Below, in pieces: positions 1 through 64,000 of a DNA stretch of 64,000 bases. Each line of letters begins with the position of its first letter. Position 1 is the stretch's first letter. The stretch is taken from assembly GCA_948144175.1 (NCBI GenBank), contig CANXME010001453.1, positions 2,480,001 to 2,544,000 of the forward strand, read 5' to 3'. This DNA is from Closterium sp. NIES-65. Taxonomy: Eukaryota > Streptophyta > Zygnematophyceae > Desmidiales > Closteriaceae. The notes beneath the pieces were generated by a model. That model was not told the origin of the DNA. It was given only the letters and a program-made list of their open reading frames with translations, and ran no database searches. A program made the translations under genes and the position numbers.

Positions 1-401
1 ACTGGCCAGGAGAAAAAGGTTGCTACGCTGCTGTTTTGTGATAGCAAGGGAGCTCTTGGGATGGCCAAGAACGCTCTGCTTCATGGGCTGAACAAGCACA
101 TGCGTATCAAGTGGCACTGGTTGCGTAAGGAGGTGAAGAGGGGGACGGTGAATCCGATCTACATCAAGACTCACCAGCAGCCAGCAGACTTCCTCACCAA
201 GAGGCTTGCGGATGAGCCTCATTGGCGTTGTGTGTGGATGAGTGGAATGAGCATGAACTAGTATGGAATGATGGGGATGCAGTTGGCAGGCTGAGGGGGA
301 GTGTGTTGGGTGCAAATTCACATTGCACGACATCCTGCCGTCTGTTTGTATGAGTATGCGTGTGCGAATGCATTTGGGTGTGAATGGAATGTTCGTGTGC
401 A
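1..401 (+). mobile_element. 3' end of a C-type Ty1/copia element (fragment)
   Basis: Bases 1-261 encode the end of a copia RNase H domain, with the DSKGAL motif, a HMRIKWHWLR segment and the family hallmark QPADFLTK. A purine-rich tract at about 289-303 (ctgagggggagtg) is a plausible polypurine tract. The LTR begins TGTTGGGTGC at 304. The segment is nearly identical to 55042-55441, the 3' part of element C, so both belong to one family with LTRs of about 1.1 kb. Only about 98 bases of the LTR are present before minus-strand element A begins near 402. The 5' part lies outside the window. It is a fossil fragment. Confidence 0.9.
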
Positions 402-447
402 AGTGAGGCCAGGTAGGCACAAAACCTAGCACAGTACAGAAACGCTG

Positions 448-3400
448 ATGATCACAAGGCGGAAGTGCCTTGGTGAAGACATCAGCACTGTTGGCCTCAG
501 AGGCCACGTAGGTGAGGCGGAGCTGACCACGCTGCTGCTGCTCACGAGAAAGGAAGTAGCGGAGAGCAATGTGCTTCGTTGTGTGCTCCAGTCTGTGCTC
601 CTGACACAAGGCCAGCATGGCCTTGTTGTCTACGTACAGAACTGGAGGAGAATGAGGCGGCTCTCCTAGGTCAGTTAGAAGGTAGGTGAGCCAGCGTAGC
701 TCCTGTGCAGTATTGGCCCCTGCGTAGATGTCAGTGTCACAACTGGAGCCGAGAACAGAGGACGAGCGGGTAGACCGCCACGAAACAGAGCCGGAGCCAA
801 GGCTGAAGGTGTAACCCTGTGACGACCGCTAAGTAGCCTGGTCGTCAGCCCAAGAAGAGTCAGCGTCACCTTTGAGGACTACTCGACATCGCCCTCCAAA
901 CACTAGCCCCATGCCCAACGTACTGCACACGTAGCGCAACACCCTCTTCGCTGCAGCCATGTGCTCTGGTCTGTCTCTCCCATGAGCTACATAGCGTGCC
1001 AAGATGCTAAGAGGGTATGCAAGGTCAGGTCGTGTGCAGGTCATCAGGTACATGACGCAATCAAAAAGCTCTGGGTACGGGCCAGTTGACTCTACGAACT
1101 CATCCGAAGGCAGAGCTGAGAGCGAGTGGCGAGTAGACAGAAGAGTGGCCTGAGGCGAGGAGTACGTGAAGCCGAAGCGCTGAAGGACCTGCTGCACCAT
1201 GTGTGAGTGAGTCAGGGTAATGGTGCGGCATGCTCTGTCCCGGGTGATCTGCAAGCCAAGGTAGCTGCGCAGTTCACCCAGGTCTGTGCACGTGTGTCTC
1301 TTCTGCAGCTCGGACTTCACGTGGGCGAGTCCAGCAGTGTCAGTAGTGGCAAAGACCAAGTCGTCGACGTACACGAGGATGTAGAACGGTGGCAAAGAGG
1401 TGTCGGTGCACAGAAACAGCGACGGGTCGGCAGTAGAAGGAGCAAACCCAAGAGCCGCAAGTGTAGTCCTCAGCGTGTCGTGCCACTCACGGGGCGCCTG
1501 GTGGAGACCGTAGACTGGCCGCTGGAGGCTCCACTGGGTACCAGGAGGAAATGACCCAGTGAAGCCAGGAGGGCGGCGCAGCCAGATCTCCTCGTGCAGG
1601 CTGCCCTCCAGGAAAGTTGTGCTGAAGTCAAGAGAGTGAAGCTCGTAGTCGCGCTGAGCGGCTATGTGCAGCAGCACTCGAAGATTGGTCATCTTCAGGG
1701 TGGGAGAGAAGGTCTGAAAGTAGTCAACTCCCTGTCGCTGACTGAAGCCTCGAGCCACGTAACGCACCTTGAAGACAGGCGGAGAGCCAGGCGGCCGCTT
1801 CACCCTGAAGATCCACATACCACTGACGATGTTTGCCCCAGGTGGGGGAACCTCGTCGACGTAGGTGCCTGTGGACTTCCAGGAAGCCATCTCTGGGTCC
1901 ATGGCCGATTCCCACTGAGAGGAGTAGGGACCCTTGATCGCCTCAGCGTACGATCGAGGAGTCGGGATGTCTGGTGCATCTGGGTCTCCCTCAGGGGCAA
2001 TCAGCATGGACACGAGATGGGACAAAGCAGCCGTAAAGCACTGGAACTCCTCCTGCTTGTCCTCAAGGACGTCAGTGCTAAGAGCACACTCACCCCCGAC
2101 GGACGGAGGACAGACAGACTCAGACTCACCAACAAGACTGGCAGCGTAGTCTAGACGACAGCGAGCAGCAAAGTCGACAAGCTCAGCAACTAGAGCAGAC
2201 GCAGCAGTGGACTCAAAGGTAGGGTCAGTGACAACAGTAGCAAGAAGGCGCATGACCAAAGGACTAGCAGCACGAAGGGAGTCAGACTCCGAGTCAGCAA
2301 GGGAAGGAAGAGAGGACTCTGGAGGAGACGGCAAAGGGACACGCTGTGGAGCAGTGGACGGACGTTGTGCCATCTGGTGTGTGCCGCGGACCGCAGGAGG
2401 ACGTGAACGCGCAGCACGACGACTATTGCGAGCAGCACGAACAGGTGACGCAGGACGAGACGCATGCTCACGATGCTTAGCAAGACCTCCAGTAGGACCA
2501 GTGTAGGGAGAAGGAGCAGGTAGCGGGGATGCAGGCTGTAACTGTGAATGCGACTGGACAGGCTGTGGACACTCTAAGAAAGGAGCAGGACCAGGAGAGG
2601 GCGGGAGACCAAGAACCTGCTCCAGGAGCGGAACGAAGTACGACCTCGGCCGCTCAGCGCCTCGAGAACCAGCAGGGACGGCACCGGTACCCCCAGCGGC
2701 AGCACCAGCGCTAGCAGAACCTCGAGCTCCAACAGCGCCAACTCCAGTACCCTCAAAAGCATAAGCGCGAGCTGCACCGCCAGCGCCAACACCTCCAGCA
2801 GCTCCAGCTCCAGCAGCACTAACTCTAGTAGGATCGTCAGCATCAGCTGCCTCAGCAGCATCCCCAGACGCACCAGCACCAGTAGAAACACCAGCGCCAA
2901 CACCCCCAGCAACTCCACCTCCAGCAGCACCAGCACCGACAGCAGCTCCAGCAGCACCCCCAGACTCAGTAGCACGTCTCCAGCGGCGGGCGAACCACTC
3001 GCGCAGCTCCTGTAGAGAGAGCGGCTCCCGCCTCGACGAAGTACCGCCGGCGGCCACACGAGCAGACCCAGCACCCCCAGGCTCCGCACCCCCAGGCTCA
3101 GCATCCCCAGACTCAGCACCCCCAGGCTCAGCACCCCCAGTCTCAGCACCCCCAGACTCAGCACCCCCAGACCCGGCACCCGTAGACCCGGCACCCGCAG
3201 GCTCAGCACCTCTAGCAGCACCAGAGTCAACAGCTACCTCGACATGCTCCATTGCGTCTACCTGGGACACACCTGAAGGGGCAGGACCCTGAGGAGGGAG
3301 GGGGTCTACCTGGGTAGCACCTGGCGCAAGGAAGAGCGGCGGCAGGGGGAGGGGCGCAGTGCGGTAGGGGAAGAGACGGTAGTAAGGCACCGACTCGTCA

Positions 3401-6315
3401 AAGGTGACGTCCTGGGAGGACAGAACACGGCGCGTGGTGGGGTGGTAAAACCGCCAGCCAGGCGCCTCGAGGGGGAAGCCAAGGAAGACACAAGGAACAG
3501 CACGGGGGGACAGCTTATTCGCAGACAAGTCGCGGACAAACGCCCGAGATCCCTAGACCCGAAACGCAGACGCATCGCCAACCTTCCCTGTCCACCGCAA
3601 GGCGGGGGAGGTCTTTGGCAAGGAGACCCGAGGCTGAAGGTTGAGCTGATGCGCGGCGTACTGAACTGCAAACGGCCAGAGAAAATGGGGGGTAGTCGCA
3701 TGCATCATGGACGTACGAGCAACCTCCATGACCATGCCAATGCGGCGCTCAGCAATCCCATTTTGCTGTGGAGAGGCTGGAAGCGTGAAGGTCTGGCGGA
3801 TGCCCTGTGCACGACAGAAGGCTCCCAGACAGGCAGAGGAAAACTCCCCGCCTCTGTCCGAGTGCAGACACAGAACAGGGAAGTCCGAGCCGAAACTCTC
3901 TCTGAGCTGGAGACGAGCTGCGTGGATCCAGTCGATCAACACCTTAGTGACATCACCCTTGCTGCGCAAGGGGAAGACAGTGGTGTAACGCGAGTAGTCG
4001 TCAACGACCAGCACAAAGTACCGCTCTCGCCCCTGCCCACTGACGCGGGCTGGGCCCCACACGTCCATGTGTAGAGTTTGTAGCGGAGCCTCTATCGGAG
4101 GAAACTCGGAGGAGTGAGGGGCGGCGCGCTGTCGCCCCTCGACGCAGGGGACGCAGGTAGGGCAAGGCCACGGAGGAAGGAAAGGGAGAGACCGAGGAAG
4201 ACCAGAGACAAGGACACGGGAGGCCATGCCTCGGAGACGAGGCAAGGAGGGGTGACCAAGGCGGTGGTGCCAAAGGAGAGTCTGGTGGGACAGCAGACGG
4301 CATGAGCAGGGGGCAGACTCAGGACCAGACCTGGACGCCGCAGCAAACACCTGACTCGGCGCAGCGACCTGGGCAAACTCAGCAGTAGGAGGAGACTCAG
4401 TAGTAAGGGTGTACAGGCTCGACCCTGGCCGACGAGTGAACGTGGCCAAGTGTCGGCCTGTCCGAGCACACGAGCAGTGGGTCACTCGCTGACTCGTAGG
4501 AGTGAGCTGGTCAACCCCTCGATCCTATAGATCCGCTCCACTCACCAAGTTCGTAGAGAACGAGGGGAGGTACAGACCAGACAGGGTGCCAGAGGGGGCT
4601 GCAGGGCACGGAAGGACAGTGGAGAAGCTAGCAAGGACAGGACCCCCAGAGGGGTCTGCCAGGGAGACCACAACCGACCGACTAAGCGGCGTAAGAGTGG
4701 TGCGGGCTCGAAAGAAGGAGCGGGACGCACCCGAGTCTAGGGTGAAGGTGTGGAAGGCCTGAGCCGACGTAGTACCTGAGAGAGCAGACTCACCAGCATC
4801 TGGGGCAGCAGACGCACTGGCACCTAAAGGAGCAGCCTCACCAGCACGTAGCGCAGCACCCTCAATGCCCGGGTCATGCGGTACACACATGTAACAAGCA
4901 CCCTTAACACTATCAGCAACAGCATACATGGCAGCAAGAATAGCATCAAAGTCAAGATCAAAGATAGCAACCCCAGCGTTAGCCAGATCTCCCCGGCGAG
5001 GGATCTCTGACGCCTCAGGGAACTTGCAATGCCACGCGTCCGTCAGGCGACCAAAGCAGCGCTGGGTGGAGTGCGGACCTCCGCACTGCTCACCAGTGCA
5101 GTCGCCGGTACGGAGAACGTAAGAGCAGGGACCAAAACCCCCACCGCGCTGGCGTGCAGTGTACCACTCACGAAGCTGCTGAGGGGACATGGTCACACCA
5201 CTCCGCTGCTGCTGCTGGCGCTGACCACCACCGGCGCTGCTCCTCGGCGCAGAGTCGCGACTCGCCCCACCACCGCCGCCTCCGCCGCCGCCGCCGCCTC
5301 CGCCGCCGCCGCCGCCTCCGCTGCCTCCACCGCCTCCTCCACCTCCGCCTCCTCCACTACCTCCGCCACCTCCGCTCCCTCCGCCACCTCCACCGCCTCC
5401 GCCGCCTCCACTGCTGCCGCCGCCGCCACCACCCCCGGCACCACTCCCACCACCACCCCCACTCCCTCCACCGCCTCCACCACCACCTCCACCGCCCCCT
5501 CCACCCCCTCCAGTGCCCTTGCCCCCCTTGCCCTTTGCCGGTGCGGCGTCTCCCGCTCGGGGCAGACGCAGCGCCGACCGACTCGAAACCAACGAGGTCG
5601 GCCGTAGCAGCAGAGGCGACAAAGGGCAAGAGGGGGGAGGGAGAACACCCCTCAAAGACGGGGGTGCGAGGGTCACCACGAGAGGCTCCTACATCGACTA
5701 TGCTCTTCTCTATCACTAGGAGGGCCTTCTCGAGGAGGTCAACGGTGAGAGTGGTGGGGCAAACTGAGAGGAAGTGGTCCCTGACTACGCGAAGAGAGTC
5801 AGGGAGCCGGGTGACTATATAGTAGAGGGTGATGTACATGGGGGGGGGGGGGGGGGTTCTTGGCGAAGAAGTCAGCAGGAAGCGCAGCGCGGTAGCGAGT
5901 GTCAAGAATGCGGAGGTGCGTAATGAGGTTAGCGACAGTGGGAAAGACAGCAAGGTCAAAGGAGGTACGGTAGCATGAGGTGGCTTAGTGCAGCAGTAGT
6001 AGGGGAAGAGTAGCGTGCAACTACAGCGTCGTACAAGGTCTGAGCACTCTTGTACTGGCTAAAGTGTGCACGCTCAGTGGTCGGTAAATGGCGGCCCACA
6101 GCAAGGCGAGCAGCAGCGTCACGTGTGGCCCACTGTGAGCGAACAGTGGCCTCAGCATCAGTAGCAGGGGTAGGGGAGGCACCAGAAGTGAGGTCAAACA
6201 TGGAGAGGCCGTCTGCCCTATCGCACTGCAGGAAAAGCTCCATATCATCTACCCAGACCTCAAAGTCCACTGCCCGACCCTCAGCGTCAAAGGTGAGAAC
6301 GCTAGAGGAAGCCAT
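448..6315 (-). pseudogene. gag-pol relic of element A
   Basis: Copia order on the minus strand: Gag N-terminus (6315 downward, beginning MASSSVLTFDAEGRAVD), poly-Gly tract (about 5530-5255), Cys/His motif (about 5135-5030), protease region (about 4740), GAG-pre-integrase HHRLGHPSLPRL (about 4260), integrase with a DVWGP segment and an SPQQNGIAERR segment, an Ala/Gly/Glu/Pro repeat linker (about 3235-2640), reverse transcriptase with YVDD (about 1375) and RNase H (about 960-450). Such a polyprotein would make virus-like particles, process itself, copy RNA into DNA and integrate it. This copy is broken in several places and is not expected to work. Closest relatives in the window are D, F and H. 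Confidence 0.88.
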
Positions 6316-6457
6316 AACAGCAGTAGGTAGGGTAGTGTAGTGGCAGAGACTCTGCTCTTACTGGGTAGGTGGAGCGATCGGGCTGCTCGGCGGCTCGGCT
6401 GTTGGGCGGCTCGGCTGCAGGGCGGCTCGGCTGCTGGGCGGCTCGGCTGTTGGGCGG
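6316..6457 (-). repeat. gag-proximal leader of element A (left part)
   Basis: G+C-rich repeats of ggcggctcgg type next to A's gag start. The same repeat resumes at 13798 after element B, showing that B landed inside this tract. Confidence 0.75.
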
Positions 6458-6601
6458 TGTCAGAACATATAGCTTATATATTTGTGTAGGCTATAGTGGG
6501 GTATCCCATAAGGGGTACAACCCAATTAGGGTTTCCTATTTGTACTCACTTCGTTCATAGTCATTTTATTCTCGTTCACTTCTTCTCATGGTATTGAGCA
6601 G

Positions 6602-6634
6602 GTTCCCCTGTGGGAACTGTGCTTAGGGCCCACC
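6602..6634 (+). promoter_or_regulatory. Leader stem-loop and GGGCCCACC box of element B
   Basis: Three bases after the primer site, gttccc (6602-6607) pairs with gggaac (6612-6617) around a 4-base loop. GGGCCCACC follows at 6626-6634. The same arrangement, with different but still complementary stem bases, is present in elements A, D, E, H and I; K keeps the stem only. A role in RNA packaging or dimer formation is inferred. Confidence 0.55.
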
Positions 6635-6699
6635 ACCACTACCTCGCAACTTTTTTTTTCTGCTCGGAGCGTCCTCCGGGCCCTTTCTCCTTTTTTTTT

Positions 6700-7390
6700 T
6701 ATCTGCCCTAACGGCCCCTCGAGCCTGAGCGCCGCCTGCCCTAGCGCCATAGCGCCGCCCGCCCTAGCGCCCGCGCGCGGCCCGCCCTAGAGCCTGACGG
6801 CCGCCAGCCCTAGAGCCTGAGCGCCGCCCGTCGCCGCCCTCGCGCCCGCGCGCCCGACGCCTGACGCGCCGCCCGTCGCCGCCCTAGCGCCCGCGCGCCC
6901 GCTAGCCGCCCGACGCGCCGCGCGTGCGCAGCCCGTGCAGCTGCCCGCGCACCCGCCTGTGCAGCCGCCCGCGCACCCGCCCGTGCAGCCGCCCACGCAC
7001 CCGCCCGTGCAGCCGCCTGCGCACCCGCCCGTGCAGCTGCCTGTGCAGCCGCCCGTGCAGTCGCCCAGCGTGCAGCCGCCCTCAGCCGCCCGTTCAGCCG
7101 CCCGTGCAGCCGACCTCAGCCGCCCGCTCAGCCGCCCGTGCAGCCGCCTGTGAAGCCGCCCGTGAGCCGCTCGTGGGCAGCCCCTCACGACGCCCGAGCC
7201 GCCCATGTCACCCGAGCCGCGAGCGCCGCCCGAGCAGAGAGCCGCCCGAGCCGCCCGAACCGCCCGAGCCGCTGAACGCCCGAGCCGCCCGAACCGCCCG
7301 AGCCGCCCGAGCCGCCCGAGCCGCCCGAGCCGCCCGAGCCGCCCGAGCCGCCCGAGCCGCCTACGGTGCCGAGCGCCGGGTCCTGTGAGG
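6700..7390 (+). repeat. G+C-rich tandem-repeat leader of element B
   Basis: Between the primer site and gag lie poly-T tracts (about 6650 and 6690) followed by arrays built on cgcgcccgc, gcccgtgcagccgcc and cgagccgccc units. Open frames here (for example 6924-7388) are simple repeat translations (Arg/Pro/Ala/Cys) with no domain and are not counted as genes. Confidence 0.8.
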
Positions 7391-7490
7391 CTACTGCTAC
7401 TCCTAGGCCGGCGGATTTGCTGAGCTGCCGTGTTGCTGTCCTACTGAGCTGCTCGACCCTTCCTCTCTGGTGAGACTGTCGGCTGTTATC

Positions 7491-10400
7491 ATGGCCACCC
7501 CTACTGTCCTGGCCTTTGACGTTGAGGGTCGCGCCATTGACTTTGCGGTCTGGGTCGAGGACCTGCAGCTGTACTTGCAGTGCGATTCAGTAGATGACAT
7601 CTCTCTCTTTGACTTTGCCTCTAGCGCTGTCCCTGCCCCTCCTGCTGATGCTGACCCCACTGTTCGCTCCAAGTGGGCCACACGCGATGCTGCTGCACGT
7701 CTTGCTGTGCGTCGCCACCTCCCTTCCTCTGAGCGTGCACACTTTAGTCAGTGCAAGACCGCTCAGGCCTTGTACGACGCTATAGTTGCGCGCTACTCCT
7801 CCCCTTCCACTGCTACACTGAGCCGCCTCATGCTACCTTACCTCTTCCCTGACCTTGCTGCCTTTCCTACAGTCGCTAACCTCTTTACCCACCTTCGCGC
7901 TAGTGACACTCGCTACCGAGCTGCGCTTCCTGCTGCCTTCTGCGCCGAAAACCCCCCTCCCATGTACATCACCCTCTACTTTCTAGTCACCCGTCTCCCT
8001 GAGTCCCTTCGTGCTGTTAGGGACCAGTTTCTTTCTGTCTGTCCCACCACCCTCACTGTCGACCTCCTCGAGAAGTCCCTGTTAGCGGCCGAGAAGAGCA
8101 TAGTCGCTGTAGGGGCCTCCAGTGGTGACCCCCGCACCCCCATCTTTGAGGGGTGTTCTCCTTCCCCCCTGTTACCCTCTGTCGCCTCTGCTGCTGCAGC
8201 CGACCTCGTTGGTTTAGAGTCGGTCGGTGCGGCGTCTGCCCCAAGCGGTAGGCGCCGCTCTGGCAAGGGCAAGGGGGGCAAGGGAGCGGGTGGAGCTAGC
8301 GGGGGCAGTGGCGGAGGAGGTGGGGGCGGCGGAGGGGGTGGGGGTGGCGGTGGAGGTGGGGGCGAGGGTGGAGGTACTAGTGGCGGCAGTGGAGGCGGAG
8401 GTGGCGGCGGAGGTGGCGGTGGAGGTGGCGGTGGGAGCGGCGGGGGCGAGGGTGGCGGTGGCGGCGGCGGCGGCGGAGGCGGGGGTGGCGGTGGTGGAGG
8501 TGGTCGGAGTGGCTCGTCCCAGCGGAGCAGCACTGGGGGTGGTCAGCGCCAGCAGCAGCAGCAGCAGCAGCGCTCTCGCGACGTCCCCGCCCCTCAGCAG
8601 CTCCGTGAGTGGTACTTGTAGCGTCAGCGTGGTGGGGCGTTCGGTCCCTGCACCTACGTCCTTCGCACCGGCGAATGTGCGGGTGAGCAGTGTGGGGGCA
8701 CCCACACCGCCCGCCGCTACTTTGCCCGCCTGACCGACGCTTGGCGCCAGCAGTTTCCGGAGGCCTCTGAGATCCCCCGCTGGGGAGAGCTGTCTAGAGC
8801 TGGTGTAGCTATCTTTGATCTGGACTTTGATGCTATCCTTGCTGCCATGTATGCTGTGACTGTTAGTGATGAGGGTGATTGTTACCGGTGTTTCCCGCCC
8901 GACCCGGGCATTGGTACTGCTGCGTCAGGTGCCAGTGAGGCTGCTGCTCTAGGTGCCAGTGCGTCTGTGCTCTCAGGTACTGGTGAGTCTGCACTCTCAG
9001 GTACTGTGTCGGCTTCGGCCTCTCACACCTTCACCCTTGACTCTGGGGCGTCTCGCTCCTTCTTTCGGGACTGCACCACTCTCACGCCGCTTAGTCGGCC
9101 GGTTGCGGTGTCCCTGGCTGACCCCTCTGGGGGTCCTGTCCTGTCTCGTTTCTCCACAGTCCCCCCGTGTCCGGCGGCTCCCTCTGGCACCCTGTCTGGT
9201 CTCTACCTCCCCTCGTTCTCTACGAACCTAGTGAGTGGTGCTGACCTACAGGATGCGGGTGTCCACCAGTTCACTCCTGCTCGTCGGCGGGTGACACACT
9301 ACACAGAGGCTAGCACAGGTCGCCACCTGGCTACGTTCACACGTCAGCCAGGGTCGAGCCTGTACGCACTGACCTCTGCTTCTCCTCTAGGTGCTGAGTC
9401 TGGTAGGGTCTCTTCGTCTGGTCAGGTGTTTGCTGCAGCGTCCAGGTCTGGTCCTGAGTCTGCCCCCTGTTTGTGTCGCAGTCTGTCTCACGAGACCCTC
9501 CTCTGGCACCACCGCCTTGGCCACCCTCTATGCTTCGGCTCAGAGGCATGGCCTCCCGTCTTCTTGTGTCTGGTCTCCCCCGGTCCCTCCCTCCCTCCCC
9601 TTCCTCAGGGCCCTGGCCCTGCGTGTGTCCCCTGTGTCGAGGGGCGCCAGCGTGCTGCCCCTCACTCCTCCCAGTTTCCTCCGACAGAGGCTCCGTTGCA
9701 GACGCTTCACATGGACGTGTGGGGCCCTGCCCGCGTCCGTGGACTCGGTCACGAGCGCTACTTCCTATTGGTGGTTGACGACTACTCGCGTTACACCACA
9801 GTCTTCCCCTTGCGCAGCAAGGGTGATGTCACTGAGGTGCTGATCGACTGGATCCGCGCAGCTCGTCTCCAGCTCACGCAGAGCTTTGGCTCGGACTTTC
9901 CTGTGTTGCGTCCGCACTCGGACAGAGGCGGAGAGTTCTCCTCTGCCCTTCTGCGTGCCTACTGTCGTGCGCGAGGCATCCGCCAGACCTTCACGCTTCT
10001 GGACTCACCGCAGCAAAATGGGATTTCAGAGCGTCGCATTGGCATGGTCATGGACGTCGCTCGTACGTCTATGATGCATGCGGCTGCCCCCCATTTTCTG
10101 TGGCCGTTTGCGGTCAGGTACGCCGCGCATCAGATCAACCTCCACCCCAGGGTCTCTAGGCCGGAGACCTCCCCAGCCCTGCTGTGGACCGGGAAGGTTG
10201 GCGATGCGTCGGCGTTCCGGGTCTGGGGATCTCGGGCGTTTGTCCGCGACTTGTCTGCGGACAAGCTGTACCCTCGCGCTGCTCCCTGCGTCTTCCTGGG
10301 GTTCCCCCCCGACGCCCCTGGGTGGCAGTTCTACCACCCCACCTCTTGACGTGTTCTGTCCTCTCAGGACGTCACGTTCGACGAGTCGGTACCCTACTAC

Positions 10401-13400
10401 CGCCTCTTCCCCTACGGCACTCCGTCCCTCCCCCCGCCCCCGCTCTTCTTGGTACCAGGTCCCCCCCCGGTCGACCCCCTCCCCCCTCAGGGTCCTGCCC
10501 CTTCAGGTGTGTCCCAGGTAGACGCGGTTGAGCCTGTCGAGGTCACTAGTGACTCTGGTGCTGCTGCGGGAGCTGAGCCTGGGGGTGCTGGGACTGGAGG
10601 TGCTATGCCTGGGGGTGTTGAGACTGGGGGTGCGGAGTCTGAGGGTGCTGAGCCTGGGGGTACTGAGCCTAGGGGTGCTGAGCCTGGGGGTACTGAGTCT
10701 GGGGGTGCTGAGCCTGGGGGTGCTGGGCCTGGGGGTGCTGAGCTTGGGGGTGCAGGGCCTGGGGGTGCTGAGCCTGGAGGTTCTTCGCCTGGAGGTTCTC
10801 CGCCTGGAGGTGCTTCGTCTCGCCGAGAGCCACTCTCCCCACAGGAGCTGCGTGAGTGGTTTATTCGGCGCTGGAGGCGTGCTGCTAGTGCTGGAGGTTC
10901 TTCGGCTGCAGAGGGTACTGCTGCCACGCGTCCCGGAGGTGCTCGTACTGGGGGTACTGGAGCTGCTGGACCTGAGAGTTCTTCTGGAGCTGGTACTACT
11001 GAGGGTGTTGGCGCTGAGACTACCGCTGGCGGTCCAGCTGGCAGTGCTCCTGGTGCTGCTGGGGGTTCCGGGACTTCTGGAGGTGCTGCTGGGGGTTCTG
11101 GAGCTACTGGAGGTGCTACTGGAGGTGCTGCTGGAGCGGATACTCCTGCTGGGGGTACTGGTGCTGTCCATGCTGTTTCTGGAGTCGCCTCGCGGCCCCG
11201 ACCGTACTTCGTTCCGCTCCTGCAGCAGGTTCTTAGTCTTACACCTTCCCTTGGTCCTCCTCCTCCTCCCTTAGAGGGTCCACAGCCTGTCCAGTCACAG
11301 CTACAGCTTGCCTCCCCTTTGCCTGCTCCTTCTCCCTACGATGGTCCGACTAGAGGTCTTACTGAGCGTCGTGACCCTGCGTCTCGTCCTACGTCGCCTG
11401 TTCGTACTGCGCGCACTAGTGGTCGCGGTTCGCGTCAGCGTCCTCCTCCTGTCCCTGGCACGCACCGGATGTCTCTGCGTCCGTCCACTGCTCCTCTGCG
11501 TGCCCCTTTGCCTTCTCCTCCTTCTTCCTCTCTTCCTGCTCTTAGCGACCCGGAGTCGGACTCTCTTCGTGCTGCCAGTCCTACTGTCACGCGTCTCCTT
11601 GCTACTGCTGTCACTGACCCTTCTTTCGAGTCTTCTGCTGCGTCTGCTCTTGTCACTGAGCTCGTCGACTTTGCTGCGCGCTATCGTCTAGACTACGCTG
11701 CTAGTCTTGTCGCTGAGTCTGAGTCTGTCTGTCCTCCGTCCGTCGGGGGTGAGTGTGCCCTTGGCACGGACGTACTTGAGGACAGGCAGGAGGGGTTCCA
11801 GTGTCTGGTCGCCACTTCACCTCATCTCGCGTCTGTACTGCTAGCCCCTGAGGGAGACCCGGATGCACTTGACATCCCGACTCCGCGCTCTTACGCGGAG
11901 GCGTTAGAGGGTCCCTACTCCTCTCAGTGGCAGGCAGCTATGGATGCAGAGATGGCTTCCTGGAAGTCCACAGGCACCTACGTTGACGCTGTTCCCCCTC
12001 CTGGGGCGAGCATAGTCAGTGGCATGTGGATCTTCAGGGTAAAGCGGCCGCCGGGTTCTCCGCCTGTCTTCAAGGCGCGTTACGTGGCTCGTGGCTTCAG
12101 TCAGCGGCAGCGAGTTGACTACTTTCAGACCTTCTCCCGCACCCCGAAGATGACCACTCTTCGGGTACAGCTGCACGTTGCTGCTCACCGTGACTACAAG
12201 CTGCACTCTCTCGACTTCAGCACTGCTTTCTTGCAGGGCAGCCTACACGAGGAGATCTGGCTGCGTCGCCCACCTGGCTTCACTGGGTCTTTCCCTCCTG
12301 GTACCCATTGGAGTCTCCGGCGTCCAGTCTACGGTCTCCGCCAGGCGCCACGTGAGTGGCACGACACACTGAGGACTACGCTTGCGGCACTTGGGTTTGC
12401 TCCTTCTAGTGCCGACCCGTCACTGTTTCTGCGCACCGACACCTCTCTGCCGCCGTTCTACATCCTCGTGTACGTCGACGACTTGGTCTTTGCCACAGCT
12501 GACACTGCTGGACTCGCCTACATGAAGTCCGAGCTGCAGAAGAGACACACGTGTACTGACCTGGGTGAACTGCGCGGCTACCTTGGCTTGTAGATCACCC
12601 GGGACAGAGCACGCCGCACCATTACCCTGACTCAGTCACACATGGTGCAGCAGGTCCTTCAGCGCTTCGGCTTCACGTACTCCTTGCCTCTCGCCACTCC
12701 TCTGCCTACTCGCCACTCGCTCTCAGCTCTGCCTTCGGATGAGTCCGTAGAGTCGAGTGGCCCGTATGCAGAGCTTGTTGGCTGCCTCATGTACCTGATG
12801 ACCTGCACACGACCTGACCTTGCATACCCTCTTAGCATTCTCGCACGCTATGTTGCTCCTGGGAGACACTGACCAGAGCACATGGCTGCAGCGAAGAGGG
12901 TGTTGCGCTACTTGTGCAGCACGTCGGGCATGGGGCTAGTGCTTGGAGGGCGGAGTCCTGTGGTCCTCACTGGGCACGCGGACGCTTCTTGGGCTGACGA
13001 CCAGGCTACGCAGCGGTCGTCACAGGGCTACACCTTCAGCCTTGGTTCCGGCTCTGTTTCGTGGCGGGCTACCCGCTCGTCTTCTGTTCTCGGCTCTAGT
13101 TGTGAGGCTGAGATCTACGCGGGGGCTATGGCTGCCCAGGAGCTTCGCTGGCTCACCTACCTGCTGACCGACCTTGGAGAGCCGCCGCGTTCTCCTCCAG
13201 TCCTGTACGTAGACAACAAGGCCATGCTGGCCTTGTGTCGAGAGCAGCGACTGGAGCACAGGACAAAGCACATCGCTCTCCGCTACTTTCTTGCTCGTGA
13301 GCTGCAGCAGCGTGGACAGTTGCGACTTGCGTACGTGGCCTCTGAGGCCAACACTGCTGATGTCTTCACCAAGGCACTTGCGCCTTGTGATCATCAGCGT

Positions 13401-13454
13401 TGCTGCACGCAGCTGGGTCTTGTGCCTGTCTTGCCTCACTTGCTCACTTCTTGA
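7491..13454 (+). pseudogene. gag-pol of element B
   Basis: The start at 7491 (MATPTVLAFDVEGRAIDF) matches the Gag start of D, E and F. Parts in order: Gag with LPYLFPDLAAF helix region (7491-8260), poly-Gly tract (8290-8510), Gln-rich stretch, Cys/His motif (about 8650-8730), protease LDSGASRSFF (about 9037), GAG-pre-integrase (about 9500), integrase with MDVWGP (about 9711), HSDRGGEFSS and SPQQNGI segments, GGAEPGGTE-type repeat linker (about 10525-11190), reverse transcriptase with YVDDLVFA (about 12470), and RNase H with DNKAML and DVFTKALAP (12880-13454). All copia domains are present, but the frame carries about four breaks. Confidence 0.9.
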
Positions 13455-13802
13455 CCTTGCCTGTACCTTCACCTATATATACTCTTGCTCTTGCTTGCTT
13501 GACTCTTGTATATCTCTATATGTGATCTTGCATGTGAACTAGCCTTTTGGCCTTTGCACTTGTGCTCGGAATGTGTGGTGACTTTGTGATCCACCCTGAG
13601 CTTTGCTTTGCTTTGCTTGACTGGTCTTGTGACCCCTTGTTCTCCCCCACTTTGCCTATGGGGGTGTGTCAGAACATATAGCTTATATATTTGTGTAGGC
13701 TATAGTGGGGTATCCCATAAGGGGTACAACCCAATTAGGGTTTCCTATTTGTACTCACTGCGTTCATAGTCATTTCATTCTCGTTCACTTCTTCTCAGGC
13801 GG

Positions 13803-14754
13803 CTCGGCTGCTGGGCGGCTCGGCTGCAGAGCGGCTCGGCTGCAGGGCGGCTCGGCTGCTAGGCGGCTCGGCTGCCGGGCGGCCCGGTTGCTGGGCGGCT
13901 CGGGCGGCTCAGCTGGCCGGCGGTGCAGCTGCTCAGCGCTGCGGGCGCTGGGAGGTGGGGTCGCAGGTGGTGGCGGGCCGCAAGGGTGGGCGGGGCCGAA
14001 GTGGGCGACGGGCCCGCAGCGGGGCCTAAGAGGGGCCGACGGGGCCGAAGTGGGCGACGGGGCCGAAGTGGGGCCGTAGCGGGGCCGACGGGGCCGAAGG
14101 GGGGCCGCTGCGGGGCCGTAGCGGGGCCGCAGCGGGGCCGAAGTGGGGCCGACGGGGCCTAAGTGGGGCCGTGACGGGGCCGACAGGGCCTAAGCGGAGC
14201 CGACGGGGCCGTAGCGGGGCCGTAGCGGGGCCGACGGGGCCATAGCGGGGCTGTAGCGGGGCCGCAACGGGGCCTAAGTGGGGCCGACGGGGCCTAAGCG
14301 GGGCCGCAACGGGGCCGACGGGGCCTAAGCGGGGCCGACGGGTCCGTAGTGGGGCCGACGGGGCCTAAGCGGGGCTGACGGGGCCGTAGCGGGGCTAAGC
14401 GGGGCTGTAGCGAGGCCGACGGGGCCTAAGCGGGGCCGACGGGGCCGTAGCGAGGCCTAAGCGGGGCCGACGGGGCCGTAGCGGGGCCGACGGGGCCTAA
14501 GCGGGGCCGACGGGGCCGTAGCGAGGCCGTAGCGGGGCCTAAGCGAGGCCGACGGGGCAGTAGCGGGGTCGAAGCGGGGCCGTAACGGGGCCGACGGGGC
14601 CGTAGCGGGGCCGTTCGAGGAGTAGTAAGGGTGGCCAAAAGGGGCCACTAAGGCGACTCGGGGCGCTACTCGGGTTAGGAGCTAAGCGCGCTCCGGGCAC
14701 GGAAGGAAAAGAAATACGTGGTGGGCCCTAGGCAGAATTCCCACTCGGGAACAT
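13803..14754 (-). repeat. G+C-rich tandem-repeat leader of element A (right part)
   Basis: ggcggctcgg units continue from 13798. About 13975-14625 is then an irregular array of roughly 20-bp units of the type ggggccgacggggcctaagc. On the element's sense strand the leader next holds GGGCCCACC (fwd 14720-14728) and a stem-loop (fwd 14738-14751, ttccc/gggaa), then the primer site. No gene is seen. Confidence 0.8.
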
Positions 14755-14765
14755 GCTCGATACCA

Positions 14766-14896
14766 TGACGAGAAGTGAGAATGGATTAATGAACTATGAA
14801 AGAGTTGGGTACAAGTACTAACCCTAATTGGGTTGTACCCCATATGGGCTACCCCAGTACAGCCTACACAAATGTATAAGCTATAATGTTCTGACA
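14766..14896 (-). repeat. 5' LTR of element A
   Basis: 131 bp, starting TGACGAGAAG and ending TTCTGACA on the plus strand (TG...CA on the minus strand). It shares the core GGGGTACAACCC and a TTAGGGTT telo-box-like motif with the LTRs of B, D, E and F. The primer site follows at 14755-14765. Confidence 0.9.
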
Positions 14897-16276
14897 GATC
14901 GACGACACGGTCACACGCGAGAATGCGCGCTTGGCCGTGAAGGGTTTCACGCAGGTCTACGGCACAGACTACGACAAGACGTACGCACTAGTGAGCAGCT
15001 ACGTAAATTTACCGCTCTTCCTCACCATCGTAGCCGTCCTCGACCTGCATCTGATGTAGCTCGACATGAAGAACACGTTTCTACAGAGCAAGCAAGATCG
15101 CGTCCTCTACATGTACCAGCCGGATTACTACAACGACGGGACCAGCCGAGCGTGCAAGCTACTGAAGAGCCTCTACGGGCTGAAGCAGTCGCCGCTGCTA
15201 TGGTTTAAGACGCTCAACAACGTGTTATCTGGCGTCGACTGGAAGAAAAGTCAGGTCGACGAGGCTCTCTACTTCAAGGTTGATGACGACGGATTGATGT
15301 GCTGGGTGCCCGTCTACGTCGACGACCTTCTCGCCGCCAGTAGCAGCCTTGCTATGGTGATCAAGCCGGTCGAGAAGTACCTCGGGCTGGAAATTGTGCA
15401 CGACCGACCTCCGCAGAAGCTGTGGCTCCATAAACAAGTCTACGTCGTCAAGCTCCGTCGGCGTTTCATCGACGAGGAGCAGACCGGGCGAGTGCAGAAG
15501 ACGCCTGTCTCCATCGACGCCTACGCAGAGATGACTTTCAACGACGAGGACGCAAAATTGCGCGAAGAGGAGGAGTATCGGCAGAAGGTCGGCTCGCTGA
15601 AGTTTGTGGCGACAAAGACGAGACCGAACGTTGCCTTTGCGTGCAACAAGTTGGGAAGCGGCCTGACTGTGCGAAGCGATAACCACTGGCGCAAGGTCGA
15701 CCATTGTCAGCACTACCTCGCTGACTCCCGTGACTCCGCTTTGGAGTTCGGCGGCGGGCCAGAGTCGCTGGTTCTTGTCGGCTATGCAGATGTCGACGAC
15801 GCTGGTAGCAAGCAGAATCGAACAAGCTCGGGCGGCTATGTGTTCGTCTTCGGCGGAGCCGTAGTCTTATGGTCGAGCCAGCGCATCAAATGCGCGATGC
15901 TCTCATTGACCAAATGAGAGTAGGCCGAGGCCACCGAAGCTGGCAAAGAGGCTCGCTGTCTGCGCTTCCTCCGTGCAGAATTGTGCCTGCTCGACGCAAG
16001 GAAGCCGATTGTTCTGCACGTGGACAACCAGTCGGCAATCACGATCGCAGAGAGCTTGGGGCTCAAGGGCAACCTCAAGCACATGGAGCGTCGCTATGCC
16101 TGGCTGCAGCATATGGTGAAGCGCGCAAAGATTACTCTGCAGTACATCCCGACCTCCGAGCAGCCGACCGATTTTCTGACAAAGGCGCTGCATTTCCCAG
16201 CTTTCAACCGCTGCTTCGTTGCAATCGGCCAAGTGCGTCTGGCGGACATAGGCAACGGTGATGATAAGGTGCAGTA
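14897..16276 (+). pseudogene. Element G: pol fragment of a different copia lineage
   Basis: The plus strand encodes the copia reverse transcriptase (LYMYQPDYYN, SLYGLKQSPLLW, VYVDDLLAAS near 15317) and RNase H (GYADVDDAGS, DNQSAITIAES near 16025, QPTDFLTKAL near 16165). DNQSA instead of the DNKAM seen in A/B/D/F/H, and the lack of the Gly/Ala linker, mark a separate lineage. The 5' half is missing because A's LTR abuts at 14896. The frame carries a few breaks (about two or three). Confidence 0.85.
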
Positions 16277-16426
16277 GTAGGTGCCGTGCCCTTCTGCACG
16301 GCTAGTGTGGTGACATGCGTGCTATGTGTTGGGTGCACGCAGATGGAGTTTCTCATTCTATTCTATCCCTTGGGTTCTGGGTAGACCTAGTGTGTGAGGT
16401 GCCCAAGCGTGAGCGCGGCAGGGGAG
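16277..16426 (+). other. 3' untranslated region and polypurine tract of element G
   Basis: Non-coding stretch after RNase H, ending in a purine-rich tract ggcaggggag (about 16417-16426) just before a TGTTGATGGG LTR start. Confidence 0.6.
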
Positions 16427-16930
16427 TGTTGATGGGAATCGGCCCTGCCCTTGCTTGGGCGAAGCAGACCTTGCAATTCGGGGGGCGCGCAGAAGTTGTC
16501 GTAGACTGCGCGAGGAGTTCGACCTTGACCTGCTTGTATAGTTCGACCTCGACGCGTCCGCAGAGGACGCTGGTCTACGTGTCCATAGAGGACGCTGTTC
16601 GACGTGTCCGCAGAGGACGCTGGTCTATGAGATCGCAGAGGACGCGGTCGACGAGCTCGTAGAGGATGCTAGTCAACCAGCCCGTCGATGAGTTTGGTAT
16701 AGGAGCTCCTCGATGAGGCCGGTACAGGAGCTCCTATACGAGGCTTGTGAAGGAGCTCATCAACGAGATCGGTCGACAAGTACAGTTCGGCGCGCTCGTC
16801 TCGGCGAAGGCTGTTCGACGGAGCATCGTCAAATCACTTAACCGAAGCTGCTCACCTGCAAAGGTCGCAGATGTGCGCGAACTTCACTTCAGGAGGTTTT
16901 TGCGAAGTCGGCCTGTGGAACAGCATCACG
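16427..16930 (+). repeat. 3' LTR of element G, left part
   Basis: Begins TGTTGATGGG directly after the polypurine tract. It contains short direct repeats around gtccgcagaggacgctggtc (about 16555-16670). It is interrupted by TRIM1 at 16931 and resumes at 17306. The right end is not certain: TCAACA at 17340-17345 would make a 6-bp inverted repeat with the start, but promoter-like and polyadenylation-like sequence continues to about 17860. Confidence 0.6.
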
Positions 16931-17305
16931 TGTCAGTAGATCTGCACTGTGGATGCCCGATTGATCCTGGAGAGGGTTGCAGGCGCGTTTGCCTGGGGGG
17001 TTATGGGCGCACTGACCCGCTACTGAAACAAGCCCTTTTATCCCAATGGTCTAGTGGTTGGGATTCTGACATGGTATCAGAGCGGTCTCGGGTTCGATTC
17101 CCGGTGTACGCACATGTAGGCCATTGCCGCTGTGCTTAGTCCTGGACCTCCTAGTGTGGGGGGGTGTCAATAGATCTGCACTGTGGATTCCCGATTGATC
17201 CTGGAGAGGGTTACAGGCGCGTTCGCCAAGGGGGGTATGGGCGCACTGACCCGCTACTGAAACAAGCCCTTTTATCCCAATGGTCTAGTGGTTGGGATTC
17301 TGACA
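16931..17305 (+). mobile_element. TRIM1: 375-bp miniature terminal-repeat retrotransposon
   Basis: Two 141-bp direct terminal repeats (16931-17071 and 17165-17305), both TGTCA...TGACA, flank only 93 bases. The interior starts with a primer site TGGTATCAGAGC (17072-17083) and ends in a G-rich polypurine tract (to 17164). A 5-bp target duplication TCACG flanks the element (16926-16930 and 17306-17310). The repeats differ at about 7 of 141 positions, so it is moderately old. It has no coding capacity and would depend on proteins of autonomous elements. The boundary of 5' repeat and primer site is tRNA-shaped (separate entry). Orientation is assigned from primer site to polypurine tract. Confidence 0.93.
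17036..17112 (+). promoter_or_regulatory. tRNA-like RNA polymerase III promoter in TRIM1
   Basis: An A box TGGTCTAGTGG (17047-17057) and a B box GGTTCGATTCC (17091-17101) lie 44 bases apart start to start, exactly tRNA spacing. A 5-bp stem tctga/tcaga (17065-17069 with 17077-17081) encloses a 7-base loop in the anticodon-arm position, and the T arm pairs around the B box. The acceptor ends do not pair, so it is not a functional tRNA gene. A TTTT tract (17036-17039) precedes it and recurs in the 3' repeat (17270-17273), where it could end a transcript. The primer site lies inside the anticodon arm. Polymerase III use is inferred. Confidence 0.6.
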
Positions 17306-17868
17306 TCACGTGCTCGACGGTGCAGCGCTAGCGAAACCGTCAACACGTGTTCTACGTGGCACCTGCGCAATGTGCCTGGCGGCGCGTCCGTCTACCTACA
17401 TCTACTTTTGTAGGTGCGCAAATGCGCAGAAGCTCATCTGCCTTTGCAGCGCTGGCAGACCACTGCTATACTACGCTGGCACACTACTCTGCTGCAGCGT
17501 TGGCAAGCCGCTCTTCTGCCGCGCTGGCATAGTTCGCCCTTGAGAGGGCTGGTTAGGTGTTGTAATGCCTTTCTACCTATATCGACTTGCATGCCTCATT
17601 TGTAATATAATGTTCTTTCAATCTCCTAGTAAAACTCTTACCAAATCTCTTACTGAACATAGCAAGTAGTGAGAACGCCTAGTGCAACGCTACGATCACC
17701 CGCACAACCCGTGCCTTCCTCCGTAGTCCACTCTCATTATGTAGTGACTCTTCGCAGCTATATCCCATAGGCGGTTACTATTGACAAAATTCTTTTGCAT
17801 CATTGCATCCAAGTTTTGCGAATAAAACTCTTGCCAACTTTTGCTAGTTATGCGACGTAGTCCAACCC
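17306..17868 (+). repeat. Probable remainder of element G's LTR and flank
   Basis: No gene. The stretch contains repeats around gcagcgctggcagacc and gcagcgttggcaagcc, TTTGTAATATAATG-like A+T-rich sequence and an aataaaactctt segment (17821) that could act in polyadenylation. The end of the G LTR cannot be fixed without a second copy. Confidence 0.45.
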
Positions 17869-18115
17869 TGTCAGATGTCCACTGGAGATCCTCGATTGAT
17901 CCTAGGGAAGGGTTACAGGCACGTTGGCCTGGGGGGTTAGGGGCGCACTGACCCGCTACTTAACAAGCCCTTGTCAAACATTATATATGTTATACTTGTG
18001 TAGGCTACAGTGGGTTAGCCTATAGGGGGTACACAATTCTAGGGTTTCCTACTTGTACTCATTTCACTGCTAGTTCATTCATTCCTGTTCGCTTATTCTC
18101 ACATGGTATAGAGCG

Positions 18116-18150
18116 GGTCCTTCTACGGACCGTTTTTTCTTGGGCCCACC
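18116..18150 (+). promoter_or_regulatory. Leader stem-loop and GGGCCCACC box of element H
   Basis: ggtcc (18116-18120) pairs with ggacc (18127-18131) around a 6-base loop. GGGCCCACC follows at 18142-18150. The stem sequence differs from B's but pairing is kept. A second short stem (gcgcc/ggcgc) follows near 18155-18172. Confidence 0.5.
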
Positions 18151-18229
18151 GAAGCGCCCCCCGAGGCGCGATCTTTTTTTTAGCGACCCCTCGGGTCGCC
18201 ATTTCCCCTGCGGCCCCGCCGCCTAAACT

Positions 18230-19250
18230 GACGCGGCCCCGCCGCCCTCTCTGTCGCGGCCCCGCCGCCTGCTCTCACGCGGCCCCGCCCCGGCTCCTTC
18301 GCGGCCCCGCCGCCTGCTCTCGCGCGGCCCCGCCCCGGCTTCTACGCGGCCCCGCCCCGGCTTTCACGCGGCCCCGCCGACGGCTTTGTCGCGGCCCCGC
18401 CCAGGCCCTTACGCGGCTCCGCCGCCTGCTCTCACGCGGCCCCGCCCCGGCTCCTTCGCGGCCCCGCCGCCTGCTCTCGCGCGGCCCCGCCCCGGCTTCT
18501 ACGCGGCCCCGCCCCGGCTTTCACGCGGCCCCGCCGACGGCTTTGTCGCGGCCCCGCCCAGGCCCTTACGCGGCTCCGCCGCCTGCTCTCACGCGGCCCC
18601 GCCCCGGCTCCTTCGCGGCCCCGCCGCCTGCTCTCGCGCGGCCCCGCCCCGGCTTCTACGCGGCCCCGCCCCGGCTTTCACGCGGCCCCCGCCGACGGCT
18701 TTGTCGCGGCCCCGCCCAGGCCCTTACGCGGCTCCGCCGCCTGCTCTCACGCGGCCCCGCCCCGGCTCCTTCGCGGCCCCGCCGCCTGCTCTCGCGCGGC
18801 CCCGCCCCGGCTTCTACGCGGCCCCGCCCCGGCTTTCACGCGGCCCCGCCAACGGCTTAGTCGCGGCCCCGCCCAGGCCCTTACGCGGCTCCGCCGCCTG
18901 CTCTCACGCGGCCCCGCCCCGGCTCCTTCGCGGCCCCGCCGCCTGCTCTCGCGCGGCCCCGCCCCGGCTTCTACGCGGCCCCGCCCCGGCTTTCACGCGG
19001 CCCCGCCGACGGCTCTGTCGCGGCCCCGCCCAGGCCCTTACGCGGCCCCGCCGCCTGCCCCCGTCGCGGCCCGGTCACCTCCTGACGGCCCCGCCGTCCC
19101 TTCGTGACGGCCCCGCCGTCCCCTCCTAACGGCTCCTGCCGTCCCCTTCTACCGGCCCCGCAACTGCACCTGCTGGCCCCGCCGCTGCACCTACCGGCCC
19201 CCCCCACCACCCACCCCCCCCTTTTCCCGTCGCCCGTCACGGCTCCTTCG
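18230..19250 (+). repeat. 157-bp tandem-repeat leader of element H
   Basis: About five copies of a 157-bp unit run from about 18272 to 19060, recognisable by recurring ctctcacgcggcccc starts at about 18272, 18429, 18586, 18744 and 18901. Each unit is itself built from cgcggccccgcc modules. The period is not a multiple of three, and the open frame at 18386-19129 is a repeat translation (Ala/Arg/Pro), not a gene. To 19250 the repeats become C-rich. Confidence 0.85.
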
Positions 19251-19656
19251 GGGGCAGGGGTGGCAGGTGTGTGGCCTCCCCTGCTTCTCCTCCTCCTTCA
19301 TCTCCCACTGCAGCAGCCGAGCCGCTCACCTGCAGCAGCCGAGCCGCCCCACCGCCGAGCCGCCCTGCACCCGAGCCGCCCAGCAGCCGAGCCGCCCGGC
19401 CGCCGAGCCGCCGGGTCGCTGAGCTGCTGAGCTGCAGTTGCTGCCGAGCCGCCCTGCCGCCGAGCCGCCGAGTCACCGAGCTGCTGAGCTGCAGTTGCTG
19501 CCGAGCCGCCTTGCCGCCGAGCCGCCCGAGTCGCCCGAGCCGCCGAGCCGCCGAGCTGCCGAGCCGGTGAGTCGCCGAGCCTACTCTTCCCACCACTGGT
19601 GAGCTCTTGCCCTGCTAACACGCTGCGCGTCGCCTGCTTGCCTGCCTGCCTGCCTT

Positions 19657-22600
19657 TTGGCTTGCCTGGCTGCCTGCCTCCCTGCTGCTAGTCCTGCTCC
19701 TGCTTCTACTCGTGGTGGCGGCCAGATGCAGCTCCCGCGACCCTCTCGCGTGTCTCTCACGCCTCGCCAGCTTCGTGAGTGGTACGCTCAGAGTGGAGGG
19801 TCTCTCAGTGCTGTTCGCTGCTCTTACGTGATTCGCACTGGTACTCGGACTGGTCAAACTTGTGGGACACGTAGTCATACACCGTCCCGCTGCTTCGCCC
19901 GTCTGAGCGACGCCTGGCGTACCGTGTTTGGCGACGAGGCTGAGCTTCCCGACTGGGTGGAGTTGCTTAGGCAGAGGGTAGATATATATGCTCTTGACTA
20001 TGATGCTATTCTCACTGCCATGTATGCATTGCCTACTAGTGCTGACCGTGCCGGTCACCTGTGCGTCCCGCCTGACCCAGGTATAGGACCTGCTGCTCTA
20101 GCTACTGGTGAGGCTGCTGCTCTGGGTGCTAGTGAGTCTCTTGCTCTAGGTACAGGTGCGGCTGCTGCTCTAGGTGCTAGTGAGTCTGCTTCCTCAGGTG
20201 CGGGTGAGGCTGCGCTCTCAGGTACCGCGTTGGCTTCGGCCTCCCTCACCTTTACACTTGACTCTGCGGCTTCTCGCTCCTTCTTTCGGGACCGCACCAC
20301 ACTCACGCCGCTTGGTCGGCCGGTTGCAGTCTCCCTGGCTGACCCCTCTGGGGGTCCTGTCCTCGCTCACTTCTCCACTGTCCTCCCGTGTCCGGCTGCC
20401 CCCTCGGGCACCCTGTCTGGCCTGTACCTCCCCTCGTTCTCGACGAACTTGGTGAGTGGTGCAGACCTACAGGATGCGGGGGTTCACCAGTTCACTCCTG
20501 CGAGTCAGCGGGTGACCCACTGCACGGACGCACGCACAGGCCGGCACCTGGCCACGTTCTCGCGTCGGCCGGGGTCGAGCCTCTACACCCTGACCACTGA
20601 GTCTCCTCCTGTCCCCGCGTCCGGTCAGGTAGCAGCGTCGGGTCAGGTGTTTGCTCCAGCGTCCAGGTCTGGTCCTGAGTCTGCCCCCTGTTCGTGTCGC
20701 CTCCTGTCTCACGAGACTCTTCTGTGGCACCACCGTCTAGGCCACCCCTCCTTGCCCCGTCTTCGGGGCATGGCTTCCCGTGTCCTTGTCTCTGGTCTTC
20801 CCCAGTCTCTCCCTCCCCTTCCTTCGGGACCAGGACCTTCCTGTGTCCCCTGTGTCGAGGGGCGCCTCAGGGCTGCTCCTCACTCCTCCCAGTTTCCCCC
20901 GACAGAGGCTCCTCTGCAGACGCTTCACATGGACGTGTGGGGCCCGGCCCCCGTCCGTGGGCAGGGTCACGAGCGCTACTTCCTGTTGGTGGTTGACGAC
21001 TACTCGCGTTACACCTCAGTCTTCCCCTTGCGCAGCAAGGGTGCTGTCACTGAGGTGCTGATCGACTGGATCCGCGAGGCTCGTCTCCAGCTCAGGAAGA
21101 GCTTCGGCTCGGACTTTCCTGTTCTGCGTCTGCACTCTGACCGAGGTGGGGAGTTCTCCTCTTGCCTTCTGCAAGACTACTGTCGTGCACAGGGGATCCG
21201 CCAGACCTTTACGCTTCCGGACTCTCCACAGCAAAATGGGATTGCTGAGCGCCGCATTGGCATGGTCATGGATGTCGCTCGTACGTCCATGATGCATGCG
21301 GCTGCCCCCCATTTTCTGTGGCCGTTTGCGGTTCGGTACGCGGCGCATCAGCTCAACCTTCACCCCAGGGTCTCTCGGCCCGCGATGTCCCCAGTGTTAC
21401 TGTGGACGGGGAAGGTTGGCGATGCGTCTGCGTTCCGTGTCTGGGGATCTCGGGCGTTTGTCCGCGACTTGTCTGCGGACAAGCTGTCCCCCCGTGCTGC
21501 TCCCTGTGTCTTCCTTGGCTTCCCCCCTGACGCTCCAGGGTGGCAGTTCTACCACCCCTCCTCTCGTCGTGTTCTGTCCTCCCAGGACGTCACGTTCGAC
21601 GAGTCAGTCCCCTTCTACCGCCTCTTCCCCTACCGTACTCCTTCCCTTCCCCCCCCACCGGACTTCCTGGTACCAGTTCCCCCCCCGGTAGACCCCCTCC
21701 CCCCTCAGGTTCCTGCCCCTTCAGGTGTGTCCCAGGTAGACACGGTCGAGCCAGTCGAGGTTGCTGCTGAGTCTGGTCCTGCTGGGGGTGCTGAGTCTGG
21801 GGGTGCTGAGCCGGGGGGTGCTGAGCCGGAGGGTGCTACGTCAGGAGCTGCTGAGCCTGGGGGTGCTGGGCCTGGAGGTGCGGAGCCTACGCCTGCTGGA
21901 CCTGGGGGCTCTCCGGTTCTTCCGTCTCGGCGGGAGCCGCTCTCTCCACAGGTGCTGCGCGAGTGGTTTGCTCGCCGCTGGAGGCGTGCTGCTGGAGCTG
22001 GAGCTTCTTCGCCTGCTGAGGGTGCTGCCGGTCCCGGAGCTGCTGGGCCTGCGGGTCCTACTCGAGCTGGAGCTACTGAGTCGGGGGGTGCTGAGTCTGG
22101 AGCTGCTGAGCCTGGAGGTGCTGAGTCTGGAGCGGCTGTGCCTGGGGGTGCTGAATCTGGAGCTGCTGAGCCTGGGGTTTCTCCTGCTGCTGCGTCTCGC
22201 CGGGAGCCCCTCTCTCCACAGGAGCTGCGTGAGTGGTTTGCTCGCCGCTGGAGGAGTGCTGCTGGAGCTGGAGCTTCGTCGACCGTCGAGGGTGCTGGTG
22301 CTGCCGGTCCCGGAGCTGCTGGGCCTGCGGGTCCTACTGGAGCTGGAGCTGCTGAGGGTGTTGGTGCTGAGACTACTGCTGTCTGTCCTGGCGGTGGTTC
22401 TGCTGCTGGTGCTGCTGGAGGTCCTGCCGCTGGAGGTGTTGGTGGCGCTGGTGCTGTCGCTGAGGGTGCTGGTGCTGTCCCTGCTGAGTCTGGAGCTGCC
22501 GCGCGGCCTCGGCCGTACTTCGTTCCGCTCCTACAGCAGGTTCTTGGTCTTTCTCCTTCGGTAGAGTGTCCACAGCCTGTCCAGTCGCAGTCACTGTTGG

Positions 22601-24742
22601 AGCCTTCCTCTCCTCTGCCTGCTCCCTCTCCTTACACTGGTCCTACTGGAGGTCTTGCTGAGCGTCGTGAGCCTGCGTCTCGTCCCGCGTCGCCTGTTCG
22701 TGCTGCTCGCGCTAGTGGTCGCGGTTCGCGTCAGCGTCCTCCTCCTGTCCCTGGCACGCACCGGATGTCTCTGCGTCCGTCCACTGCTCCTCTGCGTGCC
22801 CCTTTGCCTTCTCCTCCTGAGTCCTCTCTTCCTGCGCTTGCCGACCCTGAGTCGGACTCTCTTCGCGCTGCCAGTCCTACTGTCACGCGTCTGCTTGCTA
22901 CTGTCGTCACCGACCCCTCTTTTGAGTCCACTGCTGCGTCTGCTCTAGTCGCTGAGCTCGTTGACTTTGCTGCTCGCTGTCGTCTCGACTACGCTGCTGG
23001 TCTTGTTGCTGAGTCTGCGTCTGTCTGTCCTCCGTCCGTCGGGGGTGAGTGTGCTCTTGGCACGGACGTCCTAGAGGACAGACAGGAGGAGTTACAGTGT
23101 CTAGCGGCTGCTTCACCTCATCTCGCGTCTGTACTGCTTGCCCCTGAGGGAGACCCGGATGCACTAGACATCCCGACTCCGCGTTCTTACGCGGAGGCCG
23201 TAGAGGGTCCCTACTCCTCTCAGTGGCAGGCAGCTATGGATGCAGAGATGGCTTCCTGGAAGTCCACAGGCACCTACGTTGACGCAGTTCCCCCTCCTGG
23301 GGCGAACATCGTCAGTGGCATGTGGATCTTCCGGGTGAAGCGGCCGCCGGGCTCTCCACCTGTCTTCAAGGCGCGGTACGTTGCTCGTGGCTTCAGTCAG
23401 CGGCAGGGAGTTGACTACTTTCAGACCTTCTCTCCCACCCCGAAGATGACCACTCTTCGGGTGCTGCTGCACATAGCCGCTCAGCGCGACTACGAGCTTC
23501 ACTCTCTCGACTTCAGCACTGCGTTCCTGCAGGGTAGCCTGCACGAGGAGATTTGGCTGCGCCGTCCACCTGGCTTCACTGGGACTTTCCCTCCTGGCAC
23601 CCAGTGGAGCCTCCGACGGCCAGTCTACGGTCTCCGCCAGGCACCGCGTGAGTGGCACGACACACTGAGGACTACGCTGGCGGCACTTGGGTTTGCTCCT
23701 TCTACTGCTGACCCGTCGCTGTTTCTGCGCACCGACACTTTACTGCCGCCGTTCTACATCCTCGTGTACGTCGACGACTTGGTCTTTGCCACAGCGGACA
23801 CTGCTGGACTCGCCTACGTGAAGTCCGAGCTGCTGAAGAGACACACGTGCACAGACCTGGGTGAACTGCGCAGCTACCTTGGCTTGCAGATCACTCGGGA
23901 CAGAGCACGCCGCACCATTACCTTGACTCAGTCACACATGGTGCAGCAGGTCCTTCAGCGCTTCGGCTTCACGTACTCCTCGCCTCAGGCCACTCCTCTG
24001 CCTAGTCGCCACTCACTCTCAGCTCTGCCTTCGGATGAGTCCGTAGAGTCGAGTGGTCCGTATGCAGAGCTTGTTGGCTGCCTCATGTACCTGATGACGC
24101 GCACACGACCTGACCTTGCATACCCTCTGAGCATTCTTGCACGCTATGTTGCTCCTGGGAGACACAGACCAGAGCACATGGCTGCAGCGAAGAGGGTATT
24201 GCGCTACCTGTGCAGTACGTCGGGCATGGGGCTTGTGCTTGGAGGGCGGAGTCCAGTGGTCCTTACCGGCCACGCGGACGCTTCTTGGGCTGACGACCAG
24301 GCTACGCAGCGGTCGTCACAGGGTTACACCTTCAGCCTTGGTTCCGGCTCTGTCTCGTGGCGGTCTACTCGCTCGTCTTCGGTTCTCGGCTCCAGTTGTG
24401 AGGCTGAGATCTACGCCGGGGCCATGGCTGCACAGGAGCTTCGCTGGCTCACCTACCTGCTGACTGACCTTGGAGAGCCGCCTCGTTCTCCTCCAGTGCT
24501 GTACGTAGACAACAAGGCCATGCTGGCGAGAGCAGCGCTTGGAGCACAGAACGAAGCACATTGCTCTCCGCTACTTCCTTGCTCGTGAGCTGCAGCAGCG
24601 TGGTCTGTTGCGAGTTGCGTACGTGGCCTCTGAGGCCAACACTGCTGATGTGTTCACCAAGGCACTCGCGCCTTGTGATCATCAGCGCTTTTGCACCCAG
24701 CTGGGTCTTGTGTCTGTCTTGCCTCACTTGCTCTCCTCTTGA
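19657..24742 (+). CDS. Pol polyprotein (with Gag C-terminal part) of element H
   Basis: A long open frame, about 1,640 residues, followed by the RNase H end. Order: Cys/His motif RCSYVIRTG...RCFARLSDAW (about 19816-19920), protease region TFTLDS (about 20250), GAG-pre-integrase HHRLGHPSLPRL (about 20730), integrase with MDVWGP (about 20931), HSDRGGEFSS (about 21133) and SPQQNGIAERR (about 21223), GGAEPGGAE-type linker (about 21770-22500), reverse transcriptase with YVDDLVFA (about 23767) and RNase H ending DVFTKALAP (about 24650). It processes, copies and integrates element RNA. The upstream edge is uncertain: 19657 is simply the first ATG of the frame. About one break. It is the best-preserved pol in the window. 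Confidence 0.88.
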
Positions 24743-25327
24743 CTTTACTTGTACTGTGACATATATATATACTTGCTCTTGCTTGTCTAGTTTTATATAT
24801 ATGTCTGTACTCCTGCATGTGAACTGGCCTCTGGCCCTGCTCTTGTGCTCGGACTGTGTGGTGACTTTGTGATCCACCCTGAGCTTGCTTTGCTTTGCTT
24901 GACTGGTCTTGTGACCTCTTGTTCTCCCCCACTTTGCCTATGGGGGTGTGTCAAACATTATATATGTTATACTTGTGTAGGCTACAGTGGGTTAGCCTAT
25001 AGGGGGTACACAATTCTAGGGTTTCCTACTTGTACTCATTTCACTGCTAGTTCATTCATTCCTGTTCGCTTATTCTCACAGCCCTTTTATCCAAATGGTC
25101 TAGTGGTTGGGATTCTGACATGGTATCAGAGCGAAGGTCTCGGGTTCGAATCCCAGTGTGTGCACCTCGGGCATCTCAGTGCGAGGGGGTGTCAGAGGTC
25201 CACTGAAGATCCCTGATTGATCCTAGGAAAGGGTTACAGGCACGTTGGCCTGGGGGGTTAGGGGCGCACTGACCCGCTACTTAACAAGTCATTTTATCCC
25301 AATGGTCTAATGGTTGGGATTCCGACA

Positions 25328-26704
25328 AACCCATGCTTTCCCCACGTAGTCTAACTTCACAACCTATCATTTGAGCATTTGAACACGGACAATGACACGT
25401 CGTCTAAAAGAACATTCTATCGAACATGAAGAAAAAGACATCTACAAATGCGCAAGTGCCTAGAAGAATACATCTACAATTGTGCAAGTGCCCAAATACA
25501 CCAAAGAATGTCATCCCCAAATTTCCATGTATTTAGGAATTGTAAATTCTAGGTTCATAAAAGTCCCAATTTCGCCCTTGCCGAAATTAACGAAGCCGTC
25601 TAGGGTGGCGTGAGCCTATTGGGCAGCTGTACATATGATGCCTAACCAGTGCACGCGAATTTGCCCTATACCGGATGGAAACGCTGCACCCGATGTCTTT
25701 TCCCCAGCTTGTTGTACCCACGATACAAGCGTGTCGCGTGGTTATGGACCAATATTAATGAACAGACTGAAGTCAAACTGAAGAGACTGAAGTCAAAATG
25801 TCAACGGATAAGGTTACAGATACTTAATATAAGCACCTGCGAATCCTTTTTAGCTAGCTGCAAATTGACGAAACTTATGCGAAATGCACGATTCAGCTTA
25901 TACACCCCCTTCACACGGCAACCGGGAGGGGCTCAAACAGGCATCAATTGTATTTCTTTCGTTGATCCTTTTCCACACGCCACTGCCTAACCTGTTGGTC
26001 CGTCTAGGGTGGTTCGACGAACCACGATTCCAACAGCCAATACGCCAACTTGACTTGACCCTCCCTCGCTCATTTCTTGAGTCAAAGCTGCACGCCTTTT
26101 CCCTCCCTCCGCAATTTCTCCCACGACCCAGCGAAGGGCGCGTTACGTTAGATGAAAATGTAGAGTTTTTTTTCCCCCATTTCTTTCCCCTATCAGTAAC
26201 CCGTTTCTGTCATGTAACAGATAAAAACAGTGCTATGCGTTGATTGACGAACAATTTTGGGTTTGACAACTCAACGTGTGATGCACGTAATGCCAACCAT
26301 CGGAAATACGTCTCGCCGCTCGTAAACCATGTCAAGTGGAGAAGCAAGTTACATGGTTTCGGTCGCGAGACCGGATAACCCTGGTTTTTCTCAGCGAACG
26401 CTAGTAACCCTGGCTATTTCGCCGTGCAATAGTTCTGTACTATGAGTGTGTCAGGTCGCATGTAGCAAGGGCTTCGCTGGACACGCTCAATTACAGTGCC
26501 CTTGAAGGTACTGTCATCTGAGCTGAACCCTTGTATGACCAAACTCTGAAAAAAAAAAGCCGTTCATCTAAACGTGACGCACCCTATCCGCTCTCTGGGT
26601 GGTCTGCTTTCTCGTCAGTCAGGGGGTCCCTAAGTCTTAGTCTTTTACAACACCGAACAGGGTAGGACGGAATTAGGGCTTGAATAACACCTAACTCGGA
26701 AAGC
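25328..26704. other. Unassigned, less G+C-rich DNA
   Basis: Nothing recognisable as a gene or element. The first bases (aacccatgctttccccacgt) resemble 17703-17730 inside the presumed G LTR, so the left edge may still be G sequence. Base composition is more balanced than in the retroelements, so this may be host intergenic DNA. Confidence 0.4.
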
Positions 26705-27127
26705 ATGGCTCAAGAAATGCATCAAGAGGCGGCGGCTACAACGCCCGAGCAAGCTGAAGCGGACTTTGCGCTTCCGATTAGCACCGCTAATACTTCGCAT
26801 GCCGTCCCTACCGCAGCCGCTTCCCTTCCGCAGCCTGTTCCGCCTCTCCTCCAAGTCCCGTCACTCCCCGTTCCGCCACTCCCCCAATACGTTCCGCCTC
26901 TCCCCCAATATTTTCCGCCTCTCCCCCAGCGTGTCCCGCCACCTCCCGTTATGGGCATTCCCGTGCCGTCACCGTGGCCTTCTCGTTGCGCTAAACCCGA
27001 TGGAAGCAATGTGGTACGCGTTTCTCACAGTGATGCTAGTAGAACTAGTGATGATAAGATCATTTCTTGTGCGTGGGACTCGTTGAGAGTCTTCCCTGTT
27101 TCCCTCGCTCCGCTGCCTTGCCCGTAG
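26705..27127 (+). CDS. Candidate proline-rich host exon (hypothetical)
   Basis: Open frame of 140 codons starting MAQEMHQEAAATTPEQAEAD, with a Pro-rich repeat of VPPLPQY-like units (about residues 40-80) and an unremarkable end. I do not recognise it. No transposon domain is visible and the surrounding DNA is not repetitive elsewhere in the window, so a host exon is possible, but an accidental frame over a pyrimidine-rich minisatellite is equally possible. There is no supporting neighbour. Confidence 0.2.
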   Translation: MAQEMHQEAAATTPEQAEADFALPISTANTSHAVPTAAASLPQPVPPLLQVPSLPVPPLPQYVPPLPQYFPPLPQRVPPPPVMGIPVPSPWPSRCAKPDGSNVVRVSHSDASRTSDDKIISCAWDSLRVFPVSLAPLPCP

Positions 27128-27296
27128 GCTGACGGGTTTACATGCAGCAGCGCACTCATTGGTTCAGACAACAAGGAGTAGACATCTCCAACGAGGCCTG
27201 CTTGTTATGATCAGCGCGCCATGCCTATGCGTTGGTGCCATGACACTTTGACATGACATTCCATTGCACTCCTACCCGGTTCCACCGTGGCCGCAG

Positions 27297-27392
27297 GTGA
27301 TATCACCGGTGGAGGGCGGGGCGCTGAAGGTGCACATGCCGGGAGATTCTCTTATGGGGGACGACGTCGTCTGCCTTGCCGCTCTCCTTATG
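27297..27392 (+). CDS. Candidate internal host exon (hypothetical)
   Basis: A 96-base stretch is open in the frame VISPVEGGALKVHMPGD. It is bounded by a pyrimidine-rich acceptor ending ccgcag (27291-27296) and a donor gtgagc (27393-27398). Length is a multiple of three with phase 0 at both ends. Composition looks protein-like, unlike the Ser/Pro/Leu-rich overlapping frame at 27287-28357. No family recognised. No partner exon of matching phase could be fixed. Confidence 0.25.
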
Positions 27393-27954
27393 GTGAGCCG
27401 ATGACACGATTCCCTCAACCTATTTCTTGTAAGAAGCGCTGCTCTCTCTGTGTACTAAAAGGATCTTCTCGCCAGTCACTCTCCTCCCGTGCAAGGCCCC
27501 CTCCTCACGGGAAGCCCCTCTCCTCCCATTCCCTTTCACCAGAAACTCCCCCCTTCCAATTGCTCTTACCTGCTTGTACCTCTGCTCTCTCGCCCCTTCA
27601 CCCCCTACGTTCTCCTCTCTCCCGTGCATCACCCTTGTTCCCTGCCCGCCCTCTCAATTCTCCCCACCCTTCCTTACAGACTGTGCTCGTACTCGTCGTG
27701 CCCTGCACGATCTGCATCCTCCCCTTGTGGGTACCTCCGTGCAATTGGGAATGCGGGAGCTGTAGCATGCCACATTGCCACATGATACTGCATGGATGGT
27801 CACTTACCAAGCAAGCCCTTCATTTCACTACACAATCAATCGCCAAATTGTCCAACCGTCAGCTCCCATCTTTTCACACCATACTCATTCCCTCATCTCT
27901 CTGCCTCCCACGTTCCACACTATGCTGCTCTCGGCCCTGCCCTGCCCGTGTCAG

Positions 27955-28357
27955 GTGGATTGCTGATTGGGTTGAAGCCAATGGTAACTTTGAAACCATT
28001 CTGCTGTCACCTGATTTTTTTTGCATCACTACCACCCGGAAGGGCAAGGCCTTGGAGCAGCGCGGTAGCACGTCCAGGTTGCAAGCCATCGCGGTCCGCG
28101 ATTTGAATTCGCCACAGCCACCACCGCCAGTGCATGGCGTTGTTGCCACTCGTGGCCCTCGTGCTGCCGCTGCAAGGGTGCCAGCAGGGTATCAGGCAGC
28201 GCGTACGCCGTCAAATCTGGTGTGTGTGCTTGTAGAGGAGCAGCAGAATTACAGGTTCGGCGAGACTCTGAGTGACGCTGAGAAGCACTGGGTGGTGAGC
28301 GAGCTATCTCACCACCTGCACTGTATGCACTTGTACTCGGTGCAGCACACCGTGTAA
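27955..28357 (+). CDS. Candidate terminal host exon (hypothetical)
   Basis: After a pyrimidine-rich stretch ending cccgtgtcag (to 27954), an open frame encodes WIADWVEANGNFETILLSPD near its start and RFGETLSDAEKHWVVSEL near its end, then stops at 28357. The second segment has the look of an amphipathic C-terminal helix in a folded protein, but I cannot name the family. The splice phase does not fit the candidate exon at 27297-27392. The following 28358-28560 could be its 3' untranslated region. It could equally be a decayed gene. Confidence 0.25.
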
Positions 28358-29068
28358 ATCATAGCTGAGGAGTACACCACATGGCCCCACGCCACAGTAG
28401 TTCCATAGCCTCTTTAAGGTCATGGGATCCCCTGGACATCCCCGTGCCATACAGACGCACATTCGTGCTGGCATCTGAATAGGAGCTATTCAGTTGCATT
28501 TCTATTTCCTCAAGCTTGGACTGATAAGGGGAAACTGTCAGACTTTGTATTTCTTAAATATTTGCATGTTTAGTTAGTTAGTGTAGTATCACCTATCTTG
28601 TCTTAGGTGGTCTACCTGCCTTCACCACCTCCCCCCTTTTCCTATAACTTGTACTGCATTCTATAGTGCAACCCCTTCTCTTGGCAAACCCTCTCTTCAC
28701 AAACCCTAGCCTCTAAGCTCTTATCTTGACAGAAATGGTCACTGTAGTCAATCTGCTTCATGAGCTCTTGATTGCCCCTCGAGCAGGAAAGTTTTCTGGG
28801 ATGGGTGTTCCATTGCATGCTCGAGTTCCATTGCATGCTCATTCACCTGCAGGCATGAAATGTTGGTAACAAGGGCCCAGAGAGGCAAGAAATTGGCACA
28901 AGAAGTAGCAGCACCCAGAGCATCGTTTCACGACCTCGGACCTTGTGGTGGAGACTTGTAGCAGTAGCAGCAAGAACGTTGGCATGGGAAGATATGCAAT
29001 CTCACCGCGCCAACCTGAAGCCTAAAATCGTCATAAACCCTTCCCCATGACCCTACTCCAGGGCTGAC
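28358..29068. other. Unassigned DNA left of element K
   Basis: A+T-richer sequence without a recognisable gene. It contains short direct repeats (gttccattgcatgctc twice near 28807-28842) and ends with the CTGAC target copy (29064-29068) of element K. Confidence 0.4.
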
Positions 29069-29383
29069 TGTCAAAATGAGGAATGATGATGCCATTGATG
29101 TTGGTTGGGGTACATATAACAAACCCTAACTTCTGTACCCCCTAAGACAAACCTCACTACAGGCTACAACATTTGACACACCCCCATAGCCTAAGTGAGG
29201 GGTGTCTAGCAAAATAAAAAAAAGAGTACGGTCACAAGACCAGTCCAAAAGAAAACAAAGCTCAGGGTGGATCACAACGTCACCACACTCTCTGAGCACA
29301 AGCAACAGTGGCCACAAGGCCAGTCCAAGAGATCACAAGTATATATAGCAAGAGTACAGACGAAGCAGGCAATAAACTCAAGC

Positions 29384-32300
29384 CTACACATGACTAGAAC
29401 CTGTGTCAACAAGGCCTAACTGCACACAACACCTCTGGTGGTCACGAGGCGGAAGCGCCTTGGTGAAGATGTCTGCAGTGTTGGCCTCGGACTCCACAAA
29501 CTCGAAGCGAGCCTGTCCACGTCTCTGCAACTCTCGCAGAAGAAAGTACCTGACGTGAATGTGCTTCACTCTGCTCTCCAGTCGCGGCTCACGACAGAGG
29601 AGGATCGACGCCTTGTTGTCAGTGAACAAGGTCGGTGCAGAGCTCGGCCGCTCACCAAGGTCGGCGAGCAAGAAGGTCAACCAACGCAACTCCTGTGCCG
29701 CCATGGCACCAGCGTAAATCTCAGCCTCAGCTGTAGAGGTCGAGACAGAAGAGGAGCGCGTGGAACGCCAGGAAACAGCTCCAGAACCCAGACTGAAACA
29801 GTACCCCTGAGTAGACCTGTGAGTCTCAGCGTCGTCAGCGTAAGAGGAGTCACAGTGACCAGTGAGTACGACAGACTGCTGCCCTCCAAGAACTAGCCCC
29901 ACGCCTGATGTAGTCGCTAGGTACTTTGCCACCCTCACAGCTGCCGTCCAGTGAACAGGACGGTGTCTCCCTGGCGCAACAAAGCGCGCAAGGATGCTGA
30001 GAGGGAAGGCGAGGTCCGGGCGAGTACAAGTCATCAGGTACATGAGGCAACCCACAAGCTCTGCGTAGGGACCACTAGGCTCAAACGGCTCGTCAGGAAA
30101 GGGACCAGTGAGTCTGTGGTCAACAGCGAGAGGTGTGCGCTGTACGGTGGAGTGCTGAAGCCCGAACCGCTGAAGGACCTGCTGCACCATGTGTGACTGT
30201 GAGAGTGTAATGGTGCGAGCGGCTCTGTCCCTGGTGATCTGCAGGCCAAGGTAGTGGCGCAGCTCACCAAGATCAGTGCACGTGTGTCTCTTCTGCAGTT
30301 CGGACTTCACGTCTGCCAAAGCAACCCTATCCGGAGTGGCGAAAACGAGGTCGTCGACGTAAACCAGAACAAAGAACGGTGTGGAGCCACGACGAACGAA
30401 CAGCGACGGGTCGGCAGAAGACGGCTGGAACCCAAGGTCAGAGAGGGTAGAACGCAGAGTGTCGTGCCACTCACGAGGGGCCTGGCGAAGACCGTAAACA
30501 GGTCGCCTCAGCCTCGACTGGGTCCCAGGAGGGAAAGTGCCAGTGAAGGCCGAGGGACGACGCAACCAGACCTCCTCGTGTAGGCTGCCCTGAAGGAAAG
30601 CAGTGGAGAAGTCGAGAGAGTGTAACTCGTAGTCTCTCTGTGCTGCTACGTGTAGTAACACCCGAAGAGTGGTCATCTTCGGGGTAGGTGCGAAGGTCTG
30701 AAAGAAGTCAACTCCCTCGCGCTGACTGAAACCTCTAGCCACGTAGCGCGCCTTGAAGACCGGGGGAGATCCCGGTGGCCGCTTCACCCTGTAGATCCAC
30801 AGGCCGTCGACTACGTTCGCTCCAGGGGGGGGAACCTCATCGGCGTAGGTGCCTGTGGATCTGTAGGAGGCCATCTCTGCGTCCATGGCAGCTCTCCACT
30901 GAGAGGCCCAAGGCCCTGACACTGCCTCAGCGTAAGTGCGAGGAGTCGGAATGTCAAGGGCGTCGAGGTCACCCTCAGGGGCGAGGAGCATGGCACAGAG
31001 ATGAGGGGAAGCGGCTGCCAGGAACTCTAGCCCAAACTGCCTGTCCTCTAGGGCGTCACAGCCAAGGGCAGACACACCCCCGACGGCCAGAGGACTGGTA
31101 GGAGGAGCAGCCACAAGCGTGGTGGCGTAGTCAAGGCGGCGGGTAGAGGCAAAGTCAGTAACTGCGGCAGTAAGAGCGGACACAGAGGACACAGAGGCAC
31201 GAGGGTGAGTAACAAGAGAGGCGAGAACACGAGAGAGAACAGGACGGTACGTGCGGTAGTAGTCAGTGACAAGAGTAGGGAGCGACACAGTGAGGGCCGA
31301 CTCAGGAGGAGACGGAAGCACAGACTGAGACGGACGAGGTGGACTAGAAAGAAGGAAGGCAGTACGAAGGTCAGTGAAGGGAACAGGAGACGAGGGACGA
31401 GCACGAGGGGAGCGACGAGTAGCCCAAGAACGAGACGGAGGAGGAGAGGACAAAGGCGGAGAACTGGGGAAAACAGCGGGGGAGGAGTCAGGAGGAGGAA
31501 ACGTGGGACCGTAGACAGGAGGAGAGGCGGAGGAGGGAGGAGAAGGGGAGGGGAGACCAAGGGTCCGAAGACCCGAGACAGGAGGAGGAAGTGGCTGCTG
31601 CTGCTGCTGCTGCGACTGCTGCTGCTGCGGAAGCGGCTGCTGCTGGGACTGCTGCTCCTGCGGGTCCAGCTGCTGCTGCTGCTGCTCCTGCGGCTCCAGC
31701 TGCTACTGCTGCTCCTCCAGCCGCTGTAACTCCCTCTCCTCTCTCTCCAACGCAAGCTGCTCGTCACGGGCACGGCGAACACGAGCCTGGTGCCTAGTCG
31801 GGTAGGGGTGGGGGGGCGGAGTAGTGTCCGAAGCAGCGGTAGCTCCAGAGTCCACCCCCGAAGAACCAGGCGCACCACCCCCAGAGGCAGCACTAACACC
31901 AGCTCTAGACCCAGGCTCACCAGAACCCGAAGGAGGCGCACTCTCACCCCCAGTGTCCGCGCGACCAGCACCAGCTCCCGGACGACAAGAGTCCTCTGCA
32001 CCCACCGGGTCAGCTCCAACTCCAGAACCAGAAACTCCAGCTCCAACTCCAGCTCCAACCCCAGCACCCCCAGAACCAAAAACTCCAGTGCCAACTCCAG
32101 CTCCAACTCCAGCTCCAACTCCAGCTCCAACTCCACCACCCCCAGAACCAGAAACCGGTACAGGAACAGGCGCAGTACCAACCTCTGGAGAGCTAGCACC
32201 TGCGACACGCTGCGAGGAGGACTGTGGGGAGGGAGGCTGTACCGGAGAGGCTACCGGAGGAGGAGGGGTAGCCTGGGACACACCCGACGGGGCTGGACCA

Positions 32301-35300
32301 AGGGGGGGAGGCTGTACCGGGGGAACAGGAGGGGGAGCGGCAGTCAGGAAGAGGGGGGGAGGAGGAACCTGGAGACCTCGACTGGGGTATCTGACGTAGT
32401 ACGGAGTGGACTCCTCGAAACGGACGTCACGGGAGTCAAAGAACCGGTGAGAGGGAGGGTGGTAAAAGGTGAAGTCAGAGGAGTCCTCAGGGAAACCAAG
32501 GAAGACACAGGGGACGGCACGAGGCGAGAGCTTGTCCGCGGAGGTGTCGCGGACAAGAGCCAAGCACCCCCAGACACGAAACCGCGACGCAACACCAGGG
32601 GACCCTGTCCAAAGACTGGTCGGTGAAACCTCTGGTCGAGAGACACGTGGCCAGAGGTTCAGCTGGTGCGCGGCGTACCTGACCGTGTAGGGCCACAGAA
32701 AATGGGGGGCACAGGCGTGAGTCAGGGAGGTGCGGGCGATCTCCATGACCAGGCCTATGCGGCGCTCAGCAACCCCATTCTGCTGTGGGGACTCTGGAAG
32801 CGTCCAGGACTGACGAATGCCCTGCTCGCGACAGAATCCAGCGAGAATGCCGGAGCGAAACTCACCCCCACGGTCGGAGTGGAGGCAGCTGACACGACGA
32901 CCACGAGTGTCCTCGGTGGTGAGCAACCACCTGATCAGCGTAGAAGTCACCTCAGACTTCTTCGCCAGAGGGAACACTGTGGTGTAGCGGGAGAAGTCGT
33001 CAACGACCACCAGAAAGTAGCGCTCACGCTCAGGGCCTAGACGAGGGGCGGGGCCCCAGACGTCCAAATGAAGCGTCTCAAAAGGCTCGGTGGCCGGACG
33101 AAGGGAGGAGGAGTGAGGGGCGGCGCGCAGCCGACCCTCGACGCAGGGACCACACGGCGGCGCAAGCGAAGGCGGCAGCGACGGCAAGACACGTGGGAGG
33201 CCTAGGACAAGACGCTGACTAGACATAGCGCGCAGACGAGGAAGGGACGGGTGCCCCATCCGGTGGTGCCACAGAACGGTGGGGTGGGCAAGCGACCGGC
33301 AGGAGCACGACGCAGCGACTGGAGCAGACGTAGGAACCCGACACGACACAGACACCTGGGGGGACGAAGCAACCTGGTGAGACGCGGGGACCCGAACGGG
33401 GGGGGGAACCGGGGGCAGTGGCAGTAGGGGCGGCTGCTGGTGCGACCGCTGGTGCAGCTGCTGCTGCTACTGCTGCTGCTGCGGCTGCTGCTGCGGCTGC
33501 TGCTGCGGCGCACGCGGGCCAGTGCGAAGAGTGTAGAGACCTGAGCCCGGCTCAGCAGTAAAGGTAGCAAGAGGCTGGTAAGAGTCTCCGTCAACACACA
33601 CCGCAGTCTCTCCAGAAGGCTCAAACCACACACCCACGTGCTGACTCACGAGGGGTCGCACGCCCACCAAGTTCCGGGAGAACGAGGGGACGTGAAACCC
33701 AGTGAGAGACCCGGAGGGAGCAGCAGGACACGGTAAAGTGGTAGTGTGACGTGCAGTGACTGGTCCCGTAGTGGGATCAGCCAAAGCCACAGAAACAGGC
33801 GCAGGAAGTGGTGTAAGTGTCGTGCTGTCTCGGAAGAAGCAGTGTGAGGCTCCAGAGTCCAGCGTGAACGACAGCGAAGTGTCCTCAGAGGTAGTCGCTG
33901 GTCTAGAGTCTACACAAGAACCTACACTAGCAACAGGCAACTGAGCAAGACTAGCACCTAAGCTAACAACACCAGAGTAAACAGAGTCAGAAACACTAGA
34001 GTCAACAACAGCATACATAGCATGAGGAGCACCAATCAGATCAACTAACTGCTCAGTAGACATGCCCCACAGAGCGGAGCCGTAGCGCTGAACCAGAGGA
34101 AGCCAGTCAAGAGCAGGACCGCCAACCCCGTAGGCCAACCGGACCGTGTCAGTGAGCTGAGCAAAGCACTGACCAGGGGGGTGAAATCGGCCACAAGGGT
34201 GGCCCTGACGAGGACCTGTCAGAACCTGATAGGTGCAGGGAGGGTAAGAAGCACCGCGCTGGGGCTGACGCAGCCCCGACCCCGGAGCCAGCTGCTGACG
34301 CTGCTGCTGCTGAGGCTGGCGGGAGGAAAGGGGCTGCTGCTGCTGCTGAAGGTGCTGCTGACGCTGAGCCTGGTACCACGCCGCTGCTCCACCTAGCGGG
34401 GTCGGCAGTACAGGAGGCTACTGACGAGCTCGGGGGTCGCCGCCACCAGCAGGCGCAGTGGAGTCACCAGCCGCTGCACGAGGGGTCTCTCTAGACGCTG
34501 CACTCCCACCACCGCCAGTCGCAACAGCACCCCCACTACCTCTGCTACCTCCACCTCCACCTCCACCAGAACTACCTTTCTTGCCCCCCTTGCCGCGGGA
34601 CCGCGACGCAGTCGTAACAGCAGCCGCAGTCGCGTCAGTAGCGGCAGTGGCGAGAGAGGCAGTGAAGGTGGGTAACTGCGGGACTGTGCACCCGTGGAAG
34701 AGTCGGGGGGACACAGTACCAGAGGCGGCAGCTACCGAGCGAAGGTTGCTCTCGATGTCCTTGAGTGCAGACTCAAGGACCTCGATAGTTAGCTCACTAG
34801 GGTGCTTCAGCAGAAGCGCGTCACGAACGGAGGCTAGGCGGTCAGGGAGGCTAGTGGCGATGAAATAGACAGTAATCGCCATGGGGGGAGGAAGCAGTGC
34901 AAGCTGTGCCTCAGTGCAAGCAGCGCGGTAACTAGCGTCGAGCGAGCGGAGGTGAGCGATCAAGTCAGCAGAGCGCTCAAACGAGGCGAGATCAGGAAAC
35001 AGGAACGGGAGGAAAAGACGGCCAAGAGAGACAGTAGCGGGAGTAGAGTAGCGGGCCTTAATCGCAGTGAGGTACGCAGCAGCGGTGCGAACCTGAGTAA
35101 AGTGGACCTCCTCTGACTCAGGGAGGAGGCTGCTGAGTGCGATGCAGGCCGCAGCGTCACGCGACGTCCAAGCCGTCCGGTCAGCGCGCTGACGGGCAAA
35201 GCGAGCCGTAGCAGCGTCGTCAGGGGCAGAGCCTAAAGCTGTAGGCTCGGGGGGCTCGGGGAGGTCACCAGTAGCGTGCGACCAGAGGGTCTCGCCCCCC

Positions 35301-35401
35301 TGGACCTGACTCTCTAACAGACGGCGAGCGCGAAGAAGCCAGACGGAAAAGTCAAGTGGTCTACCGTCAGCGTCGAAACGAAGAACTCGCGGAGTCGCCA
35401 T
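29384..35401 (-). pseudogene. gag-pol of element K
   Basis: The start MATPRVLRFDADGRPLDF at 35401 aligns with the Gag start of the other families. Parts: Gag (to about 34500) with a short Gly/Ser tract, Gln-rich region, Cys/His motif CTYQVLTG...QCFAQLTD (about 34240-34150), protease LDSGASHCFF (about 33845), GAG-pre-integrase HHRMGHPSLPRL (about 33260), integrase with DVWGP, HSDRGGEFRS and SPQQNGVAERR, VGAGVGAG repeat linker (about 32160-32000), Gln/Leu-rich stretch (about 31730-31590), reverse transcriptase with YVDDLVFA (about 30360) and RNase H with DNKAS and DIFTKALPP (about 29450). All domains are recognisable; about three or four breaks. Confidence 0.9.
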
Positions 35402-35508
35402 AGTGAGAACTAACGCGAACGAACAGGCGAGTAACAACCGGGGAGAAGAGGCAAATTAGGGTTCAGGTGGGAAGGGGACTCAGTCGCAGCGGAAGAGCGG
35501 GCTAGGGG

Positions 35509-36190
35509 GACGGGCCAGGGCGTAGGGTAGGGCGACGGGCTAGGGCGTAGGGTAGGGCGACGGGCCAGGGCGTAGGGTAGGGCGACGGTCCAGGGCGTAG
35601 GGTAGGGCGACGGGCCAGGGCGTAGGGTAGGGCGACGGGCCAGGGCGTAGGGTAGGGCGACGGGCCAGGGCGTAGGGTAGGGCGACGGGCCAGGGCGTAG
35701 GGTAGGGCGACGGGCCAGGGCGTAGGGTAGGGCGACGGTCCAGGGCGTAGGGTAGGGCGACGGGCCAGGGCGTAGGGTAGGGCGACGGGCCAGGGCGTAG
35801 GGTAGGGCGACGGGCCAGGGCGTAGGGACGGGACAGGGCGACGCGACGGGGCAGGGCGGCGCGATGGGGCAGGGTGACGGGACGGGGCAGGGCGACGCGA
35901 CGGGGCAGGGCGACGCGACGGGGCAGGGTGACGGGACGGGGCAGGGCGACGCAACGGGGCAGGGCGACGGGACGGGGCAGGGCGACGCGACGGGACAGGG
36001 CGACGGGACGGGGGGGAAAGGGCGGGCACGACGTGACGGGGGGAACGGGCGCGACGCGACGGGGGGAAAGAGCGCTAGGCGACGGGGGGAAAGGGCGCGA
36101 CGCGACGGGGGGGGGGGGGGGGGGAAAGGGCGCTAGGCGACGGGGAGAAAGGGCGCTAAGCGACGGGGGAGAGGGCGCTAGGCTCGGTAC
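35509..36190 (-). repeat. Tandem-repeat leader of element K (25-bp array)
   Basis: About 12-13 copies of a 25-bp unit (gggcgtagggtagggcgacgg core) run from 35509 to about 35825. A second array of gacggggcagggcgacgc units and G-runs continues to about 36180. The 25-bp period is not a multiple of three. The frames through it (repeating ARRPTLRPGPSPYPTPWPV) are not genes. Confidence 0.85.
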
Positions 36191-36269
36191 TAGGCGCGGT
36201 AACAACGGAACCGGTACGAACGAGAGGTAGGATCAGGCTCAGGAGGGACGAACGGAGAACGGAGGAACG

Positions 36270-36302
36270 GGATCCCACAGGATCCTAACCTAGCTGATAC
36301 CA
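36270..36302 (-). promoter_or_regulatory. Primer site and leader stem-loop of element K
   Basis: On the minus strand the primer site TGGTATCAGCTA is followed after a few bases by ggatcc-tgtg-ggatcc (36285-36270), a perfect 6-bp stem with a 4-base loop. Position and size match the stem-loops of A, B, D, E, H and I with unrelated stem bases. K lacks the GGGCCCACC box. Confidence 0.5.
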
Positions 36303-36412
36303 TGTCAAAATGAGGAATGATGATGCCATTGATGTTGGTTGGGGTACATATAACAAACCCTAACTTCTGTACCCCCTAAGACAAACCTCACTACAGGCTA
36401 CAACATTTGACA

Positions 36413-36442
36413 CTGACATTTCAAATTTGGCCCCCTTGATTC

Positions 36443-36475
<33 letters not shown>

Positions 36476-36598
36476 CTTCTACACTGATGGCACTACGGCC
36501 AGATTTAGGGTTCCTCAGTCTCCAGCAAAGCGGCTGTCTGTTCGTTCAGGGTTGGCAAGCTAGAATCAGTCCTTAAAAAACATTTCGCACAAAGAAAA
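36413..36598. other. Short spacer with an A30 tract
   Basis: Between K and the LTR of J. Contains 30 consecutive A (36444-36473). No flanking LINE or SINE body was recognised. The DNA just before J's LTR (gaaaa, 36594-36598) would be J's target copy. Confidence 0.5.
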
Positions 36599-37101
36599 TG
36601 TTGGGCTGAGAAAAGCCCTTAGGATCGTTTTCAAGACGAAGGCTCAGGATAATGATGTATTAGCGGAAGCGTTCAATGAGGACTGATTGAACCACCTTGC
36701 ACTGGTGTGTGAGAACAGGATAAGTTGATTATAGCAAAGAGATACAGGCTTTATATGATTACAAGGAATGTGAAAGGTTTTACTAACTGTAACTGCTGTT
36801 GCGGTTCGATGCAGCGACTACTCAGGTAACTGCTCAATAGCGAGTCAATTATGTTTCCTTGCTGTCGCACTGCTTTTGACGAGTGAAAGGTCCCTGACCT
36901 TTGACCTTCACTTAACTACTTCCTGTTTTCTTTTTGTCAACCGCTTTGGTTGACTCGTTGTTATTTCGCTGTAGTTCGCTTCGCTGACGTTATCTTGCCT
37001 GACAAATCAGAAGCGCGAACTATATGTTTCCAACACTCCCCTTTGCTTCTTAAGTGTCGTTGCCTTCGTTGCTCATGACGTGGCTCTTTCCAGTCAGCAT
37101 A

Positions 37102-40100
37102 CCGTCTGGCCCTGGATATAAGCCCATATGCGCTTATAATAAGTAATGATTTTTTAGGGGTGGCGCTTGTAATTGAGGAACGGCCATAAGCGCCGGCGCT
37201 TATAAAATGTCAAATTCCAATTTTGGTTTTCGAAGTATTAAAGCGAAGCCCACAATAAGGCGAACACAACTGTGTACGTTGCGCATGGGATCGTGCATGA
37301 GATTCCGGCGAAAACTGCCGCGACTCGATTTCCCACCGCACAGAACCTGTCCTGGAGCAACGCACCTGCCAGCGATGACGTGCATCCTGGCGTGCGGCCC
37401 AATAGGAACGTCATGCGCTGCCAGGGTGCAACATTACACCCGAACCATCTACAAGGGGGTGGAATCTCCTAGCCAGCGCAGCAGATTCGTGCCGCGATAC
37501 TCTCATCTCCGGGTTCAGGCAGGGGGGCACCCGTCTATCCCCGATGAGGACCCCAAGCCGCAACTCAGAGGGGGTCCCCGCTAATCTTTCATTTCAGCAC
37601 TCGATTCATTCAGTTTTGGTAGTCCGATTCTTGTTCTCGCCCGCCTGGCTGCGACAGCCATGGCGGAATTCTCAGGCACACACTTTTTGTTCAAGAAGAA
37701 GCCCGCGCATAGGCCCGCCTTTGTAGTCGACGTCGACGGATGGTACTCCCGTGTCCCAGCTAAACCACTAGAGCCACCACAGCCTCCAGCGCCTCCTGCG
37801 CCGCCTGCTCCTCCTGCTCCTCCTTTGCCGCCTGTGCCTCCTGCTCCTCCTGTTCCTCCGTCTCCTCCGATTTTGGGATGTCCTCAGTACACAGGGGATC
37901 CGCCCGTGCTCACGCTCCTGCTCCCGACTGCGTTCGACGAGTGGCTGGATGAACCGGAAAGCAACAAGGCCCCAGATGTTGAGGTACCCGGCGCACCTTA
38001 CCTTGGACCACGTTGGGGCCGGCCCGATGATTGCACCACGTGGGACGAATCTGCACTCGGAGCTGACGACAACGTGGCTGAGGACGAGGAAGCGAGCCGT
38101 GCTGACGACGACGAGGCTGAGGAAGGTGGCGCGCAGGGCGGCACCGCTGAGGATGTGTTTCCTGAGGGCGTACCTGGTGGCGACGACGACGACGGTGTCG
38201 AGTACTGGTCACGTGACGGGCTCCCCGAGGAACTGCCGATACCTTCCTTTCCACCAGCTAACCGCAAGCGACCCCACCTGTCTACCCAGAACCGTGATGC
38301 CCGCCCCCCCTCTCCCAGGCACAAGATCAGCGATCACAAGCGCAAAGGCTACACCGCTGCGGAGAAGTTGAAGTACGTCGCGATGCTGGATGTGGCGAAG
38401 TCGGTGCGCGCACTAGCTCGGGAGTGTGGGATTCACCGGATGTGTCTCGCCAACTGGAAGGTGGCAGCGGGGTTTCTCAAAGAAGCACACTCCGGGCGGA
38501 AGCGCATGCACGGTCGCGGGCGGGCCTCGTGGTACCGCCCCATGGAGTTGAAGGTGTACGAGCGGCTCCTGGACTGGCGCCGCAAAGGCACCGCCGTGTC
38601 GGTCGGCCGTCTGCGGGAGTGGTCGAGGGAGTTCATGAAGATCCTCTACCCGGACGACAAGTGGAGCGGGAGTCAGAGATGGTCGGAGCGGTTTCGGAAG
38701 CTGTGGAATCTGAGCGTCCGCATGAAGACGCGGGTTGCTCAGAAAACAGCCGCTCGTAAGATTACGCCCCTTGCTTTTATGTCTAAGTTTCAGGTTCACT
38801 TACTAAACTGCCGTCTATCCCGCCCACTTTCCTCCGTCTCACAGATCTTGCGGAGCAGTGCCAGAAATTCTGGCGTTTTGTCCGACACATGCGTCGCGCG
38901 CGCGGCATCGAGCCATGCTGGATCCTCAACCTGACCAGACGCCGCTCTGGCTGGAGATGCCCGCCACCACGACCGTGGATCAGACGGGCGTACGGTCGGT
39001 GCCCATCCGGAGTGCAGGTTACCAGAAGGAGCGTGTGACCGTGATGCTGGCGTGCACGGCGGACGGGGCAAAGCTCAAGCCGTGGGTACTTTTCAAGCGG
39101 AAGACGCTGCCGAAGGGCAACTTTCCTCCTGGTAATAAGTAGCAACTACCGCTGTCTTACCGTATCTTTTCTCATGCCGCGCTAACAGTTTAAGTGCCAT
39201 TTGTGTGTGCAGATGTGGTCGTGGCTTGCCACGAGAACGGGTGGATGAACGCAGAAGGCGTCATCCGCTGGCTTGAGGAATGTGTGAAGCCCTTCTTGAA
39301 GCCCCGATTTGGCAGGTGTGCGAAGAGCTCTATGCTTGTGCTGGATTCCTACCGCGGCCACCTTACTGAGGGGGTGAAGGAGAAGCTCCGCGAGATCAAC
39401 TGCGTGCCTGCTGTCATCCCGTCGGGTTGTACGGGTGAGGTTCAGCCGCTCGACTTCTCCATCAACAAGAGCTTCAAAGCATCTGTTCGTCAGCAGTACC
39501 AGAAGTGGTTTCAGGAGGAGGGCCAAGAGCAACTGACAGCTACAGGTACGTTGTTTCCGTTAAACACGCATGTTTATCCCCCTTTCACCCTTGGTCATTG
39601 ACACGACTTTCCCGGGTGTCTCTGTTGCGGTGCAGGGAATCTGAAGAATCCCCCCCCAGAAGTGGTCCTTCGATGGATTTCACAAGCCTGGAAAGCAGTA
39701 CCCTCCGACCTCGTCAAGCGCGCCTTCCTCACCTGCGGCATTAGCAACGCGCTTGACGGCAGTGAGGACCACCTCGCCATGGCGCACAGGCGGAGCCAGC
39801 TGACGGCGGCAGTGGATGTAGACGACGACATCATCGGCGACGGATTCTTTGGCAACAACTGCCAGGAGCACGAGTCTGACGAGGAGTAGTTCCGGTACTA
39901 GCACCTAGGTAGAATAGCAGATTAAGTCTAAAATTGTGTATTGACTTGTAGTATACGTTGAAGCGAACGATGTTATACTTGTTTTGCTTTTGTTGTGGTG
40001 GTAAAAAAAAGTGTTAATATTGAGGGTGGCGCTTATAATAAGGAAGAGTACAAAAGGGGTGGCACTTATAATCGAGGATCGGCCATAAGCGCCATGCTCC

Positions 40101-40155
40101 AAATAGAAGCACCGGCGCCTGTAATAGGCAGGCGCCTATATCCGGGGCCATACGG
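37102..40155 (+). mobile_element. pogo/Tigger-like Tc1-mariner DNA transposon
   Basis: The ends form about 22-bp terminal inverted repeats with three mismatches (ccgtCtggcccTggatataAgc on the left against ccgtAtggcccCggatataGgc read inward on the right). They are flanked by TA on both sides (37100-37101 and 40156-40157), the standard Tc1/mariner target duplication. Subterminal copies of ggtggcgcttataat-like sequence and cggccataagcgcc occur at about 37158-37195 and about 40025-40093, in the same orientation at both ends, and may be transposase-binding sites. It carries one transposase gene. It is inserted in the C-terminal coding part of element J. Confidence 0.92.
37660..39889 (+). CDS. pogo-like DDE transposase, four exons
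   Basis: Predicted exons 37660-38755, 38845-39131, 39213-39545 and 39636-39889; introns of 89, 81 and 90 bp are all GT-AG. The N-terminus has a Pro-rich run (about residues 38-70) and an acidic region. It is followed by a helix-turn-helix (YTAAEKLKYVAMLDVAKS) and a CENP-B-type DNA-binding domain (SQRWSERFRKLWNLSVRMKT). The DDE catalytic domain has DQTPLW for the first Asp, VLDSYRGHLT for the second and VQPLDFSINKSF for the third, 35 residues apart, as in pogo transposases. The start ATG has a good context (agccatggcg). Near 38932, inside exon 2, the frame shifts by one base, so this copy is probably inactive. The enzyme cuts and joins the transposon ends. Confidence 0.82.
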
Positions 40156-40707
40156 TAGTACTCAAACTTCTGCTTTCCAAGTTTCTTGGTCAAGTAATCT
40201 GCTGCCATCTCGGTCGTGGGGCAGTAGGATAGCTCAAGTCTTCCTTTCTCGATTTCGTCCTTCACGAAGAAATGGCGTAAGGCAATGTGCTTCGTTCGGT
40301 ATGCGAACCCGCTCTTGTTCGCTATGCGAATTGCCGATTGGTTCTCGCAGAAGAGAGAGAAGCTGGGTAACTGGGCCAGCTTTGCTTCTTCCAGTAGTTT
40401 GCAGAGGTGCAGTCCTTCCTTGGTGGCTAAGCAGAGTGAAATGTATTCTGCTTCAGCAAAGGAGAGAGCAATTAGTTCTTGCTTGCTCGACTGCCAAGAG
40501 ATAGGATGACGAGCTCAAGTCGATAGCGTCAGAATGTTATCATTGTCAAGTGAGGTACTCTATAGTGAGTACAACCCAAATTAGGGTTTGCTATATGTAC
40601 TGCCCTACTTACTAGTGAACCCTCTCCTTTGTTCATTTCTCTCTTGCCTAGCTAGCTAAACCCTAGCTATGGCTCCTCACTGTGCTTACTCTTGTGACAT
40701 GGTATCA

Positions 40708-40739
40708 GAGCATTTACGCTCCTGGCCTGTGGGCCCACC
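40708..40739 (+). promoter_or_regulatory. Leader stem-loop and GGGCCCACC box of element I
   Basis: gagc (40708-40711, overlapping the primer site) pairs with gctc (40718-40721) around a 6-base loop, and GGGCCCACC follows at 40731-40739. Conservation in an element with no genes argues that the signal acts in RNA rather than protein. Confidence 0.5.
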
Positions 40740-40859
40740 AAATGCTTCCGCTGTCATTCTGTTTGTCGCGCGCCCCGTGGTACGCGACGTGTTATTTTCT
40801 TTCCGCCACGCGCTCGGAGCGCGTGGCGGCTTTTTCTGCCCGCCGCGCGCTCGGGGAGC

Positions 40860-41420
40860 GTGGCGGTTTAACCGTCCGTCGATACGCCTTCAGGGGGCCC
40901 GTGTGCTGCCCCCCGTCGCCCGTTGCGGCGTCTTCAGGGGGCCCGCCCGCTGCCCCCTCCCGTCACTTGTCGCGGCGCCCCGGAGGCCAGCGCGCCACCC
41001 CCTCCCGTCACCCATCGTGGCGATCTCGTGGGGGCCCGCGCGCCGGCCCCTCTCGTCGCCTCGTCGCGGCGCCTTGAGGGCCCGCGCGTTCCCCCCCTCC
41101 CGTCGCCTCGTCGCGGCACCTTGGGGGCCCGCGCGTCGCCCCCTCCCGTTGCCTCGTCGCGGCGCCTTGGGGGCCCGCGCGCGGCCCCTTTCGTCGCCCG
41201 TCGAGCCGCCCTCGGGGGCCCGAGCGCGGCCCCCCTTCCGTCACCAGCCGTGGCGCCCTCGGGGGGCCCGCGCCCTACTCCTTCGTGGCGCCCAGGAGAC
41301 CCCCCCTGCCTCCTCCCTTTCCCTTGGTGAACCGCCCGAGCTGCTTCCCGCGCTCCTACCTGCGTTAGGGTTTGGGGGTGGCGGGCATGGGGGTGAACAG
41401 TGTGGGTAACCTGCAGTTCC
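40860..41420 (+). repeat. G+C-rich imperfect tandem repeat inside element I
   Basis: Units of roughly 40-50 bp resembling cctcgtcgcggcgccttggg followed by ggcccgcgcg recur across 40880-41300. Open frames here (for example 40669-41409) are Arg/Pro/Ala repeat translations without domains. From 41420 to 41907 there is no gene, only short repeats (ggaggctacaatctccg twice). Confidence 0.7.
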
Positions 41421-42302
41421 CCCTCCTCCGTCTCCCACTGCTGCAGCTGCCGCTGAGGGGGGTGGGTGTGTGGGAGCCGGGGGTTAAGGGTTTAAGGGGG
41501 GTGACGTGGGAGTGGAGCTAGGGGTTCAGCAGGGGGTGTGTGAAAGGGGTGTGGGACATTTGGGGGAAGTCGATCGGAGGCAGCAGTCGTGTCGCCAGCA
41601 GCGCCAGTAGTCCGGAGGCTACAATCTCCGGTAGTCGCCAGTCGTCTGTGGGTGAGTTGCTCTAGTCAGGAGGCTACAATCTCCGCGGAGCCAGTTACTC
41701 CTGTAGTCCGGGCCATTGCTTTGGTAGCCACTGAGCCAGCCGCTCCTGCGTGTCTGCAGCTTCCATCGTCGCCTCCCATCCCCTCTCCTCTCACAGTCAC
41801 TCCTCCTCACTTGCCCTCTGCGATTGCCTCTAGCTTTGCTTGTCCTTGAGAACGTGCTCGATGAGTGCTTGCTGTACTGATTATACCCCACTTTGACTAT
41901 GGGGGTGTGTCAGAATGTTATCATTGTCTAGTCTGAAGTGGGGTACTCTATAGTGAGTACAACCCAAATTAGGGTTTGTTATATGTACTGCCCTGCTTAC
42001 TATTGAACCCTCTCCTTTGTTCATTTCTCTCTTGCCTAGCTAGCTAAACCCTAGCTATGGCTCCTCACTATGCTTACTCTTGTGACAGATAAATAAAGTT
42101 GGTGCGCAATTGCCTGTTGTCAGAATCGTGTGCGTGATCAGCGTCCACATAGCCGATTAGTTTTGGAGTTGTGGTTCCGGTCTTATCGTAGGTTAGGCCG
42201 ATCGTTGCTGTGCTGACGATGTAGTGTAACGTGCGGTCGAGTTCCGCCATGTGCTATGCTTCGAGCTGCTTGAGGTAGGTGGCAAGCTGGCTCGCTGTGT
42301 AC

Positions 42303-43396
42303 TGTTGGGTGCAAATTCACATAACACGACATCCTCCCGTTTGTTTGTATGAGTATGCATGTGCGAATGCATTTGGGTGTGAATGGAATGGTCGTGTGTT
42401 TGTTTGCTTTCGCAATTTTCGCTTGAAGCATTTGCAGGTACTCGCGCATTATGCGCTTCGACACAACATTGTATGCGCTATGAACAGTACAAGCAGAAAG
42501 GACGAGCTCGCAAAGGAACCCAAGATGGAAGCTTTGCGGTTCGGTTGAATTGATTGTGCAGATTCAGTTCTATCCAACTCGAAATTGTACTGTTTTGTTT
42601 GGTTGACTATAGTGTAGCAAGGCAGGCACTATAGGGGTACAATTTAGGTGAAGGTTGGATGTTGTTTGTGTGTATCTGTATGCTACAGGGTCAGGGGAAA
42701 CCGGTGGAACCAGCATTTGGCTGGTTGGGAAAAGACAAATCAGGTTCTGTTTTTTAGGACCTGAACCTGGTTGTTGTTTTCCCAGGTTGGAGAAACAGAA
42801 CCAGAGGTTGTTTACCAACCTACCACCTGCTGTTTTGTCCAGCCAGGCTGGTTCTGCTGCTTGGAATTATTTAGGATCATCCCTGTTTGTTCCCAGGTTG
42901 ATTTCCAAGGTCCTTGCTAGCTAGAGCTATTTATTCCTTCTCTGTTTGTACCTGAATATAGTCAATTTGATACAAGCGAATTCCCCCCTTCCTGGAATTT
43001 TGTTTCTACGCGGTGCGACAACGGAATGCTACCCGAGTCAACGCTAGTACGCTAGCACTACAACGCTAGGCAAACGCTGTTCGAGCCATAACTTCGTAAT
43101 GGCAGAACTTTTCGCGAGGCAACTTGGCTTATTTTATAGCTCTTGGAGTGAGCTTCGATATAGGAAATTCTCAGCTTAATCCGGTCGACGGTCTGCAGGA
43201 TACGCTGCGTGACGTTCAAGGTACTCTTGTTATTTTGACTAAGTCATTCTTGATCCCTCTCTCTACTAACTCGGACCCGAGGATAGGGGCTGGTCTTGTA
43301 CCAGGCACCCAAGGACCCTTGGAGGTGACCCCGAGGAGAGGTTTTAAGTCAAATAAAGTCTTAATAGCTTGAGTTTATTAGGCCCTTACACCAACA
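42303..43396 (+). repeat. 5' LTR of element C
   Basis: 1,094 bp with TGTTGG/CCAACA ends. Contains a ctatttattcc segment (about 42937), a plausible transcription-start region, and a CT-rich 3' part. Homologous to 55354-56333 and 304-401. Confidence 0.88.
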
Positions 43397-43443
43397 ATCT
43401 GGTATCAGAGCTGCATTATAGTGATCCTAGATATAGGTAGCTA

Positions 43444-44282
43444 TGGCGGGCAACACCTCGACGGGAGCTGGTTGAATCTTCAGCCCAAGATTGTAGCGGC
43501 AGCCATGATTATGGTGTTTCACCGCCAAGGGGAGCGCGAACAAACCAAGGCTCGCTGGTCAAGGAGGTGCTGAAAATTTCACCGTCGAGAAGCTCAATGG
43601 TGAGGGCTATGATGATTGGGCCTGGAAAATGCAACTATATTTCCGTCAGATTGGATTGCTGAAACTAATGATTGGGGAGGAGCCTAAACAGAATGACCCC
43701 ACGCTGCAAGAAGATTGGGACGAGCGCTCCTCGGCTGGCTACTATTTGATTTTGCAGAGTTCGGAGCTGAGCCAGCGTCACCACGTCATGCACCTGCTGC
43801 CGGAGGTTGAGTGTGGTCCGAAGGCGTGGACCGTGTTGAAGGAGCTGCACGCCCTGACCTCCGTTGTTGCAACGTTGATGCTAGAGAGGGAGCTGTCCGC
43901 GTTGTGCTTGAGCGAGGGAGAGCCTGTGCAACCTGTCCTGGACAAATTGCGCGACCTCTACGCGAAGTTGGCGACCGCGGGAATCACCTACCCGGAGCAG
44001 ACCAATTGCCTGAAGATGCTCTCGCTGCTGCCGGAATCGTGGCTTTAATTCACGAGCGGATTGAGCCTGCCGCAGAACCAGAGCTCGTGGACACTTGAGT
44101 GGGTGCAGACAAAGATTCTGGAGGAAGACTTCCGTCGCCGCCAACTGAGGGGTGGAGACGACGGCAGCAGCGGCTACGAGATGCAAGGAAGCTGACGTGG
44201 CAGAGGACGTGGCTTCGGTGGTGCTGGACGCGGTGCAAAGAAGGACGACGACTCCAACGACCAACAAGGAGGTACCTGTTGG
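43444..44282 (+). pseudogene. gag of element C, N-terminal part
   Basis: Encodes a copia Gag (UBN2 / retrotran_gag type) with MQLYFRQIGLLKLMIGEE, WDERSSAGYYLILQSS, VLKELHAL and a C-terminal helix LRDLYAKLATAGITYPEQ (about 43629-44040). It would form the particle shell. The gag continues beyond element D at 51590 with a canonical CX2CX4HX4C zinc knuckle (CWYCEKEGHPWFLC, about 51658-51699). Broken. Confidence 0.75.
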
Positions 44283-44624
44283 TGAGAAAACAGAAACGAG
44301 AATGAATGAACTATGAATGAAGTGAGTAAAAATATGAAACCCTAATTGGTTGTACCCCTTATGGGATACCCCACTATAGCCTACAAAATAGCATAAGCTA
44401 TAATGTTCTGACACACCCCGATAGGCAAAGTGGGGGAGAACAAGGGGTCACAAGACCAGTCAAGTAAAGCAAAGCAAAGCTCAGGGTGGATCACAAAGTC
44501 ACCACACATTCCGAGCACAAGTTCAAAGGCCAAAAGGCCAGTTCACAAGCAAGAGCACATATACATATATAAGAGGCTAAGAAAGCCAGAGCAGGAGAAT
44601 ATATATGTGATAGTACAAGCAAGG

Positions 44625-47600
44625 TCAAGAAGTGAGCAACTGAGGCAAGACAGGCACAAGACCCAGCTGAGTGCAGAAGCGCTGATGATCACAAGGCGCA
44701 AGTGCCTTGGTGAAGACATCAGCAGTGTTGGCCTCAGAGGCCTCGTATGCAAGCCGCAACTGTCCACGCTGCTGCAGCTCACGAGCAAGAAAGTAGCGGA
44801 GAGCGATGTGCTTTGTCCTGTGCTCCAGTCGCTGCTCTCGACACAAGGCCAGCATGGCCTTGTTGTCTACGTACAGGACTGGAGGAGAACGCGGCGGCTC
44901 TCCAAGGTCGGTCAGCAGGTAGGTGAGCCAGCGAAGCTCCTGGGCAGCCATAGCCCCCGCATAGATCTCAGCCTCACAACTAGAGCCGAGAACAGAAGAC
45001 GAGCGCGTAGCCCGCCACGAAACAGAGCCGGAACCAAGGCTGAAGGTGTAGCCCTGTGACGACCGCTGCGTAGCCTGGTCGTCAGCCCAAGAAGCGTCCG
45101 CGTGCCCAGTGAGGACCACAGGACTCCGCCCTCCAAGCACTAGCCCCATGCCCGACGTGCTGCACAAGTAGCGCAACACCCTCTTCGCTGCAGCCATGTG
45201 CTCTGGTCAGTGTCTCCTAGGAGCAACATAGCGTGCGAGAATGCTAAGAGGGTATGCAAGGTCAGGTCGTGTGCAGGTCATCAGGTACATGAGGCAGCCA
45301 ACAAGCTCTGCATATGGGCCACTCGACTCTACGGACTCATCCGAAGGCAGAGCTGAGAGCGAGTGGCGAGTAGGCAGAGGAGTGGCCTGAGGCGAGGAGT
45401 ACGTGAAGCCGAAGCGCTGAAGGACCTGCTGCACCATGTGTGACTGAGTCAGGGTAATGGTGCGGCGTGCTCTGTCCCGGGTGATCTACAAGCCAAGGTA
45501 GCTGCGCAGTTCACCCTGGTCAGTACACGTGTGTCTCTTCTGCAGCTCGGACTTCACGTAGGCGAGTCCAGCAGTGTCAGCTGTGGCAAAGACCAAGTCG
45601 TCGACGTACACGAGGATGTAGAACGGCGGCAGAGAGGTGTCGGTGCGCAGAAACAGTGACGGGTCGGCAGTAGATCCTCAGTGTGTCGTGCCACTCACGT
45701 GGCGCCTGGAGGAGACCGTAGACTGGACGCCGGAGACTCCACTGGGTACCAGGAGGGAAAGACCCAGTGAAGCCAGGTGGGCGACGCAGCCAGATCTCCT
45801 CGTGCAGGCTGCCCTGCAAGAAAGCAGTGCTGAAGTCGAGAGAGTGCATCTCGTAGTCACGGTGAGCAGCAACGTGCAGCAGTACCCGAAGAGTGGTCAT
45901 CTTCGGGGTGGGGGAGAAGGTCTGAAAGTAGTCAACTCCCTGCCGCATACTGAAGCCACGAGCCACGTAACGCGCCTTGAAGACAGGCGGAGAATCCGGT
46001 GGCCGCTTCACCCTGAAGATCCACATGCCACTGAAGATGTTCGCCCCAGGAGGGGGGACAGCGTCAACGTAGGTGCCTGTGGACTTCCAGGAAGCCATCT
46101 CTGCATCCATAGCTGCTTGCCACTGAGAGGAGTAGGGACCCTCTATCGCCTCCGCGTAAGAGCGCAGAGTCGGGATGTCAAGTGCATCCGGGTCTCCCTC
46201 AGGGGTAAGCAGTACGGACACGAGATGAGGTGAAGCATCTGCCAGACACTGGAACTCCTCCTGCCTGTCCTCAAGGACGTCCGTGCCAAGGGCACACTCA
46301 CCCCGGACGGACAGAGGACAAACAGACACAGACTCAGCGACAAGACTAGTAGCGTAGTCCAGACGACAGCGAGCAGCAAAGTCGACGAGCTCAGTAACGA
46401 GGGCAGACGCAGCAGTAGACTCAAAAGAAGGGTCAGTGACGACAGTAGCAAGGAGACGCGTGACGGTAGGACTGGTAGCACGAAGATCGTCCGACTCCGG
46501 GTCGGCAAGAGCAGGAAGAGAGGACTCAAGAGGAGAAGGCAAAGGGGCACGCAGAGGAGCAGTAGACGGACGCAGAGACATCCGGTGCGTGCCAGGGACA
46601 GGAGGAGGACGCTGACGCGAACCGCGACCGCTAGCGCGCGCAGCACGAACTTGCGACGCAGGACGAGACGCAGGCTCACGACGCTCAGTAAGACCTCCAG
46701 TAGGACCAGCGTAGGGAGAAGGAGCAGGCAAAGGGGAGGCAGGCTGTAGCTATGACTGTGACTGGACAGGCTGTGGACCCTGTAAGGGAGGAGGAGGACC
46801 AGTAGAAGGTGGAAGACCAAGAACCTGCTGCAGGAGTGGAACGAAGTATGGTCGAGGCCGCGTGGCGACGCCAGAAACAGCAGGGTTAGCTCCAGTACCT
46901 CCAGTAGGAGCACCCGCTCCAGTAGCACCTCCAGGAGCTCCAGAACCTCCAGCAGCAACAGGAGCATCCCTAGCACGATCGCCAGTAGTAGTCTCAGCGC
47001 CAACACCCTCAGTAGCACCAGCTCCAGTCGAACCTGCAGGCCCAGCAGCTCCAGTACTCCCAGTACAAGCACCTCCGAGACTCGCGACAGCAGCACCCTC
47101 AGTAGCCAAAGAACCTCCAGCACCAGCAGCACGGCTCCAGCGCCGGGCAAACCACTCGCGCAGCTCCTGTGGGGAGAGTGGCTCCCAGCGAGACGAAGCA
47201 CCCGGAGAACCTCCAGGCGGAGTACCTCCAGGCTCAGCGCTCCCAGTCTCAGCACCCCCTTGCGTAGCACCCCCAGGGCCCAGCACCTCCAGGCTCAGCA
47301 CCCCCACGCTCAGTACCCCCAGGCTCAGCACCCCCCGGCGTAGCACCCCCAGGCGTAGCACCCCCAGACACAACACCCACAGGCGTAGCACCCCCAGTCT
47401 CAGCACCCCCAGACATAGCACCCCCAGTCTCAGCACCCCCAGGCTCTGCACCCCCAGTCTCAACACCCCTAGGCTAAGCACCCGCAGCAGCACCAAAGTC
47501 ACCAGTGACCTCGACAGGCTCGACCGCGTCTGCCTGTGACACACCTGAAGGGGTAGGACCCTGAGGGGGGAGGGGGTCTACCGGGGGGGGACCTGGTACC

Positions 47601-50389
47601 TAGAAGAGCGGGGGCGGGGGGAGGGACAGAGTGCGGTAGGGGAAGAGGCGGTAGTAGGGGACCGACTCGTCGAACGTGACGTCCTGGGAGGACAGAACAC
47701 GGCGAGAGGTGGGGTGGTAGAACTGCCACAAAGGTGCGTCGGGGGGGAAGGTTGATCTGATGCGCCGCGTACCTCACCGCAAACGGCCATAGAAAATGGG
47801 GGGCAGCCGCATTCATCATAGACGTACGAGCGACGTCCATGACCATGCCAATGCGGCGCTCTGCAATCCCATTTTCCTGCGGTGAGTCCGGAAGCGTGAA
47901 GGTCTGACGGATGCCTCGTGCACGACAGTAGGCTCGCAGAAGGCCAGAGGAGAACTCTCCGCCTCTGTCCGAGTGCAGACGCAACACAGGAAAGTCCGAG
48001 CCAAAGCTCTACCTGAGCTAGAGACGAGCTGTGCGGATCCAGTCGATCAGCACCTCAGAGACATCACCTTTGCTACACAAGCGGAAGACTGTGGTGTAAC
48101 GCGAGTAGTCGTCAACAACGAGCAGGAAGTAGCGCTCGTGACCCTGTCCACGGACGCGGGCTGGGCCCCACACGTCCATGTGAAGCATCTGCAACGGGGC
48201 CTCTGTCGGAGGAAACTGGGAGGAGTGAGGGGCAGCACGCTGGCGCCCCTCGACACAGGGGACACAGGCAGGGCCAGGGCCCTGAGGAAGGGGAGGGAGG
48301 GACCGGGGGAGACCAGACACAAGACGACAGGAGGCCATGCCTCTGAGCCGAAGCAGAGAGGGGTGACCAAGGCGGTGGTGCCAGAGGAGAGTCTCGTGAG
48401 ACAAGAGACGACACGAACAGGGGGCAGACTCAGGACGAGACCTGGACGCTGCAGCAAACACCTGACCCGACGCAGCTACCCCACCAGACGCAGGAACGGG
48501 AGGAGACGCAGTGGTCAGTGTGTACAGGCTCGACCCAAGCTGACGGGTGAACATAGCCAGGTGTCGGCCTGTGCTAGCCGCTGACGAGCAGGAGTGAACT
48601 GGTGGACACCCGCATCCTGTAGGTCAGCACCACTCACCAGGTTCGTAGAGAATGAGGGGAGGTAGAGACCAGACAGGGTGCCAGAGGGAGCCGCCGGACA
48701 CGGGAGGACTGTGGAGAAGCGAGACAGGACAGGACCCCTAGAGGGGTCAGCCAGGGACACCGCAATCGACCGACTAAGCGGCGTGAGTGTGGTGCGGTCC
48801 CGAAAGAAGGAGCGAGACGCCCCAGAGTCAAGGGTGATGGTGAGGGAGGCCGAAGCCGACGTAGTACCTGAGAGCGCAGACTCACCAGTACCTGAGAGCG
48901 CAGACTCACCAGTAACTGAGAGCACAGACGCACTGGCACCTAGACCAGTAGCCTCAATAGCTCCTAGAGCAGCAGTACCAATGCCCGGGTCGGGCAGGAA
49001 ACACCGGTAACAGTCACCCTCATCACTAATAGTCATAGCATACATGGCAGCAAGGATAGCATCAAAGTGAAGATCAAAGATAGCTACACCAGCCCTAGAC
49101 AGCTCACCCCAGCGGGGGATCTCAGTGGCCTCCGGGAACTGCTGGCGCCAAGTGTCCATCAGGCAGCCAAAGCAGCGTTGGGCGGGGTGGGCACCCCCAC
49201 ACTGCTCACCCGCGCGGTCGCCGGTGCGAAGGACGTAGGTGCAGGGACCAAAACTCCCACCACGCTGACGCTGTGTGTACCACTCACGGAGCTGGTGAGG
49301 GGTAGGGACGTTGCGAGAACGCTGCTGCTGTTGCTGATGCTGGCGCTGACCACCCCCAGTGCTGCTCCGCTGCGAAGCGCCACTCCGACCACCTCCACCA
49401 CCTCCACCTCCGCCCCCTCCACCTCCGCCACCACCGCCGCCCCCGCCAGTACCTCCGCCGCCTCCGCCGCCTCCGCCGCCTCCGCCTCCACTGCCGCCAC
49501 CAGCACCTCCACCCCCGCCACCACCTCCACTGCCACCCCTACTCCCTCCGCCGCCTCCACCTCCACCTCCACCGCCCCCGCTAGCTCCACCCGCGCCCTT
49601 GCCCCCCTTGCCCTTGCCAAGGCGGCGTCTTCTGCTAGGGGCAGACGCCGCACCGACCGACTCAAGACCAACAAGGTCGGCCGCAGCGGTAGAGGCGACA
49701 GAGGGCAAAAGGGGGGAAGGAGAACACCCCTCAAAGATGGGGGTGCGAGGGTCACCACGAGAGGCCCCTACAGCGACTATGCTCTTCTCGGCCGCTAGGA
49801 GGGCCTTCTCGAGGAGGTCTACAGTGAGAGTGGTGGGACAGACTGAGAGGAAGTGGTCCCTGACTACACGAAGGGAGTCAAGGAAACGAGTGACTATGAA
49901 GTAGAGAGTGATGTACATGGGGGGGGGGTTCTTGGCGCAGAAGCCAGCAGGAAGGGCAGCGCGGTAGCGAGTGTCACTAGTGCGGAGGTGCGTAATGAGG
50001 TCAGCGACTGTGGGAAAGGCAGCAAGGTCAGAGAAGAGGTACGGTAGCATGAGACGGCTCAGTGCAGCACTGGCAGGGGAGGAGTAGGGCGCAACTACAG
50101 CGTCGTACAGGGTCTGAGCACTCTTGTACTTACTAAAGTGCGCGCGCTCAGCGGTAGGCAGGTGGCGACGCACACCAAGACGTGCAGCAGCGTTGCGTGT
50201 GGCCCACTGGGAGCGAACAGTGGGGTCAGCATCAGCAGCAGGGGCAGGGACGGCGCCAGAGGTGAGGTCAAAGAGAGAAAGACCGTCTGCCCTATCGCAC
50301 TGTAAGAACAGCTGCAGGTCGTCGACCCAGACCTCAAAGTCAATGGCGCGACCCTCAGCGTCAAAAGCTAGGACACTAGGGGTAGCCAT
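44625..50389 (-). pseudogene. gag-pol of element D
   Basis: Gag starts MATPSVLAFDAEGRAIDF at 50389 and is well preserved: N-terminal region, poly-Gly tract (about 49620-49380), Cys/His motif CTYVLRTG...RCFGCLMD (about 49230-49155), then protease LDSGASRSFF (about 48825). Downstream come GAG-pre-integrase (about 48390), integrase, GG(A/V)-rich repeat linker (about 47490-46860), reverse transcriptase (about 46180-45580) and RNase H with DNKAML and DVFTKALAP (45200-44625). The linker repeats (15-bp units of gctgagcctgggggt type) are also readable in another frame. About four breaks overall. Confidence 0.9.
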
Positions 50390-50559
50390 GACAGCAGTAG
50401 ACTAGCAGTAGCGACTGTAGGACAGGGGCAGTGTAGTGACAGAGGTGTCGTTCTCACCAGACACGGCGGTTCGGGCAGCTCAGCAGCACAGCAACACGGC
50501 AACACTGCTGCTCGGCCAGTCAGCAGCAACAGCAGCTCCGCGGGTCTTGCGGGTCGGCT

Positions 50560-51400
50560 CCTCAGGTGACTCGGGCGGCTCAGGCGGCGCTGGCGGCTCG
50601 GGCGGCTCGGGCGGCTTGGGCGGCTCGGGTACTCAGCGGCACAGGCGGCTCGGGCGGCTCGGGTACTCAGCGGCACAGGCGGCTCGGGCGGCTCGGCTCC
50701 TCAACGGCACAGGCGGCTCAGGCAGCTCGGGTGGCGCAGGTGGCACGGGCGGCTCGGGCGGCTCAGGTGTCACGGCAGCGTACGGGCGGCGTGGGGCCGT
50801 GACGGCGGCGCGCGGCCGGGACGGGTGGCGCACGGGCGGCGTGGGGCCGGGTTGGCGGCGCACGGTCGGGACGGGTGGCGCACGGGCGGCGTGGGGGCCG
50901 GGACGGTGGCGCAAGTTCGGGACGGGCGGCGCACGGGCGGCTTGGGGCCGGGACGGCGGCGAAGGGCCGGGACGGGCTGCGCACGGGCGGCGTGGGGCCA
51001 GGACGGCGGTGCACGGCCGGGACGGGCGGCGCACGGGCGGCGTGGGGCCGGGACGTGCAGTGCACGGGCGTCAAGGGGCCGGGACGGGCAGCGCACGGGC
51101 GTCGACGGGCCGGAGCAGTGGCGCGCGGTCAGGAAGGGCGGCGCGACGGCGGCGTGGGGCCGGGACGGGCGGCGCGCGGGCGTCTAGGGGCCGGGACGGG
51201 CGGCGCGCGGGCGTCTCAGGGCAGGGACGGGCGGCGCGCGGGCGTCTAAGGGCCGGGACGGGCGTCGCGCGGGCGTCTAAGGGCCGGGACAGGCGGCGCG
51301 CGGGCGTCTAAGGGCCGTGACGGGCGGCTAAAGGGGCCACTAGGGGCCGAGAGAGAGGGGATCGCGACTCGGGCAGGGGCAGAGCGCGCTCCGGGCATGA
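50560..51400 (-). repeat. G+C-rich tandem-repeat leader of element D
   Basis: 50560-50760 is a ggcggctcggg array, like F's leader. 50800-51330 is an array of gggacgggcggcgcacgggc type units. Neither holds a gene, and the open frames are repeat translations. On the sense strand the leader next to the primer site has a stem-loop (fwd 51430-51445, gttccc/gggaac) and GGGCCCACC (fwd 51413-51421). Confidence 0.82.
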
Positions 51401-51589
51401 AAAAAAAAAGACGGTGGGCCCTAGGAACAGTTCCCACGAGGGAACCTGCTCGATACCATGAGAAAACTGAAACGAGAATGAATGAACTATGAATGAAGTG
51501 AGTACAAATATGAAACCCTAATTGGTTGTACCCCCTATGGGATACCCCACTATAGCCTACACAATAGCATAAGCTATAATGTTCTGACA

Positions 51590-54500
51590 GTCGGGGCCGC
51601 GGTGCGAAATCTGGACGTCGGGGCAAGTCGGGTGCTGGTGGCATAATGAAAGGGAGTTGCTGGTATTGTGAGAAGGAGGGGCACCCCTGGTTTTTGTGCT
51701 ATAAGAAACCCGATGGATGGACCCCCCAGAATTGTCACCAGGATGGCGGCGCGCGGAGGAACCAGAAAAACGGCGCGAGCATGGTCGCCGATTCGTGCGA
51801 CAACAACCCGAAGAGCAACGGCGGTGCGGAAAAGAAGAAGGAGCGCACCGCGGGCCAGTTCTTCCATATTGGAGAGCAAGGAGAGCAGGGGGAGCATGAA
51901 GACGCCTCTGCTAAGGTTGGAGCAGAGCTGCACCCACTGGATTATTGTGTGTTGGACACGGGCGCTGCTTGGACGATGATGCCACACAAGTCCCTGCTGG
52001 ACCACGTACGCGCTGCACCGATCAACGAGGTGTGCTCCGCCTGAAGGTGGCTGGTGCGGGACGAGCTGCGTTTAAGGGAGCGGATGGCAAGCCGGTGGTG
52101 CTGCACGACGTTCTTCTCATTCCTGAACTCAAGGCCAACCTCATCTCCCTCCGTAAGCTTGGCAAGGATAGGGTGAGTACTAGCACGGATGGGGCACGCA
52201 CTTACAAGGGGCAGCTGGGCAATCGGGTGCTTTGGGATCTGCACGAGAGCACGGACGTGTACAGATCCATGTGGCAGCTGCCGGCGTTGGCGTGGCATGG
52301 TGGGGGGCAGGCTGGAGAGGGGTCTGCATCCCAGGGGGGGTGCAACGCCGTTGGAGGGGTAGGTGTGAAAGTTTCGGCCAGATCTGGGGTGACAGATTGG
52401 GCAACGGCACACCGACGATTGGGGCATGTGGCAATGCCCTTATTGAAGCAGTTGGAGAAAGATGGAGCCATTAAGGGTCTGAAGCTGAACGGACAGCCAC
52501 CTGATGAGAATTTTGAAATCTGTTTGCTCTCAAAGTTCACCCGTTTCCCCTTCCATAGAGTGGCTGGCAGGAGCAAGAAGCCGTTGGAGCTGGTCCACAT
52601 GGACTTGGTGGGGCCGCTGCCGGTTCAGGGGCACAAGGGGGAGCGGTAATTTCTGACCATAGTGGATGATTGGAGCAGGCTTATGTGGGCATATTCGCTG
52701 AAGCAGAAGGACCATGCCGCCTCTACGATACGGGAAGATTGGCTGCCATTCGTGGAGAAGCAAGCGGAGTGTGTGGTAAAGCGGATTAGGACAGATCGGG
52801 GTGGTGAGTTCTTTGGAGTTGAGATGATGGCCTGGCTCAAGAAGCAGGGCATCCAGAGGGAGCTGACCACAGTCTAACAGTGCAGCAGAACGGGCAAACC
52901 GGACAATTCTGGAGACAGCTAGGGCGCTACTCATTGAATCTGGGCTGGGCAACTTGATGTGGCCCCATGCTGTTCGGCACGCTACCGTCGCTAGGAGCAG
53001 GGTACTCACCAAGGTTGGGGATGACTTGTGGGTGCCGTTGGAGAGGTGGTTTGGGAGGAAGCCGCCGGTGGACATGCTGAGGGTGTTCGGTTGCATGGCA
53101 GTCGCCCACGTCTCCAAGACCTACCGCAGTAAGTTGGGGGCGAGTGCAATCTAGTGTGTGCATTTGTGGCTGGCTACTGAGAGCAAGGGATGGCTGCTGT
53201 GGGAACTTTCCAAGGGTGTGTTGTTTGACAGCAGGGATGTGAAGTTTGTTGAGGGCATGATGTATGGGAGCTGGGAGAAACAGCCGGAGGCCAGGGTGTC
53301 CCAGCAGATGGAGCAGATCACCATGCAACTAGACCTAACTCTTAGTGTGTGGGAGGAGGGAGAGGAGGTAGCTGCAGAGGGTGGTGATGGAAAGAAGGTA
53401 CAGGAGGCACCTGCTGGTGGAGAAAATGATGTGGAGACTAGCACCAGTAGAGCTGCCGGATCCGAGGGGGGAGAGCAGCAGCAGGGAAAAACTAAGAAGC
53501 CGAAGGGTGTTGTTATGAAGGGATGGGAGACACCCGTCTCCAGGCTAGGACGTACCCGTATGGCTACTAAGAAGCTGACTGCATAAGCTGATGTAGCAGA
53601 GCACCAGCTTGGGAGAGAGAAGGCATTGCTGATTCTACCGCATGGCTATGATCCGGATGAGGAGGATGAACCTGCCTGCTATTTTCTTGCCCGTGCACCA
53701 GAAGAATCAGCTAGCATGGTGGAGGCATTAGCTGGACCAGATAGGGAGAAGTGGCTGGTTTCCAGGGATGCTGAGTACCAGAGCCTGCTAGAGAATGGGA
53801 CATGAGAGCTGGTGGTGCTGCCTGAGGGGAAGAAAGCCGTACAGTGCAAGTGGGTGCTAAGGATGAAGACCGATGACAAGGAACAGGTCACCATCTACAA
53901 GAGTAGGCTGGTGGCTAAGGGGTTTATGCAGAAGGAGAAGCGGGTCTTCAATGAGATCTTTGCTCCCACTGCCAAACCCCCAACCCTCCGTGTCTTGTTG
54001 GCAGATGCAACCGTTAGTGGGAAATTCATCATTCAGATGGATATATCTACGGCATTCCTCAATGGGATTTTAGAGGAGGATGTGTACATGACGCAGCCGC
54101 CTGGGTATGAGGATGGTACGGGTAGGGTGTGCAAGCTGAAAAAGTCCATATACGGCTTGAAGCAGGCGCCACGCTGCTGGTACCAGAAGTTGGCAGCTGT
54201 TTTAGAGGAGATGGGATTCAGGACCAGCAGCTATGATGAGAGCCTCTTTCTCAAGGGGGAGGGGGAGAAGCTGGTGCTGTTTCTGGTCTATGTGGACAAT
54301 ATTCTTCTCTTTAGCAGCAGCATGAAGGAGATCCAGAAGGTGCAGCAGCAGCTGATGGAGAACTTCAAGTGCAAGAACCTTGGGGAGGTAAAGTACTATC
54401 TCGGGATGCACGTGGAGAGGGATCTGGATCACAGGTGGTTGAAGCTGCACCACGAGAAGTTTATCAAGGAGCTGGGGGAGAAGTACGGGATTGAGAATGA

Positions 54501-55311
54501 GCGCAAAGTTGCAACTCCCCTGCCAGCAGAATTCAAGCTTGTGAAAGCTGCAGAGGATGAAGGGGTTGAAGCCGAGGAGCAGCAGCAATTTCAGTCCTTG
54601 GTGGGCAGCCTCTTGTATGCAGCAGTTCACACAAGGCCCGACATCTCTTTCTCGGTTGGGCAGCTGGCTAGGGTGGTGCAGAATCCATCAGAGGAGCAGG
54701 TGGATGCAGCTGAGCGTGTGGTGAAGTATCTGAACCCTCACCCAAGCATTGGAGGTCAATACTCCGCATCTGCACAAGTGAAGGAGAAAGGGGTTGAGGT
54801 GCTAAAAGAGAAGGGGGAGAGGCTTGGAGAAGGCAAGCTCTTTCTCACTTGCTTTACCGTTGCTACGTGGGCCTCTGAGAAGTAGGATTCCTCATCTGTG
54901 GGAGGATACATCTGCGTAGTTGGAGGAGGACCTGTTAGTTGGAGGTCAAAGAAGCAGACGGAGACAGGACTTTCTTCTGTGGAATCAGAGTACATGGCGA
55001 TGTTCCATGGGGTGAAGGAGGTGATTTGGCTGAGGAGGCTGTTAGAGGAGACTGGCCAGGAGCAAAAGGTTGCTACGCTGCTGTTTTGTGATAGCAAGGG
55101 AGCTCTTGGGATGGCCAAGAACGCTGTGCTTCATGGGTTGAACAAGCACATGCGTATCAAGTGGCACTGGTTGCGTAAGGAGGTGAAGAGGGGGACGGTG
55201 AATCCGATCTACATCAAGACTCACCAGCAGCCAGCAGACTTCCTCACCAAGAGGCTTGCGGATGAGCCTCATTGGCGTTGTGTGCGGATGAGTGGAATGA
55301 GCATGAACTAG
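51590..55311 (+). pseudogene. Gag C-terminus and pol of element C
   Basis: In order: zinc knuckle (about 51658), protease with VLDTGAAWTMM (about 51950), GAG-pre-integrase WATAHRRLGHVAMP (about 52398), integrase with HMDLVGPLP (about 52597) and TDRGGEFFG (about 52793), long Glu/Gly-rich linker (53340-53560), reverse transcriptase with KSRLVAKGFMQ, MDISTAFLNG and SIYGLKQAPRCWY (53812-54885), and RNase H with DSKGAL and QPADFLTK (54898-55311). A conventional Tnt1-like copia polyprotein, unlike the Gly-rich short-LTR group. Several breaks. Confidence 0.88.
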
Positions 55312-55353
55312 TATGGAATGATGGGGATGCAGCCGGCAGGCTGAGGGGGAGTG

Positions 55354-56333
55354 TGTTGGGTGCAAATTCACATTGCACGACATCCTGCCGTCTGCTTGTA
55401 TGAGTATGCGTGTGCGAATGCATTTGGGTGTGAATGGAATGTTCGTGTGTTTCTTTTCTTTCGCAATTTTTGCTTGAAGCATTTGCAGGTACTCGCGCAT
55501 TATGCGCTTCAACACAACATTGTACGCGCTATGAACAGTACAAGCAGAAAGGACGAGCTCGCAAAGGAACCCAAGATGGAAGCTTTGCGGTTCGGTTGAA
55601 TTGATTGTGCAGATTCAGTTCTATCCAACTCGAAATTGTACTGTTTTGTTTGGTTGACTATAGTGTAGCAGGGTAGGCGCTATAGGGGTACAATTTAGGT
55701 GAAGGTTAGATGTTGTTTGTCTGTATCTGCATGCTACAGGGCCAGAGGAAACTAGTGGAACCAGCATTTGGCTGGTTGGGCAAAGACAAACCAGGTTCTG
55801 TTTTTTAGGACCTGAACCTAGTTGTTTTTTTCCCAGGTTGGAAAAACAGAACCAGAGGTTGTTTACCACCTGCTGTTTTGTCCAGCCAGGTTGGATTTGC
55901 TGCTTGGAATTATTTGGGATCATCCCTGGTTGTTCCTAGGTTGATTCTCAAGGTCCTTGCTAGCTAGAGCTATTTATTCCTTCTCTGTTTGTACCTGAAT
56001 ATAGTCAATTTGATTCAAGCGAATTCCTCCCTTCCTGGAATTTCGTTTCTACGCGGTGCGACGGCGGAATGCTACCCGAGTCAATGCTAGTACGCTAGCA
56101 CTCCAACGCTAGGCAAACGCTGTTCGAGCCATAACTTTGTAATGGCAGAACTTTTTCGCGAGGCAACTTGGCTTATTTTAAAGCTCTTGGAGTGAGCTTC
56201 GATATAGGAAATTCTCAGCTTCATCCGGTCGACGGTCCGCACGATACGCTGCGCGACGTTCAAGGTACTCTTGTTATTTTGACTAAGTCATTCTTGATCC
56301 CTCTCTCTGCAATCTCGGACCCGAGGATAGGGG
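55354..56333 (+). repeat. 3' LTR of element C, interrupted by element F
   Basis: Starts TGTTGGGTGC after a ctgagggggagtg polypurine tract and matches the 5' LTR up to ccgaggatagggg. Element F's LTR begins at 56334. The last 100 or so bases of this LTR should lie beyond F, outside the window. Confidence 0.85.
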
Positions 56334-56612
56334 TGAGAAAAGTAGAACGAGAATGAATGAACTATGAATGAAGTGAGTACCTATAGGAAACCCTAATTGG
56401 GTTGTACCCCTTATGGGATACCCCACTATAGCCTACACAACAGCATAAGCTATAATGTTCTGACACACCCCCATAGGCAAAGTGGGGGAGAACAGGGGGT
56501 CACAAGACCAGTCAGGCAAAGCAAAGCAAAGCAAAGCTCAGGGTGGATCACAAAGTCACCACACATTCTGAGCACAAGTTCAAGGCCACAAGGCCAGCTC
56601 ACATGCAGGAGT

Positions 56613-56645
<33 letters not shown>

Positions 56646-56989
56646 AGGCTAGACAAGCAAGAGCAGGTATATATATATGTAACAGTACAAGCAAGGTCAA
56701 GAGGTGAGCAAGTGAGGCAAAACAAAGACAAGACCCAGCTGAGTGCAGAAGCGCTGATGATCACAATGTCAGAACATTATAGCTTATGCTTTTGTGTAGG
56801 CTATAGTGGGGTATCCCATAGGGGGTACAACACAATTAGGGTTAGTGCTTGTATCTACTTCATTCATAGTTCATTCATTCGCGTTCACTATTTCACAAGG
56901 AATCAGAGCAGGTCCCCTCCTAGGGACTGTTCCCAGGGCCCACCGAAGCGCGCCCCGAGGCGCGCGTTCCATTTTTTTAGCGACCCTCC

Positions 56990-57600
56990 GTGTCGCCCCT
57001 AGCGGCCCGTTACGCCGCCCTTACCTACGCGGCCCCGCCGCTCTTACCTACGCGGCCCCATTGCCCTTACCTACGCGGCCCCGCCGCCCTTACGTCGCGG
57101 CCCCGCTGCCCTCACGTCGCGGCCCCGCCGCCCTTACGTCACGGCCCCGCCGCCCTCACGTCGCAGCCCCGCCGCCCTCACGTCGCAGCCCCGCCGCCCT
57201 CACGTCGCGGCCCCGCCGCCCTCACGTCGCGGCCCTGCCGCCCTCACGTCGCGGCCTCGCCGCCCTCACGTCGCGGCCCCGCCGCCCTCACGTTGTGGCC
57301 CGGCCGCCCTTACGTCGCGGCCCCGCCGCCCTCACGTCACGGCCCCGCCGCCTCACCTTCGCGGCCTCGCCGCCCTCACCTTCGCGGCCCCGCCGCCCTC
57401 ACCTTCGCGGCCCCGCCGCCCTTACCTACGCGGCCTTGCCGCCCTTACCTACGCGGCCTCGCCGCCCTTACCTACGCGGGCCCGCCGCCCTTACGTCGCG
57501 GCCCCGCCGCCCTCACGTAGCAGCCCCGCCGTCTCACCTTCGCGGCCCCGCCGCCCTCACGTAGCGGCCCCGCCGCCTCACCTTCGCGGCCCCGCCGGTC
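56990..57600 (+). repeat. G+C-rich tandem-repeat leader of element E
   Basis: About 25 short units of the type ccgccctcacgtcgcggccc run from 57005 to 57590, followed by gccgagccgcc repeats to about 57870. Repetitive frames (ALTSRPRRPHVAAPPPSRR type) are not genes. Confidence 0.85.
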
Positions 57601-57942
57601 TCCCCTCCAGCCGAGCCGCCCGAGCAGCCGCCCGCCATGCCGCCCAGTACCGGAGCAGCCGAGCCGCCCAGCAGCAGCCGCCGGGCCGCCTGGCCGCCGA
57701 GCCGCGGTTCAGCCGAGCCGCCCAGCAGCAGCCGCAGAGCCGCCGGGCCGCCGAGCCGCAGTACAGCCGAGCCGCCCAGCAGCCGCCGCCGAGCCGCCAA
57801 GCCGCCGAGCCGCAGTACCGCCGAGCCGCCCCGCAGCCGAGCCGCACTACTGCCGAGCCGCCCGACCTACCCTGTCTGGTGAGCACAGCCCCACTGCTAC
57901 TGCGTGCCCTTCCCCCACTGCTTGCACTGCTAGTCTGTCGAC

Positions 57943-59198
57943 ATGGCTACCCCTAGTGTCCTCGCTTTTGACGCTGAGGGTCGAGCCATTGACTTTGAGG
58001 TCTGGGTCGACGACCTGCTGCTGTTTTTACAATGCGATAGGGCGGACGGTCTTTCTCTCTTTGACCTCACCTCTGGCGCCTCCCCTGCTCCTGCTGCTGA
58101 TGCTGACCCCACAGTTCGCTCTCAGTGGGCCACCCGCGATGCTGCTGCACGTCTTGCTGTGCGTCGCCACCTGCCTACCACTAACGTGCGCACTTTAGTC
58201 AGTACAAGAGTGCTCAGACCTTGTACGACGCTGTAGTTGCGTGCTACTCTTCCCCTGCCACTGCTGCACTGAGCCGCCTCATGCTACCGTACCTCTTTCG
58301 TGACCTTGCTGCCTTTCCTACAGTCGCTGACCTCATCACGCACCTCCGCATTTGTGACACTCGCTACCGCACCGCACTTCTTGCTGAGTTCTGCGCCAAG
58401 AACCCCCCCCCCCATGTACATCGCTCTTTATTACATAGTCACTCGCCTCCCTGACTCCCTTCGCGTAGTCAGGGACCACTTCCTCTCAGTCTGTCCCACC
58501 ACCCTCACTGTCGACCTCCTCGAGAAGGCCCTCCTAGCGGCGGAGAAGAGCATAGTCGCTGTAGGAGCCTCTCGTGGTGACCCGCGCACCCCCATCTTTG
58601 AGGGGTGTTCTCCTTCCCCCCTGCTGCCCTCTGTTGCCTCTGCTGCTGCTGCCGATCTGCTTGGTCTTGAGTCGGTCGGCGCGGCGTCTGCCCCTAGCAG
58701 GAGACGCCGCACTGGCAAGGGCAAGGGGGGCAAGGGCGCGGGTGGAGCTGGCGGGGGCGGTGGAGGTGGCAGTAGCGGTGGCGGAGGGAGTGGGGGTGGC
58801 GGTGGGAGTGGTGGTGGGGGTGGTGGTGGTGGTGGCGGCAGCGGAGGCGGCGACGGGAGCGGAGGTGGAGGCGGCGGTGGGAGCGGAGGCGGCGGTGGTG
58901 GCGGAGGTGGAGGCGGCGGTGGCGGAGGAGGTGGAGCCGGTCGGGGTAGTGCCCCGCAGCGGAGCGGCTCTGGTGGTGGTCCGCGCCAGCAGCAGCAGTA
59001 GTAGCAGCTTTCTCGGGACATCCCCCCGCCTCAGCAGCTCCGTGAGTGGTACACGCAGTGTCAGCGTGGTGGGGGTCTTGGCCCGTGCACCTACGTTCTT
59101 CGTTCCGACGACCGCGCGGGTGAGCAGTGTGGGGGTGCCCACTCCACCCAGCGCTGCTTTGGCCGCCTGACGGACGCTTGGCGTCAGCAGTTCCCACA
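57943..59198 (+). pseudogene. gag fragment of element E
   Basis: Starts MATPSVLAFDAEGRAIDF at 57943 and contains the Gag helical region, a poly-Gly/Ser tract (about 58740-58945), a Gln run, and the Cys/His motif CTYVLRSD...RCFGRLTDAW (about 59086-59180), where it ends. A few breaks (about three). Confidence 0.85.
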
Positions 59199-59203
59199 CA
59201 CAA

Positions 59204-62200
59204 GTCGCAAATGCCTTGGTGAAAACATCAGCAGTGTTGGCCTCAGAGGCCACGTATGCAAGCCGCAACTGTCCACGCTGCTGTAGCTCACGTGCAAGGA
59301 AGTAGCGGAGAGCAATGTGCTTTGTCCTGTGCTCCAGTCGCTGCTCTCGACACAAGGCCAGCATGGCCTTGTTGTCTACGTACAGGACTGGAGGAGAACG
59401 AGGCGGCTCTCCAAGGTCGGTCAGCAGGTAGGTGAGCCAGCGAAGCTCCTGGGCAGCCATAGCCCCGACGTAGATCTCAGCCTCACAACTGGAGCCAAGA
59501 ACAGAAGACGAGCGGGTAGCCCGCCACGAAACAGATCCGGAACCAAGGCTGAAGGTGTAACCCTGTGACGACCGCTGCGTAGCCTGGTCGTCAGCCCAAG
59601 AAGCGTCCGCGTGCCCAGTGAGGACCACTGGACTCCGTCCTCCAAGCACTAGCCCCATGCCCGATGAACTGCACAAGTAGCGCAACACCCTCTTCGCTGC
59701 AGCCATGTGCTCTGGTCGGTGTCTCCCAGGAGCAACATAGCGTGCAAGAATGCTAAGAGGGTATGCAAGGTCAGGTCGTGTGCAGGTCATCAGATACATG
59801 AGGCAGCCAACAAGCTCAGGATACGGGCCACTCGACTCTACGGACTCATCCGAAGGCAGAGCTGAGAGCGAGTGGCGAGTAGGCAGAGGAGTGGCCTGAG
59901 GCGAGGAGTACGTGAAGCCGAAGCGCTGAAGGACCTGCTGCACCATGTGTGACTGACTCAGGGTAATGGTGCGGCGTGCTCTGTCCCGGGTGATCTGCAA
60001 GCCAAGGTAGCTGCGCAGTTCACCCAGGTCAGTGCACGTGTGTCTCTTCTGCAGCTCGGACTTCACGTAGGCGAGTCCAGCAGTGTCAGCTGTGGCAAAG
60101 ACCAAGTCGTCGACGTACACGAGGATGTAGAACGGCGGCAGAGAGGTGTCGGTGCGCAGAAACAGCGACGGGACGGCAGTAGAAGCAGCAAACCCAAGAG
60201 CCGCAAGTGTAGTCCTCAGTGTGTCGTGCCACTCACGTGGCGCCTGGCTAAGACCGTAGACTGGACGCCGGAGACTCCACTGGGTACCAGGAGGGAAAGA
60301 CCCAGTGAAGCCAGGTGGGCGGCGCAGCCAAATCTCCTCGTGCAGGCTGCCCTGCAAGAAAGCTGTGCTGAAGTCGAGAGAGTGCAGCTCGTAGTCACGG
60401 TGAGCAGCAACGTGCAGCAGTACCCGAAGTGTGGTCATCTTTGGGGTGGGGGAGAAGGTCTGAAAGTAGTCAACTCCCTGCCGCATACTGAAGCCACGAG
60501 CCACGTAACGCGCCTTGAAGACAGGCGGAGAACCCGGCGGCCGCTTCACCCTGAAGATCCACATGCCACTGACGATGTTCGCCCCACGAGGGGGGACAGC
60601 ATCAACGTAGGTGCCTGTGGACTTCCAGGAATCCATCTCTGCATCCATAGCTGCCTGCCACTGAGAGGAGTAGGGACCCTCTATCGCCTCCGCGTAAGAT
60701 TGCAGAGTTGGGATGTCAAGTGCATCCGGGTCTCCCTCAGGGGTAAGCAGTACGGACACGAGATGAGGTGAAGCAGCTACCAGACACTGGAACTCCTCCT
60801 GCCTATCCTCAAGAACGTCCGTGCCAAGGGCACACTCACCCCCGACGGACGGAGGACTGACAGACTCAGACTTAGCAACAAGACTAGCAGCGTAGTCTAG
60901 GCGACATCGAGTAGCAAAGTCGACGAGCTCGGCAACAAGAGCAGACGCAGCAGAAGACTCGAAAGAAGGGTCAGTGATGGCAGTAGCAAAAAGACGCGTG
61001 ACAGTAGGATTGGCAGCACGAAGAGAGTCCGACTCCGGGTCGGCAAGATCAGGAAGTGAGGACGCAGGAGGTGAAGGCAAAAGGGCACGCAGAGGAGCAA
61101 TGGACGGACGCAGAGACATCCGGTGCGTGCCAGAGACAGGCGGAGAACATTGACGCGAACTGCGACCACTAGCGCGAGCAGCACGAACAGGCGACGCAGG
61201 ACGAGACGCAGGCTCACGACGCTCAGTAAGACCTCCAGTAGGACCAGCATAGGGAGAAGGAGCAGGCAAAGGGGAGGCAGGCTGTAGCTGTGGCTGTGAC
61301 GGGACAGATTGGGGACCCTCCAAGGGAGGAGGAGGACTAGTAGAAGGTGGAAGACCAAGAACCTGCTGCAGGAGTGGAACGAAGTACGGTCGACGCCGCG
61401 TGGCGACGCCAGAAACAGCAGGGACAGCACCAGTACCCCCAGCAGGAGCACCCGCTCCAGCAGCACCTCCAGAAGCTCCAGAACCTCCAGCAGCACCAGG
61501 GAGCACCCCCAGCAGGACCGCCAGTGGTAGTCTCAGCGCCAACACCCTCAGCAGCACCAGCTCCAGTTGAACTCGCAGGCCCAGCAGCTCCAGTACTCCC
61601 AGTACGAGCACCTCCGGGACCCGCAACAGCAGCACCCTCAGTAGGCAAAGAACCTCCAGCACCAGCAGCACGGCTCCAGCGCCAGGCAAACTATCGCGCA
61701 GCTCCTGTGGAGAGAGTGGCACCCGGCGAGACGAAGCACCCGGAGAACCTCCAAGCCCAGCACCTCCAAGCTCAGCACCCCCAGGCTCAGCACCCCCAGG
61801 CGTAGCACCCCCAGGCTCAGCACCCCTAGGCTTAGCACCCCCAGGCCTAGCACCCCCAAGCTCAGCACCCCTAGGCTCAGTACCCCCAGGCTCAGCATCC
61901 CTAGGCTCAGCACCCCCAGGCCCAGCACCCCCAGGCTCAGCACCCCCAGGCTCAGCACCCTCAGCAGCACCAGAGTAACCAGTGACCTCGACAGGCTCGA
62001 CTGCGTCTACCTGGGACACACCTGAAGGGGCAGGACCCTGAGGGGGGAGGGGATCTACCGGGGGGGGACCTGGTACAAGGAAGAGTGGGGGCGGGGGGAG
62101 GGACGGAGTGCGGTAGGGGAAGAGGCGGTAGTAGGGGACCGGCTCGTCGAACGTGACGTCCTGGGAGGACAGAACACGGCGAGAGGTGGGGTGGTAGAAC

Positions 62201-63005
62201 TGCCACCCAGGCGCGTCGGGGGGGATCCCCAGGAAGACGCAAGGAGCAGCGCGAGGGGACAGCTTGTCCGTAGACAAGTCGCGGACAAACGCCCGAGATC
62301 CCCAGACCCGGAACGCCGACGCATCGCCAACCTTCCCCGTCCACAGCAGGGCTGGGGAGGTCTCCGGCCTGGAGACCCTGGGGTGAAGGTTGATCTGATG
62401 CGCCGCGTACCTGACCGCAAACGGCCACAGAAAATGGGGGGCAGCCGCATGCATCATAGACGTACGAGCGACGTCCCTGACTATACGGAGGGAGTCAGGG
62501 AGACGAGTGACTATGAAATAGAGAGTGATGTACATGGGGGGGGGGTTCTTGGCGCAGAAGTCAGCAGGAAGTGCAGCGCGGTAGCGAGTGTCACTAGTGC
62601 GGAGGTGCGTAATGAGGTCAGCGACTGTGGGAAAGGCAGCAAGGTCAGGGAAGAGGTACGGTAGCATGAGACGGCTCAGTGCAGCAGTGGCAGGGGAGGA
62701 TAAGCGTGCAACTACAGCGTCGTACAAGGTCTGAGCACTCTTGTACTGACTAAAGTGCGCACGCTCAGAGGTAGGGAGGTGGCGACGCACAGCAAGACGT
62801 GCAGCAGCATCGCGTGTGGCCCACTGGGAGCGAACAGTAGGGTCATCATCAGCAGCAGGGGCAGGAGAGGCGCCAGAGGTGAGGTCAAAGAGAGAGAGAC
62901 CGTCTGCCCTATCGCACTGTAAGAACAGCTGCAGGTCGTCGACCTAGACCTCAAAGTCAATGGCTCGACCCTCAGCGTCAAAAGCTAGGACACTAGGGGT
63001 AGCCA
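59204..63005 (-). pseudogene. Shortened gag-pol of element F
   Basis: Gag start MATPSVLAFDAEGRAIDF lies at 63005. Integrase late part (about 62470-62030, LWTGKVGDASAFRVWGSRAF), GGAEPGGAE-type linker (about 61980-61400), reverse transcriptase with YVDDLVFA (about 60110) and RNase H with DNKAML (about 59370) follow. A very long open frame continues through the antisense strand of element E; that extension is an accident of nesting, not element protein. Because the integrase core and protease are missing, this copy could move only with help. Few breaks besides. Confidence 0.85.
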
Positions 63006-63059
63006 TGACAGCAGTAGACTAGCAGTGGTGACTGTAGGACAGGGGCAGTGCAGTGACTG

Positions 63060-64000
63060 AGGTGCCGTTCTCACCAGACAGGGCGGTTCGGGCAGCTCAG
63101 CAGAGCAGCAACACGGCAATACTGCTGCTCGGCCGGCCCAGCCGCAACAGCAGCTCCGCAGGACCAGCGGCCCGGCTCCTCAGGCGGCTCGGGCGGCTCG
63201 GGCGGCGCAGGCGGCTCGGACGGCTCGGGAGGCTCGGGCGGCTCGGGTCCTCAGCGGCACAGGCGGCTCGGGCGGCTCGTCTCCTCAGCGGCTCGGGCGG
63301 CTCGGGCAGCTGAGGCGGCTCAGGCGGCTCGGGTGGCTCAGGTGGCTCGGGCGGCTCGGGCGGCTCAGGTGAGTCGGGCGGAGCGGGCGGTGCAGGGCGG
63401 CGGGGCCGCAAGGGAGGTGGCGGGGCCGCGGTGGAGAATGGCGGCGGGGCCGCAACGAAGGGCGGCAGGACCGCGACGAAGGGCGGCAGGGGCCGCGAGG
63501 AAGGGCGGCAGGGCCGCTAAGAAGGGCGGCGGGGCCGCGTCGGGAGAGGCGGCGGGGCCGCAAAGAAAGGTGGCGGGGCCGCGACAAAGGGAGGCAGGGG
63601 CCGCAATGAAGGGCGGCAGGGCCGCGACGACAGAGGCGGCGGGGCCGCGACGACAGAGGCGGCGGGGCTGCGACGAAGGGCGGCAGGGCCGCGTCGAGAG
63701 AGGCGGCGGGGCCGCGACGAGGGGTGGCGAGGCTGCGTCAAAGGGCGGCAGGGCCGCGTCGACAGAGGCGGTGGGGCTGCGGCGAGGGGTGGCGGGGCCG
63801 CGACGAAGGGCGGGGCCGCGACGAAGGGCGGGGCCGCGTCGAAGGGCGGGGCCGCGACGAAGAGCGGGGCCGCGACTAAGGGCGGGGCCGCGACTAAGGG
63901 CGGGGCCGCGACGAAGGGCGGGGCCGAAACTAAGGGCGGCGGGGCCTAATCGACGGGCGGCAGGGCCTCTAGGGCGGCTCGACAAAACGAGAGAGGGCCC
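63060..64000 (-). repeat. G+C-rich tandem-repeat leader of element F (to window edge)
   Basis: 63170-63370 is ggcggctcgg-type repeats, as in D. 63380-63950 is an array of gggccgcgacgaagggcggc units. No gene; the minus-strand frames are Arg/Pro/Ala repeat translations. The primer site and 5' LTR are not reached. Confidence 0.8.

Follow-up and report, generated by a model that had tools for sequence, protein, structure and literature searches.

What transcribes a retrotransposon that is too short to code for anything and whose replication primer lands inside a tRNA-like arm? The question is posed by TRIM1, a complete 375-bp miniature LTR element (TRIM) at positions 16931-17305 of the 64-kb stretch of Closterium sp. 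NIES-65 DNA analyzed here (the window). It is a true TRIM that moved recently, and a box A and a box B of the tRNA type lie on either side of its LTR/interior junction. From this layout we infer, with a probability of roughly 0.6, that the family uses a tRNA-type (type 2) RNA polymerase III (Pol III) promoter that forms only at the boundary between 5′ LTR and interior.

TRIM1 has the anatomy of a TRIM: less than 1 kb in length, it carries two short LTRs around an interior without coding capacity, a primer site adjoining the 5′ LTR, a purine-rich tract before the 3′ LTR and a short target-site duplication. All features lie on the plus strand. LTR comparison places the 141-bp LTRs at 16931-17071 (TGTCAG...CTGACA) and 17165-17305; the pair differs at 7 of 141 positions, and the 3′ LTR begins with TGTCAA instead of TGTCAG. 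Exact copies of TCACG flank the element at 16926-16930 and 17306-17310. The interior between the LTRs (17072-17164, 93 bp, too short to code) opens with the primer-binding site TGGTATCAGAGC (17072-17083), which is complementary to the 3′ end of initiator tRNA-Met plus CCA, and closes with the polypurine-type tract GTGTGGGGGGG (17154-17164), two T included.

A tRNA-like unit straddles the LTR/interior junction. The original prediction placed an A box in the last 31 bases of the 5′ LTR, followed by a 5-bp stem with a 7-base loop, a T arm and a B box at tRNA-like spacing, and every one of these parts is present. Box A, TGGTCTAGTGG, occupies 17047-17057 within the 31 terminal bases of the 5′ LTR (17041-17071), and as a strict motif fits into the last 25. 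Box B, GGTTCGATTCC, lies in the interior at 17091-17101. The two strict motifs start 44 bp apart, as in tRNAs, with the 12-base primer site between them. The anticodon-like arm TCTGA-CATGGTA-TCAGA (17065-17081, stem 17065-17069/17077-17081) spans the LTR end and, as predicted, contains the primer site (17072-17083); the T-arm-like hairpin TCGGG-TTCGATT-CCCGG follows at 17088-17104. A TTTT tract precedes the unit in both repeats, at 17036-17039 and 17270-17273. The latter is the first TTTT from 17040 on and a candidate Pol III terminator. Box A recurs in the 3′ LTR (17281-17291), with no box B behind it.

The box pair stands out from chance. A strict B box occurs twice in the 64-kb window on both strands, once per TRIM copy. 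In both cases the start of a strict A box falls in the range 30-60 bp upstream, at distances of 44 and 47 bp. In 200 dinucleotide shuffles of the window we counted a mean of 0.985 B boxes and a mean of 0.005 A+B pairs, and one of the 200 contained any pair. Compared with a panel of 18 plant tRNA genes, the TRIM1 unit reached a best score of 26, against a maximum of 13 for 300 base-order shuffles. On the same panel, the corresponding units from three further subfamilies reached 21, 21 and 24 (best shuffles 14, 13 and 16).

The unit resembles a tRNA without pointing to a single parent. The best matches in the panel of 18 were Gln (26), Gly (23) and Pro (22), and none of them could be singled out as the parent. 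Pro is a lead at most: counted from the start of box A, the TGG of the primer site comes at 25 bases, just where two host tRNA-Pro(UGG) genes have their anticodon TGG, and GATTCT plus the box A core are common to the unit and the host tRNA-Pro genes (n = 10) when compared by eye. A tRNA family search of the genome, in which the best 63 of 18,457 candidates were scored, gave no lead to the parent; 61 of the 63 read as organelle-type, on small contigs. ARAGORN (bacterial code) called no tRNA in the 64-kb window and, at relaxed settings, one poor tRNA on the unit (score 34); with the standard code and introns allowed, it called all 20 fetched host tRNA genes. Rfam assigned no family in the 64-kb window at gathering score, 5S included. 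With a relaxed threshold, its sole match in 16900-17400 was the T-arm part of a tmRNA family at 17089-17103 (10.6 bits, E 0.38).

The likeness to a tRNA is partial in shape as well. D, anticodon and T arms can be recognized by sequence, in keeping with the earlier description of the promoter as tRNA-shaped, but the acceptor stem is absent, and with it the cloverleaf of a functional tRNA, and the D-arm bases pair otherwise in the predicted fold, in a hairpin ATCCCAA/TTGGGAT. The predicted minimum-energy fold of 17040-17112 consists of three hairpins: this 5′ hairpin (17040-17064), which covers box A, the anticodon-like arm and the T arm. Its stability gives z = -1.96, with 5 of 200 shuffles at least as stable. 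When the whole 245-nt candidate RNA is folded, the first hairpin alone is kept in the prediction (z = 0.45; 137 of 200 shuffles at least as stable).

TRIM1 is one of many copies. We searched the 874-Mb genome (2,400 contigs) with TRIM1, scoring the best 40 of 606 first-look candidates, with at least 43 matches. Searches with other copies gave 1,313, 1,904, 1,546 and 1,243 candidates, of which the best 40 were scored each time; these sets may overlap, and the counts are lower bounds. In the fetched loci a 5′ LTR end adjoins an interior 106 times, or 90 times after removal of identical junctions. This sample is biased towards the top of the similarity searches, and it still counts some insertions more than once, as with L001, L002 and L065. 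Strict box A and strict box B are each found in 79 of the 90 junctions, the exact primer site in 70, TTTT in 86, the 5-bp stem with a 7-base loop in 68, ATCCCA/TGGGAT in 82 and CAA upstream in 89. The unit of the most divergent copy, L043, used as a query (best 40 of 483 candidates scored), matched places other than its own at 82-87% identity, some of which coincide with families already in the set.

Young copies reveal which parts persist. Both LTRs are available for 86 copies; the 5-bp duplications are exact in 51 of these and have at most one mismatch in 60. We defined as young those of the 60 with at most one LTR difference; there are 23, all with exact duplications. Strict box B is intact in 23/23, strict box A in 21/23, TTTT in both LTRs in 21/23 and the anticodon-like 5-bp stem in 16/23. 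The seven copies without the stem are L030 and six members of subfamily C (L041 and L089-L093). One young copy with identical LTRs, L096, has TTCT in both of them and a changed box A end, so that its strict box A is lost, and L007 has no TTTT in its 3′ LTR. A TTTT intervenes between the unit and the 3′ LTR stop in 3 of 86 copies. Box B is thus the best-kept part in young copies, and neither stem nor TTTT is indispensable. The expectation that boxes and stem alike would be conserved across copies is borne out for the boxes, present in nearly all young copies, and weakened for the stem, which is not required.

Subfamily C and several composite loci illustrate how the family varies. L089-L094 and L041 make up a very young subfamily whose LTRs end in CTGAGA instead of CTGACA; 40 places, the best 40 of a longer list, are 98-100% identical to L041. 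Six of its seven fetched copies carry an extra C in the primer site together with the broken stem, and L094 has neither. Elsewhere, LTR-interior-LTR-interior units are arranged in tandem (L058, L069, L083, L086, L097, L099 and G000 C398:310424-311265), in some cases mixing subfamilies. At L024 1283-1500, and likewise in L023, a different 125-bp repeat ends at the primer site and is followed by TRIM interior and LTR-interior-LTR, an arrangement suggestive of recombination at the primer site that both share.

The boxes are conserved within a core that is wider than the promoter. We measured mean identity between subfamilies, gaps skipped, over 36 of the 86 rows representing 7 subfamilies; using all 86 rows in 16 clusters took in truncated and chimeric rows and overstated the contrast. 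Identity is 0.77 for LTR positions 16931-16980, 0.92-0.93 for 16981-17025 and 0.95 for 17027-17057 (box A alone 0.90). It is 0.95 for the primer site and 0.90 for 17084-17113 (box B alone 0.94), falls to 0.77 in the mid-interior (17114-17146) and returns to 0.90 at the polypurine end. Counting gaps as mismatches lowers the mid-interior to 0.43, a value made up mostly of gaps because the interiors of subfamilies B and C are shorter, at ~70 bp. With B and C left out, the mid-interior stands at 0.80-0.81 and box B at 0.93. Conservation has no sharp 5′ edge: the core begins at ~16995, and of all 87-base stretches the most conserved is the one from 16998 (0.945), ahead of the unit itself (0.928).

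The window holds a second copy, TRIM2, split by a nested LTR element. The left part of its 5′ LTR runs from 17869 to 17971. A 7,109-bp element with two identical 132-bp LTRs and the duplication GCCCT follows at 17972-25080, and the remainder of TRIM2 lies at 25081-25327, with box A at 25096-25106, the primer site at 25121-25132, box B at 25143-25153 and the 3′ LTR at 25190-25327, all on the plus strand. The insertion point is a CCCTTTT stretch just before the tRNA-like unit. The nested insertion looks young, because the TRIM is uninterrupted in a very similar locus that lies on a different contig (L002/L065). We had considered the repeat copy at 17909 as a chimeric LTR, belonging to an autonomous partner that shares the first part of the TRIM LTR, and rejected this: it is the 5′ LTR of TRIM2 cut by the nested element, whole in L002/L065. 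Within the nested element, 18197-19100 is a long GC-rich array of the GCGGCCCCGCC type with 22-23-bp spacing. Two further exact TGGTATCAGAGC sites in the window, at 40700-40711 and 43400-43411, have no strict box B behind them and are possibly primer sites of other LTR elements.

Host tRNA genes supply the putative primer and a standard for the signals around the unit. A plant initiator tRNA-Met query matched 33 places in the genome, six of them at 100% over 72 bases, in line with a streptophyte host, and we fetched 20 host tRNA genes (10 iMet and 10 Pro). All 10 iMet genes end in GCTCTGATA; once CCA is added, this end is an exact complement of the TRIM1 primer site. Runs of at least four T occur within 60 bp of 18 of the 20 genes, the first run being exactly four in 14 of these 18, so TTTT is a plausible stop in this host. 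The 40 bases upstream average 48% A+T in 86 TRIM copies versus 69% in the 20 host genes, a difference that speaks against a strong promoter. CAA falls in the last 20 upstream bases of five of the 20 host genes, so its presence upstream of the TRIM unit is no strong sign. Only two of 89 LTRs from the TRIM family contain TATAWW, a motif that the nested 7,109-bp element has in both of its LTRs; its absence is weak evidence, because an LTR of another element at ~40542-40699 lacks it too.

The boxes could instead be passengers in an ordinary Pol II element. A TRIM of that kind that had captured a tRNA or SINE fragment would carry them along by hitch-hiking, and conservation would reflect the primer site, the LTR end and packaging signals for a helper. 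The extension of the conserved core upstream of the unit to about 16995 fits this account, as do an upstream A+T content that is low for a tRNA gene of the host and a mid-interior that, with gaps skipped, still contrasts only moderately with box B. It fits less well that conservation continues past the primer site, through 17084-17113 and box B, at levels above those of the next 33 bases, that no young copy has lost its strict box B, and that TATAWW is so rare in the LTRs. We consider passenger boxes rather unlikely, though a serious contender.

Selection on RNA structure, not on a promoter, is a further way to keep D-arm and T-arm sequences, for example in a leader that folds so as to present the primer site or bind the Gag of a helper. 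The three consecutive hairpins predicted for 17040-17112 and the retention of ATCCCA/TGGGAT in most junction copies would suit such a role, but the stability of that fold is modest, all except the first hairpin disappear from the predicted fold of the whole RNA, which is no more stable than its shuffles, and the primer-site hairpin is broken in seven of the 23 young copies. We regard this explanation as improbable. Mere coincidence is scarcely credible: the boxes are short, yet we found nothing else in its favor, and it must contend both with the single shuffled window in 200 that contained an A+B pair and with a tRNA-panel score that none of 300 shuffles approached.

We favor a Pol III promoter assembled at the junction, and the anatomy suggests how it could serve the life cycle. 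Weighing against it are the upstream A+T content, unlike that of host tRNA genes, a conserved core wider than the unit, the altered primer site and stem of most subfamily C copies, the loss of TTTT and strict box A in L096, and the lack of a tRNA call by ARAGORN or Rfam. Type 2 Pol III promoters are internal, so a box B past the primer site would still be transcribed. TFIIIC would bind the two boxes together, the LTR contributing A and the interior B. Initiation by Pol III would occur near a conserved AACAAG (about 17028-17031), ~10 bases ahead of the tRNA-like part, and the polymerase would read the interior and stop at the TTTT of the 3′ LTR. The product would be a roughly unit-length RNA of ~240 nt with a short terminal repeat of ~ten bases (about AAGCCCTTTT), ending in TTTT. 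Priming by initiator tRNA-Met would take place within the tRNA-like arm, and the enzymes, which also make the 5-bp duplications, would come from an autonomous helper, probably of the Copia type. Each new insertion would rebuild box A beside box B, giving one promoter per complete element; a 3′ LTR or a solo LTR would have box A only.

The original proposal of a transcript running from TTTT to TTTT calls for adjustment. Its length is indeed nearly that of a unit, 234 bases as computed from a start at 17040 and a stop at 17273, but such an RNA has no terminal repeat for strand transfer, so a start a little upstream or leaky termination would be needed. Nor is TTTT strictly required, given the TTCT in both LTRs of L096.

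The unit may also have a single origin for its two putative roles. A captured tRNA gene could have fused with the replication signals, its anticodon becoming the start of the primer site, as the box A-to-TGG distance shared with tRNA-Pro(UGG) would suggest, so that one 70-base module would act as a Pol III promoter in DNA and as a landing arm for the primer in RNA, assembled only at the LTR/interior junction. We put this forward as a speculative and, on present evidence, unlikely origin. Were it true, there would be one promoter per complete element and none in LTRs alone, a way of organizing a promoter that the parts of the literature covered here do not describe for other LTR elements.

TRIM1 combines features of several known kinds of element. 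tRNA-derived SINEs are short non-coding retroelements driven by tRNA-type boxes. TRIM1 has such boxes in common with them but differs by its LTRs, primer site, polypurine tract and 5-bp duplications, the marks of LTR-type integration. Its size, LTR/interior/LTR layout and frequent tandem arrays are those of the ordinary plant TRIMs of Gao et al. 2016 (PMC4717578), the main text of which contains neither "tRNA" nor "polymerase III".

The closest relatives by description are the Helenus elements. In the sections of Kojima 2024 used here (PMC10886601), TRIMs with tRNA-derived sequence in their LTRs are named Helenus, and TRIMp3 is coined for Helenus, Ajax and Cassandra together. Its hosts are fungi, animals and a single plant, Selaginella moellendorffii, where the LTR measures 120 bp and the interior 85 bp. 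Target duplications of 5 bp are given for fungi and plants, and the use of Pol III by Helenus is stated there to have no experimental validation. Helenus and the TRIM1 family are alike as miniature LTR elements with tRNA-like boxes A and B, a primer site, a polypurine tract and 5-bp duplications. In Helenus, as far as descriptions can be compared, the tRNA-like sequence lies inside the LTRs (PMC10886601), whereas in the TRIM1 family the boxes are divided between LTR (A) and interior (B), on either side of the primer site: the TRIM1 LTR ends at 17071, ahead of box B at 17091-17101, and the 3′ LTR is without box B.

Cassandra offers a parallel with a different promoter. Going by the portions of two papers used here (PMC7215508, PMC10886601), Cassandra and the TRIM1 family both have a candidate Pol III promoter in a TRIM, the same primer site TGGTATCAGAGC and tandem LTR-interior arrays; as in Cassandra, the proposed TRIM1 RNA would begin within the 5′ LTR, terminate within the 3′ LTR and bear a short terminal repeat, which in Cassandra measures 18 bp (PMC10886601). 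The Cassandra promoter is of the 5S type and lies wholly inside each LTR, whereas that proposed for the TRIM1 family is tRNA-type and split over the junction (PMC7215508, PMC10886601); no 5S rRNA-like promoter sequence was found in the window by Rfam at gathering score.

The novelty of TRIM1 is one of layout. The original prediction considered a tRNA-type promoter in a TRIM not to be standard; tRNA-type TRIMs have been published as Helenus, but the junction-straddling arrangement is not described in the part of Kojima's Helenus paper used here (PMC10886601). Among the matches listed in our literature searches, judged by title or the start of the abstract, none concerned a junction-spanning promoter in LTR elements, most subscription journals being outside that coverage; a text search for the box B sequence in connection with LTR retrotransposons listed a single paper, unrelated by its title. 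What appears to be new is that a tRNA-type promoter of a kind known from TRIMs, with Pol III as the polymerase suggested by its sequence, is split over the LTR/primer-site junction.

The TRIM1 family brings this biology into a plant genome with young copies. tRNA-type TRIMs were named in 2024 with one plant species among their hosts and, according to the portion of that paper used here, no experimental validation (PMC10886601). The family is a system for testing whether LTR elements really switch polymerase, and for asking how a Pol III transcript keeps the terminal repeat for strand transfer. It also carries a prediction of its own: solo LTRs should lose the promoter in the TRIM1 family, but not where the whole promoter lies inside the LTR.
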